The position numbers and the translations under genes were made by a program. Below, in pieces: positions 1-64,000 of a stretch of 64,000 bases of DNA (its first letter is position 1; every line of letters starts with the position of its first letter). A model generated the notes under the pieces. The model was not told the origin of the DNA. It made no database searches and saw nothing but the letters and a program-made list of their open reading frames with translations. The stretch lies in contig NC_010003.1 of the NCBI RefSeq assembly GCF_000018605.1, forward strand, positions 1,216,501-1,280,500. The letters run 5' to 3'. This DNA is from Petrotoga mobilis SJ95. GTDB taxonomy: Bacteria; Thermotogota; Thermotogae; Petrotogales; Petrotogaceae.

Positions 1-415
1 ATTCATATTCTCCTGAAATAATGGACGTTTTCTCTGCTGCTGCTTCAGCCGCAGGCGCAGCGATTTGCAGCTCTCCATTCACTAAAACCAACTCAAAGGA
101 AGAGTTCCTTCCCCCATATGGGTCTGGCACGTAATCAGGAGATTCCGGATCCTCGTACCAATCAGTTCCATTTACTACGTATTTGTATTCATAAACACCA
201 GGTTGTAAATCATCTGCTACATAAATCCAAACCCCATCAATGTATTCCATTTCCCAAGCGGTCGTACTCCAGTTATTGAAAGTCCCTGCTAAAAATACCG
301 TATCAGCGGTTTCATTTTCATATTCAAAAATTACTTTGCCATCCTCAACATATACCTCAGAGAAAGAAACCACTACCAACAAAGAAAATAAAAGAACAAA
401 AACTATTTTTTTCAT
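1..415 (-). CDS. CBM48/AMPK-type glycan-binding secreted protein (partial, C-terminus off window)
   Basis: The reading frame runs off the left edge, so only the first 138 residues are visible. It starts at ATG 415, six bases after a GGAGGTGG site. Residues 1-19 form a signal peptide (MKKIVFVLLF then a hydrophobic core). Residues 20-110 resemble a family-48 carbohydrate-binding or AMPK glycogen-binding domain: VFLAGTFNNWS strand, then GVYEYKYVVNG and a Pro/Asp-rich loop ending YVPDPYGG. An Ala/Glu-rich linker follows. It is the last visible gene of the minus-strand starch operon led by the amylase at 5010, which supports an alpha-glucan-binding role in the envelope. What follows the linker is unknown. 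Confidence 0.75.
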   Translation of the reverse strand, partial: MKKIVFVLLFSLLVVVSFSEVYVEDGKVIFEYENETADTVFLAGTFNNWSTTAWEMEYIDGVWIYVADDLQPGVYEYKYVVNGTDWYEDPESPDYVPDPYGGRNSSFELVLVNGELQIAAPAAEAAAEKTSIISGEYE

Positions 416-443
416 CTTTCCACCTCCATATTCTCCCTATTTT

Positions 444-1826
444 TTAAAAATTGAAAGTAGTAGTAACACCTATTTGTTTTTTAAACGATAAAACATTGTC
501 AAAGTCGCCATTGCCTATATAAAATTTGATATTACCTTTTGGCACATAGTAAGTTATCTCGCCGTATGCAGTGAAATATTTCTCGATGATCCCTTGTATA
601 TACTGAACTTTTGCCATAGCGGAAAATTGATCAAAGTTCCTTGAAATATCTGCATAATAAAGTTCTCCCAACGATTGAAAAGATTCTTCTGAAACTGGAT
701 TACCAAAAGCATATTTAATATTACCTTTAAAATCAAAAAGGTCATAATTCCCTTCTAAATACAACCTAAAGGGTTTGTATGAGGTAATTTCACTCCAATC
801 ATCCTCCCATCCTCTCTTGTAAATTGATGCTTTGTAGGAAGTTAAAAATGGGATAGAAAGATCTTGGCTATAGGTAATTGACATTTCTGATCCATCCATC
901 ACGAAATCGGAGAAGGTACCATCGAAATCTCCAGATACATACAACTCTAAATTGTCGATGTATAAATTAGTTCTAAGTCTATCTATATAGGTTTCGGTGC
1001 CAAAATCCAACTCCAATTTATTTGTCAATCTTATATCGTTGTAGGAACTTTCCAAATATATGTTTTCCATTAAACTATTTGGAGAATATCCTTTATAAAA
1101 ATTATCTGAAATGTATGTTGTATTGAAATTATACTCAAATTCACCTAATTCTCCTCTTACCCCACCAAACAAAAGATAATTATCTTCTATACTATATGAA
1201 GGGGTTTCTACATCTTGTTGATAAGAAACAACGACTTCTCCGTAAGGTTTTACACCTTCAAAAGTTCCAACATTGAAATCAAATCCCATCATCTCATTAT
1301 AATCTAAAGATTCGTTTTTGTAATCTTTCAAATATAAAACGCTTGAATTTACTCCTCCAAGCTCAGGAAGCCTATAATACAACAAATTAAAAAGATACCC
1401 ACTTTTATCTACCGCATAGAAATTCATATTACCAAAGTTATCTAAATCAGCATACAACTTTAGACCATTCACAGATCCAACCTTTTCATTGTTGATTATT
1501 TTCAACCAATCATCCGTTGAAACACTTTTTCTGTTCCAATAAGTAGTGAGATCTAAGTTCTCTAATTCATATGTAAATTCGGAAGAAGAAACCCACAACT
1601 GATCGCTTGAATCCTTGTTTAAATTGAATTCGCCACGCAAGCCTTCACCAAAGAATTTAAAATAAAGATCTGCTTTGTTGAAATTATCATAGAACGAGGC
1701 GTCTTCTTCATCTGAGTAATCATAATTTAAATTTAATTCTACACTTCCATTGAGATTAATACTTCCAAAGAATATGGTTGCAATCACAATCATCAAAAAA
1801 ATTAATGGAGTTTTTTTATTTCTCAC
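444..1826 (-). CDS. Outer-membrane (toga) beta-strand-rich protein of starch operon
   Basis: Chosen start is GTG 1826, which sits six bases after GAGGTG; a longer TTG frame from 1850 would overlap the upstream gene without a ribosome site. The 460-residue product has a signal peptide (PLIFLMIVIATIFFGSI) and then an alternating polar/aromatic sequence rich in Tyr, Asn and Asp, ending in TTTFNF. A terminal aromatic residue and strand-like alternation are typical of outer-membrane beta-barrels. No family was recognised. Its place between starch-binding lipoproteins and a CBM48-like protein suggests a porin or surface protein for oligosaccharides, which is inference. It is not a SusC-type receptor: far too short, with no plug domain visible. 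Confidence 0.6.
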   Translation of the reverse strand: MRNKKTPLIFLMIVIATIFFGSINLNGSVELNLNYDYSDEEDASFYDNFNKADLYFKFFGEGLRGEFNLNKDSSDQLWVSSSEFTYELENLDLTTYWNRKSVSTDDWLKIINNEKVGSVNGLKLYADLDNFGNMNFYAVDKSGYLFNLLYYRLPELGGVNSSVLYLKDYKNESLDYNEMMGFDFNVGTFEGVKPYGEVVVSYQQDVETPSYSIEDNYLLFGGVRGELGEFEYNFNTTYISDNFYKGYSPNSLMENIYLESSYNDIRLTNKLELDFGTETYIDRLRTNLYIDNLELYVSGDFDGTFSDFVMDGSEMSITYSQDLSIPFLTSYKASIYKRGWEDDWSEITSYKPFRLYLEGNYDLFDFKGNIKYAFGNPVSEESFQSLGELYYADISRNFDQFSAMAKVQYIQGIIEKYFTAYGEITYYVPKGNIKFYIGNGDFDNVLSFKKQIGVTTTFNF

Positions 1827-1836
1827 CAATTTCACC

Positions 1837-2556
1837 TCACTTTTCTTCAAACTCTATGTAACTTATCTTAGGATAAAATTTAACGGTAAGTTCATTGGTA
1901 TCGCTTTTTAAAGTATAAACTGCATCGTCAGAAGCGTCTGAATAAACTTCCCCGTTGAATATCATATGCCAAGGTTGCCAACCTGGAGTTGGTTTTATCT
2001 TGTATTTTATTGTATCATTCGCTTTGAACTCTTTGCTGATTGTTGCAACTAAAACATCCCCTTGCCTTTCAAACTTTATAGCATCCTCATCCCAAGTTTT
2101 TGCTCCCCAACTACCTGCAAAATACCAATCCTGTAATAACTTGGTATCATCTCCAGCACCTACTGCTTTTCCTTCTTCCATCTTTGTTGTATCTAAGTAG
2201 ATGGTTATTTGTTCCAAATTATTATCTTCTACTACGTCCTTCCAAATAGGTATCGAAGCAGATGCTATATTACCATCGCTTTTAACGTAGAAAATCTTGT
2301 AATAGCTTAATTCAAATATCGCCCCTCCTTCATCTATTTCTTCATAGGTGAGATCTGAAGTGGGTATGGTGATTGTATAAAGCCCCAAACTTTCATCGTA
2401 AGTTAAAAGATCGTCCGTAGTCGGTATATTGTTGTTTTTGGAGTAACCCAAATAAATCCCTGGATCAAGGGTAATATCAAGTAAGTTCATCATACAACCA
2501 GATAAGGTAAGTACAACGAGAACGCCCAGAAGTACATAAAAAATTTTCTTTTTCAA
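1837..2556 (-). CDS. Probable starch-binding lipoprotein
   Basis: The start is taken as TTG 2556, eight bases after GGAGG; GTG 2565 lies inside the ribosome site. The 239-residue product begins MKKKIFYVLLG and has a lipobox (LTLSGC), so it is exported and lipid-anchored. The C-terminal half (DWYFAGSWGAKTW, then a GWQPWHMIF stretch) has the Trp-rich, beta-sandwich look of a glycan-binding module, but I cannot assign a family. Its stop overlaps the ribosome site of the next gene, indicating translational coupling with the barrel-like protein. Likely role: binding alpha-glucans at the cell surface. Confidence 0.6.
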   Translation of the reverse strand: MKKKIFYVLLGVLVVLTLSGCMMNLLDITLDPGIYLGYSKNNNIPTTDDLLTYDESLGLYTITIPTSDLTYEEIDEGGAIFELSYYKIFYVKSDGNIASASIPIWKDVVEDNNLEQITIYLDTTKMEEGKAVGAGDDTKLLQDWYFAGSWGAKTWDEDAIKFERQGDVLVATISKEFKANDTIKYKIKPTPGWQPWHMIFNGEVYSDASDDAVYTLKSDTNELTVKFYPKISYIEFEEK

Positions 2557-2577
2557 AAAATTCACCTCCGTTATTGA

Positions 2578-2604
2578 AAGAAGAAAGCCCCTAAGGACTT
2601 TCTT
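2578..2604. other. Intergenic hairpin between two starch-operon genes
   Basis: AGAAAGCC and GGACTTTCT form an imperfect stem around 2581-2602. A T-run follows on the plus strand only, so it is not a good terminator for the minus-strand operon. It may stabilise the upstream message or attenuate expression of the distal genes. Confidence 0.3.
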
Positions 2605-2624
2605 CTTGGTTTTTTAGTACTTTT

Positions 2625-3410
2625 TTACTGAGCCCAACTTTCTACAACGTTCACAATTGTTGCATCACCAGTTAAAACAATCGTTCTATTACCGATTTCT
2701 TCACCCTCGGCGTCTTTTTCAACATAACTCCAGTCTGTTGCATCATCGCGTAAGAACTTATATTCTTGGGCCGTATAAGAGGTCATTGTTGCCTCGGTTG
2801 TATAATACCCAGTAGTTTGATCTTTGTTTAAAGGTACAAAAGTTGCCCAATTATCAGCAAACGTCCCTGCCATATATATTTTTCCATCATCATCTACTGT
2901 TCCTTCTGGTACATGTACAATGAAATTAACTGTTACCTCTTGTTGCAAATCGGTATAAGGAATGAGCTCCATCCCTTTCCAATTAAGAACGACATCTTCA
3001 ACATCACTCTCGGGAGGTATGTCTAGTCTTCTAGTACCATTAGTACCACCAAATTCAACTCCATTTTCATTTACTTCCACAAAATCCCAAGGGACATCGC
3101 AAGTGTACTTGTATTTTACCGGATAATCCTCATCTTCGAACAAAGTTGAAATATCAAATTCTGCATACTTTTTACCGTCAGCCTCTTTTACTTCAGATGT
3201 TGCTGCAGAAGTAATATCCCAACCATTGTAACTTCCCATCAAGTAAACAGGACTAGCTTCTGGTGTTGTTTCAGGAAGATACACTTTTAACATAACTGCT
3301 TCTTCTGGCTGTTCTTCCGGTTCTTCTTCCGACTGAGTCGGTAAACATCCAAAAAGTACAAAAACGCTTAAAAAACTTACTAACATAACTACTAACCACT
3401 TTTTCTTCAT
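2625..3410 (-). CDS. Starch-binding lipoprotein with two beta-sandwich modules
   Basis: ATG 3410 is preferred because it lies eight bases after GGGGG; ATG 3416 would be only two bases away. The 261-residue protein has a lipobox (FVLFGC) followed by an acidic linker (EEEPEEQPEE). Two related modules follow: residues ~40-150 (KVYLPE..SPVYLMGSYNGWD, CBM20/CBM48-like) and ~160-261 (NFIVHVPEGT..IYMAGTFADNW). Both carry the V/IYMxGxFxxNW strand seen in starch-binding domains. It is the second gene of the amylase operon, 49 bp after the amylase stop. A role like the accessory lipoproteins SusE/F of Bacteroidetes is plausible by analogy only; there is no homology claim. Confidence 0.65.
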   Translation of the reverse strand: MKKKWLVVMLVSFLSVFVLFGCLPTQSEEEPEEQPEEAVMLKVYLPETTPEASPVYLMGSYNGWDITSAATSEVKEADGKKYAEFDISTLFEDEDYPVKYKYTCDVPWDFVEVNENGVEFGGTNGTRRLDIPPESDVEDVVLNWKGMELIPYTDLQQEVTVNFIVHVPEGTVDDDGKIYMAGTFADNWATFVPLNKDQTTGYYTTEATMTSYTAQEYKFLRDDATDWSYVEKDAEGEEIGNRTIVLTGDATIVNVVESWAQ

Positions 3411-3459
3411 ACTCATAACCCCCTTTTTAAGATTTTGGTATTTGATTTTTTCCTTTCAA

Positions 3460-5010
3460 TCAAAGAGGTACCCATACTGACCAACCTTCATTTTCACTCA
3501 TTATAACTTTGAAATCTCCATACCCATTTTCATCAGTTGTTACTGTACCTTGTATATGGCCCGTATAATCGTAGAATGTTGTGTTAGGCTGACGTGAGTT
3601 AATACGTTTTGTTCTCACTTCATTTGATTCTCCGTCTGAAATCAACAAAACAAGCCCGTCTTTTTCAACCTCAGGTAACCCTTCTCTTACATATCCGTAC
3701 ACATCTTCATCGTTGTTATCAATTTCATATCCTCGCCCATATGCGTAGTCTCTTCTAACTTCTAATAGTTTGTCTAATCCTTCTTTCATTCCATATATGT
3801 AGTAGTCTTTCCAAAAAACAACCGGTGTTCCGTACTCTCTGGTTAAAATATACGCGTAAGCTTGATACTTTCTTCTGTAGATTCCAGGCTTATTGTCTTT
3901 GTCCCTATTAGTATCGTGATTCTCAACGAAAGTAACCGCCCTATCCTCATACCCATCTTTGTTCACCAATCCGACATATTGTAGATTTCTTAAATCTGCA
4001 CCATCGATCATATCTTCGAAAAAGGTTCTCAAAGGAAAGTCGAATACTTTCAAACTCTCATTACCTACAGTGTCAAGAAACCTAGCTAATTCGTTTGTAT
4101 TTTCTATCCATGCTTCTCCAACATAAAACAGATCTTTTGTTGAACTGTCTTGTACATCGTTTATCCATTCATTTACAAACCTATAATCAACATGTTTTAC
4201 GGCATCTAAGCGAAATCCATCAAAGTTTATATTGTTTACAATCCACTTCCCCCAGTTGGTAACATCTTCTTTCACAGCAGGATTTTCATAATCGACATCT
4301 GACCCCATCAAGTAATCATCATCCCAATAAAATGTATAATCCCAATTTTTGCCTTCAAACAAATACTTGCCACTTGTTTGGGTTTGTCGGTCCCAATCAA
4401 CCCCATCAAAAGATTGCCAATTCCACGTAAAATCACTGTATTTATCGCCTCTACCTTCTTGGAAATTAAAAACCGTCCATGCTTGTATAGTTTCACCTGG
4501 TTTGTCAGGGCTACTGTCACTTAGCTTAACCTCTTCGTAATCATCCGCACCCATTCTATGATTCAATACCGCATCGTAATAAACCTTTATGTTGTTCGAA
4601 TGAAGTGAAGAAATCGCATCTTCTAATTGTTCTTTTGTACCATACTTTGTGCGTATCGTACCTTTTTGATAAAATTCCCCCAAATCCCACAGATCGTATG
4701 TTGCATATCCTACATCGTATGTTCCATTCATAGCTTTGTTGGCAGGAGGTAACCAAACCGCTGTAAAACCCTTTTCTGATAGATCAGAAGCTCTCTCTTC
4801 CAATAGGACCCATAAATCTTCTTCTTCCGGATGACGTACTAAGTAATTACCTGTTGCCATCTCCCAGTAAAAGGCTTGAAGAATCGTTTCATTTTGAGTT
4901 GATGGAATCTCTTGATCAAAAGGAAGTTTAAAAAAAACACCACTGCATCCAAAAAGTACAAAGGTCAGTAGAAAAATTAATATGCCGGTAAAAACTTTTC
5001 TTTTGTTCAA
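3460..5010 (-). CDS. amyA: Alpha-amylase, GH13 lipoprotein
   Basis: Hydrolyses internal alpha-1,4 bonds of starch at the cell surface. TTG 5010 is chosen as start: AAGGAG at 5020-5025 lies nine bases upstream, and the longer ATG frame from 5064 overlaps the promoter. The 516-residue product has a lipobox (FVLFGC). The GH13 catalytic barrel shows QAFYWE, DAVLNHR, FDGFRLDAVKH (nucleophile D269), FYVGEAW (acid/base E299) and FVENHDTNR (D366), all in order, so it should be active. It resembles the lipoprotein amylase known from Thermotoga maritima. It leads a minus-strand operon with two lipoproteins, a barrel-like protein and a CBM48-like protein. Regulation is probably through inverted repeats at the promoter. 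Confidence 0.9.
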   Translation of the reverse strand: MNKRKVFTGILIFLLTFVLFGCSGVFFKLPFDQEIPSTQNETILQAFYWEMATGNYLVRHPEEEDLWVLLEERASDLSEKGFTAVWLPPANKAMNGTYDVGYATYDLWDLGEFYQKGTIRTKYGTKEQLEDAISSLHSNNIKVYYDAVLNHRMGADDYEEVKLSDSSPDKPGETIQAWTVFNFQEGRGDKYSDFTWNWQSFDGVDWDRQTQTSGKYLFEGKNWDYTFYWDDDYLMGSDVDYENPAVKEDVTNWGKWIVNNINFDGFRLDAVKHVDYRFVNEWINDVQDSSTKDLFYVGEAWIENTNELARFLDTVGNESLKVFDFPLRTFFEDMIDGADLRNLQYVGLVNKDGYEDRAVTFVENHDTNRDKDNKPGIYRRKYQAYAYILTREYGTPVVFWKDYYIYGMKEGLDKLLEVRRDYAYGRGYEIDNNDEDVYGYVREGLPEVEKDGLVLLISDGESNEVRTKRINSRQPNTTFYDYTGHIQGTVTTDENGYGDFKVIMSENEGWSVWVPL

Positions 5011-5048
5011 AAAATAAATCTCCTTAACTTTAAAAATAAAAGTCATAA

Positions 5049-5064
5049 ATGGAAATGATTCCAT
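5049..5064. promoter_or_regulatory. Inverted repeat ATGGAA-N4-TTCCAT downstream of amylase promoter
   Basis: A six-base inverted repeat just downstream of the predicted transcription start of the amylase operon. It shares the TGGAA half-site with the repeat at 5081-5094, so the two probably bind one repressor. Confidence 0.45.
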
Positions 5065-5067
5065 TCA

Positions 5068-5097
5068 ATTATAGCACTAATGGAAACATTTCCACAA
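5068..5097 (-). promoter_or_regulatory. Promoter of amylase operon with operator TGGAAA-N2-TTTCCA
   Basis: Read on the minus strand, a perfect TATAAT lies at 5073-5068, with a weak -35 (TTGTGG) at 5097-5092. The inverted repeat TGGAAACATTTCCA at 5081-5094 fills the spacer between them, where a bound repressor would block polymerase. The size and symmetry suit a LacI-type or similar sugar regulator, but the central CG of a typical cre site is missing. Confidence 0.5.
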
Positions 5098-5203
5098 ACC
5101 CGAATAAGAACGATTATGGACGTTTATGAGAGTTTAGAGAAAAATAAATGCAATTAGAAAGGTAAATCTTAAAATTTCTTCATTTTTGTAAGTTTTTTGT
5201 AAT

Positions 5204-5232
5204 TAAACATCCATTTGATTCTTTGGTATAAT
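5204..5232 (+). promoter_or_regulatory. Promoter of DUF554 gene
   Basis: TAAACA at 5204-5209 and TATAAT at 5227-5232 with a 17-bp spacer, about 54 bp before the GTG start at 5286. Confidence 0.5.
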
Positions 5233-5285
5233 TATTAAAAAACTTTTAATGGATTTAATTCCGCAAAGAGGGAGGGGAATTAGAA

Positions 5286-5978
5286 GTGTTCAACATAGCT
5301 GTCATAGTTAACACTTTAGCCGTTTTGATTGGAGGCACATTGGGAACGCTTGTAGGAAATAAATTGCCGGATAATTTGAGACTGATTTTATTTCAAAGTG
5401 TTGGTCTAACTACCTTTTTGATTGGAGTAGGGATGGGGTTAGATGCAAGCAATTTGATCGTGGTTTTAGTATCTTTGGCGCTTGGAGGGGTAATTGGAGA
5501 GTTATTGAGAATTGAAAACGGTCTGGGAAAATTAGCAAACATCGTTGAAAGGTCACAAGGAGAAACACCGTTTGTAAGGGGATTTATTACTGCCACTGTT
5601 CTTTTTGTTATTGGCCCTATGACGATAATCGGATGTCTAAATGCGGGTCTTTCGGGAGATAACTCTGTTATTTTCTTAAAATCTGTTCTGGATGGAATCT
5701 CTTCTATGGTCTTAGCCTCGGTTTATGGCGTGGGGGTTACATTCTCTGCTGTGAGTGTTTTCTTGATTCAAGGGTCAATAGTTAGTTTGGCTGGAATGCT
5801 TTCTTTTCTTTCGGATCCTTACTATTTGAATGATTTTACAGCCGTAGGAGGCGCAATGATAATTGCCATTGGAATAAGACTTTTAGAGATAAAAGATATA
5901 AAAGTAGGAAATTTTCTTCCTTCTTTAATAATTGTCGTTTTGATAAATTATATTCTTACCTTTTTTGGCAGGTTTTGA
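5286..5978 (+). CDS. DUF554 family membrane protein
   Basis: A 230-residue integral membrane protein that matches the DUF554 (YdfK-like) family: opening VIVNTLAVLIGGTLGTLVG, the NLRLILFQSVGLTTFLIGVGMGL segment, and about seven hydrophobic helices. Function is not known in any organism I can name. Start is GTG 5286 after AGAGGGAGGGG. It is a single gene divergent from the amylase operon; the promoter for the next gene overlaps its stop codon. Confidence 0.85.
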   Translation: MFNIAVIVNTLAVLIGGTLGTLVGNKLPDNLRLILFQSVGLTTFLIGVGMGLDASNLIVVLVSLALGGVIGELLRIENGLGKLANIVERSQGETPFVRGFITATVLFVIGPMTIIGCLNAGLSGDNSVIFLKSVLDGISSMVLASVYGVGVTFSAVSVFLIQGSIVSLAGMLSFLSDPYYLNDFTAVGGAMIIAIGIRLLEIKDIKVGNFLPSLIIVVLINYILTFFGRF

Positions 5979-6004
5979 CAAATTCCTACAAAATATGTTA
6001 TAAT
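5975..6004 (+). promoter_or_regulatory. Strong promoter of the compatible-solute operon
   Basis: TTGACA at 5975-5980 and TATAAT at 5999-6004 with an 18-bp spacer. The -35 box overlaps the DUF554 stop codon. The transcript would start near 6011, giving a leader of about 175 nt before the ATG at 6187. Confidence 0.75.
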
Positions 6005-6110
6005 AATTGATAGAAAGATTAATAAATATTTCCTTCTTATTTAAACTACTATTCATATCTCTACTACTCATACTTTATTCGTCCATATTTCTAATACAGA
6101 TGAATTAAAC

Positions 6111-6155
6111 AAAATTAATCGCAAAACCTTTTTTAAAAGGGATTAATTTTTGTTA
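6111..6155 (+). terminator. Leader hairpin with T-run (possible attenuator)
   Basis: AAAATTAATC (6111-6120) pairs with GATTAATTTT (6141-6150), with an inner CCTTTT/AAAAGG stem, and a short T-run follows. It lies between the promoter at 5975 and the gene at 6187, so it could terminate DUF554 read-through or attenuate the solute operon. Confidence 0.45.
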
Positions 6156-6186
6156 CTTGATAAAAATGTGAAAAGGAGGAATCAAA

Positions 6187-7329
6187 ATGCTTAGATTAGA
6201 AAATGCCTTATGGAAACTGGAAAAATATGAGGATGAATTGCTATCTAATACGATACTTTTCAATCAGCTTCCTTTAAAAAACCCCAATGAGCAAAAAAAC
6301 TTTATAATAAGCAAATTGCGAGAAATGAATCTACCCAATATTAAGGAAGATGATGAAGGGAACGTATATGTCTCGTTTGTTAACGATGATACATCTCCTA
6401 CGGCTCTTGTTTTCACAACTATAGATGAGATACAAGATCCACTTGTTGAAAGATTTGCCAGGGTATTAAAAGGAAAAATAGAAGGTTTAAAAATCGTTTC
6501 GTCTTCACTTAAAGTTGCAGCTCTTTTAACTATGATAAAGTTTTTACACCTAGAAAAAGTAGATTTAAGAAAGAATGTATTTTTCCTCTTTCTTAACCAG
6601 GCAAGAAAAAACAAATTTTTGAGTTTAGGAGAGTTTTTACAGGAAAATATCAAAAGTTTGGATTATGCTATCAAAATCAATGGCATCAATTTGGGAGACC
6701 TCGGTCATCGTTCTTTGGGAAAATATGTTTATAAATTAAAGTTTTATTCCCGAGATTCAATACACAAAACTTCTAAATCTCCATCAACTTTAGAGATATT
6801 GTACAGAATAACTTCTAATCTGAAAGAGAATGCAGATATGGAAGGTACGTCTGTAATCATCTTAAAACTCGACAGATTCGAAGACAATACCGAAGTAATA
6901 ATGGAGATAAAGAGCGAAGGAGACCAAGATTTAGAAACTATAAGTGAAAATTTAAGAGCCACCGTCACGGAATTGGCTGAAAGATACAATTTAAAGATCA
7001 AATTGAATCTACTTTCATACATTCCGACCACTTTCATACCAAAGGAGCATCCTTTGATCGAACAGATCAGAGAAGTTCATAACCATTTAAACATTAAAAC
7101 TAACTTAGCTCCTTTAGACAAAGACGAGGCATTGATAATTAAATCCGGTGTCCCTGCAGTTTCCCTAGGGATAGCAAAAGGTGAGATATTAGATGGCACA
7201 GAATACTTCGAAAGAGATGGTGTGATGAAAGGTCTGCATCAAATTTTGATGGTGGTTGATAATGTAACAACAGAAAACTTTGCTGAAGAAGAGATAGATC
7301 AGGACATTATAGGAGAAGAAAAAGATTAA
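6187..7329 (+). CDS. Degenerate M20/M42-type peptidase homologue
   Basis: The 380-residue product has the architecture of an M20-clan aminopeptidase. A split alpha/beta catalytic domain (residues ~1-165 and ~285-355) surrounds an insertion that looks like the dimerisation lid (LGHRSLGKYVYKLKFYS). The expected metal ligands are not visible: where active enzymes have HxD the sequence is VFTTIDE, and the expected Glu-Glu position reads FLNQARKNKF. It is probably a pseudoenzyme or binding subunit. ATG 6187 follows AAAAGGAGG. It lies 19 bp before gpgS, probably in the same transcript, so a link to solute synthesis or osmotic/heat response is possible but unproven. Confidence 0.6.
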   Translation: MLRLENALWKLEKYEDELLSNTILFNQLPLKNPNEQKNFIISKLREMNLPNIKEDDEGNVYVSFVNDDTSPTALVFTTIDEIQDPLVERFARVLKGKIEGLKIVSSSLKVAALLTMIKFLHLEKVDLRKNVFFLFLNQARKNKFLSLGEFLQENIKSLDYAIKINGINLGDLGHRSLGKYVYKLKFYSRDSIHKTSKSPSTLEILYRITSNLKENADMEGTSVIILKLDRFEDNTEVIMEIKSEGDQDLETISENLRATVTELAERYNLKIKLNLLSYIPTTFIPKEHPLIEQIREVHNHLNIKTNLAPLDKDEALIIKSGVPAVSLGIAKGEILDGTEYFERDGVMKGLHQILMVVDNVTTENFAEEEIDQDIIGEEKD

Positions 7330-7348
7330 ACAGAAAGGAAGATCTAAA

Positions 7349-8326
7349 ATGAAGGATAATATTTTAAAACGTTCTTTTCACCATTCAAAGTTTGAGAACA
7401 TTAAAGAGCTCGTTAAATTAAAAGAAAAACAAGATGTAAAAATATCCCTTGCCTTTCCTTCTTTAAACGAAGAAAAAACTATTGGTAAAGAGATAATCAT
7501 TATGAAGTCAGAACTTATGGAAAAATATCCCTTATTGGATGAAATTGCTGTAATTGATTCTGGCTCAGAAGATGAAACGGTTTCTATAGCAAAAGAGTAC
7601 GGTGCAAAAGTTTTTTACTCAAGTGATATTTTACCAGAGTACGGGTTTTACAAGGGAAAAGGAGAAAATTTATGGAAAAGTTTATACGCACTTGATGGCG
7701 ATATAATCGTATGGGTGGATTCAGATATAGAGAACATACATCCAAAATTCGTATACGGTTTAGTTGGTGCTTTGTTGAATTATCCAGAAATAGGTTACGT
7801 CAAGGCCTTTTATGATAGACCCATTGTGGGAAAATCGGCGATGCAACCAACAGGTGGAGGAAGGGTTACCGAATTGGTTGCAAGGCCTTTATTTTCTTTG
7901 TTTTACCCGGAGTTATCAACGATAATTCAACCGCTAAGTGGTGAATATGCAGGAAGAAGGGAAATTTTAGAAAAGCTGCCTTTTTTCGTGGGATACGGTG
8001 TGGAAATTGCGCATCTCATCGACATAGCTGAAAAATTTGGTAGTGAGATAATAGCTCAAGTCGATCTTGAACTTCGAATTCATGACAATCAACCCTTACA
8101 CTCACTGAGTAAAATGGCTTTTGAACTCACAAAAGTAGTATTAAAAAGATTGGAAAAATATGGAAAATTAGATTTAAATACCGAATTGACCGATAAACAT
8201 ATAATGATTCAAAAAAAAGAAAATGAGAAGGTATTAGTTCCAACGGAGATACTAAGTGTTGAAAGACCTCCTATGATTACTATCCCAGAGTACAAAGAAA
8301 AGTTTTCAAAAGAGGAGAAGGTATGA
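7349..8326 (+). CDS. gpgS: Glucosyl-3-phosphoglycerate synthase
   Basis: Transfers glucose from an NDP-glucose to 3-phosphoglycerate, giving glucosyl-3-phosphoglycerate (GT81 family), the first step to glucosylglycerate-type compatible solutes. The 325-residue sequence shows the GT-A fold signals AFPSLNEEKTIG, VIDSGSEDET and IIVWVDSDIENI (metal/nucleotide DxD-type site), plus the conserved PLSGEYAGRRE and GYGVEIAHLIDI segments of GpgS. Its stop overlaps the start of the next glycosyltransferase by ATGA. The pairing of GpgS with a mannosyltransferase (MggA) has been reported for Petrotoga mobilis, where the pair makes mannosylglucosylglycerate under salt and heat stress. Confidence 0.9.
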   Translation: MKDNILKRSFHHSKFENIKELVKLKEKQDVKISLAFPSLNEEKTIGKEIIIMKSELMEKYPLLDEIAVIDSGSEDETVSIAKEYGAKVFYSSDILPEYGFYKGKGENLWKSLYALDGDIIVWVDSDIENIHPKFVYGLVGALLNYPEIGYVKAFYDRPIVGKSAMQPTGGGRVTELVARPLFSLFYPELSTIIQPLSGEYAGRREILEKLPFFVGYGVEIAHLIDIAEKFGSEIIAQVDLELRIHDNQPLHSLSKMAFELTKVVLKRLEKYGKLDLNTELTDKHIMIQKKENEKVLVPTEILSVERPPMITIPEYKEKFSKEEKV

Positions 8327-9840
8327 ACAATCTTTACATCTTCCACTACCATTACATAAAAGGCGGAGTTTCAACCGTTGTTAGAAATATCGTAAAATCT
8401 CTAAAAGACGCATACAAAATTACTCTCTTTGGTTCAAAAAAAATGGGGATAGATGGGATAGAAGAGGTCTTATCTTACGAAAATGTTGATTTTATTGATT
8501 TCCCAGAGCTCGGATACATTTATTATGACAGCACCGATTATAAAACTTTTCTCGAACTCAAAGAATCGATAAAAAACAAATTGAACAATTATCACGATGA
8601 GAGGGCTATATACTGGGCTCATAACTATAATTTAGGCAAAAATCCCGCATTTACAGAAGCGTTTAAAGAATTTATCACAACAAAAAATATCCCCACAATA
8701 ATTCAAATTCACGACTTTCCTGAATGTGCAAGATGGGAAAACTATTCTTTTATAAGAAAATTCATAAATTCTTCACTGTATCCTATTAGGAAGAATATAC
8801 AGTATGCTACTATCAATCTATCCGATTACAACAGACTTATAAAATGTGGTATACCTTCAGAAAATGCTTTTTATCTCCCAAATGCTGTTGAATTTGCTAA
8901 AAATAAAGATAAAATAGATGATATCGACAAAGATGAGGTCATAAATAAACTAAAGAAATTGGGATATAACGTTGATCCCACAAATAAAAACATTTTGTAT
9001 CCAACAAGAACGATAAGAAGAAAAAATATCTTAGAAGCGGTGCTTATAAATCGCTTATATGGAAAGAGTAATCTCCTTGTCACATTACCAGCTAACTCTG
9101 ATAAAGAAAGGCCATATGAAAAAGTTGTAAAAGAAACCTTTGAATCTGAAAAAGTTAAGGGAGCTTGGGCTATTTCAGCAAAAGATCCTTCACTTTTTCC
9201 ATACATTCTGAATATATCTGATCTGTTCTTTTCTTCTTCCGTATTAGAAGGATTTGGAATGATATATTTAGAATCAAAATTCAACGAAAAAAACTTTTTA
9301 ACGAGAAAATTAGATGTGATAGAAGATTTCAAAAACATAAAAGAAATAAGTTATTACGATAGATTTTTGGTTAGTCTTTCTCCTAAAGAAATAAACAAAG
9401 TAAAAGAAAAATACGAAGAACAAATTAACAAGATACCTATTTCCGAAGAGAACAAAAATCATTTAAGACAAGATTTAAACAATAAATTTGATAAAGATTT
9501 AATTGATTTTTCATTTCTCCCCGTCGAACTTCAGAAGAAATTCTGTATGGAAGAAGAAGCAAAACTTAATGATTTGAAAGAAATTAACAAAGAAATATTT
9601 GATAAAATAGAAATGTTGACTTCCACAAATCACATTGATCAAGGGATAAACTTGGAAGATTTCTCATTGAAGGCGTATAAAAGTAAAATATTTTTATTAT
9701 TAGATAAAGTACAAGCTAGAGGAAACGCCCCGAAGGGGGTTCAAGGAAGTACAAAGGAAATAGAAGATACAATAATTGACGAAAATATTCTAAAATCCTT
9801 TCTAACAATAGATAATATAAGATTACTCTTTTCTTATTGA
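8323..9840 (+). CDS. mggA: Mannosylglucosyl-3-phosphoglycerate synthase (GT4-like)
   Basis: A 505-residue glycosyltransferase whose start overlaps the gpgS stop. The N-terminal half has a GT-B look: FHYHYIKGGVSTVVRNIVKS at the start and DLFFSSSVLEGFGMIYLES near residues 300-320, the typical E(x)7E-type nucleotide-sugar site. From the known P. mobilis pathway I assign it as MggA, adding mannose from GDP-mannose to glucosyl-3-phosphoglycerate; a phosphatase elsewhere would finish the solute. Residues ~466-478 (ARGNAPKGVQGST) are encoded by a small palindromic element at 9721-9753 that also occurs outside genes in this window, so this stretch may be an in-frame insertion. Confidence 0.8.
   Translation: MNNLYIFHYHYIKGGVSTVVRNIVKSLKDAYKITLFGSKKMGIDGIEEVLSYENVDFIDFPELGYIYYDSTDYKTFLELKESIKNKLNNYHDERAIYWAHNYNLGKNPAFTEAFKEFITTKNIPTIIQIHDFPECARWENYSFIRKFINSSLYPIRKNIQYATINLSDYNRLIKCGIPSENAFYLPNAVEFAKNKDKIDDIDKDEVINKLKKLGYNVDPTNKNILYPTRTIRRKNILEAVLINRLYGKSNLLVTLPANSDKERPYEKVVKETFESEKVKGAWAISAKDPSLFPYILNISDLFFSSSVLEGFGMIYLESKFNEKNFLTRKLDVIEDFKNIKEISYYDRFLVSLSPKEINKVKEKYEEQINKIPISEENKNHLRQDLNNKFDKDLIDFSFLPVELQKKFCMEEEAKLNDLKEINKEIFDKIEMLTSTNHIDQGINLEDFSLKAYKSKIFLLLDKVQARGNAPKGVQGSTKEIEDTIIDENILKSFLTIDNIRLLFSY
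9721..9753 (-). repeat. Palindromic dispersed-element tail inside mggA
   Basis: GCCCC-GAAG-GGGG followed by TTCAAGGAAGTACA. The same layout appears at 17050-17082 (CACCCC, GGGG, TTCAAGGAAATAAACA) and, reversed, near 58231-58265. The copy here lies inside the mggA reading frame. Confidence 0.55.
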
Positions 9841-9843
9841 ACA

Positions 9844-10020
9844 GGATAAAAGAGCGAAGACTTCTTTATCCTTATGGGTAGAGAGCTGAGGAAAAGAATA
9901 AAGATTCTTTATCCTTATGGGTAGAAAGCAGGGTAAAAGAATAAAGATTTTTTATCCTTATGGGTGGGCAGCAGGGTAAAGGAATAAAGATTTTCTATCC
10001 TTATGGGTGGGGAGCGGGGC
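9844..10020 (+). repeat. Four tandem 43-bp hairpin repeats
   Basis: The core TTATCCTTATGGGT starts at 9866, 9909 and 9952, and as CTATCCTTATGGGT at 9995: an exact 43-bp period with no unrelated spacers. Each unit contains a stem of the form GGnTAAAA...TTTTATCC around a loop such as GAATAAAGA. The array begins four bases after the mggA stop and ends before the ribosome site of the next gene. It could protect the 3' end of the gpgS-mggA message or act as a series of weak terminators. Confidence 0.85.
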
Positions 10021-10055
10021 GAAGGGGCGCTAACACTACTTAGGAGGCTATTCAC

Positions 10056-10316
10056 ATGTATGAAGATATAAAAAACATTCCCACAATTATAATTAACGGT
10101 ATGTCTAAAGAACAGATACTCAAAATAATGAAAACGATAAAAAATATGGAAAACTTACCCGAAAATATAATTTTTGCTTCCATTACTCCTACAAGTTCTC
10201 AATGGACAGTTGAAGAATTAATCAAAGAGTTAAAACAGGAAGACATAGAAATGAAAAAAGTAACAGAAAATCTCAAAAAAGGGGTATACGACAATTACAA
10301 AAAAGACAGCAAGTGA
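10056..10316 (+). CDS. DUF3783-type small protein
   Basis: An 86-residue protein after TTAGGAGGC. The sequence (TIIINGMSKEQILKIM, then IIFASITPTSSQWTVEELIKEL) matches the pattern of DUF3783, a small domain of unknown function with a conserved A-x-T-P-T-x-x-W core. Its 3' end overlaps the RNase H frame, and the two could be one protein joined by a +1 frameshift at the A-run near 10299-10304. Confidence 0.65.
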   Translation: MYEDIKNIPTIIINGMSKEQILKIMKTIKNMENLPENIIFASITPTSSQWTVEELIKELKQEDIEMKKVTENLKKGVYDNYKKDSK

Positions 10317-10785
10317 AGATAAAACTCTCATCGCCTATGTCGATGGAAGTTATGACGTAGAAACCAAAATATACGGTAGCGGCATAGTATTTCTAGATGG
10401 TGAAGAAAAACATTTCTTCTTTTCTGGTAATAACCCAGAATACTCATCTAGCCGAAATGTTGCTGGAGAGATAAGTGCATCCATCTACGCAATGGAATAC
10501 GCTAAAGAAAAAGGTTACGAAAAGATAATAATAAACCATGATTACATCGGATTAGAGAAATGGTGTAACGGAGAATGGAAGACGAATAAAAAAATAACCA
10601 TAGCCTATAAAAATTGCTATGATTATTTTAGTAAATTTTTAACGATACAGTTCAATTGGGTAAGGGGACACTCAGGAGACCATTACAACACCTTGGCCGA
10701 TCAACTAGCGAAAAAAGCATTAGAAAGCAAAAATTTCCGAGATTTAATAACGAAATATCTCCATAAAACCGGTTTGAACTCCTAA
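10294..10785 (+). CDS. rnhA: Ribonuclease HI, atypical start or frameshift product
   Basis: Cleaves the RNA strand of RNA/DNA hybrids. The frame is open from 10264 and carries all four catalytic acids of RNase HI: YVDGSY, NVAGEISA, INHDYIGLEKW and LADQLAKKA, with the WVRGHSGD loop. There is no ATG, GTG or TTG before the first catalytic Asp. An ATT at 10294 lies nine bases after AAAAAAGGGG and would give 163 residues, the usual RNase HI length. The alternative is +1 slippage from the preceding DUF3783-type gene. A start at ATG 10492 would remove two catalytic residues and is not credible. A sequencing error is also possible. Confidence 0.7.
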   Translation: MTKKTASEDKTLIAYVDGSYDVETKIYGSGIVFLDGEEKHFFFSGNNPEYSSSRNVAGEISASIYAMEYAKEKGYEKIIINHDYIGLEKWCNGEWKTNKKITIAYKNCYDYFSKFLTIQFNWVRGHSGDHYNTLADQLAKKALESKNFRDLITKYLHKTGLNS

Positions 10786-10859
10786 TTTTTTGAAAAAGCC
10801 GAAGGTTTCATGCTGATTTTAAAAAAAGAAAATAAATTCTTCAAAAATCTTTATACTTT

Positions 10860-11573
10860 CTAAACCATTACCTCTTCAGATTGACTCATAACAAATTTTG
10901 TAATCTGGCTTTCTAACTCTAAAAAGCTTTTATCATAAATACTTTTCTCTTCTTCCGAAAGATTTATATTAAAGACCTTTAATATTCTAGAAGGTCGTTG
11001 CGATAAAATAACTATTTTATTTCCCAACATCAATGCCTCTTTTATGTCATGGGTAACCATCAATATTGAAAAATAACTTTTCTTCCACATCTTTTCCATA
11101 TCTTTTATTATCGATAGTTTAATATTGAGATCCAAAGATGTGAAAGGTTCGTCCATTAGCAAGATCTGTGGCTCAACTAATAAAGATCTGGCAATATTCA
11201 CCCTTTGTTTCATACCCCCACTTAATTTAGAGGGTAAAAGATTTTCAAAACCTTCTAAACCTATCATACCGATAATTTGTTTAATTTTCTTTTCATCGTC
11301 TAAAATTATTTTCAGGTTGTCGTAAACCGTTCTCCAGGGCAATAATCGAGGTTCTTGGAAAACGTAACCTATCTTATCGACAAAGGTTTCAACTGTCCCT
11401 TCACTTTGCTTTTCTAATCCTGAAACGATCCTAAAAAAAGTAGTTTTTCCACAGCCAGACGGCCCCAACAAAACGATTTTTTCACCCTCTTGCAACTCAA
11501 GACTCCAGTTATCTATAACCAGAAGATTTCCAAACCTTTTAGTTAAACGATCTACTTTTAGTACATTTCCCAT
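10860..11573 (-). CDS. ABC transporter ATPase, SsuB/TauB-like
   Basis: The 237-residue nucleotide-binding subunit has Walker A (GPSGCGKTT), Q-loop ([11 protein letters not shown]), signature (LSGGMKQR) and Walker B ([12 protein letters not shown]) followed by the switch His (MVTHD). It belongs with nitrate/sulfonate/taurine-type import ATPases. The start overlaps the permease stop by 16 bp. The last codons (GAAGAGGTAATGGTTTAG) recur as a non-coding relic directly after thrC at 17322-17337. Confidence 0.88.
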
Positions 11574-12292
11574 CTTGCTAACATCCTTCTTGAAATAATT
11601 TTAAATACACGTTCTGTGGTTATACCTAATATAACGGCTATGATAGTAATGGCATAGATCCTAGGAACTTCGACATACTGTCTCGCCCAAGCAAGTTCTA
11701 CCCCTAAGCCATTTCCACCAACTAGAAACTCTGTTACTAACACTACTTTCCATACATTCCCTATCGAAACTTCAACCGCTGCAATTACAAACGGAACGAT
11801 CGAAGCTAAGTATACATGCCTAAATATTTTAGACCTCGATACTTTGTACAAGTGCACCATCTCTAACAATTTTCTATCGATATTCTTAATTCCAGATGCT
11901 GTCGTAAAAACTGTGTTAGGTAAAATAGCCATGGTACTTATTAAAATAGGACCACGCCATCCAACACCCCACAGAAATACGACAAAAGCAAGCCAAGAAA
12001 CCACCGGAATAGCTTGTATCATCATCAGCATGGGCCTAAAAATTTCGTATATCGTGTCGCTCATCCCCATTAAAAACCCCAAAATTATTCCGATAAAAGA
12101 GGAAAGAAACAAAACAATCAAAGTTTTCCATACCGTGTTCCATAATGCCACATAAAACCTCGGTGTACTTAGCTGATTTATTAAATTGACTAAAACTTCA
12201 TGAGGGAAAGGCAACACAAAAGAAGAACCTATGACAAAAGAAAAAAAGTACCAAAGTAAAACGATCAACACAATTCCAAAAATAGTTTTCAT
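11558..12292 (-). CDS. ABC transporter permease, SsuC/TauC-like
   Basis: A 244-residue membrane subunit with about six hydrophobic helices and the binding-protein-dependent transport signature near residues 140-165 ([24 protein letters not shown]), where the coupling helix meets the ATPase. Start ATG 12292 overlaps the end of the binding protein gene. It is the middle gene of the three-gene importer. Confidence 0.88.
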
Positions 12293-13215
12293 CGATAATA
12301 AAATCCTTCTGTCGGTAAAGTTGGTAACCCTTCCGGATAAAGTTCGTGCATCGTGTTTAAAAAGTTATCTACTTCTTCTTTACATTCCACAATCGGAATG
12401 TATTCAAAAACCAATCTATTCATCGCTTCTTTAAGTACTGGAACAGGGATAGTTAAATATTCGTTGGTTATTTTCAATGATTGATCTAAATTTGTATTAG
12501 CCCAATCAACGCTTTCAGAAAAAGCGCTTTCAACTTTTGAAACGATATCCGGTTCACTTTCCAAAATCTCCTTTTTAACAAAAAGTCCAGCTATAGGAAG
12601 GCCATACTTTGAACCTGAGATTTTATTCCATTCATCTTGAAAATCTAAGACAATTTCTCCTTCGGTCCCTGTTACAGCCAATGTGGCAAATGGTTCTGGT
12701 AAAGCGGCATATTCTACCTTACCTGCTTTAAACAGAGAAACTATCTCCTGGGGAGGAAGGTAGCTGAATTTTACATCTTTATCGGGAACCAAACCATTTT
12801 TCACCAAAAGATACCTCATCAAAATGTCGACGGTTTGACCTCGACCATGAGGAGAATAGACTTCATGACCTTTTAAATTTTTTACATCTTCAAAATCAAC
12901 ATTGCTACTTCCTACCAAATAAAATGCTTTCCACTCGTGAACGCCTAACAATATTAACTCTAAACCTTGAGCGTATAAATTCGCACCAACGGTTATAGGA
13001 AGCACGGCAAAGTCTGCTTGATTGGATACCAGTAACGCTACCGCTTCATTGGCATCCTTCCAAAGACTCACATTTATTTCTACCTCTTCTTCTATCGTAT
13101 TCGCCATCAACCCTGTTACCGGAACAACGGTTGGACCTAAAGGATTAGTTATTGTAACAGAAAAAATCAAGAGTGTAAAGAAAAAAGAGACGATTAACAA
13201 AGTTAATTTTTTCAT
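12289..13215 (-). CDS. ABC transporter substrate-binding protein, SsuA/NMT1-like
   Basis: The 308-residue secreted receptor has a signal peptide (LTLLIVSFFFTLLIFSVTI) and the two-lobed NMT1/SsuA-type fold: ANEAVALLVSNQADFAVLP, LKGHEVYSPHGRGQTVDIL and KVEYAALPEPFATLAV. Its lipid-anchor Cys is absent, so it is probably periplasmic. The ligand cannot be read from sequence; relatives bind sulfonates, pyrimidine precursors, riboflavin or nitrate. I looked upstream for a thiamine or flavin riboswitch and saw none. The leader instead holds a relic of the hom gene start. Confidence 0.82.
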   Translation of the reverse strand: MKKLTLLIVSFFFTLLIFSVTITNPLGPTVVPVTGLMANTIEEEVEINVSLWKDANEAVALLVSNQADFAVLPITVGANLYAQGLELILLGVHEWKAFYLVGSSNVDFEDVKNLKGHEVYSPHGRGQTVDILMRYLLVKNGLVPDKDVKFSYLPPQEIVSLFKAGKVEYAALPEPFATLAVTGTEGEIVLDFQDEWNKISGSKYGLPIAGLFVKKEILESEPDIVSKVESAFSESVDWANTNLDQSLKITNEYLTIPVPVLKEAMNRLVFEYIPIVECKEEVDNFLNTMHELYPEGLPTLPTEGFYYR

Positions 13216-13261
13216 GGTTATTTTCCTCCTGTATCTCTCTAATTTAATAGCTTTAGAAACT

Positions 13262-13318
13262 CTAAACTTTGTATATAGACCTTTTTACCTCGCAGCCAGG
13301 AAGACCAACTTTAATCAT
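13262..13318 (-). pseudogene. Relic of homoserine dehydrogenase 5' end (18 codons)
   Basis: ATG 13318 opens an 18-codon frame, MIKVGLPGCEVKRSIYKV. Its first seven codons give MIKVGLP against MIKVGLL of hom at 19684. The DNA similarity spans 13296-13348 against 19660-19713, including a 19-base identity (GAGTTACAATGATTAAAGT) across the ribosome site and start. It could be a duplication scar or a leader peptide for the ABC operon. Confidence 0.6.
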
Positions 13319-13420
13319 TGTAACTCTTTTCCTTTTCATTGACAATAGTGAAGTCGGAAAAGGGATTCTGTTTTCTTTATTTTTGCCCATTGATAAATAA
13401 TTAAGGGACAAAGGTCCGTA

Positions 13421-15130
13421 TTAACTCCTTGCAAGATATGTTGTGTGCAACAATTCATGAGATTTCTCGCTTAATGGTTCTCCTAAAAATTCTTCGTATA
13501 AAATTTTGATAGCAGGGTTTTCATGAGATTTTCTTATTGGCAGGGATCTGTCTACTTCGTATATCGCTTGCATCCTTTTTAGAAGTATTTCGCTGTTTGT
13601 TGGGATAGGTTGACCACCGCCACCAATGCATCCACCTGGACATGCCATGAATTCCACAAAGTGATACTCTTTTTCACCGCTTTTGATCATTTCTAAAACC
13701 TTTCGGGCGTTCCCTAAACCATTCACGACAGCAACTTTTAAATTTATTCCATCAATTTCTACCGTTGCTTCTTTTATTCCTTCAATGCCTCTAACAGCTT
13801 CAAAGTCCAATTTTTCTAATTCCTTACCGGTTATTACTTCGTATGCAGTTCTCAAAGCGGCTTCCATAACACCACCCGTTGCCCCAAAAATTGCGCCGGC
13901 ACCAGAAGAGATACCTAAGGGTTCATCGTACTCCTCCGGTGGAACGTTCAGCAAATCTATACCAGCAAGTTTAAACATTTTTGCCAGTTCACGGGTAGTT
14001 AATACGTAATCGACATCGCCCTTAATTTCTGGTCTAACCCGTTCAAATTTCTTGGCGGTACATGGCATGACAGAAACGACAACCATATCTTCTTTTGAAA
14101 TTCCTAATTTGTTTGCATAATATGTCTTGGCAATAGCTCCAAACATCTGTTGAGGTGATTTACATGATGAGAGGTTATCAATAAATTCGGGATAATTATG
14201 TTCTAAGAATTTAACCCATCCTGGGCTACAAGACGTGAATAAAGGAAGCTTCCCATTATTTTTGAATCTTTCAATGAATTCATTCGCTTCTTCCATTATT
14301 GTTAAGTCAGCAGCAAAGTTAGTATCGAAGACTTTATCAAATCCTAACAATCTTAATCCTGCCACCATTTGTTTTGTGGCAATTTTCCCTGGTTCTGCAT
14401 CGAATTCTTCGGCTATTGCAACTCTAACGGCAGGAGCTGTTTGCACGATTACATATTTACTTTCGTCAGAGAGAGCAGTCCAAACTTGGTCCATTTGATA
14501 AACTTCATGTAAGGCTCCTGTGGGGCATTCTAAGATACATTGTCCACAATTTGTACAATCTACGTTCCCCATACCTTTGTCCATGAAAGTTGTAACGTAT
14601 GTATCTGGCCCTCTGTTTGCAATCGTTAATATGTTAACCGACTGGACCTCTGAGCATTTTCTGACGCAACGGTTACAAACGATACATTTTTGAGGTTCTC
14701 TCACAACTGAATAACTGCTTCTATCTTCCGGTAAACCATTAGATATTGGAGGGACCCTTATTTCAGTTACACCTATTTCTTCAGCAACCTCTTTTATCTC
14801 ACAGCTGCCGGATTTTGAACAAGTAAGGCAATTTAAGTTGCAGTTTATCCCATGAGAAGCTATTATCAATTCAATGATAGTTTTTCTTGTTTTTCTTACT
14901 CTTTGAGAATGAGTAAAGATTTCCATACCATCGGTAATTTTTGTTACACAAGCTGGTTTCAAGGTTCTTTCACCTTTTATTTCAACTGAGCAAAGTCTGC
15001 AACTTCCAAAAGGTTCAAGTTTTTCAGAATAACAAAGTGTAGGTATTTTTATGTGAGCTTTCTTTGTGGCATCTAAAATACTAATTTCATGATCAAATTC
15101 ATATTCTCTGTTATTTATCTTTACTTTCAT
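13421..15130 (-). CDS. hydA: Bifurcating [FeFe]-hydrogenase, catalytic subunit
   Basis: Reduces protons to H2 using electrons from both NADH and reduced ferredoxin within the HydABC complex. Order of domains: N-terminal [2Fe-2S] ferredoxin fold (LCYSEKLEPFGSCRLCSVE), a Cys-rich cluster (HGINCNLNCLTC), two [4Fe-4S] motifs (CIVCNRCVRKC, CTNCGQCILEC), then the H-cluster domain with L1 TSCSPGW (C301), L2 MPCTAKKFE (C357) and L3 FMACPGGCIGGGGQP (C497, C501). All H-cluster ligands are present. At 569 residues it lacks the extra C-terminal [2Fe-2S] domain found in T. maritima HydA. Overlaps hydB by ATGA. Maturases HydEFG are not in this window. Confidence 0.93.
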   Translation of the reverse strand: MKVKINNREYEFDHEISILDATKKAHIKIPTLCYSEKLEPFGSCRLCSVEIKGERTLKPACVTKITDGMEIFTHSQRVRKTRKTIIELIIASHGINCNLNCLTCSKSGSCEIKEVAEEIGVTEIRVPPISNGLPEDRSSYSVVREPQKCIVCNRCVRKCSEVQSVNILTIANRGPDTYVTTFMDKGMGNVDCTNCGQCILECPTGALHEVYQMDQVWTALSDESKYVIVQTAPAVRVAIAEEFDAEPGKIATKQMVAGLRLLGFDKVFDTNFAADLTIMEEANEFIERFKNNGKLPLFTSCSPGWVKFLEHNYPEFIDNLSSCKSPQQMFGAIAKTYYANKLGISKEDMVVVSVMPCTAKKFERVRPEIKGDVDYVLTTRELAKMFKLAGIDLLNVPPEEYDEPLGISSGAGAIFGATGGVMEAALRTAYEVITGKELEKLDFEAVRGIEGIKEATVEIDGINLKVAVVNGLGNARKVLEMIKSGEKEYHFVEFMACPGGCIGGGGQPIPTNSEILLKRMQAIYEVDRSLPIRKSHENPAIKILYEEFLGEPLSEKSHELLHTTYLARS

Positions 15131-16341
15131 ATTTCCACCTTCTTTGTGTAAAATTTCTCAAATATGGAAAGAATAAGGTTTAAAGAAGACTCTCCAAATC
15201 CACAACGTGCTGCAGAGCTTACGGCGTACTGTATATCAGAGATTATTTCTATTTCCCTTGAAGTTGGATATCCTCTTTTATATATATCCGATACGATTTT
15301 GTTTATATTCTTGTTTCCTTCTCTACATGGGAAACACGTTCCACATGTTTCGTCTCGGAAAAAGTCAGAGACATTTTTCACGATTTCCAAATAATTTCTT
15401 TGTGAAGAAACTACGATCATTCCACCAGATCCGATGTTACTCCCCATTTTTTGAAGATTTTCATAGGTGTAAGGTACATCTAATTCCTCTTCAGTTAATG
15501 CTTCAGTGGAAATTCCTCCTGGGATAACAAAACCAATTTTTTCTCCTTTAACTCCTCCTGCCAATTCTTGTACGATATCTTTAACTGTTAATTTTCCAAA
15601 TTCTACTTCGTAAACGCCCGGTTTGTTGACGTCACCACTGATAGAGACTAATTTTGTGCCTCTACTTTTTTCTGTTCCCATTTCTGAATAAGGGTTGTTA
15701 TCGTAACTCATTATTTCTGCTGCCGCGGCCAATGTTTCAACGTTATTGACAACGGTCGGTTTACCATACAATCCCTCAAAAACTGGTAAGGGAGGTTTTA
15801 TACGAGATTTTCCTCTGTCTCCTTCAATGGAATTGATTAAAGATGTTTCGTCCCCACATACGTAGGCGCCTGCACCTCTCACCAACTTCAAATCAAACGA
15901 GAAATCTGAGTTTAGAATATTTTCTCCCAATATATTTTTTTCATAAAGTTTTTCGATCGCTTTCTTAATGATTTTTATTGCCTCTACATATTCACCTCTA
16001 ATGTAAATATAACCATATTTTGATCCAGTGGCATAACCACTGATTATTATACCTTCCAAAACTTTAAAGGGTAGATTTTCCAACAAGAATCTGTCTTTGA
16101 AAGTTCCTGGTTCTCCTTCATCCGCATTACATATGATAAACTTGGTGTCATCCTCAATTGAAAGCACCGTTTCCCATTTTATACCTGTAGGAAAACCGGC
16201 TCCCCCTCTTCCTCTTAAACCACTTTCTTTTATTTTGTTGATAACTTGTTGGGGTTCCATATTCAAAGCATTTTTTAAGCCTGGGAAATCGTATTCTTCC
16301 AAACTTTTACCCAAGTCCTTTTTTAGAAAGATTTTTTCCAT
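15127..16341 (-). CDS. hydB: Bifurcating hydrogenase NADH/FMN subunit (NuoF-like)
   Basis: Binds NAD(H) and FMN and is the flavin site of electron bifurcation. The 404-residue sequence has ESGLRGRGGAGFPTGIKWE (NADH), ICNADEGEPGTFKDR (FMN) and the [4Fe-4S] site ETCGTCFPCREG with a later Cys (AARCGFG). It lacks the N-terminal [2Fe-2S] and C-terminal ferredoxin domains of the longer (~620-residue) T. maritima HydB, so this complex carries fewer clusters. ATG 16341 follows AGGAGGGAA; the stop overlaps hydA. Confidence 0.9.
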   Translation of the reverse strand: MEKIFLKKDLGKSLEEYDFPGLKNALNMEPQQVINKIKESGLRGRGGAGFPTGIKWETVLSIEDDTKFIICNADEGEPGTFKDRFLLENLPFKVLEGIIISGYATGSKYGYIYIRGEYVEAIKIIKKAIEKLYEKNILGENILNSDFSFDLKLVRGAGAYVCGDETSLINSIEGDRGKSRIKPPLPVFEGLYGKPTVVNNVETLAAAAEIMSYDNNPYSEMGTEKSRGTKLVSISGDVNKPGVYEVEFGKLTVKDIVQELAGGVKGEKIGFVIPGGISTEALTEEELDVPYTYENLQKMGSNIGSGGMIVVSSQRNYLEIVKNVSDFFRDETCGTCFPCREGNKNINKIVSDIYKRGYPTSREIEIISDIQYAVSSAARCGFGESSLNLILSIFEKFYTKKVEI

Positions 16342-16352
16342 TTATTTCCCTC

Positions 16353-16772
16353 CTATTCCAGTGAATCGAGTATTTGAATCGCTTTGGTAACGGTTAGATG
16401 AGTGTAATACGTATCGTTAACCATCATAACAGGTCCTTCATCGCAATGTCCTAAACATTCAGCTACTTCTAAGGTGAATTTTTTGTCTTTTGTGGTTTCA
16501 TTCTCTTCCACTTTGAGATAATCTTTCAAGGCTCTAACTAAGTCTGCGGACTCGTTTAATCTACATGAGACACTGTCACAGACACGTACGATGTATTTTC
16601 CCGTTGGTTCAAGATGAAACATAGAATAAAAACTGATCACTCCGTACAAACGAGCTTTAGGGATGTCTCTTTTTTGCGCGATTCTCAAGATATCCTCTTC
16701 AGAGATGAATCCATACGTTTCTTGAATATCATGGAGTTCTTCCAAGAGTTCTTTTTCATAATACTTTTCCAT
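16353..16772 (-). CDS. hydC: Hydrogenase [2Fe-2S] subunit (NuoE-like)
   Basis: The 139-residue thioredoxin-fold subunit carries a [2Fe-2S] cluster through CDSVSC and CLGHC, as in NuoE. ATG 16772 is chosen because AAGGAGGAG lies just upstream; an in-frame extension to 16817 has no ribosome site. First gene of hydC-hydB-hydA. The leader is long, about 345 nt if transcription starts at the TATAAT on the minus strand at 17122-17117. Confidence 0.9.
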   Translation of the reverse strand: MEKYYEKELLEELHDIQETYGFISEEDILRIAQKRDIPKARLYGVISFYSMFHLEPTGKYIVRVCDSVSCRLNESADLVRALKDYLKVEENETTKDKKFTLEVAECLGHCDEGPVMMVNDTYYTHLTVTKAIQILDSLE

Positions 16773-17046
16773 TCCATCTCCTCCTTCTAGTTTTGAAATA
16801 CAAAAACTTTGAGGCATTTATTAACAGAATCTGGATTGTTAATATTTTCACTAAATTGATCCATTTTTAACATATTTATATGAAAAAAACGCTAAAATAA
16901 TATCAATATTATATACGCTGTTAAAAAAAGAATATGAGAAACCTAAGTCTCCATACCAATAGTTGCTTGAAAGCAATATTGTTAACGAAAAAACTAAATC
17001 TCAACCAAAGGAAACATATGAAAGTTTAAACATGGTAAAATTGAGA

Positions 17047-17216
17047 GAAGAAACACCCCAGAGGGGTTCAAGGAAATAAACATCCTTAAGAGGAGGAAGC
17101 CTGTCCTCGTGGATAAATTATACAACATTCAACTAACAAAAAGCAAATCAATTTCTAAGACATAAATACTATCTAACCATTACACTATTTCAACGACAAT
17201 TAATTATGATCTAACA
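17047..17216 (-). repeat. Dispersed promoter/leader element, copy 1 (upstream of hydCBA)
   Basis: Read on the minus strand, this segment aligns over about 150 bp with 58122-58270. Shared blocks include GATCATAATTAATTGTC, TAGATAGTA, GAATGTTGTATAATTTATCC (TATAAT at 17122-17117) and, after an indel, TTTATTTCCTTGAACCCC followed by a GGGG arm. It contains a probable promoter for the hydrogenase operon. The rest of the 16773-17337 gap is AT-rich with no recognisable gene. Confidence 0.75.
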
Positions 17217-17298
17217 CGACTTTACCTATGAACTTAGTACCGGTCCTGTGGAAACAATGAAGATTGAATGTTTGTATATGGGAATAAATATCACCTCC

Positions 17299-17337
17299 AA
17301 AACTCTTAGTACTATTTAAACCATTACCTCTTGAAAA
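17299..17337 (-). pseudogene. Relic of ABC ATPase 3' end, next to thrC stop
   Basis: Read on the minus strand, AAGAGGTAATGGTTTA (16 identical bases) and the following ~23 bp match the end of the ABC ATPase gene and its downstream flank (10837-10875), about 33 of 39 positions. It starts directly after the thrC stop codon. Taken with the hom relic before the ABC operon it marks an old rearrangement. Confidence 0.55.
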
Positions 17338-18402
17338 TTACAGCCCTATCAATTTCAATATAGTTTCCATTTCTGGTTCTACTGGATTGACCTTTGGTAT
17401 CACACTTATCGCGGTATCGGGATCCTTTAATCCATGTCCCGTGAGTACCGCAACAATTTTACTTCCTTTTTTTATCTTATCCAATTTGATCATTTTTTTA
17501 ACGCCCGCTACCGAAGCTGCAGAAGCAGGTTCTGCAAACACACCTTCGAGGGATGCCAATTCTTTATACGTGTCCAAGATTTCCTCGTCGGTAACAAAAT
17601 TTATAAATCCTCCAGATTCTTTTGCAGCTTCTACGGCCTTTTCCCAATTGACCGGATTACCTATTCTTATAGCTGTTGCTACGGTTTCTGGGTTTTTTAT
17701 AACCTGATTTTTTACGATAGCAGCTGATCCTTCCGCTTCAAAACCAATCATCTTAGGTAACTTATCCGTTTTGTGATCTTTGAAGTATTCTTTGAACCCT
17801 TTCCAGTAAGCTGTGATGTTTCCCGCATTCCCCACTGGAATTGCCAATATGTCAGGAGATTTACCACCTAATTGATCACATACCTCAAAAGCAGCACTTT
17901 TTTGACCTTCTATCCTGTATGGATTAAGTGAGTTAACCAGAGTTATAGGATAGTTGTCAGCGATCTTTCTTGTAATCTCTAAGGCAACGTCAAAATTACC
18001 TTTTATCGGTATAACTATAGCCCCATGCATTAAGGCCTGAGATAATTTCCCCAAGGCGATCTTCCCTTCAGGGATTATGACCGCTGTTTTCAATCCTGCT
18101 CTACTTCCATAAGCCGCAGCAGAGGCAGAAGTGTTACCGGTAGAAGCACAGATTATTGCTTTATCACCGTTCTGCAGGGCTTTGGTTACGGCTAAACACA
18201 TTCCCCTGTCTTTAAAAGATCCCGTGGGATTAGCACCATCATATTTCAGATAAAGCTCAATATCCCACATATTACTCATTTTTTCTGCGAATATCAAAGG
18301 AGTGTTCCCTTCTTGCAACGTAATTATCTCTGTTTTCTCATCGACGGGCATGTATTCTTTATAAGCATTTATTATACCCGGCCAAAAACTAAAATTTCTC
18401 AC
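17338..18402 (-). CDS. thrC: Threonine synthase
   Basis: Converts O-phosphohomoserine to threonine with PLP. The 354-residue sequence has the PLP-Lys motif [11 protein letters not shown], substrate loop [14 protein letters not shown] and the glycine-rich phosphate-binding loop [12 protein letters not shown] 18402 is preferred over TTG 18405 since it lies six bases after GGAGG. Overlaps hom by 14 bp, so the pair is co-transcribed. No homoserine kinase is seen nearby. Confidence 0.92.
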
Positions 18403-19684
18403 CAAAATCCTCCACCCTTATTATATTTTTTATTTCTATCACATCCTCTAATTCGTTCAACGAATCAATTGCTTTTTTCAGTTTTCTCTCTTTGATTAGA
18501 TGCGTCTGTAAAAATATTGGCACAACAGGATTAAGTCTGTGCTTTTGAATTACAGAAGCGATGCTAACTTCGTTATCTCCAAAAACCTTTGCTATTTTCG
18601 CAAAAACACCGGGTTTGTCATTCACTCTCAATCTTATATAGAAAGAGTTTTCAATCTCATCTGTTTCAATTAACTTCAAACCGTTTAACCTTCCGGTACT
18701 ATATTCGTTTTCAATATGGTATTTAATACTCTTGGCGGCTTCCATAATATCTGCGACAACCGCGCTTGCAGTTGGCATTTCCCCGGCACCTTGTCCGTAG
18801 ATCATTATATCTCCAACGGCGTCCCCATGAATCTGTACGACGTTGTATACACCGTTGATTTTTGAAAGTGGACTACTTTTTGGAATAAAAGTTGGATGGA
18901 CCCTTATATCCAACATCTTATCTTCGTACCTTTTTCCAATAGCCAATAATTTGATAATATATCCTAATTCCTCTGCTATTTCTATGTCTTCCCTTTCTAT
19001 CTTCTCAATTCCTTCTACATGGATTGAATCAACATCTATAAAACTCTCAAACGCTAGTGAAGACAAAATATTTATTTTATATGCACTATCCAAACCGCTT
19101 ACATCAAAATATGGTTCGTTTTCTGCATAACCTAGACTTTGAGCTTCTTTTAAAGCCTCTTCAAAATTAATAGATTTTTCTGTCATTTGAGTCAAAATGT
19201 AATTTGTGGTCCCGTTTAGAATTCCATAAATTCTTTCAATTTTATTTGCAATCATGGACTCTTTCAGAGTTTTAATTATAGGGATTCCTCCACCTACGCT
19301 TCCTTCATAATACACTTTGACATTATTGTTCTTTGCTAGTTGAAATATCTCTCTACCATACTTGGCTAATATTAACTTATTGGCTGTTACAACATTTTTA
19401 TTTCGGTTGATAGCTTCTTTAATGTAATCTAATGTCGGTGTTTCTCCACCAATTAACTCCACCACGATCTGAATTTCAGGATCTTCTACGATCTCTTTAT
19501 AATCTACAGTAAGCAATGAAGCATCCACACCGTACTTTCTCATTTTGTCCTTTTCTTTCACCAAGATCTTTTTGATCTGAATTTCCTCACCTAGTTTTCT
19601 TTCTATATCTTCTTTCTTGGTTGTGAGAATATTGTACACCCCTCCTCCAACCGTACCGTACCCAAGAAGTCCGACTTTAATCAT
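18389..19684 (-). CDS. hom: Homoserine dehydrogenase with ACT domain
   Basis: Reduces aspartate semialdehyde to homoserine. The 431-residue sequence has the NAD(P)-binding [12 protein letters not shown], catalytic-domain motif [11 protein letters not shown], and a C-terminal ACT domain ([21 protein letters not shown]) for threonine feedback. ATG 19684 follows AGGGAGGGAG; the longer GTG frame from 19705 begins upstream of that site. A relic copy of this start region lies at 13296-13348. The upstream 19706-20111 gap is unusually repeat-rich and probably regulatory. Confidence 0.92.
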
Positions 19685-19705
19685 TGTAACTCCCTCCCTT
19701 TTCAC

Positions 19706-20111
19706 TCATAATACCTAACCCCGGATGTTGATAGTTGAAAAAGTTATAAACTATTTTCTTGAGTTATAAAAGTGACTGTTTAAAACGTTTTTAATGGAAT
19801 GAATTCAATAATAATTTGGTTTTTCAACAATTTTATCGACATACTTTTCAACTTTCAATGTTCAAAAGTTTTTTTCCACTAAGTTTGTCGATATCTTAGT
19901 CGAAAACAGAGTTGACAATCAAAGTTATCAACATAAAATTCGATAAAATACTTTAAAATTTTTTTTGAACATTTAAGTTGATAACGAGGTTCAAAATTTT
20001 TGGCACTTTTGAACTTAAATAAAATCTCATTAACAAAGAAAAACAGAACTTTTGAACTATCAACATTACACTATCTTCACTACTATCACATAATTAAATA
20101 TAAAAACAACT
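19706..20111. promoter_or_regulatory. Repeat-rich AT intergenic region upstream of hom
   Basis: No gene seen. Six copies of a TTATCRACA-like nonamer occur in both orientations (near 19725, 19836, 19885, 19925, 19977 and 20060); the inverted pair GTTATCAAC (19924-19932) and GTTGATAAC (19977-19985) is 53 bp apart centre to centre. Several TTCAAAAG/CTTTTGAA motifs include the inverted repeat GTTCAAAA (19989-19996) with TTTTGAAC (20007-20014). It must hold the hom promoter. The nonamer is one base from the common DnaA box TTATCCACA. Confidence 0.5.
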
Positions 20112-21071
20112 TTATAAAAATTCAAACTGACTAACTTCAGATAAAGTTGGCATAGCACTCGCAGCCCCTTGTCTTGTAGCAACAATACCAGCACATTTAT
20201 TGGCAAAATCTGCATATTCAACAAGTTTTTCTAAAGAAATACTTTGAAGATCATCTTTAGAAAAATCTTTTAACTTATACAGAATACCTGCCATAAAAGA
20301 ATCTCCACAACCTACCGTTTCAACAACTTTTACTTTATAACCTGGAACTTTTCTACTCACACCATCTTTATAAACCAAGGAACCCTCACTTCCTAAAGTT
20401 ACAAACAAAATAGAACCTTCTTTGATAGAAAGTGTGCTAATAGCTTCTTCAACATCTTTTTTTTCAGTTATATAAAACAAATCATCATCGCTCATCTTCA
20501 ATATATCAACCTTTTTAATTATACTCTTCACAAGATTGTCGTAACTTTCCCTATTTTTCAACAAAGACTTTCTAACGTTAGGATCAAAAGAGGTCAATAA
20601 ACCTCGAGAGATAAAATTGTCAAACAATCTAATCAAAGTACTCGATGTAGGTTCATCTATAAGGGCTATAGAACCAAAGTGAAAGATATTAAATTTTTCA
20701 TAATCCAAATTCTCTACATCTTTTAATTTTAACTGTGTATCCGCTGCATTATCTCGATAAAACTCATACTCAGCCTTTCCTTGGGCATCAACCGCTGCAA
20801 AAGCCAAACAAGTTTTCAACCCCTCAGCCGTAAAAGAATAGTCAGTATTCACTCCATTTTCTTTCAAGTATTCAAAAAGAAATTTACCAAATTGATCCTG
20901 GGCTATCTTCGTAAAAAAAGAAACATCTGCACCCAATTTTGCAAGTCCTACAGCTACATTAAAAGGAGATCCTCCTGGTCGTTTTTCAAAAAGCTCACTT
21001 TCTCCAAGACCTTTGTTTGGAGATTTCGATATAAAATCAAAGAGAATTTCACCAGCACAGAGAATAGCCAT
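20112..21071 (-). CDS. PfkB-family sugar kinase (fructokinase-like)
   Basis: ATP-dependent phosphorylation of a sugar, probably fructose or a related ketose. The 319-residue sequence has the first PfkB signature (GGSPFNVAVGLAKLG) near residue 35 and the ATP/catalytic signature VVETVGCGDSFMAGIL near residue 250; the catalytic Asp is in GCGDS. ATG 21071 follows AGGAGGC; an in-frame ATG-less extension to 21092 overlaps the upstream gene. The neighbour upstream is an aldo/keto reductase ending 10 bp away, so the two are probably one transcript. Confidence 0.85.
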   Translation of the reverse strand: MAILCAGEILFDFISKSPNKGLGESELFEKRPGGSPFNVAVGLAKLGADVSFFTKIAQDQFGKFLFEYLKENGVNTDYSFTAEGLKTCLAFAAVDAQGKAEYEFYRDNAADTQLKLKDVENLDYEKFNIFHFGSIALIDEPTSSTLIRLFDNFISRGLLTSFDPNVRKSLLKNRESYDNLVKSIIKKVDILKMSDDDLFYITEKKDVEEAISTLSIKEGSILFVTLGSEGSLVYKDGVSRKVPGYKVKVVETVGCGDSFMAGILYKLKDFSKDDLQSISLEKLVEYADFANKCAGIVATRQGAASAMPTLSEVSQFEFL

Positions 21072-21081
21072 ATATTGCCTC

Positions 21082-22017
21082 CTATTCACCAACTATTTTT
21101 TCGATCTTTAGATAAATATCTTCGCTAAGCTCCCAACTTCCCGCTTCAATATTTTCCAAAACATGCTTCTCATCTTTTGAACCAGCGATAACTGTCGATA
21201 CTTGTTTGTGATGTGATAACCAATTTATTGCCATTTGAGACAAGGACCTTCCAATTTTATTGGCTAAAATCTTTAATTCCTCAACTTTTTCTACACTTTT
21301 GACAAAAAGCTCCCTATTTTTAAATATTTCATCCATAGCTCTAGGATCCTTCTTCGGTGGTTCATAATCCTTGGAAATCTTTCCTGTCAGCAACCCTTTG
21401 GCAAGAGGGCTGTAGGGAATCACCGTTAAATCATACTTATCAACGACTGGAAACAGCTCCTTTTCAACGTCTCTAACCAATAAGTTGTAATAATTTTGTG
21501 TGGAAACAATATCCACATACTTTATCAACGTTTCTATTTGTTGCGCACTAAAGTTAGACACACCGATGTATCTAGCTTTTTTGCTATCTAAAATCTGTTG
21601 TATCGCCTCTGCAGTTTCTTCTAATGGAGTGTTGGGATCGGGCCAATGAATTTGATATAGATCAACATAATCACATTTTAGTCTTTTCAGTGAATCATCT
21701 ATTTCTTTCAATACTCTTTCTTTTTTTAAATTATTTCTAATTCTTCCCTTTTGGTCCCATTCTAATCCGCATTTAGTAGCGATGTAAAGATCTTCTCTCT
21801 TTTTTCCTTTCAAAAATTCACCAACTATTTCTTCCGATTGACCTCGACCATATGCAGGTGCAGTATCAAAAAAGTTAACTCCATTGTCGTAAGCTAAGTT
21901 CAATATCTTAACACCGTTTTCCTTTTCAATAGGTCCCCAATTTCCGCCTAATTCCCAGGCTCCGTATCCTACAACAGATACGCTCATATCTGTCTTTCCA
22001 AACTTTTTGAACCTCAC
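21082..22017 (-). CDS. Aldo/keto reductase
   Basis: NAD(P)H-dependent carbonyl reductase of the AKR superfamily. The catalytic tetrad is visible: Asp and Tyr in FFDTAPAYGRGQSE, Lys in IATKCG, His in YQIHWPDPN; the C-terminal cofactor motif STVIAGSKDEKHVLEN is present. GTG 22017 is chosen, eight bases after AAGGAG; GTG 22026 lies in the ribosome site. Substrate unknown. Coupled with the sugar kinase, suggesting a role in sugar or polyol handling. Confidence 0.87.
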   Translation of the reverse strand: MRFKKFGKTDMSVSVVGYGAWELGGNWGPIEKENGVKILNLAYDNGVNFFDTAPAYGRGQSEEIVGEFLKGKKREDLYIATKCGLEWDQKGRIRNNLKKERVLKEIDDSLKRLKCDYVDLYQIHWPDPNTPLEETAEAIQQILDSKKARYIGVSNFSAQQIETLIKYVDIVSTQNYYNLLVRDVEKELFPVVDKYDLTVIPYSPLAKGLLTGKISKDYEPPKKDPRAMDEIFKNRELFVKSVEKVEELKILANKIGRSLSQMAINWLSHHKQVSTVIAGSKDEKHVLENIEAGSWELSEDIYLKIEKIVGE

Positions 22018-22178
22018 GAAAACCACTCCTTTTCTAATTTGATTTTTAAATCAAAAAAATTCCAGATATTCCTTGTTATTATTATAACATATAGAAAAAT
22101 TTGTTAGTTTGATAATTAGTTTCACAGATATGGTAAAATTGATTATAAAATAAAAAAATCAAAGGGAGTTCACCTATT

Positions 22179-22340
22179 TTGAAACCTAAAAGTGTTATTA
22201 TAACTATAATTTTTACTACTATCACAATTTTTGCTTTTTCGGAAAAACTTAATATCATTTTAGGCGAATATTACCCAGATGTATACGATGAACTCAGAAG
22301 TGAAAGACCATATAAAAAATCTTTTTCTCACGAAGAAAGC
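22179..22340 (+). pseudogene. HD-GYP protein remnant, 5' part (interrupted by IscB element)
   Basis: TTG 22179 follows AAAGGGAG. The first 30 codons give a signal peptide plus LNIILGEYYP, which looks like the start of a periplasmic SBP_bac_3-type sensor. Without a transition the frame continues DVYDELRSERPYKKSFSHEES, the typical C-terminal part of an HD-GYP cyclic-di-GMP phosphodiesterase domain. So the gene had probably lost its middle before or during insertion of the IscB element. The frame resumes at 23958. Confidence 0.65.
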
Positions 22341-22618
22341 GTCAACTACCCACCGTCTAAAGACGGGGGCTTGTGATGAACAAGCCTTAGTTGGCTACCC
22401 TCAGCCGTATGAAGAAACGGGCTTCCATCTCTAAAGGAAGATCATCGGGCTACGTTATATAGGTCATAACACCTTCGGATGTTTCTCCTAGTCTGTCGCT
22501 CTGTTGTTTAGCTTTAAACAATCCTGAGGGGTAGGGATAGTGAGCTAAACGTAAAAAGCCTATATAACATTGGGGAAGGAGAATAACTCCGTTAAGGAAA
22601 AAGAAACGGGCTTCCGCC
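22325..22618 (+). ncRNA. Candidate IscB omegaRNA with 5' guide
   Basis: The ~295 bp before iscB are rich in consistent helices. CAACTA (22343-22348) pairs with TAGTTG (22388-22393), enclosing two hairpins: CCGTC-TAAA-GACGG (22353-22366) and GGCTTGT-GATGA-ACAAGCC (22368-22386). CTTCC/GGAAG pairs at 22422-22440. GTTATATAGG (22454-22463) pairs over long range with CCTATATAAC (22559-22568), enclosing GTTTAGCT/AGCTAAAC. In known IscB systems the guide is the 5' end of this RNA, reading from the left flank; here that would be about 22325-22340 (TTCTCACGAAGAAAGC), in the host gene. Confidence 0.7.
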
Positions 22619-23957
22619 TATTAAGGAGGTACACTTTATGTTAGTGTACGTTTTAAACAAACATGGGGAACCTCTTATGCCTTGTAAATCTTCAAAGGCA
22701 AGAAAGCTACTTAAAGATGGTAAAGCCAAGGTTGTTAGAAAAGAACCCTTTACTATTCAACTGCTCTATGGTAGTAGCGGTTATAAACAACCTATTACTT
22801 TGGGAGTAGATGCAGGAAGTAAAACTGTAGGATTGTCTGCTACTACTAAAAAGAAAGAACTTTTTGCATCAGAAGTTGAAATAAGGGACGATATAACTAA
22901 ACTTATATCTCAAAAACGACAGTATCGTAGAGATAGACGTTTAAGAAAAACAAGGTACAGGAAACCACGCTTTTTAAATCGTGTTCACAGTAAGAACAAA
23001 GGATGGATTGCACCATCGGTAGAACATAAAATAAAATCGCACATTAAACTGATTGATCTAGTTTATCGTTTGCTTCCTATTACAAAAATTGTAGTAGAAG
23101 TTGCAAGTTTCGATATACAAAAGATTAAGAATCCTAATATTGAAGGCAAACAATACCAACAAGGTGAACAATTAGATTTTTGGAATGTAAGGGAATATGT
23201 TCTATGGAGAGATAACTATACCTGCCAACACTGCAAAGGCAAAAGTAAAGATAAAAGACTCAATGTTCACCACATCGAAAGTAGACAAATAGGTGGAAAC
23301 GCACCGAGTAATTTAATTACATTGTGTGAAACATGCCATAGAGATTATCATAATGGAAAGATTAAATTGAATTTTAAAAGAGGACAAAAGTTTAAAGATG
23401 CTACATTTATGGGTATTATGAGATGGACATTATACAATAGATTGAAAGATTTGTATTCTAACGTTCATCTAACTTACGGATATATCACTAAAAATACAAG
23501 AATACAGAACAACCTACCTAAAACACATAGAATAGACGCTTTATGTATTAGTGGTCATCCTCAAGCAAAACAATTAGATTACTATTATCACATTAAAGAA
23601 GTTAGACGACACAATAGACAAATACACAAAGCTAACATTCTAAAGGGAGGAACAAGGAAGCTTAACCAAGCACCTTATCTAGTACATGGTTTTAGATTGT
23701 TTGATAAAGTAAGATACAACGGTATCGAATGTTTCATATTTGGGAGACGTTCAACTGGATATTTTGATATAAGGAAACTTGATGGTACAGTAATTCATAG
23801 AAGTGCAAAAAGCAAAGATTTAATCCTGGTAAGCAAAGCTAAAACTTTACTATGGGAAAGGAGAGAAAATTCTGCATTCCTCTCACCGCTTCCTTATCTG
23901 CCGTAAGGCTGTGTGGCGGAAGCCCGTTTTCTAGTGAGTCTCCTGCAGATATTTTTC
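22341..23957 (+). mobile_element. IscB (IS200/IS605-type) element inserted in HD-GYP gene
   Basis: Boundaries are inferred by rejoining the host frame: ...SHEES at 22340 with MKILLEGDNRTSPEQFDPEV at 23958. The element carries the omegaRNA region and iscB and no TnpA transposase, so it would need one in trans. A 15-bp inverted repeat flanks the iscB gene: AAACGGGCTTCCGCC (22604-22618) and its complement (23915-23929); part of it also occurs at 22415-22426. Confidence 0.7.
22638..23906 (+). CDS. iscB: IscB RNA-guided nuclease
   Basis: Ancestor-type relative of Cas9 that cuts DNA guided by omegaRNA. The 422-residue protein shows all IscB parts in order: N-terminal PLMP domain (NKHGEPLMPCKSSKARKLL, residues 7-25), RuvC-I LGVDAGS (D58), Arg-rich bridge helix (residues ~90-115), RuvC-II IVVEVAS (E154), HNH domain with C196/C199, HH at 211-212 and C230/C233, RuvC-III THRIDAL (H297, D300), then a C-terminal target-adjacent-motif-interaction region. 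No residue looks lost, so it should be active. ATG 22638 follows AAGGAGG. Confidence 0.92.
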   Translation: MLVYVLNKHGEPLMPCKSSKARKLLKDGKAKVVRKEPFTIQLLYGSSGYKQPITLGVDAGSKTVGLSATTKKKELFASEVEIRDDITKLISQKRQYRRDRRLRKTRYRKPRFLNRVHSKNKGWIAPSVEHKIKSHIKLIDLVYRLLPITKIVVEVASFDIQKIKNPNIEGKQYQQGEQLDFWNVREYVLWRDNYTCQHCKGKSKDKRLNVHHIESRQIGGNAPSNLITLCETCHRDYHNGKIKLNFKRGQKFKDATFMGIMRWTLYNRLKDLYSNVHLTYGYITKNTRIQNNLPKTHRIDALCISGHPQAKQLDYYYHIKEVRRHNRQIHKANILKGGTRKLNQAPYLVHGFRLFDKVRYNGIECFIFGRRSTGYFDIRKLDGTVIHRSAKSKDLILVSKAKTLLWERRENSAFLSPLPYLP

Positions 23958-24065
23958 ATGAAAATATTATTAGAAGGAGACAACCGAACTTCTCCAGAGC
24001 AATTCGACCCTGAAGTATTAAAAGTGTTTGTCAAGATCGCAGAAAAGTTTAAAAATATGTATTAA
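23958..24065 (+). pseudogene. HD-GYP protein remnant, 3' part
   Basis: Encodes MKILLEGDNRTSPEQFDPEV, then LKVFVKIAEKFKNMY and a stop, the usual end of HD-GYP phosphodiesterase/response-regulator domains. Joined to the 22179-22340 part it restores a normal HD-GYP tail. Confidence 0.65.
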
Positions 24066-24160
24066 AATAATTACACAAACGTTAAAGAAGCAGCAAAAAC
24101 GAGCATTTTGGAGAAAAAACGAGAAAAAAAGAGATTTAGCCTTCTAATCGAAAATAATCT

Positions 24161-24200
24161 CCGATAATCGTCTTTAATCACCCATAATCGTCTTTTTTGA
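24161..24200 (+). repeat. Direct repeat ATAATCGTCTTT upstream of groESL
   Basis: Two copies of ATAATCGTCTTT about 20 bp apart lie just upstream of the groES promoter, plus looser TAATC motifs before them. It could be an activator site. The surrounding 24066-24203 gap is otherwise featureless. Confidence 0.3.
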
Positions 24201-24203
24201 CTC

Positions 24204-24232
24204 TTGATACTTTTACCAATATGTGTTATGAT
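24204..24232 (+). promoter_or_regulatory. groESL promoter
   Basis: TTGATA (24204-24209) and TATGAT (24227-24232) with a 17-bp spacer, followed directly by a CIRCE operator. Confidence 0.75.
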
Positions 24233-24243
24233 ACATATGAAAA

Positions 24244-24270
24244 TTAGCACTCTTAATATTTGATTGCTAA
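24244..24270 (+). promoter_or_regulatory. CIRCE operator (HrcA site) of groESL
   Basis: TTAGCACTC, nine bases, GATTGCTAA: the CIRCE inverted repeat with one mismatch in the right arm (consensus GAGTGCTAA). It overlaps the expected transcription start, so HrcA should repress groESL until heat shock. Confidence 0.85.
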
Positions 24271-24328
24271 AAAACAAAAATAAAAAATTGAAATAAAATA
24301 ATTAAAATAAAAAAGGGGGTATCATCAC

Positions 24329-24598
24329 ATGACAGTGAAACCATTAGGAAACAGGCTACTCATTAAACCCATTACTGAAGAAAGAAAAACTGAAGGTGGT
24401 ATAGTACTACCAGATTCAGCAAAAGAAAAACCTCAAAAGGCAGAAGTTAAAGAAGTTGGGAAACTAGATGAAGATTATGATTTAAAAGTGGGAGACAAGG
24501 TAATCTTTTCTAAATATGCAGGAACTGAAATCAAGATAGATGATGAGGATTATATCATCATTGATGTGGAAGACGTACTAGCAAAAGTAGAAGACTAA
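24329..24598 (+). CDS. groES: Co-chaperonin GroES
   Basis: The 89-residue lid subunit of the GroEL/GroES folding machine. The family opening ([13 protein letters not shown]) and mobile loop ([17 protein letters not shown]) are present. ATG 24329 follows AAAAAGGGGGT. Heat-inducible through the CIRCE site. groEL follows 23 bp later. Confidence 0.95.
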
Positions 24599-24615
24599 AA
24601 AACAGGAGGTGTTGA

Positions 24616-26244
<1,629 letters not shown>

Positions 26245-26267
26245 ATTTAGACAGTAATAAAAACAAG

Positions 26268-26295
26268 CGTGCCATTGAATATGGCACGTTTTTTT
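26268..26295 (+). terminator. groESL terminator
   Basis: CGTGCCAT-TGAAT-ATGGCACG, a perfect 8-bp stem, then seven T. Confidence 0.9.
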
Positions 26296-26345
26296 ATGGT
26301 ATAATAAAATAGTATGTTTCACTAACAAAAAACGAGGTGAAAAAT

Positions 26346-27515
26346 TTGGCTGTAGTTTCCATATTATCAGGTTTGATTAGTATGGTGATATCTATAAAAT
26401 TGATAAAAAAAGTCCATTGGGCTATTCTTGTTGCAACAATTGTAACTGCGCTAGTTTCTTTGAATTTGAATTATATTGGTAGTAGTTTCCTAGAAACTAT
26501 TACACAAAGCGATTTTTACGAAGTGATAGTTGTTATCTTTGGAATATATCTACTATCAGATACTATGAAGGCAAGTGGAAACTCACAAAAATTCGCCAAA
26601 AACATAAGAACATTATTCAATTCAAGGCAGGCTGTCGGATTGATGCCTATGTTACTGGGGTTACTCCCCATGCCAGGAGGGGCAATGTTCACTGCACCAA
26701 TGGTTAAAGATATAGCCGAAGAAAGCAATATTAATAGGGTCGAAGCTACGGCAATGAACTATTGGTTCAGGCATAGTATGGAGTTCTTTTGGATACTGTA
26801 TCCTGCTTTAATTTTAGAAAGCGCTCTTACGGGGATAAGTTTAACAAAATTATTGTTAATACAACTTCCTATAGGATTATTTGCAATTATCGGAGGTTGG
26901 ATATACTTCAAAAACGGTAAAATCAGTTTAAAAAAAGACAAAAAATTATGGAAAGAACTTTTTGAATCGATTCTTCCCATATTAATTATAATCATCGGGG
27001 TAATTGCTTCTTTACCTGGTTGGCTTGTTGTTTTAGCGGTATCTTTAATATATACCTTTTATCATAAAAACTACAAAGATCTTCTAAATATAAGATGGGA
27101 AACGGTGTTGTTGCTATTGTTCGTTTTTTGGTACAAAAATTTTGTAACTGTGTCAAATTTATCCAACGATTTTGTAGAAAATCTAACTACTTGGGGAGTA
27201 AGTCCATGGTGGATAATAATGATCTCTCCGATTATTATAGGATTGATAACTGGAATAACTCAAGCAGGTTTTGCGGTTACAATGCCGATAGCTTTGTCGT
27301 TCGTTGAAGCGGGAGTTATTTCTTTGGTACCGGTTGCAATTACCACATATTTTTTCTCTGTATTGGGGGTTCTTCTATCACCTGTACATCTCTGTCTTTT
27401 ACTTACATCAAAATATTTTGAAGTCGATATGTTTAGTGTTATAAAAAAAATAATAATTCCCATTTTTTGTGCTATAATGGGTTATATTGTAGTAATGCTA
27501 TTTTTCATCTTCTAA
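26346..27515 (+). CDS. DUF401 family membrane protein
   Basis: The 389-residue integral membrane protein (about ten helices) matches the DUF401 permease-like family: GLLPMPGGAMFTAPMVKDIA, MNYWFRHSMEFFWILYPALI and GLITGITQAGFAVTMPIALS. Members resemble anion/gluconate-type carriers but the substrate is unknown. TTG 26346 is chosen, since the GTG at 26337 is part of the GAGGTG ribosome site. PAP2 follows 21 bp later. Confidence 0.8.
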   Translation: MAVVSILSGLISMVISIKLIKKVHWAILVATIVTALVSLNLNYIGSSFLETITQSDFYEVIVVIFGIYLLSDTMKASGNSQKFAKNIRTLFNSRQAVGLMPMLLGLLPMPGGAMFTAPMVKDIAEESNINRVEATAMNYWFRHSMEFFWILYPALILESALTGISLTKLLLIQLPIGLFAIIGGWIYFKNGKISLKKDKKLWKELFESILPILIIIIGVIASLPGWLVVLAVSLIYTFYHKNYKDLLNIRWETVLLLLFVFWYKNFVTVSNLSNDFVENLTTWGVSPWWIIMISPIIIGLITGITQAGFAVTMPIALSFVEAGVISLVPVAITTYFFSVLGVLLSPVHLCLLLTSKYFEVDMFSVIKKIIIPIFCAIMGYIVVMLFFIF

Positions 27516-27536
27516 TCAAAGGGTGGAGGAATTCAC

Positions 27537-28154
27537 ATGAGAAAACGTTTTATACTTTTCTTAATAGTGATTCTTGTTTTTTCAAGCATAATTACCGCTG
27601 AAGATACTGTAACTAAACAGAGTACCCCCACGTCTAAGTTCACTCTCAATTTAGATGATTTAAGCAGAAACCTAGTTCAGCATAATACTAATTCTTATTT
27701 AGATATAATTTCCAATTTTTTAACTACATATGATTATTACTTTCTTGTTGCAACACCAGTGGTGGGATACACAGTTGGTTATCTTACAAACGATTACAGG
27801 CTAAAAAAAGTATCTGAAGATGCTATTATATCTTCCGTTATTAGTGGAGGAATAACCTTGCTAACAAAAATTGTCGTTGGTAGAGAAAGGCCATATGCTG
27901 AAGATGGTTCATTTTCATTTAAGCCATTCGCTCCCCTCACTCAAGGGGCGACTTATACTTCTTTTCCTTCAGGACATTCTGCCATTGCCTGGTCTGTATA
28001 CACCCCATATGCGAAAGAGTACACTTGGTGGATTTATATTATACCAACAAGTATATCGCTTTCTCGCATCTATGAAGATGTGCATTGGCTCTCAGACGTA
28101 GTAGCTGGTTCTTTCCTGGGGTATTATACGGCATCTTACGTCTATTATTTTTAA
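27537..28154 (+). CDS. PAP2-type phosphatase, exported
   Basis: A 205-residue membrane-associated acid phosphatase of the PAP2 family. The three motifs are visible: KIVVGRERPYAEDG, SFPSGHSAIAWS, and SRIYEDVHWLSDVVAG. An N-terminal signal (FILFLIVILVFSSIITA) directs it to the envelope. Likely lipid phosphate or undecaprenyl pyrophosphate phosphatase. ATG follows GGTGGAGG. Confidence 0.85.
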   Translation: MRKRFILFLIVILVFSSIITAEDTVTKQSTPTSKFTLNLDDLSRNLVQHNTNSYLDIISNFLTTYDYYFLVATPVVGYTVGYLTNDYRLKKVSEDAIISSVISGGITLLTKIVVGRERPYAEDGSFSFKPFAPLTQGATYTSFPSGHSAIAWSVYTPYAKEYTWWIYIIPTSISLSRIYEDVHWLSDVVAGSFLGYYTASYVYYF

Positions 28155-28155
28155 A

Positions 28156-28821
28156 TTAATTATTTTTGCTTTTTAGATAATCCTGATACTTCTTCCAATC
28201 ATTCAAAAATCTTTCAAGACCTATATCCGTCATGGGATGTTTGAACATTTTCTCAAGCACTTCAAAGGGCATAGTAACAACATCTGCTCCAATCAAACCT
28301 GCTTCTAAAACATGCTGAGGATGTCTAACACTAGCCACGATAATTTTAGTTTCATATCCGTAATTGCTGAAGATAACTTCAATTTCTTCTACTATATCCA
28401 TTCCAGTGTTTCCTATGTCATCCATTCTACCGATGAAAGGACTCACGTATGTAGCTCCTGCCTTGGCTGCAAGAAGAGCTTGTAAAGGGCTAAAAACTAA
28501 AGTCGCGTTGGTCTTTATACCTTCTTTGGATAAAGTTTTTATCGCTTTTATTCCATCGGGAATCAAAGGTATTTTAACAACCACAAATTCACTTAAATTT
28601 GCTATTTCTCTGGCTTCTTTTACCATTCCTTCGTAATCTGTGGATACCACTTCGGCACTTACTGGCCCTTCTACAGTTTCACAAATTTCCTTGATTCTTT
28701 CTTCAAATACTGCATTCTCTTTTGAAACCAACGTTGGATTCGTTGTCACACCGTCAACTATTCCCCAAGCTACACCTTTTCTAATTTCCTCTATATTTGC
28801 GGTGTCTAAAAAGATCTCCAT
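28156..28821 (-). CDS. tal: Transaldolase (TalC/fructose-6-phosphate aldolase type)
   Basis: The 221-residue Schiff-base aldolase has the family opening [16 protein letters not shown] and the active-site Lys in [11 protein letters not shown], followed by [13 protein letters not shown]. Short transaldolases of this kind act in the pentose phosphate pathway. It ends 2 bp from the convergent PAP2 gene; the start follows AGGGAGGG. Confidence 0.9.
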
Positions 28822-28871
28822 TTCTAAATTCCCTCCCTACTATGATTTTTGTCATAACAATTATAGCATAA

Positions 28872-29534
28872 TCAAGTCTTCAATTTCCTTAAGATTATTT
28901 TATCCCCATTTTTAACGAATAAACCTTCTTTTTGCATCTGCGAAAATGCCCTCGATAAAGAAGGCCTTGTTACACCGAATAAGTTGGCTAACTCTTCTAA
29001 AGTTAGAGGTATAGTTAACTCGTTGGATTTATTTTGCTGATTGTAAAGGTTTAAAAGATACATTGTGATTTTTTCTCTTATTGTATGAAAAGCGTTTACC
29101 CGTAATTTTGCAGTTACGAACTGAAACTTTTCGCCTATATCTTCAAGAAATGAAAGTAAAAGAACATTGTTACTTTGAAATAATCTTATTAAATCTTCTT
29201 TTTCAATATAAAGTATAGCAACATCTTTAACCGCTAAAACATCGACAGGTAGGAAATTATCTTTTGAAAATAACAAGGCAGAAGCTAAAATATCCGGAGA
29301 TTTCATCCTTTCTACTTCTAAAATTTTCCCATTAAAATCAACCATTTCTGTGATAACTTCTCCTTCGATTAAGATCATTAATTTTTCAACTTTTTCCCCA
29401 GAAGTATAGATAAGGGAACCTTTTGAAAATTTTTTAATTGAATAGCGAACATTACCAAAAATTTTCATCAATTCAGCTTTTGAAAAATTTTTAAATATCT
29501 TTAATTTACCTATCTTATCAATGTAGCTATCCAT
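28872..29534 (-). CDS. Crp/Fnr-family regulator, probably HcpR
   Basis: A 220-residue regulator with an N-terminal cyclic-nucleotide-type sensor fold (residues ~10-130; SKGSLIYTSGEKVEKLMILIEG) and a C-terminal winged helix (PLTLEELANLFGVTRPSLSRAFSQMQKEG). No Fe-S Cys cluster is seen, so not a classical FNR. It is divergent from hybrid-cluster protein with a GTAAC-N4-GTTAC palindrome between them, the arrangement expected of HcpR, which controls nitrosative-stress genes. Confidence 0.82.
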   Translation of the reverse strand: MDSYIDKIGKLKIFKNFSKAELMKIFGNVRYSIKKFSKGSLIYTSGEKVEKLMILIEGEVITEMVDFNGKILEVERMKSPDILASALLFSKDNFLPVDVLAVKDVAILYIEKEDLIRLFQSNNVLLLSFLEDIGEKFQFVTAKLRVNAFHTIREKITMYLLNLYNQQNKSNELTIPLTLEELANLFGVTRPSLSRAFSQMQKEGLFVKNGDKIILRKLKT

Positions 29535-29569
29535 GATTCAATCACCTCAAAATTTAAAAAACAAAGTGC

Positions 29570-29583
29570 GTAACATTTGTTAC
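29570..29583. promoter_or_regulatory. HcpR-type operator GTAAC-ATTT-GTTAC
   Basis: A perfect 5-bp inverted repeat with four-base spacer between the regulator gene and hcp. It ends where the hcp -35 begins; its centre lies about 42 bp upstream of the expected hcp start, the usual place for a class II activator. Confidence 0.65.
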
Positions 29584-29612
29584 TGACAAAATTACTCCGA
29601 TTTAATTATACT
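29583..29612 (+). promoter_or_regulatory. hcp promoter
   Basis: CTGACA (29583-29588), 18-bp spacer, TATACT (29607-29612). Confidence 0.5.
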
Positions 29613-29698
29613 TAAAATGAAAGGAAATTCAAAGTTTCTTCAATAAAGAAAGGTTTCAGTGGTAAAAAAATAAAATTTCAGATAGGAGGAAAGAAAAG

Positions 29699-31330
29699 AT
29701 GGAGATGTTTTGTTATCAATGTCAGGAAACCTTAAGAAATGAGGCTTGTGTTGCTCAAGGTGTATGTGGAAAAAGTCCGGAAACTGCAAACTTGCAGGAT
29801 CTATTGATTTACGTACTAAAAGGGATTTCCTATTGGGCTAATAAAGCAAGGGAATTGAACGTAGAAGATGAAAGTGTTGACCTTTTTGTTGCAGAAGGCT
29901 TGTTTGTAACAATAACGAATGTTAACTTTGATGAAGGAAGAATAGTTGAATACATTGATGAAGCAGTAGATAAAAGAAGAATCATAGAAAATAAATTCAA
30001 AGAAGTTTATGAAAAAAAATACAACGAAAAATTTCAGGAAAAAGTACCTGATGCCGCAGTATGGAATCCGAAAGATAACAATGAAGACGAATACTTAAAT
30101 AAAGCCGTTGAAGTAGGTGTTTTATCGGAATCAGACGAGGATATAAGATCGCTTAAGAATTTTCTTGTAATTGGTTTAAAGGGAGTGGCTGCCTACACCG
30201 ATCATGCCTATATCTTAAAACACTCCAACGACGATATACTTGCATTCATAGAAAAGGCTTTGGCAGAAACCTTACGTGAAGATATCACCGTTGATGAATT
30301 AATGAATTTAGTGCTGAAAATAGGCGAATATGGGGTAAACGCCATGGCTTTACTAGATGAGGCAAATACTTCTACCTTTGGAAATCCTGAAATAACCCAA
30401 GTTTACACAGGAACATACGAAACACCCGCTATTCTTGTCAGTGGCCATGATCTTTTAGATCTGTATGAAATTTTAGAACAAACTAAAGGTAAAGGAATCA
30501 AAGTATATACACATGGAGAAATGCTACCAGCAAACGCCTATCCAGGATTAAAAAAGTACGAACATTTAGCAGGAAATTTTGGAGGTTCTTGGTGGAAACA
30601 ACAACAAGAGTTTGAAGATTTTGGTGGAGCTGTAGTAATGACAACGAATTGTATTCAAAAGCCAAGAAATTCCTACAAAGACAGAATTTTCACAACCGGA
30701 CTTGTGGGATGGCCAGATGTTCAACATATACCAAATAGAAAAAAGGACGGTCAAAAGGATTTTACTCCCGTAATACAAAAAGCACTCGAAATTGGCCCCA
30801 TCAAAAAAAGAGAGGGAAAAGCTATAACTATTGGATTTGCTCATGAACAGACAGCTCAAGTTGCTGATAAAATTGTCGAGGCAGTAAAATCTGGTAAAAT
30901 AACCAAATTTTACGTCATGGGTGGTTGTGATGGAAGAAACAAAGATCGTGAATACTATACTAATTTTGCCAAAGATCTCCCAAAAAGTGCCGTTATTTTA
31001 ACCGCAGGTTGTGCCAAGTACAGGTACAATATGCTAGATTTGGGGGATATTGATGGAATACCAAGGGTTATAGATGCAGGGCAATGTAATGATTCTTATT
31101 CTTTAGTTTTAACGGCCTTAAAATTGAAAGAAGCATTCGATTTAAAGGATATAAACGAGCTACCCATTGAATACAACATAGCTTGGTACGAGCAGAAAGC
31201 TGTAACTGTTTTGTTATCATTGTTGTATATGGGAGTGAAGGGAATAAGATTAGGTCCAACACTACCTGCCTTTCTATCACCAAACGTTTTGGAGACGGTC
31301 GCAAAAACTTTTGATATAAAAACTATATAA
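29699..31330 (+). CDS. hcp: Hybrid-cluster protein (hydroxylamine/NO reductase)
   Basis: Reduces nitric oxide or hydroxylamine, protecting against nitrosative stress. The 543-residue protein has the N-terminal cluster motif C5-x2-C8-x8-C17-x5-C23 (FCYQCQETLRNEACVAQGVCG region) and hybrid-cluster ligands later (TNCIQKP, GGCDGR, GCAKYRYN, DAGQCNDSY). ATG follows AGGAGG. Single-gene unit with its own terminator; probably activated by the divergent Crp/Fnr protein. No hcr reductase is adjacent. Confidence 0.95.
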   Translation: MEMFCYQCQETLRNEACVAQGVCGKSPETANLQDLLIYVLKGISYWANKARELNVEDESVDLFVAEGLFVTITNVNFDEGRIVEYIDEAVDKRRIIENKFKEVYEKKYNEKFQEKVPDAAVWNPKDNNEDEYLNKAVEVGVLSESDEDIRSLKNFLVIGLKGVAAYTDHAYILKHSNDDILAFIEKALAETLREDITVDELMNLVLKIGEYGVNAMALLDEANTSTFGNPEITQVYTGTYETPAILVSGHDLLDLYEILEQTKGKGIKVYTHGEMLPANAYPGLKKYEHLAGNFGGSWWKQQQEFEDFGGAVVMTTNCIQKPRNSYKDRIFTTGLVGWPDVQHIPNRKKDGQKDFTPVIQKALEIGPIKKREGKAITIGFAHEQTAQVADKIVEAVKSGKITKFYVMGGCDGRNKDREYYTNFAKDLPKSAVILTAGCAKYRYNMLDLGDIDGIPRVIDAGQCNDSYSLVLTALKLKEAFDLKDINELPIEYNIAWYEQKAVTVLLSLLYMGVKGIRLGPTLPAFLSPNVLETVAKTFDIKTI

Positions 31331-31347
31331 ATAATTTTATACGTATA

Positions 31348-31385
31348 AAAGGCGTCCAATCTTTGGCGCCTTTCTTTTTTTTTTA
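31348..31385 (+). terminator. hcp terminator
   Basis: AAAGGCG and CGCCTTT form a stem around a 12-base loop, then C and eleven T. Confidence 0.85.
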
Positions 31386-31488
31386 GTGGTTACAATTATA
31401 ATTACTGATACAAATACAAGTTCCAAGAGGAATAAATATGATATAATATGAAAGGAAGGATTGCTAACTTTTTATAGGAGGGATAGAA

Positions 31489-32901
31489 GTGAATTTAAGT
31501 AATGCTCAATACTTAGAGATTTTAAACCATTCTCTTTCATCGGGGGGAGAGTATTCAGAAATCTTCTATGAAGATTTTTATGGTACCTCGATTGTTTACG
31601 ATAACGGTAAAATTGAAAAAATAAATTTTTCAAGTACAAAAGGTGCAAGTATAAGGGTTGTATCAGCTGAAGAAACGATTTTTGCTCATACTAACGATCC
31701 CACATACGAGAATCTTATGAGTCTTGCTGAGACTTTGAGAAAGAACGCAAGCGAAAGATTTGGCTCTAATGATATCGTAAAGGTTGAAGAATTGAAAGAG
31801 GCAGAAAAGAGGGATTTTGCACCATTTGAAATACCTTTCGACAATGTACCTGTAGAACAAAAAGTAGAAAAGGTTCTTAAAGGTGTAGAATTACTTAAGA
31901 ATGCCGATAAACGCATCAAACAGATCACCGTTTCCTATGCAGATAGTAGTAGAAAGGTAAAAATAGTGAATTCAGAAGGGAAAATAGTTGAGGATATTAG
32001 AAATTATCCACGTTATGCTGCTATAATATTTGCACAGGACGAAGAAGGGAATTTGTTCAGAGGTTATTCCTCCGATGGAGCAAACATGGGATTTGAATTT
32101 TTTACAGATGAGATGATAGAAAAAGTAGCAAAAGACGCCGTCAGACAAGTAGTTTCACAAATAGAAGGAGTGGATGCTCCTGCAGGCGAATTCACGGTTG
32201 TTTTGTCTTCTGAAGCTGGAGGAACCATGATACATGAAGCATGTGGGCACGGTATGGAAGCAGACTTGGTACTTTCCGGTTCTGTGTACAGAGAAAAAGT
32301 TGGAAAGAAAATCGCTTCGGAAAAAATTACCGTTGTAGACGATGGAACAGATAAAAACAAAAGAGGGACCCTTAATTATGATGACGAGGGAACTCCTACC
32401 CAGAGGACCGTTTTAATTGAAAAAGGCGTGTTAAAAGGATACATGCACTCGAAAATAACTGCCAAAAAATTTGGTGTTGAACCCACAGGTAACGGTAGAA
32501 GGGAATCTTATATGGTGCTACCCATCGTTAGGATGAGAAACACGATGATCTTACCAGGAGAAGATGATCCACAAGATATAATTAAATCTGTAAAATACGG
32601 TATATTTGTTAGAAAGATGGGTGGAGGACAAGTTGATGTAATAAGTGGTGATTTTCAGTTTGGAGTTGATGAAGGTTATATTATAGAAAATGGTGAAATA
32701 AAGCAATCGATCCGTGGAGCGAGCTTAGTTGGCAACGGATTAAAAGTCTTAGAAAGCATAGATATGGTTGGTAATGATTTGGGATATGGTGTTGGAACCT
32801 GTGGTAAAGACGGTCAAGGGGCTCCAGTTTCCGATGCCCAGCCTACCATAAGAATACCGAAGTTAATTGTTGGTGGAATAGTAAAAGGGGGTAACAATTA
32901 A
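31489..32901 (+). CDS. tldD: TldD metalloprotease subunit
   Basis: The 470-residue catalytic half of the TldD/TldE heterodimer, which degrades unfolded or modified peptides. It has the zinc motif in TMIHEACGHGMEADL (HExxxH). GTG 31489 follows TAGGAGGG. The stop overlaps the tldE start by one base. Confidence 0.93.
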   Translation: MNLSNAQYLEILNHSLSSGGEYSEIFYEDFYGTSIVYDNGKIEKINFSSTKGASIRVVSAEETIFAHTNDPTYENLMSLAETLRKNASERFGSNDIVKVEELKEAEKRDFAPFEIPFDNVPVEQKVEKVLKGVELLKNADKRIKQITVSYADSSRKVKIVNSEGKIVEDIRNYPRYAAIIFAQDEEGNLFRGYSSDGANMGFEFFTDEMIEKVAKDAVRQVVSQIEGVDAPAGEFTVVLSSEAGGTMIHEACGHGMEADLVLSGSVYREKVGKKIASEKITVVDDGTDKNKRGTLNYDDEGTPTQRTVLIEKGVLKGYMHSKITAKKFGVEPTGNGRRESYMVLPIVRMRNTMILPGEDDPQDIIKSVKYGIFVRKMGGGQVDVISGDFQFGVDEGYIIENGEIKQSIRGASLVGNGLKVLESIDMVGNDLGYGVGTCGKDGQGAPVSDAQPTIRIPKLIVGGIVKGGNN

Positions 32902-34235
32902 TGACTAATATAAAATCAATTATAGAAAAATCCATGAAAGAGATAAAAAGTAAAGGGCTTAAAGGACAGATAAATGTGATTTCCACTGAAAGTAAGAATG
33001 CCTCTTTCAGTAATGGAAAGTTAGAACAGTTAACCGAAGGAGAAAAGGGAGCAGCAGGTATCAAAGTTATTTCTCCCGATGGAAGAACAGCCACATCGTC
33101 ATCTAATATTTTAACAGAAGAAGGAATAATGCAAGCTGTTGAAAAAGCAATTGAAATGACTAAATATACAGAAAAAGACGAAGCAAACGACATATCAAAT
33201 GACGAACAGTTTACATACATAGATTGGGCTTTCGATGCAGACACAAAGGATATGAATTTAGACGAGGTTATGAAATTAGCTCAAGAACTAGAAAAAAAGG
33301 CTAAGAGTGAAGATGAAAGGATAAAATTTGTTCGTGGTGCTGAGTATGAAGTTGCATTAACCAGGATTCATTTTGGCAATACGAATGGTCTTTACAAAAA
33401 CGCTTTGTTTACAAACGCTGCCAGTTCGATTAGTTTAGCAGCAATTGAAGGAGAAGATTCCTCATTTGGTTTTGATTATCAATTATCTCAAAGCTACAGG
33501 CTTATAGACATAGACCGCATAGTGAAAAATTCTGTAGAAATGGCGGTATCAGGTTTAAAATCAGAGGTTTTAAGTTCTGGTAGATACGATATTGTCATGA
33601 GTCCTTTCGCTTCTAGTATGTTCCTAGGGACATTGATAACTCCTTTGTCGGGAGAAAATGTTTACAAGGGTAAATCTTTTTTGAAAGATGAATTAGGTGA
33701 GAAAGTAGCCAATTCAACGGTTACCCTCATACATGATCCTATGAATGGTTCTGCACCAATCATAGCCTCCTTTGACAATGAAGGAACCAATACCTCAAGA
33801 TTCAACGTTATAGAAAATGGTGTCCTAAAAGGGTTCTTACATAATATATATTCTGCAAAAAAGTTGGGTGCAAAACCAACCGGCAACAGTTTTGCATCGG
33901 TGGAATCTCCAAATCCTTCCATTGGAACGATAAACCTTCATTTTATCGCTAACAAGACGAGAAAAGATATTTTGAATGTTCCAAAAGCTCTTTATGTCAC
34001 CAACATAATGGGTATGCATACCGCCGATCCGGTTTCTGGAAGATTCTCTGTGCAAATAAGTGGAAGATTAATTGAAAACGGAGAGTTTGTAAGAAGTTTT
34101 AGAGGGATGACCTTAGCTGGAACGCTGGAAGAGTTGTTGAATAATTTAGAATATATAGGTTCTGATTTCAAGTATTTAGGTCCAGTAGCCGGTTCTACTA
34201 TGTTGATAAGGGATTTAAGCGTGGGCGGTAAATAG
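32901..34235 (+). CDS. tldE: TldE/PmbA protease subunit
   Basis: The 444-residue partner of TldD (PmbA family): same fold, with GRYDIVMSPFASSMFLGTLI and the C-terminal GSDFKYLGPVAGSTMLIRDL, but no HExxxH site, as expected. A nested-hairpin terminator follows. Confidence 0.92.
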   Translation: MTNIKSIIEKSMKEIKSKGLKGQINVISTESKNASFSNGKLEQLTEGEKGAAGIKVISPDGRTATSSSNILTEEGIMQAVEKAIEMTKYTEKDEANDISNDEQFTYIDWAFDADTKDMNLDEVMKLAQELEKKAKSEDERIKFVRGAEYEVALTRIHFGNTNGLYKNALFTNAASSISLAAIEGEDSSFGFDYQLSQSYRLIDIDRIVKNSVEMAVSGLKSEVLSSGRYDIVMSPFASSMFLGTLITPLSGENVYKGKSFLKDELGEKVANSTVTLIHDPMNGSAPIIASFDNEGTNTSRFNVIENGVLKGFLHNIYSAKKLGAKPTGNSFASVESPNPSIGTINLHFIANKTRKDILNVPKALYVTNIMGMHTADPVSGRFSVQISGRLIENGEFVRSFRGMTLAGTLEELLNNLEYIGSDFKYLGPVAGSTMLIRDLSVGGK

Positions 34236-34260
34236 AAGAAGAAGTCTAAAAAAGGAGTAT

Positions 34261-34303
34261 AAGGCGTTTAATCGCTTTTAAAAGCGTTTAAACGCCTTTT
34301 TTT
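34261..34303 (+). terminator. tldDE terminator (nested palindrome)
   Basis: AAGGCGTTTAA pairs with TTAAACGCCTT; the loop holds a second perfect palindrome CGCTTTTAAAAGCG (34273-34286). A T-run follows. Confidence 0.85.
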
Positions 34304-34391
34304 CGTCTTAATTGGGAATTATCTAGTTTGAGAAAGAAGGTATAATGTTGTAAGATATAATTGATAATGAAAAAAATTTCACACATTGTAG

Positions 34392-35435
<1,044 letters not shown>

Positions 35436-35449
35436 AGGAGGTCAGATTT

Positions 35450-35752
35450 ATGAAGATAAAAAAGGGTGACTGGGTTCAAATTCATTACATTGTTTTAAAT
35501 CCTGAAGAAAGGGCTTCACATTTGCCGGAAGACACCAAAAAAGTACCTTTTGAAGTTAGAATAAAAGGTTTTTTGGAAGATGAAAAGGCTGAAATAGGCG
35601 ATATCGTCACCATTAAAACCCCTATTGGAAGAATAGTTAAAGGAAAATTGGAAAAAGTTAATCCTAAATACGAGCATAACTTTGGGGAACCTATTCCCGA
35701 ATTGTTAAAAATTAATAAAGATGATTTGTTGGCAGGTGAAAGAAATGGATAA
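35450..35752 (+). CDS. ortA: 2-amino-4-ketopentanoate thiolase, alpha subunit
   Basis: A 100-residue small subunit (KKGDWVQIHYIVLNPEERA...LPEDTKKVPFEVRIKGFL), matching OrtA in length and sequence. With OrtB it cleaves 2-amino-4-ketopentanoate with CoA to acetyl-CoA and alanine. Overlaps ortB by 8 bp. Confidence 0.88.
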   Translation: MKIKKGDWVQIHYIVLNPEERASHLPEDTKKVPFEVRIKGFLEDEKAEIGDIVTIKTPIGRIVKGKLEKVNPKYEHNFGEPIPELLKINKDDLLAGERNG

Positions 35753-37163
35753 ATCTTACAAAGCGGTGATGGAAAGACAGGTAGAGATCATCAAAAAATC
35801 TGTAGGACTTGATTACAATAAATATGAAATAGAAGGAATCGCCTTTGATTATGAAAAGATGATGAATGAATCGGGTTTTTCAATCGAAGAAGTTGTAAGA
35901 ATCCAAAAAGAAACAGGTGTTGGAAACACTCCCCTTGTTGAACTAAAAAATATAAACAAATTGATTAAAAAATTGTCTGATAAAGGGAAAGGTGCAAGGA
36001 TCTTCGTTAAGGATGAACAAACTAACCCATCCGGTTCTTTCAAAGATAGAAGGGCTTCTATAAGTGTATATATGGCAAAAAAATTAGGGTATGAAGGCGT
36101 TATAGCAGCTACAAGTGGTAATTATGGTGCCGCTGTAGCTTCTCAAGCAGCTAAAAGAGGTTTAAAATCTATTATAATTCAAGAATGTTTCGATTCTCGA
36201 GGTGTTGGTCAACCTGAGATCTTAGAAAAAGAAAGGTCGTGTGCAGCTTATGGAAGTGAAGTTGTTCAAGTAAGTGTAGGACCAGAATTATTTTATTATA
36301 CCCTTCTTCTTCTTGAAGAAACAGGATTTTTTAATGCATCGCTTTACTCACCTTACGGCATTACCGGAATAGAAACGTTGGGGGTGGAGATAGCTAATCA
36401 AACCAAAGAATTGACAGGGAAATTCCCAGATCTTGTTGTAAGTACCCATGCAGGAGGAGGTTTGACCACTGGAACTGCAAGAGGATTAAAAAAAGCTGGG
36501 GCAGATTCAACCAAGATTGTTGGGGCAAGCGTTGATTTAAGAGGCTTGCATATGGCTTCTGATAAAGATTTCAATAGAAAATCTTTTACTACAGGACACA
36601 CAGGATTTGGGATCCCGTTTGCGGTCTTTCCTGACAGATCCGATGTTCCAAGGAATGCGGCAAGGGTGTTGAGGTATATGGACAGATATGTTCTTGTAAC
36701 TCAAGGAGAAGTATTCTATATGACTGAATTACTCGCAAAACTCGAAGGGCTACAAAGAGGACCTGCTGGTAATACCTCGCTGGTGGCAGCTTTTGCTTTG
36801 GCAAGGGAAATGAATGAGGATGAAATAATAGTTGTAAACGAAACAGAATACACAGGAGCAGGGAAGTTACCAAGTGCCCAACTCACTTTTGCCAAAGAAA
36901 ATGGGATTCAAGTAATATCAGGCGATCCAATAAAAGATGATAAACCAGGGGAAAGAATCGTGATACCTGAAGATCCTTCACAAATAGGCTACATTGAAAT
37001 TCCAATGTCTCAATTGAAAGAATCGTATGTAAACCAGCTTATAAAAAGACTTGGAAAAACTGATTTCACTCAAAAAGAAATTCAATTCATATCAGAGGAA
37101 ATAAGGGAAGATGAAGATTCGGTAATAAACTTGATTAAAAAGGCAAAGGAGGAGTCTTTGTGA
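35745..37163 (+). CDS. ortB: 2-amino-4-ketopentanoate thiolase, beta subunit
   Basis: A 472-residue PLP enzyme of the fold-type II (threonine synthase-like) group. The PLP-Lys motif is NPSGSFKDRRA, followed by ATSGNYGAAVASQAAKRG. ATG 35745 is chosen because it follows GGCAGGTG at suitable distance; the longer frame from 35721 lies inside ortA. Overlaps oraS by 4 bp. Confidence 0.9.
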   Translation: MDKSYKAVMERQVEIIKKSVGLDYNKYEIEGIAFDYEKMMNESGFSIEEVVRIQKETGVGNTPLVELKNINKLIKKLSDKGKGARIFVKDEQTNPSGSFKDRRASISVYMAKKLGYEGVIAATSGNYGAAVASQAAKRGLKSIIIQECFDSRGVGQPEILEKERSCAAYGSEVVQVSVGPELFYYTLLLLEETGFFNASLYSPYGITGIETLGVEIANQTKELTGKFPDLVVSTHAGGGLTTGTARGLKKAGADSTKIVGASVDLRGLHMASDKDFNRKSFTTGHTGFGIPFAVFPDRSDVPRNAARVLRYMDRYVLVTQGEVFYMTELLAKLEGLQRGPAGNTSLVAAFALAREMNEDEIIVVNETEYTGAGKLPSAQLTFAKENGIQVISGDPIKDDKPGERIVIPEDPSQIGYIEIPMSQLKESYVNQLIKRLGKTDFTQKEIQFISEEIREDEDSVINLIKKAKEESL

Positions 37164-37546
37164 AAGAAAGAGCCGATGACTTTCAGGAAAGGTCAAAGAA
37201 ACTTCAAAACTTGACTGATGAGGAATTAGACAATTATTTTTGGAATTTAGTTGGAAAGGTAGTAGATCCCTTAGTAAATTTGGCAGAAACACATACCTCT
37301 CCTTCTATAGAAAGATCTGTCTTGCTGAGAATGGGGTTTAATTCCCTTCAGGCAAAGGCGTTGGTTGATAAGATTGTACAAGAAAATTTATTATCAAAAG
37401 GAGCAGGGAATGTGGTCTACAAAATCGCAAAACAAAAAAATATAGGAATAATGGAAGCGGGAGAGGCACTATTAAACGGTCGTTTTTGGGATGATGTTGA
37501 GAATATCTTTAGAGGTGGTGATACAAGTGAAACTTCAACCAAATGA
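37160..37546 (+). CDS. oraS: D-ornithine 4,5-aminomutase, S subunit
   Basis: A 128-residue small subunit of the B12/PLP-dependent aminomutase that moves the 5-amino group of D-ornithine to C4. The sequence (DDFQERSKKLQNLTDEELDNYFW; THTSPSIERSVLLRMGF) fits OraS. GTG 37160 overlaps the ortB stop; its end overlaps the oraE start by 20 bp. Confidence 0.9.
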   Translation: MKERADDFQERSKKLQNLTDEELDNYFWNLVGKVVDPLVNLAETHTSPSIERSVLLRMGFNSLQAKALVDKIVQENLLSKGAGNVVYKIAKQKNIGIMEAGEALLNGRFWDDVENIFRGGDTSETSTK

Positions 37547-39725
37547 AAAGATCAACATAGAAGAGATTTTAAACGATTTGGAACATTACACACCAAGAAG
37601 AAAAGGATGGACTTGGAGAAAAAAATTACCTGAAGGAACCAAAAAAAGCGATTTTAATTACTATGAGATAAGTGAGGATTTGAAAAACTCGATTCCTCTT
37701 CCTGCGGCCCATTACTTTGATAACCTAGACCCACAACCAGACACGGTGATAACATCGGAAATCGCTTCAGGAAGATTTGAGGAAGATGTTAGAAGAATGC
37801 GCATGGCTGCCTGGCACGGAGCAGATCATATTATGGTCATAAGAACACTTGGGCAAAGCCATATAGACGGTCTTATGGAAGGGACCCCTGAAGGTATTGG
37901 TGGGATACCGATAACGAGAAAACAGTTGAGGGCAACTAGAAAAGCGCTTGATCTAATTGAAGACGAAGTAGGTAGACCCATAAACTTTCACAGTTATGTT
38001 TCAGGTGTAGCAGGCCCTGAAATAGCTGTAATGTTTGCCGAAGAGGGGGTTAATGGAGCTCACCAAGATCCACAGTACAATATTTTGTACAGAGGTATCA
38101 ATCCTATAAGATCTTTTGTGGATGCCGCTGTTGCAAAAAAAGTGATGGCTTGGGCGAATATACTCCAAATAGATGGTGCCCATAACGCTAACGCATCTGC
38201 TAAAAAAGCTAGAAACGTGATGCCGGAGCTTTTGGTCCAACATGCTATAAACTCGCTATTTTCATTAAAAGTAGGCATGAAAAAAGAAAATATCGCTTTA
38301 TCAACCGTTCCCCCTGTAGTTTCCCCTTCTCCTGAGTTCAGAATCAACTTGGTCTATGCCGTTACATTGAGAGAACTGTTTAAAGGCTACAAGTTCAGAG
38401 CTCAAATGAACACAAGGTACATCGAATCTGATTTATTCGATGCCACAAGGATTCACGTTTTAAATACCCTCATTTCTCGGTTAACCTCTGCAGACATTCA
38501 ATCAACTATTACTCCCGACGAAGGTAGAAATGTTCCATGGCACGTTAATTCTATTAGAGGTGTCGAAACGGCTAAACATACATTGATATCAGCGGATAAT
38601 ATTAAACAATACCTCAAAATCGATGAAGAACAAGTTAGAAAAGAAGTAAGAGAATTGAAGATGAGAGCTATATTGATGCTCGAAGAAATCATAGAAATGG
38701 GAGGATATTTTGAAGCATTGGAAAATGGCATGTTCGTAGATAACGGGTACTATCCTGAAAGAGCAGGAGACGGAATAGTCAGAAAAAAGAACGGAGAAAT
38801 TGCGGCAGGCTCTGTTGTACCAAGGGATAAAGATTATATGGCACCCGTTTGTGAACATTTTGGGTACAACGCCTTACCTGAAGGATTAGATAAACCTTGT
38901 GATTTAATCGGTGGTTGTACCTTACATAATAGAGAAAAGATTCAATTTATTGACGAGTTAGATGAGAGTGATAATGTCGAAAAAAGATTGCAAGAAATAA
39001 AAGAATACAAAGAAAATAATCTTATAAAACCAGAAGTTGAATGGAGTTATGATGGTTGGATACAATTGGACATGACCATCCCTGAATCTGAAGAATACGC
39101 CAAAGCAGCGGCGGTTGAAATATGTAAAAAAATGGGACTCGAAGATATTCATGTTATTCATTCTGCCATTTTACATCCATCAGAAGGAACGTATCTCGAA
39201 TTGAAGGCAAAGGTACCTTTCTTTGTTAAAAAGGATGAATTAGAGCTTCCCCAAAAGAACGAAGTGATGAGTGATGACGAGCTTTTTGAATTTTTTGGTA
39301 AACACAAGGTCAAAGTAGTAGCCGGAACGATAGGTAATGATGAGCACAACATTGGTATCAGAGAAATTCTGGATATAAAACATGGAGGTATAGAAAAATA
39401 TGGAATAAGCTACGTTTACCTTGGTACTTCTGTGCCCCCAGAAAAAATCATAGATAGTGCGATAGAAGTTGGAGCCCAGGCGGTTTTAGCTTCTATGATT
39501 ATTACTCATAACGAAGTTCATGTGGAAAATATGAAAAAATTACATGAAATTGCTGTAGAAAAAGGAGTTAGAGATAAATTATTACTTATCGTTGGAGGAA
39601 CTCAGATAACCAATGATTTAGCGATCAATAATTACATGGACGCTGGCTTTGGAAGAGGTACCAAAGGGAATCACGTTGCCACATTTTTGGCTAAGAAACT
39701 AAAAGAAAGAGAGCAAAACGAATAA
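37527..39725 (+). CDS. oraE: D-ornithine 4,5-aminomutase, E subunit
   Basis: The 732-residue catalytic subunit. The N-terminal TIM barrel binds PLP; the C-terminal Rossmann domain binds adenosylcobalamin through NDEHNIG (DxHxxG, about residue 605) followed by VYLGTSVPPEK and LIVGGTQI. GTG 37527 follows AGAGGTGG. No ornithine racemase (orr) is visible in the operon although the pathway uses D-ornithine. Confidence 0.93.
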   Translation: MKLQPNEKINIEEILNDLEHYTPRRKGWTWRKKLPEGTKKSDFNYYEISEDLKNSIPLPAAHYFDNLDPQPDTVITSEIASGRFEEDVRRMRMAAWHGADHIMVIRTLGQSHIDGLMEGTPEGIGGIPITRKQLRATRKALDLIEDEVGRPINFHSYVSGVAGPEIAVMFAEEGVNGAHQDPQYNILYRGINPIRSFVDAAVAKKVMAWANILQIDGAHNANASAKKARNVMPELLVQHAINSLFSLKVGMKKENIALSTVPPVVSPSPEFRINLVYAVTLRELFKGYKFRAQMNTRYIESDLFDATRIHVLNTLISRLTSADIQSTITPDEGRNVPWHVNSIRGVETAKHTLISADNIKQYLKIDEEQVRKEVRELKMRAILMLEEIIEMGGYFEALENGMFVDNGYYPERAGDGIVRKKNGEIAAGSVVPRDKDYMAPVCEHFGYNALPEGLDKPCDLIGGCTLHNREKIQFIDELDESDNVEKRLQEIKEYKENNLIKPEVEWSYDGWIQLDMTIPESEEYAKAAAVEICKKMGLEDIHVIHSAILHPSEGTYLELKAKVPFFVKKDELELPQKNEVMSDDELFEFFGKHKVKVVAGTIGNDEHNIGIREILDIKHGGIEKYGISYVYLGTSVPPEKIIDSAIEVGAQAVLASMIITHNEVHVENMKKLHEIAVEKGVRDKLLLIVGGTQITNDLAINNYMDAGFGRGTKGNHVATFLAKKLKEREQNE

Positions 39726-39815
39726 TTTTTAATTAATTTATTCTTGCTTTAAATTTTTTTTTAGTGTAAAATTGAGATAGTGAAACCCTAATTCTTCCAA
39801 AGGGAGGAAAACTTG

Positions 39816-40928
39816 ATGTCTTTTGAAATAGATACAAGGGTTTTAAAAAATGCTGTTCAATTAACCAGTAATGCTGTTTCAAGAAAAACAGCTAACCCTA
39901 TTTTGAAAGGAATAAAATTGGCTGTAGAAGACGATGAGTTACACATTTATGCTACAGATTTGCAGACCGGTTTTCACAAATGGCTGAAGGTTAAAGATAG
40001 TGATGAAAACTTTTCTACAGTGGTGGAACAGACGATATTCTTGGAAATTCTATCGAATCTCACTTCTGACACAATTACGATCACTTTGGATGGAGTCTTG
40101 AAGATTTCAGGTGGCAATTCTGTATTTCGATTACCTACCATGGACCCTGATGAATTTCCTTCTCTTGCTTTCGAGGTTACAGGGAATTCAATTTTGTTAG
40201 ATAGAACAATTATTACTAATATGATCGATAAGGTTGTTTTTTGTGCTTTAAAAGATTCTTCTTCCCTTTCGCGCAATTTAAATGCCGTTTACTGGGATTT
40301 TAGACAAGGTGGCTTTTTGAACTTAGTCGCAACCGATTCATATAGATTAGCCCTTTCTGAAAGTAAGTTGGAAGATGATAATATTCTTTCACCATTCCTT
40401 TTATCCCTAAAAAGTATGGATGAATTAAAAACGATACTTTCTTCCGCAAAAACGGAGAAGGTAAGAGTGGTCCAAAGTGGTTCTCAAATTCTCTTTGATT
40501 TTGAAGAAGATAATAACCAGCTGATTTATAACGTTATAGATGCTGAATTTCCTAATTATTTGAGTATAATTCCCGAGAGTTTTATCACAAAGATCAAGGC
40601 TAAGACCTCAGAATTTTTGGCTATTATGAAAAGGATGTCTATAACAGCCGGAAGTGAGGAATATACTTTATTAAATATTGAAGATGGAAGAATACAGTTT
40701 TATGCGAGTTCTCCGGATGTTGGTGAAGCAAAAGAAGAGATTGATGTCGAACAAGAGGGTAAAAATATTGAGATTGCTTATTCCCCAAGATATTTCAGGG
40801 AAGCGTTAGAAAGAATAGAGACAGTGGAATTTGAATTTGATATATCCGATGAGGAAAAACCTACCATTTTAAAACCTTTGGAAGACAACAGTTACATGTT
40901 CATAATAATGCCAAAAAGGAAAAGTTGA
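39816..40928 (+). CDS. dnaN: DNA polymerase III beta subunit (sliding clamp)
   Basis: The 370-residue ring clamp has three repeated domains and the typical signals (NAVSRKTANPILKGIKL, VATDSYRLALSE, and C-terminal MFIIMPKR, the usual clamp ending). ATG 39816 after AAGGGAGG is preferred to TTG 39813. dnaA is not adjacent. It begins a tightly packed plus-strand gene run to 46860. Confidence 0.94.
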   Translation: MSFEIDTRVLKNAVQLTSNAVSRKTANPILKGIKLAVEDDELHIYATDLQTGFHKWLKVKDSDENFSTVVEQTIFLEILSNLTSDTITITLDGVLKISGGNSVFRLPTMDPDEFPSLAFEVTGNSILLDRTIITNMIDKVVFCALKDSSSLSRNLNAVYWDFRQGGFLNLVATDSYRLALSESKLEDDNILSPFLLSLKSMDELKTILSSAKTEKVRVVQSGSQILFDFEEDNNQLIYNVIDAEFPNYLSIIPESFITKIKAKTSEFLAIMKRMSITAGSEEYTLLNIEDGRIQFYASSPDVGEAKEEIDVEQEGKNIEIAYSPRYFREALERIETVEFEFDISDEEKPTILKPLEDNSYMFIIMPKRKS

Positions 40929-40931
40929 AAC

Positions 40932-41420
40932 ATGTTAAAAATTGGGTTTGGTTACGATGTTCATCCTTTTGCTGAAAATAGAAGATTAATATTGGGTGGA
41001 GTTGTAATTAATCATCCAAAAGGTTATGGATTATTGGGCCATTCGGATGGAGACGTTTTTTTTCATGCATTAATTGATAGTTTATTAGGGATGTGCGGTT
41101 TGGGGTCAATAGGGGAGTACTTTCCTGAAAGTAAAGAGTTTGAAAATATTAGTAGCTCAATCCTATTAGAAAAGACTATAGATTTGATTAATAAAAGATA
41201 TATTGTTAAGATAAATAATATAGATGTGGTGATCATATCTAAGAGTGTAAATATCAGTTCAATAACAGGTCAAATCAAAAATAATACCTCGTGTATCTTA
41301 AATTTAGAAGTAAGTCGAATAAACTTAAAAGGGAAAAGTGGTAATGGTCTGGGGGTTGGAGGAAATGACCAAGGTATAGAAGTTTATTGTACCATTTTAG
41401 GTGAGATAGATGAAATATAA
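40932..41420 (+). CDS. ispF: 2-C-methyl-D-erythritol 2,4-cyclodiphosphate synthase
   Basis: Fifth step of MEP isoprenoid synthesis. The 162-residue protein has metal ligands in GYDVHPF and LLGHSDGDVFFHALIDSLLG, and the ending GLGVGGNDQGIEVYC. It starts 3 bp after dnaN and overlaps nfi by 11 bp. Confidence 0.93.
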   Translation: MLKIGFGYDVHPFAENRRLILGGVVINHPKGYGLLGHSDGDVFFHALIDSLLGMCGLGSIGEYFPESKEFENISSSILLEKTIDLINKRYIVKINNIDVVIISKSVNISSITGQIKNNTSCILNLEVSRINLKGKSGNGLGVGGNDQGIEVYCTILGEIDEI

Positions 41421-42075
41421 ACCTGTTCATCGGTTCGATATGTCTCCTAAAGATATGATAAAAGTGCAAAAACAATTAGCTAAAGAGGTAAAATTAATCC
41501 ATTTTTCGGATGAACCAAACTTAGTAAGCGGTGTTGATCTTTCCTTTCCAAAAGACGAAGGATTAGCTGTAATTGTAACAATGGATTTTAAAAAATTATC
41601 GGTGATCGATGTAACATATGCCGTGGATAAGATTACCTTACCATATATACCTGGCCTTCTTGCTTTTAGAGAGCTTCCTATCTTTTTAAAGGCTTGGGAA
41701 AAACTTGAAATTGAACCTGATATAGTTTTTTTTGATGGTCAAGGCTATGCCCATCCTAGAAGGATGGGCATAGCTACACATGCGTCTTTTTTTATTGAAA
41801 AGCCTACTATAGGAATTGCTAAATCTAAGTTAATTGGTGAATACGAAGAACCCGGAAAGAAAAAAGGTGAATTCACATTTCTGTACCATAAAGATGAGAA
41901 AATAGGAATAGTGTTGAGAACAAGAGACAATGTGAAACCTGTATTTGTATCTCCTGGCAACTTGGTTGATTTCAATAACGCTTTAGATTTCACTTATCAT
42001 TTCGCCACAAAGTATAAAATTCCAGAGATAACTCGAAAGGCACACTTATACACTCAAAGTTTAAAGCAGAGGTGA
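41410..42075 (+). CDS. nfi: Endonuclease V
   Basis: Nicks DNA 3' of deaminated bases (inosine). The 221-residue sequence has the catalytic Asp in VSGVDLSF, the FRELPIFLKAWEKL segment with its Glu, and FFDGQGYAHPRRMGIATHASF, the family signature. Overlaps ispF upstream and the MFS gene by 4 bp. Confidence 0.94.
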   Translation: MKYKPVHRFDMSPKDMIKVQKQLAKEVKLIHFSDEPNLVSGVDLSFPKDEGLAVIVTMDFKKLSVIDVTYAVDKITLPYIPGLLAFRELPIFLKAWEKLEIEPDIVFFDGQGYAHPRRMGIATHASFFIEKPTIGIAKSKLIGEYEEPGKKKGEFTFLYHKDEKIGIVLRTRDNVKPVFVSPGNLVDFNNALDFTYHFATKYKIPEITRKAHLYTQSLKQR

Positions 42076-43220
42076 CGTTGTTGACCGAAAAGAACACGCG
42101 AAATTTTATATACATCTCAATGATTCTATTTTCGATGGTCATGAATACTCTTGCTCCTCTTATGACTTCCATTCAAGAAAGATTTTCTGTTTCGATAACT
42201 ATTTCTTCTTCATTACCGTTTATAAGTACCTTTGGTACCATGATATCCAACTTTATAGGCAGCTTTTTTATCGCCCAGATAGGTTATAAAAGTTTTTTGA
42301 CCGGTGCTTTTATAATTGAAATTTTAGGTTTGGTTTTATTCGTAACCGCAATTAATTTTCCTATGATTGTATTATCAGCTTTTTTATTGGGGGTAGCGAC
42401 TGGGGCAACTTTTATGACTTTAACTTCCGCTTTTTCACACCTTGATAGAAAAATCCAAAATTTTGGATTTTTAAATGCGAGTTTTGGAATTGGGGGAATA
42501 ATAGCACCCCTTTTGGTTAGCTTATTTTTAGTTATGAAATTAGATTTTAGATTTGTGTATTTTATACACTTAATCTTAATTTCGTTACTTTTCATTTTTG
42601 TTTTAATTTATAAGCCCATTCAAAACATAAAGTATGAAGCGATTAAATTTAAAGAAGCCACCGGTATAATTAGAAAAAGATTTGTTTATTTATCATTGTT
42701 GATATTTTTATTCTATTCCGGAAGTGAAATTGGCATAATAACATGGAGCGGAAACCTTTTCCATGATGTTTTTAACTATTCTAAAGAATTTTCATCTGTA
42801 ATTATAAGTTTATTTTGGGTAGTTTTTACCTTTGGTAGAGCTATTACCGAATTCTTAAACAGAAAATTAACGGAATTGGGAACCATTTTGTACTTCTCTA
42901 TTTCTCTTATAATAAGTCTTGCATTTTTGCTAATATTTCAGCACTTTATTTTCTTTCTTTTCGTTGGTTTTAGTTTATCTGCCATTTTTCCAAGCATTCA
43001 AAAATACACCAATCAAAATCTCCCAAAGAGAATCTTAGGGATGTACAACGGGTTGGCTTTTGGTTCTACTGGGATTGGGGCTATGATAATTGCAACTTCC
43101 ATGGGAGTAATTGGTGATATTAATTTTAATATCTCATATACCATTCCCTTTTTAACTTTTACTATCATCATTTTTATCACACAAAAATTGGGTAAGGAAA
43201 AGTTAGAAAGTGATAAGTGA
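42072..43220 (+). CDS. MFS transporter
   Basis: A 382-residue permease with about twelve hydrophobic helices and the loop 2-3 region typical of the major facilitator family. Start is uncertain: GTG 42072 overlaps the nfi stop, while TTG 42078 or 42081 are better placed after AGAGGTG. Substrate unknown; FGRAITEFLNRKLTELG resembles fucose/glucose-type carriers only weakly. Confidence 0.8.
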   Translation: MTLLTEKNTRNFIYISMILFSMVMNTLAPLMTSIQERFSVSITISSSLPFISTFGTMISNFIGSFFIAQIGYKSFLTGAFIIEILGLVLFVTAINFPMIVLSAFLLGVATGATFMTLTSAFSHLDRKIQNFGFLNASFGIGGIIAPLLVSLFLVMKLDFRFVYFIHLILISLLFIFVLIYKPIQNIKYEAIKFKEATGIIRKRFVYLSLLIFLFYSGSEIGIITWSGNLFHDVFNYSKEFSSVIISLFWVVFTFGRAITEFLNRKLTELGTILYFSISLIISLAFLLIFQHFIFFLFVGFSLSAIFPSIQKYTNQNLPKRILGMYNGLAFGSTGIGAMIIATSMGVIGDINFNISYTIPFLTFTIIIFITQKLGKEKLESDK

Positions 43221-43249
43221 AATTAAGTAATGTACAAAAAGGGGGAAAA

Positions 43250-44749
43250 ATGAAATATTCTAAGATAAAAACTGGTTGCATAGACGGGTTTAAAGTAGAA
43301 AATATCTTAGTAGAAATCGACGTAAACTCCCGTTCTACCCAACAGACATTCAAAATAGTAGGCATGCCCTCCACATCAGTTTTAGAAAGTGAGAAACGAG
43401 TTACAAGTGCCATTAGAAATACTGGGTTTACAATTCCTAACGGATCGATAGTTGCGAATCTTTCACCCACCTCTATGAGAAAAGACGGCTCACATTTTGA
43501 TTTACCAATTGCCGTTTCCTTGTTGGAGGCGTCAGGTCAGATAAAAGAATTAAGTGAAGATTACTATATATTTGGTGAACTTGGTTTGAATGGAGAAGTT
43601 AGACCAGTTTCTGGGATATCTCTTTTCTTGATGTATATAAAAGAAAGAAATCAACAAGCAAAATTCATAATTCCACGGGGAAATCAGGGGGAAAGTAAAT
43701 TTGTAGAAAAGAACGAGGTTATCGTTATAGATAGCTTGAAAGATATCGAAAATATATCGTTAGGTATTTTGGATGATTACTCTCCAAAGTATGAGGATAT
43801 TGTACAACCATCTTACAACTTAGATTTTCGTGAAATCAAAGGTCAAATATTTGCCAAAAGGGGAATAGAGATAGCAGCCAGTGGATTTCACAATGTCTTA
43901 ATGAGAGGATCTCCCGGTTCAGGAAAAACAATGATAGCTAAAAGGGTTCCAACAATATTACCAGATATGACGAGGGAAGAAATCATCGAATCTACGATGA
44001 TTTATTCAGTTGCTGGATATATGAACACGATAATTGATAAAAGGCCCTTCAGATCACCTCACCACACAGCCTCGACAGCCTCAATAATAGGGGGAGGAGC
44101 CGTTCCGAAACCTGGTGAAATAAGCTTGGCTCACAATGGTGTGTTATTCATGGATGAGTTCCCCGAGTACCGTACGGATGTAATAGAATCTCTAAGACAG
44201 CCTTTAGAAGACGGAGAAGTGACGGTAACAAGAGCAAAATCCGTTGCTAATTTTCCTGCAAGGTTCATGCTTATAGCATCTCAAAATCCTTGTCCATGTG
44301 GATATTATGGAGATAAGGAGATAGAATGTACGTGTAGTTTGAACCAGATCTTAAATTACAACAGAAAAATATCAGGACCCATATTGGACAGAATAGATAT
44401 TAGAATAGATACACCAAGGGTAAAAATAGATGAACTCATGTCCAAAGAAGACGGAGAAAGCTCCGAAAAGATTAAAGAAAGAGTTTCAAAAGCTTCCCAA
44501 ATACAGATAAAAAGGCAAAATAAATTGAATGGAAAACTTAGCAATAAAGAGCTGAAGAAATTTGCTGTTCTTAGTGAAAAAGCGGAAGACTTTCTAAAAC
44601 AAGCAGCTATCAATTTAAAATTAACCGCTAGATCGGTAAACAGGGTAGTAAGAATTTCACGAACTATAGCTGACACTTTTGATTCAAAAAATGTGGAAAT
44701 AAGTCATGTTTCGGAAGCCCTGAATTACAGAGGGAGAAAAATCATATGA
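43250..44749 (+). CDS. comM: YifB/ComM-type Mg-chelatase-like AAA+ ATPase
   Basis: The 499-residue helicase-like ATPase has an N-terminal Lon-S5-type domain, Walker A MRGSPGSGKTMIAKR, Walker B VLFMDEFPEY, and a Cys-rich zinc-like loop (NPCPCGYYGDKEIECTC). ComM promotes branch migration in natural transformation. ATG 43250 follows AAAGGGGG; the longer frame from 43217 overlaps the MFS gene. Confidence 0.92.
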   Translation: MKYSKIKTGCIDGFKVENILVEIDVNSRSTQQTFKIVGMPSTSVLESEKRVTSAIRNTGFTIPNGSIVANLSPTSMRKDGSHFDLPIAVSLLEASGQIKELSEDYYIFGELGLNGEVRPVSGISLFLMYIKERNQQAKFIIPRGNQGESKFVEKNEVIVIDSLKDIENISLGILDDYSPKYEDIVQPSYNLDFREIKGQIFAKRGIEIAASGFHNVLMRGSPGSGKTMIAKRVPTILPDMTREEIIESTMIYSVAGYMNTIIDKRPFRSPHHTASTASIIGGGAVPKPGEISLAHNGVLFMDEFPEYRTDVIESLRQPLEDGEVTVTRAKSVANFPARFMLIASQNPCPCGYYGDKEIECTCSLNQILNYNRKISGPILDRIDIRIDTPRVKIDELMSKEDGESSEKIKERVSKASQIQIKRQNKLNGKLSNKELKKFAVLSEKAEDFLKQAAINLKLTARSVNRVVRISRTIADTFDSKNVEISHVSEALNYRGRKII

Positions 44750-45594
44750 GAAAAATATCTTCTTTTTTTCTGTTACTTTTATTGGTATTAAGTGCAGTTT
44801 ATGCTAATTCACAAGAGTTAATAACAATACCAGATATAGAAAACCTAGAAAAAGTAAAAGTTTCTTCTATATTGGATGGAGACACAATTAACACTTACCA
44901 ATACGCTGAAAGTATCAGGTTGATAGGGATAGACGCACCAGAGATCAAAGCTGGTAGTAAGCCTATTAGCGAGTATGGCTATAAGTCGTATCAATTTGTG
45001 AAAGATAGACTAATAAATGTTGCAAACAGAAACGTATATTTAGAGTTTGATGAGGATAAGTTTGACAATTATGGCAGAGTTTTGGCGTATGTTTATTATG
45101 AGGATGAAGAAGGTAACTTAATATTATTAAACGAGGAATTATTAAAAAATGGATTAGCCCGACCGTTGTTTTACGAAGATACTTCAAAAAAGCAAGAAAT
45201 ATTTGTTAAAGCTTATATCCAAGCATATGAAGATAGAAAAGGGATCTTTGAAAAATACGATGATGAAAGCATAGTAGTGGAATCTGATGCCTTAACCCAA
45301 AAGGATTTAGGTAGAATGAGGTGGGTGAAGGTCAAAGTAAAGGATGTTATAAAAGAAGGCGGAAATTACTATAAAATTATCTCTGAAGGCGAAGATTTTT
45401 ACTATGGAATAAGAAAACAGGAATTTGATGCCTTTTTTGATGGTTACGATATCTATGATTTAGTTGGGGAAGAAGTTATGTTCTGGGGAGAAATATGGTT
45501 TGATCAGCGAACTGGGCAATACGAAATACTGGGAAGGGCTCCTTTTGAGATAAAAAGATTTGTGAATGGGGTGCAGGGAGAAGAGGGAGTTTAG
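44746..45594 (+). CDS. Secreted thermonuclease (SNase) family protein
   Basis: A 282-residue exported nuclease: signal peptide (FFLLLLLVLSAVYA), then an SNase domain (residues ~35-165) with KVSSILDGDTIN, IRLIGIDAPEIK and YGRVLAYVYY, which hold the catalytic Arg/Glu/Arg set. The C-terminal ~100 residues are a separate, unassigned beta-rich part. ATG overlaps the comM stop. Neighbouring comM suggests a possible link to DNA uptake, by inference. Confidence 0.85.
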   Translation: MRKISSFFLLLLLVLSAVYANSQELITIPDIENLEKVKVSSILDGDTINTYQYAESIRLIGIDAPEIKAGSKPISEYGYKSYQFVKDRLINVANRNVYLEFDEDKFDNYGRVLAYVYYEDEEGNLILLNEELLKNGLARPLFYEDTSKKQEIFVKAYIQAYEDRKGIFEKYDDESIVVESDALTQKDLGRMRWVKVKVKDVIKEGGNYYKIISEGEDFYYGIRKQEFDAFFDGYDIYDLVGEEVMFWGEIWFDQRTGQYEILGRAPFEIKRFVNGVQGEEGV

Positions 45595-45646
45595 TTTAAA
45601 GTTTATTTTAAAGATCGTATAACAGAATAAGAGGGGGATAAACAGT

Positions 45647-46216
45647 ATGGGTAAATATTTTAAAAAAGTAGTAGGAGAAAAATGCTTTTTGTCACCAGTT
45701 AATCCTGACGATTTTGAAAAATACACGGAATGGTTAAATGACCCAGAAATATCAGAAAACATGATGGTAGAGGATAATATTATTTCTTTGCTTAAAGAAA
45801 AAGACATTTTAGAAAAAATGGCTAAAGGCAACGATGTTTTTTTTGCCATAGTGGATTTAGAAACAGAAGAGCTGATAGGTAATTGTGGGTTGCATGACAT
45901 TAATAGAATTAATCAATCGGCTGTCCTTGGAATTTTTATTGGGAATAGAGAATATCTGTCTAAAGGATATGGTACCCAAGCCATTAAGTTGCTTTTGAAT
46001 TATGGATTCAACGTTTTAAATTTAAATAATATCATGTTGGAAGTTTTTGAATACAACAAAAGGGCCATAAGATCTTACCAAAAAGCTGGATTTAAAGAAA
46101 TAGGTAGGCGAAGGCAAGCAAAGTTTTTTAAAAACAATAGATACGATATAATATTTATGGACATTTTGAGAGAAGAATTTCTTGAAATAAAAGATGGGAA
46201 AGGAGCAATAGGGTGA
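45647..46216 (+). CDS. GNAT acetyltransferase (RimJ/RimL-like)
   Basis: A 189-residue N-acetyltransferase with the acetyl-CoA loop region (GIFIGNREYLSKGYGTQAIKLLL) and the late motif VFEYNKRAIRSYQKAGFKEIGRRR. Related enzymes acetylate ribosomal proteins or polyamines. The start follows GAGGGGG; the stop overlaps the next gene by 4 bp. Confidence 0.87.
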   Translation: MGKYFKKVVGEKCFLSPVNPDDFEKYTEWLNDPEISENMMVEDNIISLLKEKDILEKMAKGNDVFFAIVDLETEELIGNCGLHDINRINQSAVLGIFIGNREYLSKGYGTQAIKLLLNYGFNVLNLNNIMLEVFEYNKRAIRSYQKAGFKEIGRRRQAKFFKNNRYDIIFMDILREEFLEIKDGKGAIG

Positions 46217-46860
46217 AAGATTTAGACAATATCGAAAAATTCACCACTGGTGAAGAAGTAGCTAATGCCGTTATACACGGTATAGGAGCATTGTTGAGTA
46301 TAGCTGCTCTGGTGTTATTGGTAGTTTTTTCAGCGATTAACGGACAACCTTGGAGTATTTTCAGTTCGGTTATATATGGTTCATCGTTGATTATTCTTTA
46401 TTTATCTTCAACACTATATCACAGCTTTCAACGTAAAAAAATCAAAGATCTCTTTGAAATATTCGATCATTCTGCAATTTATATTTTAATAGCCGGTACT
46501 TACACACCTTTTGCACTAATTACGTTGAGTGGAAGGCTAGGTTGGATTATATTTTCTGTGGTATGGGTTTTGGCAGCTATAGGCATTATTTTTAAAATAT
46601 TTTTCGTTAAAAGGTTTAGGATCCTTTCAACAATTTTATACATAGCCATGGGATGGTTGGTTGTGTTTGCTATGGAACCTTTAGTTACAAACTTGGATTT
46701 CTGGGGAGTCTTTTGGTTGGTTATAGGAGGCATTCTTTACACACTCGGGACCATATTTTACGTGTGGAGAAAAATCCCATATCATCATGCTTTATGGCAT
46801 TTGATAGTACTTGCAGGAAGTATATGCCACTTTTTCTCAGTGTTTTTTTATGTTATATGA
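46213..46860 (+). CDS. Hemolysin III family (PAQR-like) membrane protein
   Basis: A 215-residue seven-helix protein with the family motifs VIHGIGALLSIAAL, STLYHSF, FDHSAIYILIAGTYTPF and HHALWHLIVLAGSICHF. The conserved Ser/Asp/His residues suggest a zinc-dependent hydrolase fold as in PAQR receptors. The true cell role is unknown despite the name. It ends 3 bp from the convergent pta gene. Confidence 0.9.
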   Translation: MKDLDNIEKFTTGEEVANAVIHGIGALLSIAALVLLVVFSAINGQPWSIFSSVIYGSSLIILYLSSTLYHSFQRKKIKDLFEIFDHSAIYILIAGTYTPFALITLSGRLGWIIFSVVWVLAAIGIIFKIFFVKRFRILSTILYIAMGWLVVFAMEPLVTNLDFWGVFWLVIGGILYTLGTIFYVWRKIPYHHALWHLIVLAGSICHFFSVFFYVI

Positions 46861-46863
46861 GTC

Positions 46864-47748
46864 TCAGGAGTTTAAAACTCCAAGTGCCAGAGCTGCCAAT
46901 TTCGATTGATCGTTGTCGGCTCTTGATACTAATACTATGGGAGCCTTTGCTCCCACTACAATCCCTGCCACGTTTCCTCCTGAAAAATATACAGCAGATT
47001 TTCCTAACAAGTTCCCCGAATGGATATCTGGAACAATTAAAATATCTGCTTTACCTGCAACCTCACTGTTTATATTTTTAATCTTGGCAGCTTGTTCGTT
47101 TATAGCGTTATCAAGGGCAAGAGGACCATCGACAATGCACCCTTTTATTTGGCCTCTTTTGTTCATTTGGGTCAATATCGCGGCATCTACTGTCTCGGGC
47201 ATATCGGGATTAACTACTTCGACCGCCGCTAATAAAGCTACCTTGGGAGTTTTTATTTCAAGGTTTTTGGCTACTTCAAGGGCGTTGTATATAATTTGAA
47301 CCTTTTGCATTAAATCTGGGTGGATTATCATTCCACCATCGCTTATCAAAAGTAATCTATCCAAATAAGGTGTTTCTACTACCGCAACATGAGAAAGCAA
47401 ATTTCCTGTTTTTAATCCCCAATCGTTGTTTAAAACAGCTTTTAGCAACTCAGAAGTTTTTATCTTACCCTTCATGAGCAGATCAGCAGCCCCACTTGAA
47501 ACGAGACGAACACCTTTTTCTGCTGCTTCCTGTGGAGTTTCTGCCTCTATAATGTCAAATTCCTTTCCAACAATTTCCAAATTTTTTTTAATTTCTTCTT
47601 TATTTCCAACCAAGACAGGGTTTGCAAACCCTTCTTCACTTGCTTTTGATAAAGCCTTCAAAGCTTCAATATCTTCAGCACAGACAAGAACGACGTTCTT
47701 TGTTGGTTTGGACTTTGCTCTATTCAACAATTCTTCAAAGTTTTTCAT
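46864..47748 (-). CDS. Phosphate acetyl/butyryltransferase
   Basis: Interconverts acyl-CoA and acyl-phosphate, feeding acetate kinase for ATP from acetyl-CoA. The 294-residue sequence (LMKGKIKTSELLKAVLN; GCIVDGPLALDNAIN; VGAKAPIVLVSRAD) belongs to the PTA/PTB family; this short form acts as phosphotransacetylase in Thermotogales. It would use acetyl-CoA from the ornithine pathway. Separated by 26 bp from MATE upstream. Confidence 0.85.
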   Translation of the reverse strand: MKNFEELLNRAKSKPTKNVVLVCAEDIEALKALSKASEEGFANPVLVGNKEEIKKNLEIVGKEFDIIEAETPQEAAEKGVRLVSSGAADLLMKGKIKTSELLKAVLNNDWGLKTGNLLSHVAVVETPYLDRLLLISDGGMIIHPDLMQKVQIIYNALEVAKNLEIKTPKVALLAAVEVVNPDMPETVDAAILTQMNKRGQIKGCIVDGPLALDNAINEQAAKIKNINSEVAGKADILIVPDIHSGNLLGKSAVYFSGGNVAGIVVGAKAPIVLVSRADNDQSKLAALALGVLNS

Positions 47749-47774
47749 GAAAGAGTCCTCCTTTGTTGACTATA

Positions 47775-49142
47775 CTAAGCATTTCTCTGAGAAGCTTCTT
47801 CAATTACAGGTTTTTTCCAGTTCCCAAAAATTAGAAATCCTAAAGCTAATATAGCCGCAGAAAAATTGCTTATTATCATTGCTATGAAAACACCTATGTA
47901 ACCGTGAGTTTGGGCTAAGAAAAAAACCAAGGGTACCCTTATTCCCCACAATCTTACCATATCTATAATGGTTGACTGAATCGTATGCCCTGTACCCCTT
48001 AAAGTACCAAGAAAAACAGAAACTAACGAGAAGAACGGAAGTGAGAAAGAAACATATCTAAAAAATTCCTCTCCAACTTTAATTACTTCGGGGTCATTTA
48101 TGAAAAATTTCGTTATATTGTGACCAAATAAAAACATAACCATTGAAGCACTACCAACGATCAGTAAAGTTGCCAAAGAAGCTTTTCTAACTGTTTCCTC
48201 AGCCCTTTCAGGTTGGTTTGCACCTACATATTGACCTGTCATAGTAGCCGTTGCCAAAGATATTCCCATAGCGAACATAATTATTAAATTGTTCATTCTA
48301 TTTCCGATTCCGTATCCGCTAATAACAATAGGCCCAAATTGTGCAATAACTCCCATAATTATAGCAAATCCTATAGCTGTAAAAGATTCGCCAATAGAAG
48401 AAGGTAAGCCAACCGATAACACTTTTTTTATAAGTTTTGGATCAGGGACAAAATCTTTGGCGTGTAATTTAAAACCCTCTCTACCTTTGAACAATACAAA
48501 TAAAAATACAACAGATATTATAACTTGAGATAACATAGTTGCTAGCGCTGCACCAAATACGCCTAAATTGAATTGGAAAATGAAAAGAGGGTCAAGGGCC
48601 ACATTCAACAAGATTGATATACCGTTGTATTTCAGGGCTATAAATGAATTTCCCCATCCCCTAAATATACCCGCTACCGTTTGCATTAAAAAAATGAAAG
48701 GTAAGCTAAATGCCATTATTTTTAGATACGTATTACTAAGTTCGAATATGTTTTTATCCAATTGTAAAAGAGATAATAATTGCTTGCTAAAGATCAAAAC
48801 TATTGCCATAATGGATAAAGCCACGAAAGTCATTACCAAAATAGTTTGAGCTGCCGATTTTTCAGCTCTTCTTTGATCGCCGTATCCTGTATATTGGGCT
48901 ATCAAAGAGGTTCCAGCGTAGGAAAATCCTGTGGCAAAAGATATAAAAACAAAGATCAGCGGCCAAACTACAGTAGGAACAGATAATTCCAAAGGACCTA
49001 ACTTTCCCAAAAAATAAGCATCAGTTATATTATATATCGCTTGCATCATATTTGTCAAAATAATTGGCCAGGCTAAGGTAAATAAAGCTTTCCATATGGA
49101 TGTTTTTAAAACATCAACTTTTCCTGTATCTTTGATTTTCAT
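47775..49142 (-). CDS. MATE-family efflux transporter
   Basis: A 455-residue multidrug/Na+ or H+ antiporter of the MATE family: twelve helices in two similar halves, with the opening LAWPIILTNMMQAIYNITDAYFLG and second-half GIGNRMNNLIIMFAMGISLATATMTGQYVGA. Probably co-transcribed with the downstream phosphotransacetylase gene. Confidence 0.92.
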   Translation of the reverse strand: MKIKDTGKVDVLKTSIWKALFTLAWPIILTNMMQAIYNITDAYFLGKLGPLELSVPTVVWPLIFVFISFATGFSYAGTSLIAQYTGYGDQRRAEKSAAQTILVMTFVALSIMAIVLIFSKQLLSLLQLDKNIFELSNTYLKIMAFSLPFIFLMQTVAGIFRGWGNSFIALKYNGISILLNVALDPLFIFQFNLGVFGAALATMLSQVIISVVFLFVLFKGREGFKLHAKDFVPDPKLIKKVLSVGLPSSIGESFTAIGFAIIMGVIAQFGPIVISGYGIGNRMNNLIIMFAMGISLATATMTGQYVGANQPERAEETVRKASLATLLIVGSASMVMFLFGHNITKFFINDPEVIKVGEEFFRYVSFSLPFFSLVSVFLGTLRGTGHTIQSTIIDMVRLWGIRVPLVFFLAQTHGYIGVFIAMIISNFSAAILALGFLIFGNWKKPVIEEASQRNA

Positions 49143-49273
49143 TCGTTATCACCTTTAATGTAAAAATTAATTCGCTATCCTTATTAATATTTTATCAAAT
49201 TATTTGAGATTTGGGTTAAGAATAAAGGTATATATTTTAAGCTTAGTAGTTAGATACTATTAAAAAACAAAGA

Positions 49274-49302
49274 AATAAAAAAGCGTCCATAAAAAAGGAC
49301 GC
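49274..49302 (-). terminator. Terminator of tex
   Basis: On the minus strand GCGTCC-loop-GGACGC is followed by nine T with one interruption. It lies between tex and the MATE gene. Confidence 0.8.
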
Positions 49303-49322
49303 CCAAAATGAAGATAAAGTTT

Positions 49323-51485
49323 TTATCTTTGAATACTAACTAATCTTAGACCAATTCTTCTTCTTGTTTTATCAATGTTTATTATTTCCACTTCTACGAT
49401 ATCGTTTATTTGCACAATATCCGTAGGATGAGCTACAAATCTTTCAGCAAGGTTTGACTTATGAATCAAGCCGTTTTCTTTTATTCCCAAATCTACAAAG
49501 GCACCAAAATCAGTAATGTTAGTTATTTTACCTGATAATCTCATACTTTCTTTTAGATCTTCAAATTTTAGAATATCATCCATAAGTTGAGGTTGAGGCA
49601 TTTCATCCCTTGGATCTCTGCCGGGCTTTTGAAGTTCTTTAAGTATATCGATCAATGTATATTCCCCTATTTCCAATTCTTCGGATATTGATTTTAGATT
49701 TTCTTTTTCGTTTAAAAGTTGAGAAACCTTTAATTTTAATGGGTCCAATTTTTCTTTGATTTTTAAATCATCCAACCTGTAGCCATGTATATTTATTAAT
49801 TTTTCCGCTGCTTCATAACTTTCTGGATGTATTCCCGTTATTTCTAGCGGGTTTTCCCCATCTATTATTCTCAAAAATCCTGCACTTTGTTCAAAAGCTT
49901 TTTCTCCAAAGCCTTTTACGTTTAAGAGATCGGCTCTTTTATTGAATGAACCGTTCTTTTGACGGTATTGGACAATTTTCTTTGCCAGGCTACTGGTTAT
50001 TCCTGAAACGTATTCTAATAAAGAATATGAGGCTGTGTTTAAATTAACACCAACGAGGTTAACCACGCTTTCCACAGTTGCGTCGAGTTTTTCTTTCAAC
50101 TTTTTTTGGTTGACATCGTGTTGATACTGTCCAACACCTATAGATTTTGGGTCAATTTTTACGAATTCTGCAAGAGGATCCTGTATTCTTCTTCCTAAAC
50201 TTATAGCTCCTCGGACAGTTACATCGTATTCTGGGAACTCTTCTTTTGCCAACTTAGAAGCGGAATAAACAGAAGCTCCAGATTCATCGACGAATATGTA
50301 CTTAAGATTCAACTTATTTTTCTTTATTAAGTCAACGACGAATTGTTGAGTTTCTCGTGAGGCGGTTCCGTTACCTATCGCTATTAGATTTACATTATAC
50401 TTTTGAATTAAACCCATCATAATTTTCTCTGAGTTTTCTATATCGTTTTGTGGAGGAACGGGGAATATCGTATCGTTAGCGAGAAAATTTCCCATTTCAT
50501 CCAATGCCACAACTTTACATCCCGTTCTGAAACCAGGATCAATTGCTAAGACCCTTTTGTTTTTTAAAGGGGGCGTTAGTAATAATTGCCTGAGATTTTT
50601 GGCAAAGAGAACTATCGCCCCTTCTTCTGCTTTTTCTGTTAGATTTTGTCTTATTTCTCTTTCTATTGATGGGTTTAACATATTTGTGAATCCATAGATC
50701 AAACCTTTGGATATAATTTTATCGCAGATCTCATTTCCTGTTTTGTATCTAGATTTTTCTTTTTCAAGCCACTCATCATCAATAATTAGTTTTACATTTA
50801 AAACTTTTTCTTTTTCTCCCCTGTTTAAAGCTAAAACTCTGTAATTTGGGATTTTTGAAATTTCTTGTGTGAATTCGTGATACATATCGTACTTAGTGGC
50901 TTCTTCGACAAACTCTTTCTTCTTTTCAGAGTGAATCTTACCAAATTTTTCGTAATGCTTTCTTAGACTTTCCCGATTTTCTTTGTCATGGGCAAAGGTT
51001 TGACCTATTATGTAGGAAATTCCTTCTGTCACTTTATCTATATTATCGTATTCTTCAGATACAAATTCTTCTAATTCATCTAAAGATTTGATATTACCTA
51101 ATAACACTTTGTTTGCTGCAGGTTCAAGACCAGCTTCTATAGCTTTGTCGGCATTGGTTTTCTTTCTTTTTTTGTAAGGAAGATACAGATCTTCCAATTC
51201 AGTCATCTTTTTAGTGTTGATGATCTTTTCTTTTAGCGCATCTGTTAATTTACCTTGATCTTCAATGCTTTTTAAGACAGTTTTTTTGTAGCCTTCTAAG
51301 TTTTGATAATATTTAAATAACTCTTCTATTCGCCTAATCTTTTCTTCGTCTAAATTACCTGTTCTTTCTTTTCGATACCTGCTGATAAAAGGTACGGTGT
51401 TTCCCTCATTTAGTAATTCTACAGTGTTTTCAGTTTGAAATAGTTTTATGTTTAAATCCTCTGTTATTGTTTTGATTATATCCAA
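49323..51485 (-). CDS. tex: Tex-family S1 RNA-binding transcription accessory protein
   Basis: The 720-residue protein has the Tex layout: helical N-terminus (NTVPFISRYRKERTGNLDEEKIRRIE), YqgF/RuvC-like domain (RVLAIDPGFRTGCKVVALDE), helix-hairpin-helix units (YSLLEYVSGITSSLAKKIV) and C-terminal S1 domain (ITNITDFGAFVDLGIKENGLIH). TTG 51485 is preferred, seven bases after GGAGGT, because the ATG at 51500 is part of that site. Probably transcribed after galM. Confidence 0.92.
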   Translation of the reverse strand: MDIIKTITEDLNIKLFQTENTVELLNEGNTVPFISRYRKERTGNLDEEKIRRIEELFKYYQNLEGYKKTVLKSIEDQGKLTDALKEKIINTKKMTELEDLYLPYKKRKKTNADKAIEAGLEPAANKVLLGNIKSLDELEEFVSEEYDNIDKVTEGISYIIGQTFAHDKENRESLRKHYEKFGKIHSEKKKEFVEEATKYDMYHEFTQEISKIPNYRVLALNRGEKEKVLNVKLIIDDEWLEKEKSRYKTGNEICDKIISKGLIYGFTNMLNPSIEREIRQNLTEKAEEGAIVLFAKNLRQLLLTPPLKNKRVLAIDPGFRTGCKVVALDEMGNFLANDTIFPVPPQNDIENSEKIMMGLIQKYNVNLIAIGNGTASRETQQFVVDLIKKNKLNLKYIFVDESGASVYSASKLAKEEFPEYDVTVRGAISLGRRIQDPLAEFVKIDPKSIGVGQYQHDVNQKKLKEKLDATVESVVNLVGVNLNTASYSLLEYVSGITSSLAKKIVQYRQKNGSFNKRADLLNVKGFGEKAFEQSAGFLRIIDGENPLEITGIHPESYEAAEKLINIHGYRLDDLKIKEKLDPLKLKVSQLLNEKENLKSISEELEIGEYTLIDILKELQKPGRDPRDEMPQPQLMDDILKFEDLKESMRLSGKITNITDFGAFVDLGIKENGLIHKSNLAERFVAHPTDIVQINDIVEVEIINIDKTRRRIGLRLVSIQR

Positions 51486-51542
51486 TACTTTTACCTCCAT
51501 AAAACAATGTATTTTACTGGTTTTAGAAAATCTAAATTTTCT

Positions 51543-52613
51543 CTAATTCACGATAGAAAATTTGTAAATTGTTGTAGAAGAGTACACTTCTGAGGGCCTT
51601 AAAATTGTGGAAGGAAAGTTTTTCTGATTTGGAGAGTTTGGAAAATGCTGTGTTTCCAAAGCTATTCCAGAATATTTTCCGTAGTGTTTTCCTTCTTTTC
51701 CGTATGTGTCAACAAAATTACCTGTATATACTTGAATCCCAGGCTCGGTTGTGTATATCTTCATCACTCTTCCACTTGTGGGTTCAACCAACCTTACAGC
51801 TAAGGATATTTTGCTATTTTCTTTGTTTAATACGAAATTATGATCTATTCCTTCTAACGGAGAATCTTTCAGATCTTTGAGCACCTCACCGAGAATTTTT
51901 GGGACTGTAAAATCAAAGGGTGTGTTTTTGACACTTTTTATTTCTCCGGTGGGGATTAACGTTTCTTCTACAGGTGTATAATGATTAGCAAAAAGTTCCA
52001 ACTGGTGATCAAAAATATTTCCTCTACCTTCACCTGCTAAATTAAAATAACTGTGATTTGTCAAATTTATAATAGTAGTTTTATCAGTAGTTGCGGTATA
52101 AGAAATCTTTAATTCATTATCGTTGGTTAATGTGTAAGTAACGCTTACACGTAAGTTTCCTGGATAACCTTCTTCACCATCGTGGCTTAAACGTTTGAAC
52201 CGAACAGAAGGTCCTTCGACAGTTGTAAAAGCTGTCGCTTGAAATATCTGTTTTTGAAACCCCTTTAATCCCCCATGAAGATGGTTTGAATTATTATTTT
52301 GAGCCAAGGTGTAATTTTTACCTTCAAGTGAGAATTGCCCGTTTTTTATTCTGTTTGCATGTCGCCCTATTGTAGCACCGAAAAAGGGATTCTGTGGAGT
52401 GGGTTTTTCATAATCTGAAACAGTATCGAATCCTAAAATTATGTCTTCCATTTCTCCCTTTTTGTCAGGTAAGTACAAAGAAACCAAAGTAGCACCGTAG
52501 TTTGTTACTTGTACCGTGATTCCATTCTCGTTTCTTAATGTGAACAAAGTTACTGGAATGCCTTCTGTTGTATATCCCCATTGATTTTTTTCAATATGTT
52601 CTAAAATTGACAC
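51543..52613 (-). CDS. galM: Aldose 1-epimerase (mutarotase)
   Basis: Interconverts alpha and beta anomers of glucose/galactose. The 356-residue sequence has GATIGRHANRIKNGQF, the catalytic His in NLTNHSYFNLAG, and the catalytic Glu near the end (SGIALETQHFPNS). GTG 52613 follows AAAGGGGG. First gene of a galM-tex unit. Confidence 0.93.
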   Translation of the reverse strand: MSILEHIEKNQWGYTTEGIPVTLFTLRNENGITVQVTNYGATLVSLYLPDKKGEMEDIILGFDTVSDYEKPTPQNPFFGATIGRHANRIKNGQFSLEGKNYTLAQNNNSNHLHGGLKGFQKQIFQATAFTTVEGPSVRFKRLSHDGEEGYPGNLRVSVTYTLTNDNELKISYTATTDKTTIINLTNHSYFNLAGEGRGNIFDHQLELFANHYTPVEETLIPTGEIKSVKNTPFDFTVPKILGEVLKDLKDSPLEGIDHNFVLNKENSKISLAVRLVEPTSGRVMKIYTTEPGIQVYTGNFVDTYGKEGKHYGKYSGIALETQHFPNSPNQKNFPSTILRPSEVYSSTTIYKFSIVN

Positions 52614-52847
52614 TCGATATCCCCCTTTTATTTTTTCTAATATCCAATAATATTATATCATATAGGGAGATACCTTGTCAGAAAACCATCCTCTCTTTCT
52701 TATTTGTGTTTTTGAAAAGAAAAAAAGTTTATTGAAGTTAGCGGTAATTTTTAATTAAAAAACGCTTACGATTGGTCCTTATGACATTTTCTTATTTGAG
52801 GGGCGTGGTAGTATAATAAATATATATTCTTAAAAGAGGTGATTTTT

Positions 52848-53246
52848 GTGAAGTCTTACCCTCCAGAGTTAAAAGCTAACGTTGTTAAAGAGCATGTCGA
52901 AAAAGGTGTTTCTTGTTCTCAACTTAGTAAAACTTACAACATCCCTACCAGAAATATCTATAAGTGGGTTAAGAAGTTTAGAGATTCTGGTGAGAATTAT
53001 TCTTGCTTTTTCAATGGCTCTTTTAACAAAAATTCCATCGTTTCTCGTGGTTCTAAGGTTCCTCCTGTGGTTTACGAGAATTCCGGTGTCGATTTGGATG
53101 AGATTTCTCGACTTTGTATGGAATACCCCGATCTCGCTCAGACTCTTCAAGCTTTGAAGAATTTGGTGATCGAAAAGGATATGGAGATCAGAGTTCTTAG
53201 AGAACAAGTTGAGTTTGTAAAAAAAAATTTGAATCAGAGAAAATGA
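52848..53246 (+). CDS. IS3-type transposase OrfA
   Basis: A 132-residue protein with a helix-turn-helix (VEKGVSCSQLSKTYNIPTRNIYKWVKKF, residues ~15-45) and a C-terminal leucine-zipper-like helix (IEKDMEIRVLREQVEFVKK). GTG 52848 follows AGAGGTGA; GTG 52839 is in the ribosome site. The run of nine A near 53219-53227 is a likely -1 slippage site for making an OrfAB fusion. Confidence 0.75.
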   Translation: MKSYPPELKANVVKEHVEKGVSCSQLSKTYNIPTRNIYKWVKKFRDSGENYSCFFNGSFNKNSIVSRGSKVPPVVYENSGVDLDEISRLCMEYPDLAQTLQALKNLVIEKDMEIRVLREQVEFVKKNLNQRK

Positions 53247-53677
53247 TGGAAAATAGACACGCTGATTTTAAATCTACACCCATTTTAGATATCCTATATA
53301 TCAATAGGTTACATCGAGAGTACGGCGTTTCTCTTTCTTATCTTTTTGAAGAGTTCAACGTAAACTCCAGCACTTATCATTACAAAACGAGGTTCTTCTT
53401 GGATACCAGTTCTTTGTCAAAGAAAAAGCATTCTAATTCTAAAACTCGAGGTTTTTGCTATACTGTGAATGGCGATAAGGTTCCTGATGAATTTGTAATC
53501 GCTGAACTGATAAAAATCAAGGAACATCTCAATATGTATGTCTCAAAGCAAAAAACTATAGGTTCTACTAAGCTGTGTGCGTATTTTAGGAAAAATTATG
53601 GAATAATTATCAATCATAAAAAGATGAGACGTTTGAAACACGAAATCGGTTTGGTTGGAAAATATACAAAACATTGA
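53243..53677 (+). pseudogene. IS3-type transposase OrfB, truncated
   Basis: The 144 codons cover the HTH_21-type N-terminus (EYGVSLSYLFEEFNVNSSTYHYK; YGIIINHKKMRRLKHEIGL) and then stop before the integrase core. It overlaps orfA by 4 bp. Transposition by this copy is not possible. Confidence 0.75.
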
Positions 53678-53682
53678 AAATT

Positions 53683-54489
53683 TCATACATTAATATCTTT
53701 ATTTTTGAATAGGTAATAAGAAAAATAATATATTCCAAAAGATATTAGCAAAATTATTAAGGAATTTACCCAAAAGATTTTTTCCTCTAAAACGGTTTCC
53801 ATCAAAGGAATATAGTTAAATATGCTGAAGTATTTTATCCAACTTGTTGCCTCTATAGTCTTTGCCATAGTATCTCCAAAATACATGAAAATTAGTATAC
53901 TAAGTGAGATACCCAGGTTTGAAGAATTGTTTTGGGTGAGTATGCTTATTATCACAGAAATTGAAGAGAAAAATATTTGTACTGTAAGGGAATATATTCC
54001 AAAAGCCAACAATATTTCTGGATTATATTCATATTTCATAAAAATAGCGTACATAGAAACAACCGAAAGGGTAAAAATAATGTTTAAAAATAATATATTT
54101 ATCATTATATTCGTGAATTTAGTTATGTATAAAGTTGATCTACTTATTGGTTTTACGCTCAAATATTCTATGGTTCCTTTTTCATATTCATCTGCAAAAA
54201 CTTTTCCCACAAGCATCGCTGAAAAAACAGCTCCCAATAAATAAACAAAGCTCATACCTTCTGACCCGAATATGCCTTCTGGTTTAGTAAATATTTGTTC
54301 GCTAAAGTTGAAAGATTCGAGTAAAAATTTGGGCATATTATTAATTAGTTCTAATACATTATTAGACTGGGAAAGGATTTGATTACTCATAGGTATATAC
54401 ATACCGGTAAATAAAACAAACAACAATGACCATAATATTGTATTTTTATATGTGAATTTAAGCTCTTTTTTTAATAAATTGAAGTTCAT
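53683..54489 (-). CDS. ABC-2 type exporter permease
   Basis: A 268-residue membrane protein with about six helices, including a first helix (NTILWSLLFVLFTGMYIPM) and KVFADEYEKGTIEYLSVKPISR, the ABC-2/NatB-type coupling segment. Overlaps the ATPase gene by 4 bp. Substrate unknown: antibiotics, peptides or Na+ are typical for the family. Confidence 0.82.
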   Translation of the reverse strand: MNFNLLKKELKFTYKNTILWSLLFVLFTGMYIPMSNQILSQSNNVLELINNMPKFLLESFNFSEQIFTKPEGIFGSEGMSFVYLLGAVFSAMLVGKVFADEYEKGTIEYLSVKPISRSTLYITKFTNIMINILFLNIIFTLSVVSMYAIFMKYEYNPEILLAFGIYSLTVQIFFSSISVIISILTQNNSSNLGISLSILIFMYFGDTMAKTIEATSWIKYFSIFNYIPLMETVLEEKIFWVNSLIILLISFGIYYFSYYLFKNKDINV

Positions 54490-55358
54490 TCTTCATCACT
54501 CCTGTAATAATCGATAAATATTTCTTCGAGAGACGGTCTTTTAATTTCAATGTCTTCATATGAACATTTAGATAAAATTTCAAAAAAACTATTTAAATCA
54601 TCATTTTTTACTAGATAAGTTATAAAAGAATCCGTCTGTTCTTTTATTTCAAAATCATTGAATTTATTTCTTTCTTTGAGTTTGTAGATCGTAATTGTTT
54701 TTTTTGATACCTTAGATATCTCTTCAATATCACTTTCTTTTATTATTTTTCCTTTTTTTACTATCCCTACTTTATCACAAATTTTTTCAACTTCCGATAA
54801 AATATGTGATGAAAAAAGAATTGTAGCGCCTCTTTCTTTTTCTTTTTCTAAAATATTATATAATTTATGCTGCAAAAGAGGGTCTAAACCGTTGGTAGGT
54901 TCATCAAAAATTATGTACTCGGGTCTGTGTACAATGGCTTGTATTATTCCAACTTTTTTCTTGTTTCCCATTGAAAGTTCTTTGAACTTTTTGTTAGTTT
55001 CAAGTTCTAATAGATCTATTAGCTCGTTTTCATATTTCTTATCAATATTTTTATAAAATCTATCGTTAAAATCAAAAAAATCTTTTACTCTCATATTTTC
55101 ATAAAAATTGACTTCTCCAGGGAGGTATCCTATTTTATTTTTTATATGCTTCAAGTCGTGTGGGATGTTTTTATCCCCAATTGTAATTCGCCCTTCATCA
55201 ATTGAAATCATACCCATCATAGCTCTTATAGTCGTTGTTTTCCCAGCACCATTAGGTCCTATAAGGCCGTATATTTCACCTTTTTTTATTTTAAAGCTAA
55301 TGTCCTCTACTCCGAGGTATTTTCCATAGTATTTTTTGATATTCTCCACTTTTATCAA
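54486..55358 (-). CDS. ABC-2 type exporter ATPase
   Basis: A 290-residue ATPase with Walker A GPNGAGKTTTIR, signature LSMGNKKKVG (a variant of LSGGQ), Walker B YIIFDEPTNGLD and FSSHILSEVEKICD. It resembles the CcmA/NatA/bacitracin-export class. TTG 55358 follows AGGAGG. The 320 bp upstream (55359-55679) are AT-rich with no gene seen. Confidence 0.88.
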   Translation of the reverse strand: MIKVENIKKYYGKYLGVEDISFKIKKGEIYGLIGPNGAGKTTTIRAMMGMISIDEGRITIGDKNIPHDLKHIKNKIGYLPGEVNFYENMRVKDFFDFNDRFYKNIDKKYENELIDLLELETNKKFKELSMGNKKKVGIIQAIVHRPEYIIFDEPTNGLDPLLQHKLYNILEKEKERGATILFSSHILSEVEKICDKVGIVKKGKIIKESDIEEISKVSKKTITIYKLKERNKFNDFEIKEQTDSFITYLVKNDDLNSFFEILSKCSYEDIEIKRPSLEEIFIDYYRSDEE

Positions 55359-55652
55359 ATCTGGGGCCTCCTACCTTGAATTAATTTTATATAATTGATG
55401 CAAATTTTAACAAAATTATGTTGCCAGAATATAGAGAATTATGTTTCCAAAATATAAAAATAGATAGGGGAACCATTCCTTTGAAGATTAATATTTTATA
55501 TTGATCTTACTAATCGAAAAAGAAATTTAAAAATCGAAGATTCAAGAAAAAGGTAAAAAGAAAAGATTTAATCAAATTACTATACAAACTTTAATAAATA
55601 AAGGGAAATAAGGATATGTAGAGCCACTTTTGAAAAAACAAAGAAAGTAAAA

Positions 55653-55673
55653 CGCCCATGGAGGGCGCTTTTT
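55653..55673. terminator. Short hairpin, possibly bidirectional terminator
   Basis: CGCCC-ATGGA-GGGCG followed by C and five T on plus; four T follow on the minus side. It lies just past the end of the Rpn remnant. Confidence 0.6.
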
Positions 55674-55679
55674 CAGAAA

Positions 55680-55988
55680 TTATTTCAGTAATTCTTTTAG
55701 CTCTTCTATAGTTATTTCTAACAAGTTATCTCCTATGTAATCTATCGTCTTCTCATCTGCTTTTCTTATCTTGTCTTTTATTTCTTCAGTTAGTTGGTTA
55801 CCAAATCTTTTGCTTAATATTCTAACTGCGAACTCTCTTTCGCCTTCAAGTTTTCCTTTTTCAATACCTTCTCTTTCACCTTCTAATTTTCCTTCGTTTC
55901 TCAACTTTTCAGCTATCGTCATAACTATCTCACCCCTTCCAGGCATTATTTCTTTTTGTACTTTTAATATCTCCTCTATCGTTACATC
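55680..55988 (-). pseudogene. Rpn/PD-(D/E)XK nuclease C-terminal remnant 1
   Basis: The open frame encodes the typical C-terminal tail of Rpn-family recombination-promoting nucleases/putative transposases: VTIEEILKVQKEIMPGRGE, MTIAEKLRNEG, a charged repeat (KLEGEREGIEKGKLEGERE) and ITIEELKELLK. A stop codon precedes it at 55989-55991 and no nuclease domain remains. About 100 bp at its 3' end recur at 61858-61959 at roughly 88% identity. Confidence 0.7.
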
Positions 55989-56342
55989 TTACCTTGTATA
56001 AATAAAAAGCTTTAATAGGTTAAATAAATGGTGATTTTGTTGGACTTGTGTTTTTTAATTACCCGGTTCCATACCCAAGTTTATCTTCCGATCATTTTTT
56101 AGTTCTCTTACGAAAATAATGGTACTTGGTTTATCCTTTATGATTCTCGCTTTATAAAATTGTCCACTTAATACCTTAAGAACATGGAATTTATAAAATA
56201 TTATCTTTGCTATCTAGGCTGGCTTTGTTATATTCACTATCTGTTTCAAGAATTTAGGTATTCTTTCTTATCTGGTATCTTTGATGTTCTTACTAAATGA
56301 TACCAAATTATTTAATCATTTGTTCATATTTTATTTTTCTTA

Positions 56343-56373
56343 TTATCTATTTCCTTCCACCTTCCTCAGAGGA
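56343..56373 (+). repeat. TTATCTATTYCC box, outlying copy
   Basis: TTATCTATTTCCTTCCACC followed by TTCCTCAGAGGA resembles the four boxes at 57223-57934, especially the copy at 57628 (TTATCTATTCCCACCC, then CAGAGGA). Together they flank the DUF1659/DUF2922 operon. Confidence 0.5.
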
Positions 56374-56411
56374 AATATGAGATACATATATACACTTTAA
56401 ATTAATATATC

Positions 56412-56445
56412 AAAAAAAACTCATGCCCCGTCAAGAGGCATGAGT
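56412..56445 (-). terminator. Terminator of DUF1659-DUF2922 operon
   Basis: On the minus strand ACTCATGCC-loop-GGCATGAGT (perfect 9-bp stem) is followed by seven T. Confidence 0.9.
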
Positions 56446-56453
56446 GTGTTTCT

Positions 56454-56663
56454 TTATTGAATGAGGTTGAATACTCCGTTTGTCGTTGTTTCAACGATTT
56501 CTGCTTCGTCTACTTGTGCGGTTGTTGGTACTAATACGCCTATCAAGCTTTGCATTACTGGTTCTATTTCTACTTGCGTTATTGTTTCTAATACTCCATC
56601 AACTGATAGGGTTTTGCTTTTTCCTTCTGCTGGGTCATAGAATTTCATTCTTAATCTTCTCAT
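56454..56663 (-). CDS. DUF2922 family small protein
   Basis: A 69-residue protein (RRLRMKFYDPAEGKSKTLSV...ITQVEIEPVM...VDEAEIVETTTNGVFNLI) fitting the DUF2922 pattern. Function unknown. ATG follows AGGAGGAA. Such proteins are commonly coupled with a DUF1659 partner, as here. Confidence 0.7.
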   Translation of the reverse strand: MRRLRMKFYDPAEGKSKTLSVDGVLETITQVEIEPVMQSLIGVLVPTTAQVDEAEIVETTTNGVFNLIQ

Positions 56664-56680
56664 TCGCTATTTCCTCCTTT

Positions 56681-56881
56681 TTAGATTATTTCGTAGCTTT
56701 CGTCGAAGTAATAAACCGCGTTGGTGTTTTCACAGAGTGAGACTAATCCTTGTAAGGCGGTTTTTATGTCTGCTTCTACGTTTGTGAATAAGTCATAGCT
56801 TTTATACTTTTTTTGTTCTTTTCCGTCTACTATGTTTATCCAGATGATCTTTGCCTTTCTTGATTCTAAGTTCATTGCCAT
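56681..56881 (-). CDS. DUF1659-like small protein
   Basis: A 66-residue protein (KAKIIWINIVDGKEQKKYKSYDLFTNVEADIKTALQGLVSLCEN). The lay-out (short strand pair, then a helix with ALQGLVSL) resembles DUF1659, the usual neighbour of DUF2922. ATG follows AGGAGGTGG. Function unknown. Confidence 0.6.
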   Translation of the reverse strand: MAMNLESRKAKIIWINIVDGKEQKKYKSYDLFTNVEADIKTALQGLVSLCENTNAVYYFDESYEII

Positions 56882-56952
56882 GTGTTACCACCTCCTGTGT
56901 GTTTTTGTTTTCTTTGGTTTGCCTTGCTTTACTTCCCCGGGGAGAAATCATT

Positions 56953-57159
56953 TTATGCTTTTTCTGGTTTTGGAAATAGTAATGCTACTACTCCGTCGAT
57001 GAGTATGGAGATTATTAGATCCATGATCGGAGAGTATTTGCCAATGGATTTTAAGAACTCTCTTACAGCGTTTAGGACGATTTCTTTTTTCTTTTTGCCG
57101 TTACCAGGTACTTCCACCATTTGTACAAGGTCAGGGATTAATCCTACTATTTCTTTCAT
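56953..57159 (-). CDS. Small holin-like membrane-tail protein
   Basis: A 68-residue protein with a basic middle (PGNGKKKKEIVLNAVREFL) and one C-terminal hydrophobic segment (PIMDLIISILIDGVVALLF). It resembles short phage-holin-like proteins that accompany DUF1659/DUF2922 genes, but the match is weak. ATG 57159 follows GGAGGTGAG. First gene of the three-gene operon. Confidence 0.5.
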   Translation of the reverse strand: MKEIVGLIPDLVQMVEVPGNGKKKKEIVLNAVREFLKSIGKYSPIMDLIISILIDGVVALLFPKPEKA

Positions 57160-57222
57160 TTTCTCACCTCCACTAATAGTATCCGTAAGAATACTTAAAT
57201 TGTGGTAAATAATTGTTTACTG

Positions 57223-57598
57223 TTATATCTATTCCCGCCCGCCGCCCTTTATGGAAGGGACTCCGTCCCTTCTGATCCCTGAATAAAGGCCGGAGAGGCC
57301 TTAGTGGATTAAGGGGCTGCGCCCCTTGTGATCCCTAAGCATTAAGGGGGTCCCCCCTTAAAATCCCCAAATTCAAGGTCATAATCATTTAAAAACTAGT
57401 TTGCACAGTGCAGCAACCTAAAAAAGCTTTTTGCAGAAACCAGCAAAAGGCTGCGCCCTTTGTGATCTTGCTGAAGGCTTGGTAGCCTTAAAGACGTAAG
57501 CGTTTTTTAAAATATTTTTATTATCTATTCCCGCCCACCGCCCCTAGTGGAAGGGGCTGCGCCCCTTGTGATCCCTTATTTAAAGGCTTAGCCTTTAA
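57223..57598. repeat. Array of GC-rich short-loop palindromes
   Basis: At least six short-loop hairpins in 375 bp of otherwise AT-rich DNA: AAGGGAC-TCC-GTCCCTT (57255), AAGGCC/GGCCTT (57286), AAGGGGC-TGC-GCCCCTT (57311 and again 57551), TTAAGGGGG/CCCCCTTAA (57342), AAGGCT/AGCCTT (57474), TTAAAGGC-TTA-GCCTTTAA (57580). Three are followed by STGATCCCT. This is a REP-like, self-similar family. Confidence 0.8.
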
Positions 57599-57666
57599 GA
57601 TTCCCGTTGTTTATAAAGCTTATTTGATTATCTATTCCCACCCTCCACCCTCAGAGGATAAATTTT

Positions 57667-57743
57667 TGGGACAAGGTGGGTTAAAAATTGGGACAGTTTT
57701 GGGTCAAATTTTGACCCAGTTGTGGGTCAATTTTTGAGACACC
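57667..57743. repeat. TTGGGACA / TGGGTCAAA palindromic cluster
   Basis: Two TTGGGACA motifs, then TGGGTCAAATTTTGACCCA (9-bp arms, 57699-57718) and a further TGGGTCAATTTTTGAGACA. Such multiple short repeats resemble transposase-binding ends of IS21-type elements; no transposase gene is near. Confidence 0.4.
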
Positions 57744-58121
57744 CTATAAGGTTTTATGTTATTAATATAAATATATAAAAATATATAATATATCTTTTCT
57801 CATTTTGTAGAGAGAAATAAAAATTTGCAGTCTAAGGTAAAAAAGTCTTTTGATAAGTTTTTTTGGAAGCTTTGTCTTTAAATTACTTTCGATTTATGAA
57901 GCTTATTTGATTATCTTTTCCCGCCCACCACCCCTTAAGGATTTCTTTTTTTATGAGGCCCATTGCCCCTAGAGGATTTATTTTTTTGATTTTTTTGCAG
58001 ATACTACTAATGGAAGGAAAAAATTCTTTGAAATGCTGAGGTAATTTTGTGATTGTTTTTAATCTCCTTAAGGCAAGAAGTCGCTTATTTCTTTGGATGG
58101 AGTATGAATTCTTACTATCCG

Positions 58122-58270
58122 TTTGGGATCATAATTAATTGTCCTCGAAATAGGATAATGGCTAGATAGTAATTATTGTCTTGGAACTTGATTTACTTTT
58201 TGTTATTTGAATGTTGTATAATTTATCCACAAGAAGATTTATTTCTTTGAATCCTCTTCGGAGTGAAGGC
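58122..58270 (+). repeat. Dispersed promoter/leader element, copy 2 (upstream of ycdB gene)
   Basis: Same element as 17047-17216 in opposite orientation: GATCATAATTAATTGTC, TAGATAGTA, TTGAATGTTGTATAATTTATCC (TATAAT at 58217-58222), then TTTATTTCTTTGAATCC and an arm/loop palindrome CTCTTCGGAG. It supplies the probable promoter of the gene starting at 58293. Confidence 0.75.
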
Positions 58271-58292
58271 AAATATGAGGAGATGGTAAACA

Positions 58293-60262
58293 ATGAAAAA
58301 TATTTTATCAGTTGTTCTTACAACTGTTATGTTCATAAGCATGTTGGCACTGGGCGTCTTTGCTGTCGAGCCGACGTATTCTTCCCAGCAGGCTAAAAAC
58401 TTAGTATCAGAGATCTCAGGTATCGATGCAGCAAAGTTTAATGCCGACCTGAGTTATAGGTACGATGTACCATCTGAGGCTTGGAATATTCACTATTGGG
58501 ATCAAGAAATAACTGTCAATGCTATGGTGGATGCCTCCACCGGTGAGTTGGTGAGCTATTGGTACTACAAAAACAATTATCCGGGCAGCGAAGATAGCAA
58601 TGTGCCAAACTACACAAGGGATGAGCTCAAAGACAATGCTTTAAACTTCATAAAGAGATACGCACCCGACAAGTATGACCAGATAGACAAAGCCCCTGAT
58701 TTTCAATATGGTTTTTATTATTATAAAGGCGGGCAGACAAATTATACCTATCATTTCAAGAGAAACATTGAACAGCTATGTGGTATCAACGACGGGATAG
58801 ATGTCAACCAAGGGATAGATATAAGCATTGATGCCGCAACCGGAAAGGTATCAAATTATTACATTAACTGGACAGACATATCTAAGGTTGACATCGATGG
58901 GTTACTGAGCGAAGATGAAGCTTTAGAGAAAATGGATCAAATAATGGGTACCTTCCTTGTCCAGAAGGAGATATGGAGAGAGAACTTCCCTCTCGAAAAT
59001 AAGCTCTTGTATGCTCCGGCCAAGAGCGCTGGCTTATATCCTTTGCCAATGGGGATTAATGCTAGAACGGGGGAGCCCGTAAACTACACCGGTCAGACTT
59101 TTGAGATGGGCGAAAGGGAAGAGTATAAAGTAACCAATGTAAATAAAATGTCTTCCCTGGGGAAGATGGATGAAAAGAAAGCAAAGGATTTTGTGGAGGA
59201 ATATCTGAAGAGCATGGGTAATGACCCAGAAAAATTCAATCTAAATATCAGTATAAATGAAAACTATAACGACCAAAATATAAACGTATATAATATTTTT
59301 GCTAATCATGGGGATAAAGATAGCAACATCACTTTTAACTCAGTAATTGAGATGGAGACAGGGAAGATAATAAGCCTTAATTATGGCAAAGGGTTAAATC
59401 AGCCGACTTTCCCTGATACCGATAATGGCATAGGAATAGAAAAGGCAGTGGAAATTGCAAAGGATTATTTATCCAAGGTAAATCTTCCTTTTGAAAACAT
59501 GTTAGTTATGTCTGGCAAAGATTACAACTACACAGTAAACTTCATCATGTATCAGGAGGGAGTCTTATACCCCGTTAATACGGTTAATGTCAATGTTGAT
59601 AACGAGGGTAAAGTAATTCGATTTAATATTAATTACAGTGACATCGAGAAGATCGATACTACTGGAATTATTACCATTGAAGAAGCCGAGGTAAAGCTGT
59701 CTCAGTATCAAAAACTTCAGCTCTCCTTTGCTTTACCGAGAGATCAGTATACAGGAGATCCTGTGGGGGAACCGATTCCTGTTTATCAACTCTCCGATAT
59801 CAACGGCTTTGGGATAGACGCCAAGACGGGTGAGTTTGTAGGATATGGTGAATCCACCTTGCCTATGCCAGGAGGAAAGGTCGACCCTTATACTGGAGTA
59901 ATCGGAGATAAGAATGAGAAGATCTTAAAGATTTTCATTGATATAGGTATTATGCCTCAACCGGTACCAGAGGTTAGTGAAAATGTGACGGTAGGCCAGG
60001 CTGCATTAATACTTACTAAGGCATTTATTCCAAATTATTATTCAACGCCAGAGCCCAGAACAGAGGAAGGGGCTGTAGAAACTACGCCTGAAGGAATCGC
60101 CTTGAAAGCTTTAATGAAACAAGGTGTGATAAAAGAGGATGTAAAACCATCCGATGCCGTTACAAGAGCCCAGATTGCCCTATGGCTTTCGAGAGCTGCG
60201 GGTTATGGTAAACTTGTAGACTCGGATATATGCTTTATATTACCGGCAAAAGATATCAATGA
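58293..60262 (+). pseudogene. YcdB/YcdC-repeat surface protein with SLH tail, 5' part
   Basis: Begins with a signal peptide (MKNILSVVLTTVMFISMLAL), then tandem YcdB/YcdC-type repeats (PSEAWNIHYWD..VNAMVDASTGELVSYWY; INVYNIF..VIEMETGKIISLNYG; YTVNFIMYQEG..VNVDNEGKVIRFNI) and the start of SLH domains (VSENVTVGQAALILTKAF; VTRAQIALWLSRAAGYGKL). After about 60262 the frame runs into the antisense of the MarR gene. The missing end (an SLH motif) lies at 61684-61806. Base and codon use are richer in GC than the neighbours, suggesting transfer from a Firmicute-like source. Confidence 0.7.
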
Positions 60263-60634
60263 CCTTGTAAAATTTTCAAAGCTTTGCCTTTCAAATTCCT
60301 TCAATCTCTTAAAAATTTTATCAACTATTTTCAATGCTTTATCAGTTAAATAAATGTGGTAAAATCTTCTGTCACTTTCATCCTGAATTCTTTTTACAAA
60401 ACCGGCCTTTTCCATTCTTCTAAGCATAATTGCAACTGTAGAAGTTGAAAGCATAACTTTTTTTGCCAAATCTTTTTGTGAAATTCCAGGATTTTTCCTA
60501 ACTATAAAAAATATCGGGATTTGACCTGGATGAATCTTGTATTTATCCATTTCACTTTTTAAAATTTGAAACTTTAATCTTTCTATCTCAGAAAAAAGTA
60601 AAAAAGTAGAAGAAAATTCAAAATTATCCACCAC
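60203..60634 (-). CDS. MarR-family regulator, C-terminus altered
   Basis: The 143-residue winged-helix regulator has the core PGISQKDLAKKVMLSTSTVAIMLRRMEKAGFVKRIQDESDRRFYHIYLTDK seen in MarR proteins (DNA helix and beta-wing with DxRxxxxxLT-like motif). GTG 60634 follows GGAGG. The last ~17 codons (after about 60262) come from antisense ycdB-SLH sequence, so its native C-terminus is probably lost. A 10-bp palindrome in its leader suggests autoregulation. Confidence 0.78.
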   Translation of the reverse strand: MVDNFEFSSTFLLFSEIERLKFQILKSEMDKYKIHPGQIPIFFIVRKNPGISQKDLAKKVMLSTSTVAIMLRRMEKAGFVKRIQDESDRRFYHIYLTDKALKIVDKIFKRLKEFERQSFENFTRSLISFAGNIKHISESTSLP

Positions 60635-60645
60635 TTTCCACCTCC

Positions 60646-60667
60646 AATAGTTTTACATAAAACTATT
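60646..60667. promoter_or_regulatory. MarR-type operator
   Basis: AATAGTTTTA-CA-TAAAACTATT, a perfect 10-bp inverted repeat just upstream of the MarR ribosome site; a half-site (AAACTATTTA) follows 8 bp further. Typical of autorepression by MarR proteins. Confidence 0.7.
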
Positions 60668-60692
60668 TTATATCAAACTATTTATTTTGTCA

Positions 60693-60721
60693 ATAAAAAA
60701 GTGCCGGATAATACCGGCACT
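60693..60721 (-). terminator. Terminator of ADH fragment
   Basis: On the minus strand AGTGCCGG-TATTAT-CCGGCACT is followed by six T. Confidence 0.9.
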
Positions 60722-60742
60722 AAAATGTAATAGCTTAAAAGA

Positions 60743-61686
60743 TTATCTTGAAATAGGCTTTAAAGAATCTCTGTATATGGAAGCAATTGTCTTTTCATCT
60801 GCTTTTATAGGTGCCATGCTTAGTAACAAACCAAGGGAAGGAGTTTCAAGGGCAAGTTTTGTTAACTTTTCTACATCATTCTCTGTAAAGCCCATATCCT
60901 CCAATTTTTCAGTTACGCCCAAATTAAACAACCATTTTTCAATTCCAGCAGCAATTTTTTCCGCTTCTCCTGGAACACCCTTTAGTCCAGGAACAATTGG
61001 CTCATATATATCTGCTAAAACTTCTGGTTTTGCAATGTATATATGTTTAACAACTGCTGGAAGAAGCATTGCAAGACCAAGTCCATGTGCTAAATCAGGT
61101 TTTACAGCGCTCAATGGATGCTCAAGTGCATGTGTAAAGTGCAACATTCCATTATCAAATGATATGCCTGCTATTGCTGATGCGTATAAAAGATAATATC
61201 TTGCTGTTAGATCATCTGGATGTGCCACTGCTTGAGGAAGATATCTAGCAATTAATCTTATTGTTTCTTTCGCAAGTAAAATTGAGTATGGGCTTGCTGC
61301 CAAAGTTGTTGCTGCCTCAGTAACATGGTTTACTGCATCTATTGAGGTAAATACAGTTTGACCCTTTGGTAGTGTAACCATTAATTGTGGATCATCAATT
61401 GCATAAAGTGGATAAATACAATCGTATGCAATTGATGGTTTGTACTCTTTTTCAAGAATTGAAGCAACAGCAAATCTATCTACTTCAGTTCCTGTTCCAT
61501 GTGTTGTATTTATTGCAATTATTGGTTTTGCTTTTTCTGGAGTAAATAAACCTTCATAAAGCTCTTCAGCAGTTTTTTCAGGATATTCAAGCAAAATAGC
61601 AACACTTTTTGCTGTATCAATTGGACTTCCTCCACCAATTCCAATAACTGCTTGAGCCCCATTTTGTAATCCCAATTCAAAAACAG
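60743..61686 (-). pseudogene. Iron-containing alcohol dehydrogenase, N-terminally truncated
   Basis: About 310 residues of a group III Fe-ADH (normal length ~390): cofactor motif IGIGGGSPIDTAKS, INTTHGTGTEVDRFAV, and metal His ligands in ASIDAVNHVTEA, FDNGMLHFTHALEHPLS and DLAHGLGLAMLLPA. The first ~75-80 residues, half of the NAD-binding domain, are missing: the frame breaks at about 61684 where plus-strand SLH coding sequence of the split ycdB gene begins. A TTG at 61675 could initiate translation, but the product would probably be inactive. Confidence 0.75.
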
Positions 61687-61806
61687 CATAGCGATAGTAA
61701 CTGCGTTAGAGGTAATGGATGTAAAAGATGGAGAATTCAAACCCTACGATTTGCTGACATTTTCTGATTTCTGTGCCATAGTATATAATGCCATGAAAAA
61801 TATGTA
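61684..61806 (+). pseudogene. YcdB-SLH surface protein, 3' part
   Basis: The plus-strand frame reads NSIAIVTALEVMDVKDGEF, then KPYDLLTFSDFCAIVYNAMKNM and a stop, a clear SLH-domain end. It continues the frame of the 58293-60262 gene, from which it is separated by the ADH-MarR segment. Confidence 0.7.
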
Positions 61807-61820
61807 GCTAAAATCGGGAA

Positions 61821-61850
61821 GGAGGTAGATAAATTAATTAATCTACCTCC
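61821..61850. terminator. Perfect palindrome, possible bidirectional terminator
   Basis: GGAGGTAGAT and ATCTACCTCC are perfect 10-bp arms around a ten-base AT loop. No strong T-run on either side. It lies between the end of the split SLH gene and the end of the Rpn remnant. Confidence 0.5.
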
Positions 61851-61857
61851 TACCCCA

Positions 61858-61959
61858 TTATTTCAACAACTTTTTTAGTTCTTCTATGGTTATTTCTAAC
61901 AAGTTATCCCCTATGTAGTTTATCGTTTTTTCATCCGCTTTTCTTATCTTGTCTTCTAT
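61858..61959 (-). pseudogene. Rpn nuclease C-terminal remnant 2, cut by IS110 end
   Basis: Encodes IEDKIRKADEKTINYIGDN and LLEITIEELKKLLK, nearly the same as the end of the 55680 remnant. Similarity between the two stops at about 61959, which therefore marks the left end of the IS110 element. A longer open frame to 62115 is not Rpn but element DNA. Confidence 0.7.
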
Positions 61960-61989
61960 GATATTTGATGATACAATATAAGCATAAAC

Positions 61990-62165
61990 AACTATTTTCT
62001 TTAAAAAATGAGTGGGTAGTAGAACGCTTATTCTTTCTGAACTTTTAAGTTCGTTTAAAAGTTTGTTCGCTACCCACTTTCCGCCCATAAATCCGATACT
62101 TGATTGACCTTTCAAGGCCGTATTAGAAGGATGATTGCAAAAGGCGGATCCTCAAACAATACTAA
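61990..62165 (+). ncRNA. Candidate IS110 bridge RNA
   Basis: Two large stem-loops precede the transposase gene. Loop 1: AGTGGGTAG (62011-62019) pairs with CTACCCACT (62070-62078), enclosing ~50 nt with a small GAACTTTTAAGTTC palindrome. Loop 2: CCGCC (62081-62085) pairs with GGCGG (62143-62147), with inner ATCC/GGAT and GATAC/GTAT-type pairings around ~20 nt. Two internal-loop hairpins in the left non-coding end is the known layout of IS110 bridge RNAs (target- and donor-binding loops). Confidence 0.6.
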
Positions 62166-62181
62166 AGCGAGGTGAAAAAAT

Positions 62182-63444
62182 ATGTATTTTGTAGGTATTG
62201 ATATTTCTAAAAACTCTTTTCATTACTACATCTCCGATTCAGGTAGGACCAAAATCGATAGTGGTAAATTCAAACAGAATATGAGTGGTTTCACCACTTT
62301 CGACAAAATTCTTAAAAAGTTCAACAAAAGAGAGATTATAATTGGTATGGAATCCACTTCTATTTACCATCAACATTTGTTTTCTTATTTACTTAAACAC
62401 GATTATGATGTCCATATCATTAATCCCCTTTTGTTGAAAGAATTCAGAAAAAGTGAAACTCTTCGCCATTCTAAAAACGACAACATTGATTCCAAGCTGA
62501 TCTCCATTTGGCTGAAAGAAAAGTATCCAGACAACATCCCTTCTTCTAAGGAGATAGATAATTTCACTCAATACTCTCGCGAGATCATTAACCTTTCTGA
62601 GGAGATTTCAAGGGTTAAGAATGAAATCAAACGTTATGTCTACCTTTTGTTCCCTGAATTGGAATCTTTTCAATCTAATATCTTTATCAAGAGTTTAATG
62701 AATTTATTGTATAACTTCCCTTCTGCAAGGAAGATCGCTACAACCAACAAAAAACAGCTTATTGATGCGATGAAGATAGATAATCAATTGTATTTCGATG
62801 AAAATAAGTTGGACCAAATCATTGAACTTTCTAAAAATTCAATAGCAAGTGGCAACGATGCGCATGAGTTAGCTCTTCAAAAAAGAATAGAATTGTTGTT
62901 CAAACTTGAATCAGATCAAAAGCTCTTCAAAGAAAAATTGAAAGAAACTTTGAACAATTCATCAAACGATGTAATTAAAAACCAGGTAGAATTAATACAA
63001 TCTCTTGATGGTTTCAATGAAACAGCTTTAAATATTGTAGCAGAAACAGGAGATATTAACCGATTCTATTCTGCTTCTGCCCTGGTGGCTTTCGTTGGCA
63101 TCGATCCTCGTACAGAGGAATCAGGTCAAATGAAAAAAGGCTGGTTCATCAATAGAAAAGGTAACAGATACCTAAGAAAAGCTGTTTACATCGCTGCCAT
63201 CGTTGCTATTCAAAACAATGAATACTTCAAGAATTATTACATGAAACTACGTACTCGAGGTAAATCACATACTGTTGCTGTGTTAGCCGTAGCGGGAAAA
63301 TTGTTGAGAATAATATATTCACTGGTAAAGAGTGGGAAAAAATATGATTCTGACTATCATTACAAATTACAAAATCAAGAACTGAGAGCTCATGGCAATT
63401 ATACAGCAAAAAAATTAAAAAGGAAAAGAGAAATAGTAACCTGA
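62182..63444 (+). CDS. IS110-family transposase (DEDD recombinase)
   Basis: A 420-residue transposase. The N-terminal RuvC-like domain begins FVGIDISKNSFHYYI (first Asp), with IIIGMESTSIYHQHLF (Glu) and SKNDNIDSKLISIWL (Asp pair); after a long coiled region the C-terminal Transposase_20 domain has SALVAFVGIDPRTEESGQMKKGWFINRKGNRYLRKAVYIAA with the catalytic Ser position. All parts are present, so the copy may be active. ATG follows GCGAGGTGA. Confidence 0.92.
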   Translation: MYFVGIDISKNSFHYYISDSGRTKIDSGKFKQNMSGFTTFDKILKKFNKREIIIGMESTSIYHQHLFSYLLKHDYDVHIINPLLLKEFRKSETLRHSKNDNIDSKLISIWLKEKYPDNIPSSKEIDNFTQYSREIINLSEEISRVKNEIKRYVYLLFPELESFQSNIFIKSLMNLLYNFPSARKIATTNKKQLIDAMKIDNQLYFDENKLDQIIELSKNSIASGNDAHELALQKRIELLFKLESDQKLFKEKLKETLNNSSNDVIKNQVELIQSLDGFNETALNIVAETGDINRFYSASALVAFVGIDPRTEESGQMKKGWFINRKGNRYLRKAVYIAAIVAIQNNEYFKNYYMKLRTRGKSHTVAVLAVAGKLLRIIYSLVKSGKKYDSDYHYKLQNQELRAHGNYTAKKLKRKREIVT

Positions 63445-63522
63445 ATAAACAACAACTGCTACTTTCAACCTAGAAGTATGACTGAATGAGGATTTTTTAA
63501 ATAGAAAATATTTAAAATTTTT

Positions 63523-64000
63523 TTAATTAAATAGGGGACTATCATACTTGACTTTTAAAATTTCTTCAGGTGAAAGAGGTTCATTATAATAATCCTCATT
63601 CGCATTATCATCTGCTCTTATGTAAGCCCCTTCAACAGACACTCCAGCGTAGAAGCCCTTTGCAATTGAATAAGAATAAATGGAGGCTTGTAATTTATAA
63701 TCTAAATCTGCAGAAAGCTGTCTACCCAATGGTCCAGCAGAAATACCAACTGAACCTCCTAAGGTAAAGTTGTTTCCCATGAACCCTTCCATTCCTTTTT
63801 CATTCATTACAACTAAGATTAACGCTGCGGATTGTACTCCTATTTGTGCTCCCCAGCTTAATCCATATATATTTACAAATGACGGCCCGTACCATTTTCC
63901 TGTTTCACTGTCTTTTCTTAATACAATGCCTTCACCATACTGTCCACCAACCACATAACCCAATTTATAAAATGTAGGAAAGATTACTAAGCCTTCTGAC
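63523..64000 (-). CDS. YSC84/SYLF-domain protein (partial, N-terminus off window)
   Basis: The frame is open to the window edge. It reads EGLVIFPTFYKLGYVVGGQYGEG, then LSWGAQIGVQSAALILVVMNEKGMEGFM and LGGSVGISAGPLGRQL, which is the SYLF (DUF500/YSC84) lipid-binding fold found in bacterial secreted proteins. ATG 63963 is internal, not the start. Role probably at the membrane; unknown in detail. Confidence 0.82.
   Translation of the reverse strand, partial: SEGLVIFPTFYKLGYVVGGQYGEGIVLRKDSETGKWYGPSFVNIYGLSWGAQIGVQSAALILVVMNEKGMEGFMGNNFTLGGSVGISAGPLGRQLSADLDYKLQASIYSYSIAKGFYAGVSVEGAYIRADDNANEDYYNEPLSPEEILKVKYDSPLFN

Follow-up and report, generated by a model that had tools for sequence, protein, structure and literature searches.

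How does a mobile element that has no transposase persist in its host, and what decides where its copies are found? Cas9 is considered to descend from IscB, and most IscB elements are without a transposase. We examined these questions at an IscB element lying inside an HD-GYP gene of Petrotoga mobilis SJ95, in a stretch of 64,000 nucleotides (contig NC_010003.1, positions 1,216,501 to 1,280,500) that we call the window and whose numbering we use. Comparison of the window genome (G000) with related genomes, among them three with empty alleles of the site (G001, G002 and G004) and a second species with the same insertion (G005), resolved the locus into these features:

22179..22340, + strand: left HD-GYP remnant (TTG start), in which an in-frame internal deletion has joined N-terminal codons to the C-terminal part; from alignment with G001, G002 and G004
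22276..22286, + strand: CAGATGTATAC, short repeat at the scar of the ~1.7-kb deletion, a scar common to G005; from alignment
22325..22340, + strand: predicted omegaRNA guide segment TTCTCACGAAGAAAGC, from the host flank; from HEARO model position 1 at 22341 and known IscB biology
22341..22587, + strand: HEARO/omegaRNA scaffold, 22341 being the left end of the element (GTCAACTACCC); RF02033, 154.3 bits
22638..23906, + strand: iscB, 422 aa, RuvC and HNH nuclease; from frame, domains and structure matches
23857..23863, + strand: AAAGGAG, Shine-Dalgarno-like word just 5' of the right-end hairpin; from sequence, with a putative role
23862..23957, + strand: right-end hairpin, 23957 being the final element base; predicted fold, boundary from the empty alleles
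23958..23961, + strand: flanking ATGA, a candidate for the target-adjacent motif, which in this copy falls on a Met codon inside the HD-GYP gene; ATGR at mapped copies
23958..24065, + strand: right HD-GYP remnant, 35 codons and a stop; from the open reading frame and the empty alleles

The element is an exactly bounded IscB/HEARO element of 1617 bases (22341-23957). An initial annotation of the window had recognised an IscB nuclease behind an omegaRNA and suggested a covariance search of the region upstream of iscB. That search returned the Rfam HEARO family directly upstream of iscB, well above the gathering score of 83 and over model positions 1-211 of 211, with model position 1 on base 22341; in 12 related copies the match likewise starts at the left end of the element. 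A guide taken from the left flank is known IscB biology, and the start of the model on 22341 places the predicted guide where the annotation had put it. The intact iscB frame encodes an IscB-family nuclease of the RuvC/HNH type; its product carries RRXRR and HNH domains and aligned in sequence with IscB proteins of solved structure (E 8e-48). Two copies of a short repeat, AACGGGCTTCCGCC, lie in the element, at 22605-22618 (+) and 23915-23928 (-); the repeat is also present in the right-end hairpin loop of some element copies and at a few other places in the window genome, including C1:584326-584339 and 836864-836877.

The host gene is uninterrupted in five related genomes, namely G001, G002 and G004 and the more distant G003 and G011. 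In the first three an intact gene of 673-680 aa runs across the site, reading ...CACGAAGAAAGC or ...CATGAAGAAAGT on its left and ATGAAAATATT on its right, and the empty-site junction (...GAAGAAAG, then C or T, then ATGAAAATATT) fixes both boundaries to the very bases that the annotation had named when it proposed to look for such an allele. Against these alleles the insertion shows no target-site duplication; together with its hairpin ends, this is as in IS200/IS605 elements. The element was inserted in the sense direction, directly 5' of ATGA inside the gene, so that the empty site presents the host-flank guide with the conserved motif just beyond it. The gene was also expected to be rebuilt once the element is removed, and in this the annotation was mistaken. 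The relatives' intact protein carries SBP_bac_3 and HD domains over about 670-680 aa, and removing the element in silico leaves only an 89-codon remnant, because a second lesion, an in-frame internal deletion relative to G001, G002 and G004, took another ~1.7 kb and with it most of the gene. The scar of this deletion, which holds an 11-bp repeat, lies 54 bp left of the element.

Integration of HEARO elements next to ATGA or GTGA was reportedly noted in their first description. At the window site, the annotation had read the flank as the NWRRNA motif of OgeuIscB. The right flanks found within the genus are ATGAAA, ATGAAC and ATGAAT, and the ATGAAC and ATGAAT copies rule NWRRNA out; ATGG is another flank that was seen. 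In a wider set of copies from genome and viral collections, the flank was ATGR at the right ends mapped by similarity, in a few cases after a one-base shift of the boundary; the sole other flank, GTGA, came from a weak match, apparently internal to an element. As for candidate motifs, the ATGA sites agree better with NTGA, described for IsrB, a relative of IscB (PMC9581776), than with NWRRNA.

The window had been noted to hold no tnpA, and this absence turned out to reach much further: a PF01797 profile search detected no Y1 transposase in the element, in its own genome (one contig, 2,169,548 bases) or in 12 family relatives (13 genomes), and was positive in genomes of the same order and in five control genomes. 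At least six sites are occupied in the genus Petrotoga by elements about 90% alike, and past moves must therefore have happened. More generally, HEARO nucleases seldom adjoin TnpA (PMC9755519). A candidate source of the missing activity is found in Duodenibacillus, where IS605-type elements of 1746 bp, with tnpA and a tnpB-like gene (assigned by eye), share their terminal hairpin with IscB elements and run the opposite way relative to the shared end. In one genome of Duodenibacillus massiliensis (G021) this hairpin is common to IS605-type elements, for example L287-L294, and to the IscB elements. Its sharing by the two kinds of element there points to mobilisation in trans, with the IS605 element as the likely supplier of transposase. 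We consider it probable that the Petrotoga element is a non-autonomous IS200/IS605-type element carrying an IscB nuclease and an omegaRNA, which would home by the cutting and repair of empty alleles and reach new sites through a Y1 transposase acting in trans.

Evidence on the homing part of this reading comes from the second species, G005, which shares the insertion as well as the deletion scar with the window genome. The two elements differ at 3 of 1617 bases (99.8% identical), against divergences outside the element of ~6.4% over 3.2 kb on the right and ~8.4% over 3.8 kb on the left. G005 is otherwise G001-like around the locus; its switch to G000-like sequence falls between 22241 and 22264, and the return to G001-like sequence has occurred by 23985, so that on the right the island of identity extends at most 28 bp past the element, and on the left about 100 bp. 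The left side of G005 lies on a separate contig, which we joined across an apparent insertion sequence with an 8-bp duplication, TTTGATTA. The end of contig C24 (L073) and the start of C34 (L072) carry an inverted-repeat-like GGTTCT...AGAACC along with the same 8 bp (TTTGATTA); these repeats at the contig ends fit an insertion sequence in that species' own copy of the HD-GYP gene. We left out a site common to G002 and G004, since these genomes looked almost identical at the HD-GYP locus. The predicted guide has one mismatch (by eye) to the G001-like empty allele and one to three mismatches to the empty alleles now seen.

The element thus seems to have reached a second species as a copy at the identical position. 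The occupation of one site in related lineages, with an island of identity between diverged flanks, fits what is expected of homing without proving it, in one tract at one site, and gives the homing-type behaviour proposed in the annotation a candidate natural instance; that the copy would cut its own empty site is something that we infer. The TnpB of an IS605 element has been described as a gene drive on plasmids (PMC11870625). Alternatively, an imported fragment may have been integrated by ordinary homologous recombination, with IscB uninvolved and the element a passive passenger. This is a serious possibility, though we hold it to be somewhat short of even: the tract also takes in the neighbouring deletion scar, the window genome itself looks recombinant (its N-terminal stretch is like G004 and G002, its right flank nearer G001) and there is only one case, yet the island is centred on the element. 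Outside the genus, the nearest IscB relatives (74-78% identity) come from IMG/VR contigs classified as viral (L184-L188), and phages may thus carry IscB elements between hosts.

We then asked what distinguishes the sites at which copies are found. Across phyla, the flanking ATG was start-codon-like, that is, followed by an ORF of at least 60 codons and preceded by a short open frame, in 45 of 79 insertion sites (many of them from one genome, Duodenibacillus) compared with 9% of control sites. For the 43 sites with both flanks, one of whose left ends (L037) is probably misassigned, 27 were start-like, whereas among the 1590 further ATGR positions within these flanks the share was 9% (p about 1e-17), and a Shine-Dalgarno-like word lay upstream in 60% of them compared with 26% of control sites. 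Another 36 loci gave 18 start-like sites versus 9% of controls (p about 4e-10); their right ends were placed at ATGR after the hairpin motif, a few perhaps wrongly, and because the placement uses ATGR this set tests start-likeness and not the motif. The element often sits between the Shine-Dalgarno sequence and the ATG. Within the genus, four of six sites immediately precede a gene's ATG (purH, rimO, comM by eye, and an HD-domain gene) and two at internal Met codons (the window HD-GYP copy and mazG). Curated models start within the first residues of the downstream LolCE, NtrC, SerC, NrdG, PurH and RimO proteins. One Duodenibacillus element precedes a signal peptidase I gene (Peptidase_S26), of which no second copy was found in the genome; since signal peptidase I is essential in most bacteria tested and this is the sole copy found, its expression has probably been kept despite the element in front of it.

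The right end of many copies suggests how a gene could remain translated behind such an insertion: it consists of AAAGGAG(G), then the hairpin, then the ATG. AAAGGAGG stands in 27/27 IscB right ends that one query retrieved, and in 0/9 of the IS605 elements retrieved with it, of which a single one is from Sutterella. An origin of the word in the IscB protein sequence is disfavoured by its occurrence in all three reading phases of iscB, and an origin in the transposon end by its absence from IS605 elements with that hairpin. In predicted folds of 28 right ends, all chosen for having the word, the linear distance to the ATG is 48-94 nt, too far for a ribosome-binding site, and the hairpin brings the effective spacing to a mode of 8 nt, with 71% at 5-12 nt versus 29% for shuffled spacers. 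The window copy has a longer hairpin, with a predicted effective spacing of 1 nt. Compensatory changes occur at 13 of 14 hairpin pairs among 18 of these right ends, the window copy excluded, but covariation alone is no proof of an RNA role because the hairpin is also the transposon end. A precedent exists in T4 genes 25 and 38, where a hairpin shortens the effective spacing between Shine-Dalgarno sequence and AUG from 27 to 11 and from 22 to 5 nt (PMC3014915). In three other copies, from two archaea and a candidate phylum (L173, L175 and L178), GGAG(G) follows the hairpin a few bases from the ATG, with the element end uncertain; these right ends look as if a ribosome-binding site had been rebuilt without the bridge.

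The site bias itself is read from the sequences, and a role in translation is what we infer from it. The simplest objection is that landing at start codons merely reflects a transposase preference for ATGA-type targets, with no gain from the right end. This reading would account for the ATGR flank at mapped copies, but other ATGR sites of the same flanks are start-like in just 9% of cases, and IS605 elements that share hairpin and flank motif with the IscB copies are less biased: 2/9 of them lie before long ORFs as opposed to 18/24 IscB elements (p = 0.009). A different distribution with the same hairpin and flank motif suggests, on small numbers, that the bias arises by retention rather than by transposase choice, and we regard such a choice as quite improbable. 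Under retention, copies would persist mainly between a host Shine-Dalgarno sequence and its ATG, with the right end (AAAGGAGG, hairpin, ATG) forming a split ribosome-binding site that restores translation downstream. The excess of start-like sites in both the 43- and the 36-site sets, the word in three reading phases, the concentration of predicted spacings around 8 nt, the contrast with IS605 elements in both word and downstream ORF, the element before the sole signal peptidase I gene and the T4 precedent all speak for this. It is weakened by the window copy, which lies at an internal Met codon with a spacing of 1 nt, by several copies without a clear Shine-Dalgarno word, by the preselection of the folded right ends for that word, and by a hairpin that doubles as a transposon end, so that its covariation is not RNA-specific. 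On balance we lean slightly towards the split-site explanation, in which the element may allow the gene it precedes to be translated again.

Translational coupling could achieve the same end, with ribosomes that finish iscB restarting at the nearby ATG and the Shine-Dalgarno word and hairpin of secondary importance. In many copies the iscB stop is indeed ~20-50 nt upstream of the host ATG, but deleted copies without a full iscB, with their right ends kept, still precede nrdG (481 bp left) and serC (1417 bp left), and we consider coupling rather unlikely. Internally deleted IscB elements of 481-1417 bp that precede long ORFs (nrdG, serC) were seen in Duodenibacillus massiliensis at L256, L260, L261, L263 and L264; they retain both ends, including the Shine-Dalgarno word and hairpin.

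We propose a model in which the anatomy, the site bias, the one transfer tract and the Shine-Dalgarno word with its predicted covarying hairpin, all taken from sequence comparison, are linked by conditional steps of transcription, cleavage and translation. A Y1 transposase acting in trans would insert the element beside an ATGA. Transcription running in from the host flank would yield the guide and the omegaRNA, and also the iscB mRNA; as known IscB biology would have it, IscB would then cut element-free alleles next to ATGA, and repair would copy the element in. Such cutting would keep the element in place and allow passage at the same site between related strains without a transposase, with moves to new sites depending on a Y1 transposase in trans, now absent from the window genome. 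Copies between a Shine-Dalgarno sequence and its ATG would survive when the hairpin draws the right-end word close to the ATG, an arrangement known from T4 genes 25 and 38. The broader picture, to which we give an even chance, is of IscB/HEARO elements as start-codon parasites that mend the damage they cause: they would settle between Shine-Dalgarno sequence and ATG, draw guide and transcription from the host leader, and offer their right-end word and hairpin as a new translation start.

If right ends do restore translation, this would be a direct reason for element survival and would make the right end a mobile ribosome-binding module. Insertion before needed genes would be harmless, helping to explain how transposase-less elements endure and spread by RNA-guided homing, for which the two-species tract offers a natural chromosomal case with IscB. 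In the literature searched, whose scope left aside the primary HEARO, ISC, OMEGA and IS605-retention papers, we found neither the landing at start codons nor the right-end Shine-Dalgarno hairpin described, and a prior report is possible.

The element resembles known IscB/HEARO (OMEGA) systems such as OgeuIscB and RF02033 in its nuclease domains, the HEARO RNA directly upstream, the left-flank guide, the motif on the right and the rarity of a transposase. It differs from OgeuIscB in its ATGR flank, and from the IscB/HEARO elements described in that literature in the start-codon bias of its family and in the right-end Shine-Dalgarno hairpin. With IS200/IS605 elements (TnpA with TnpB) it has in common hairpin ends, the lack of target duplication and, in Duodenibacillus, the very same terminal hairpin, but it has neither tnpA nor tnpB and, seen from the shared end, is oriented the other way. 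Homing endonucleases and the TnpB gene drive (PMC11870625) are alike in the occupation of one site in two species and the element-centred island of identity; here, in contrast, the putative cleavage would be directed by a flank-derived RNA guide and take place on the chromosome. Finally, T4 genes 25 and 38 (PMC3014915) likewise have a hairpin between Shine-Dalgarno sequence and AUG that shortens the effective spacing, but there it belongs to the leader of the phage's own gene, whereas here it forms the end of a mobile element that lies before many different genes.
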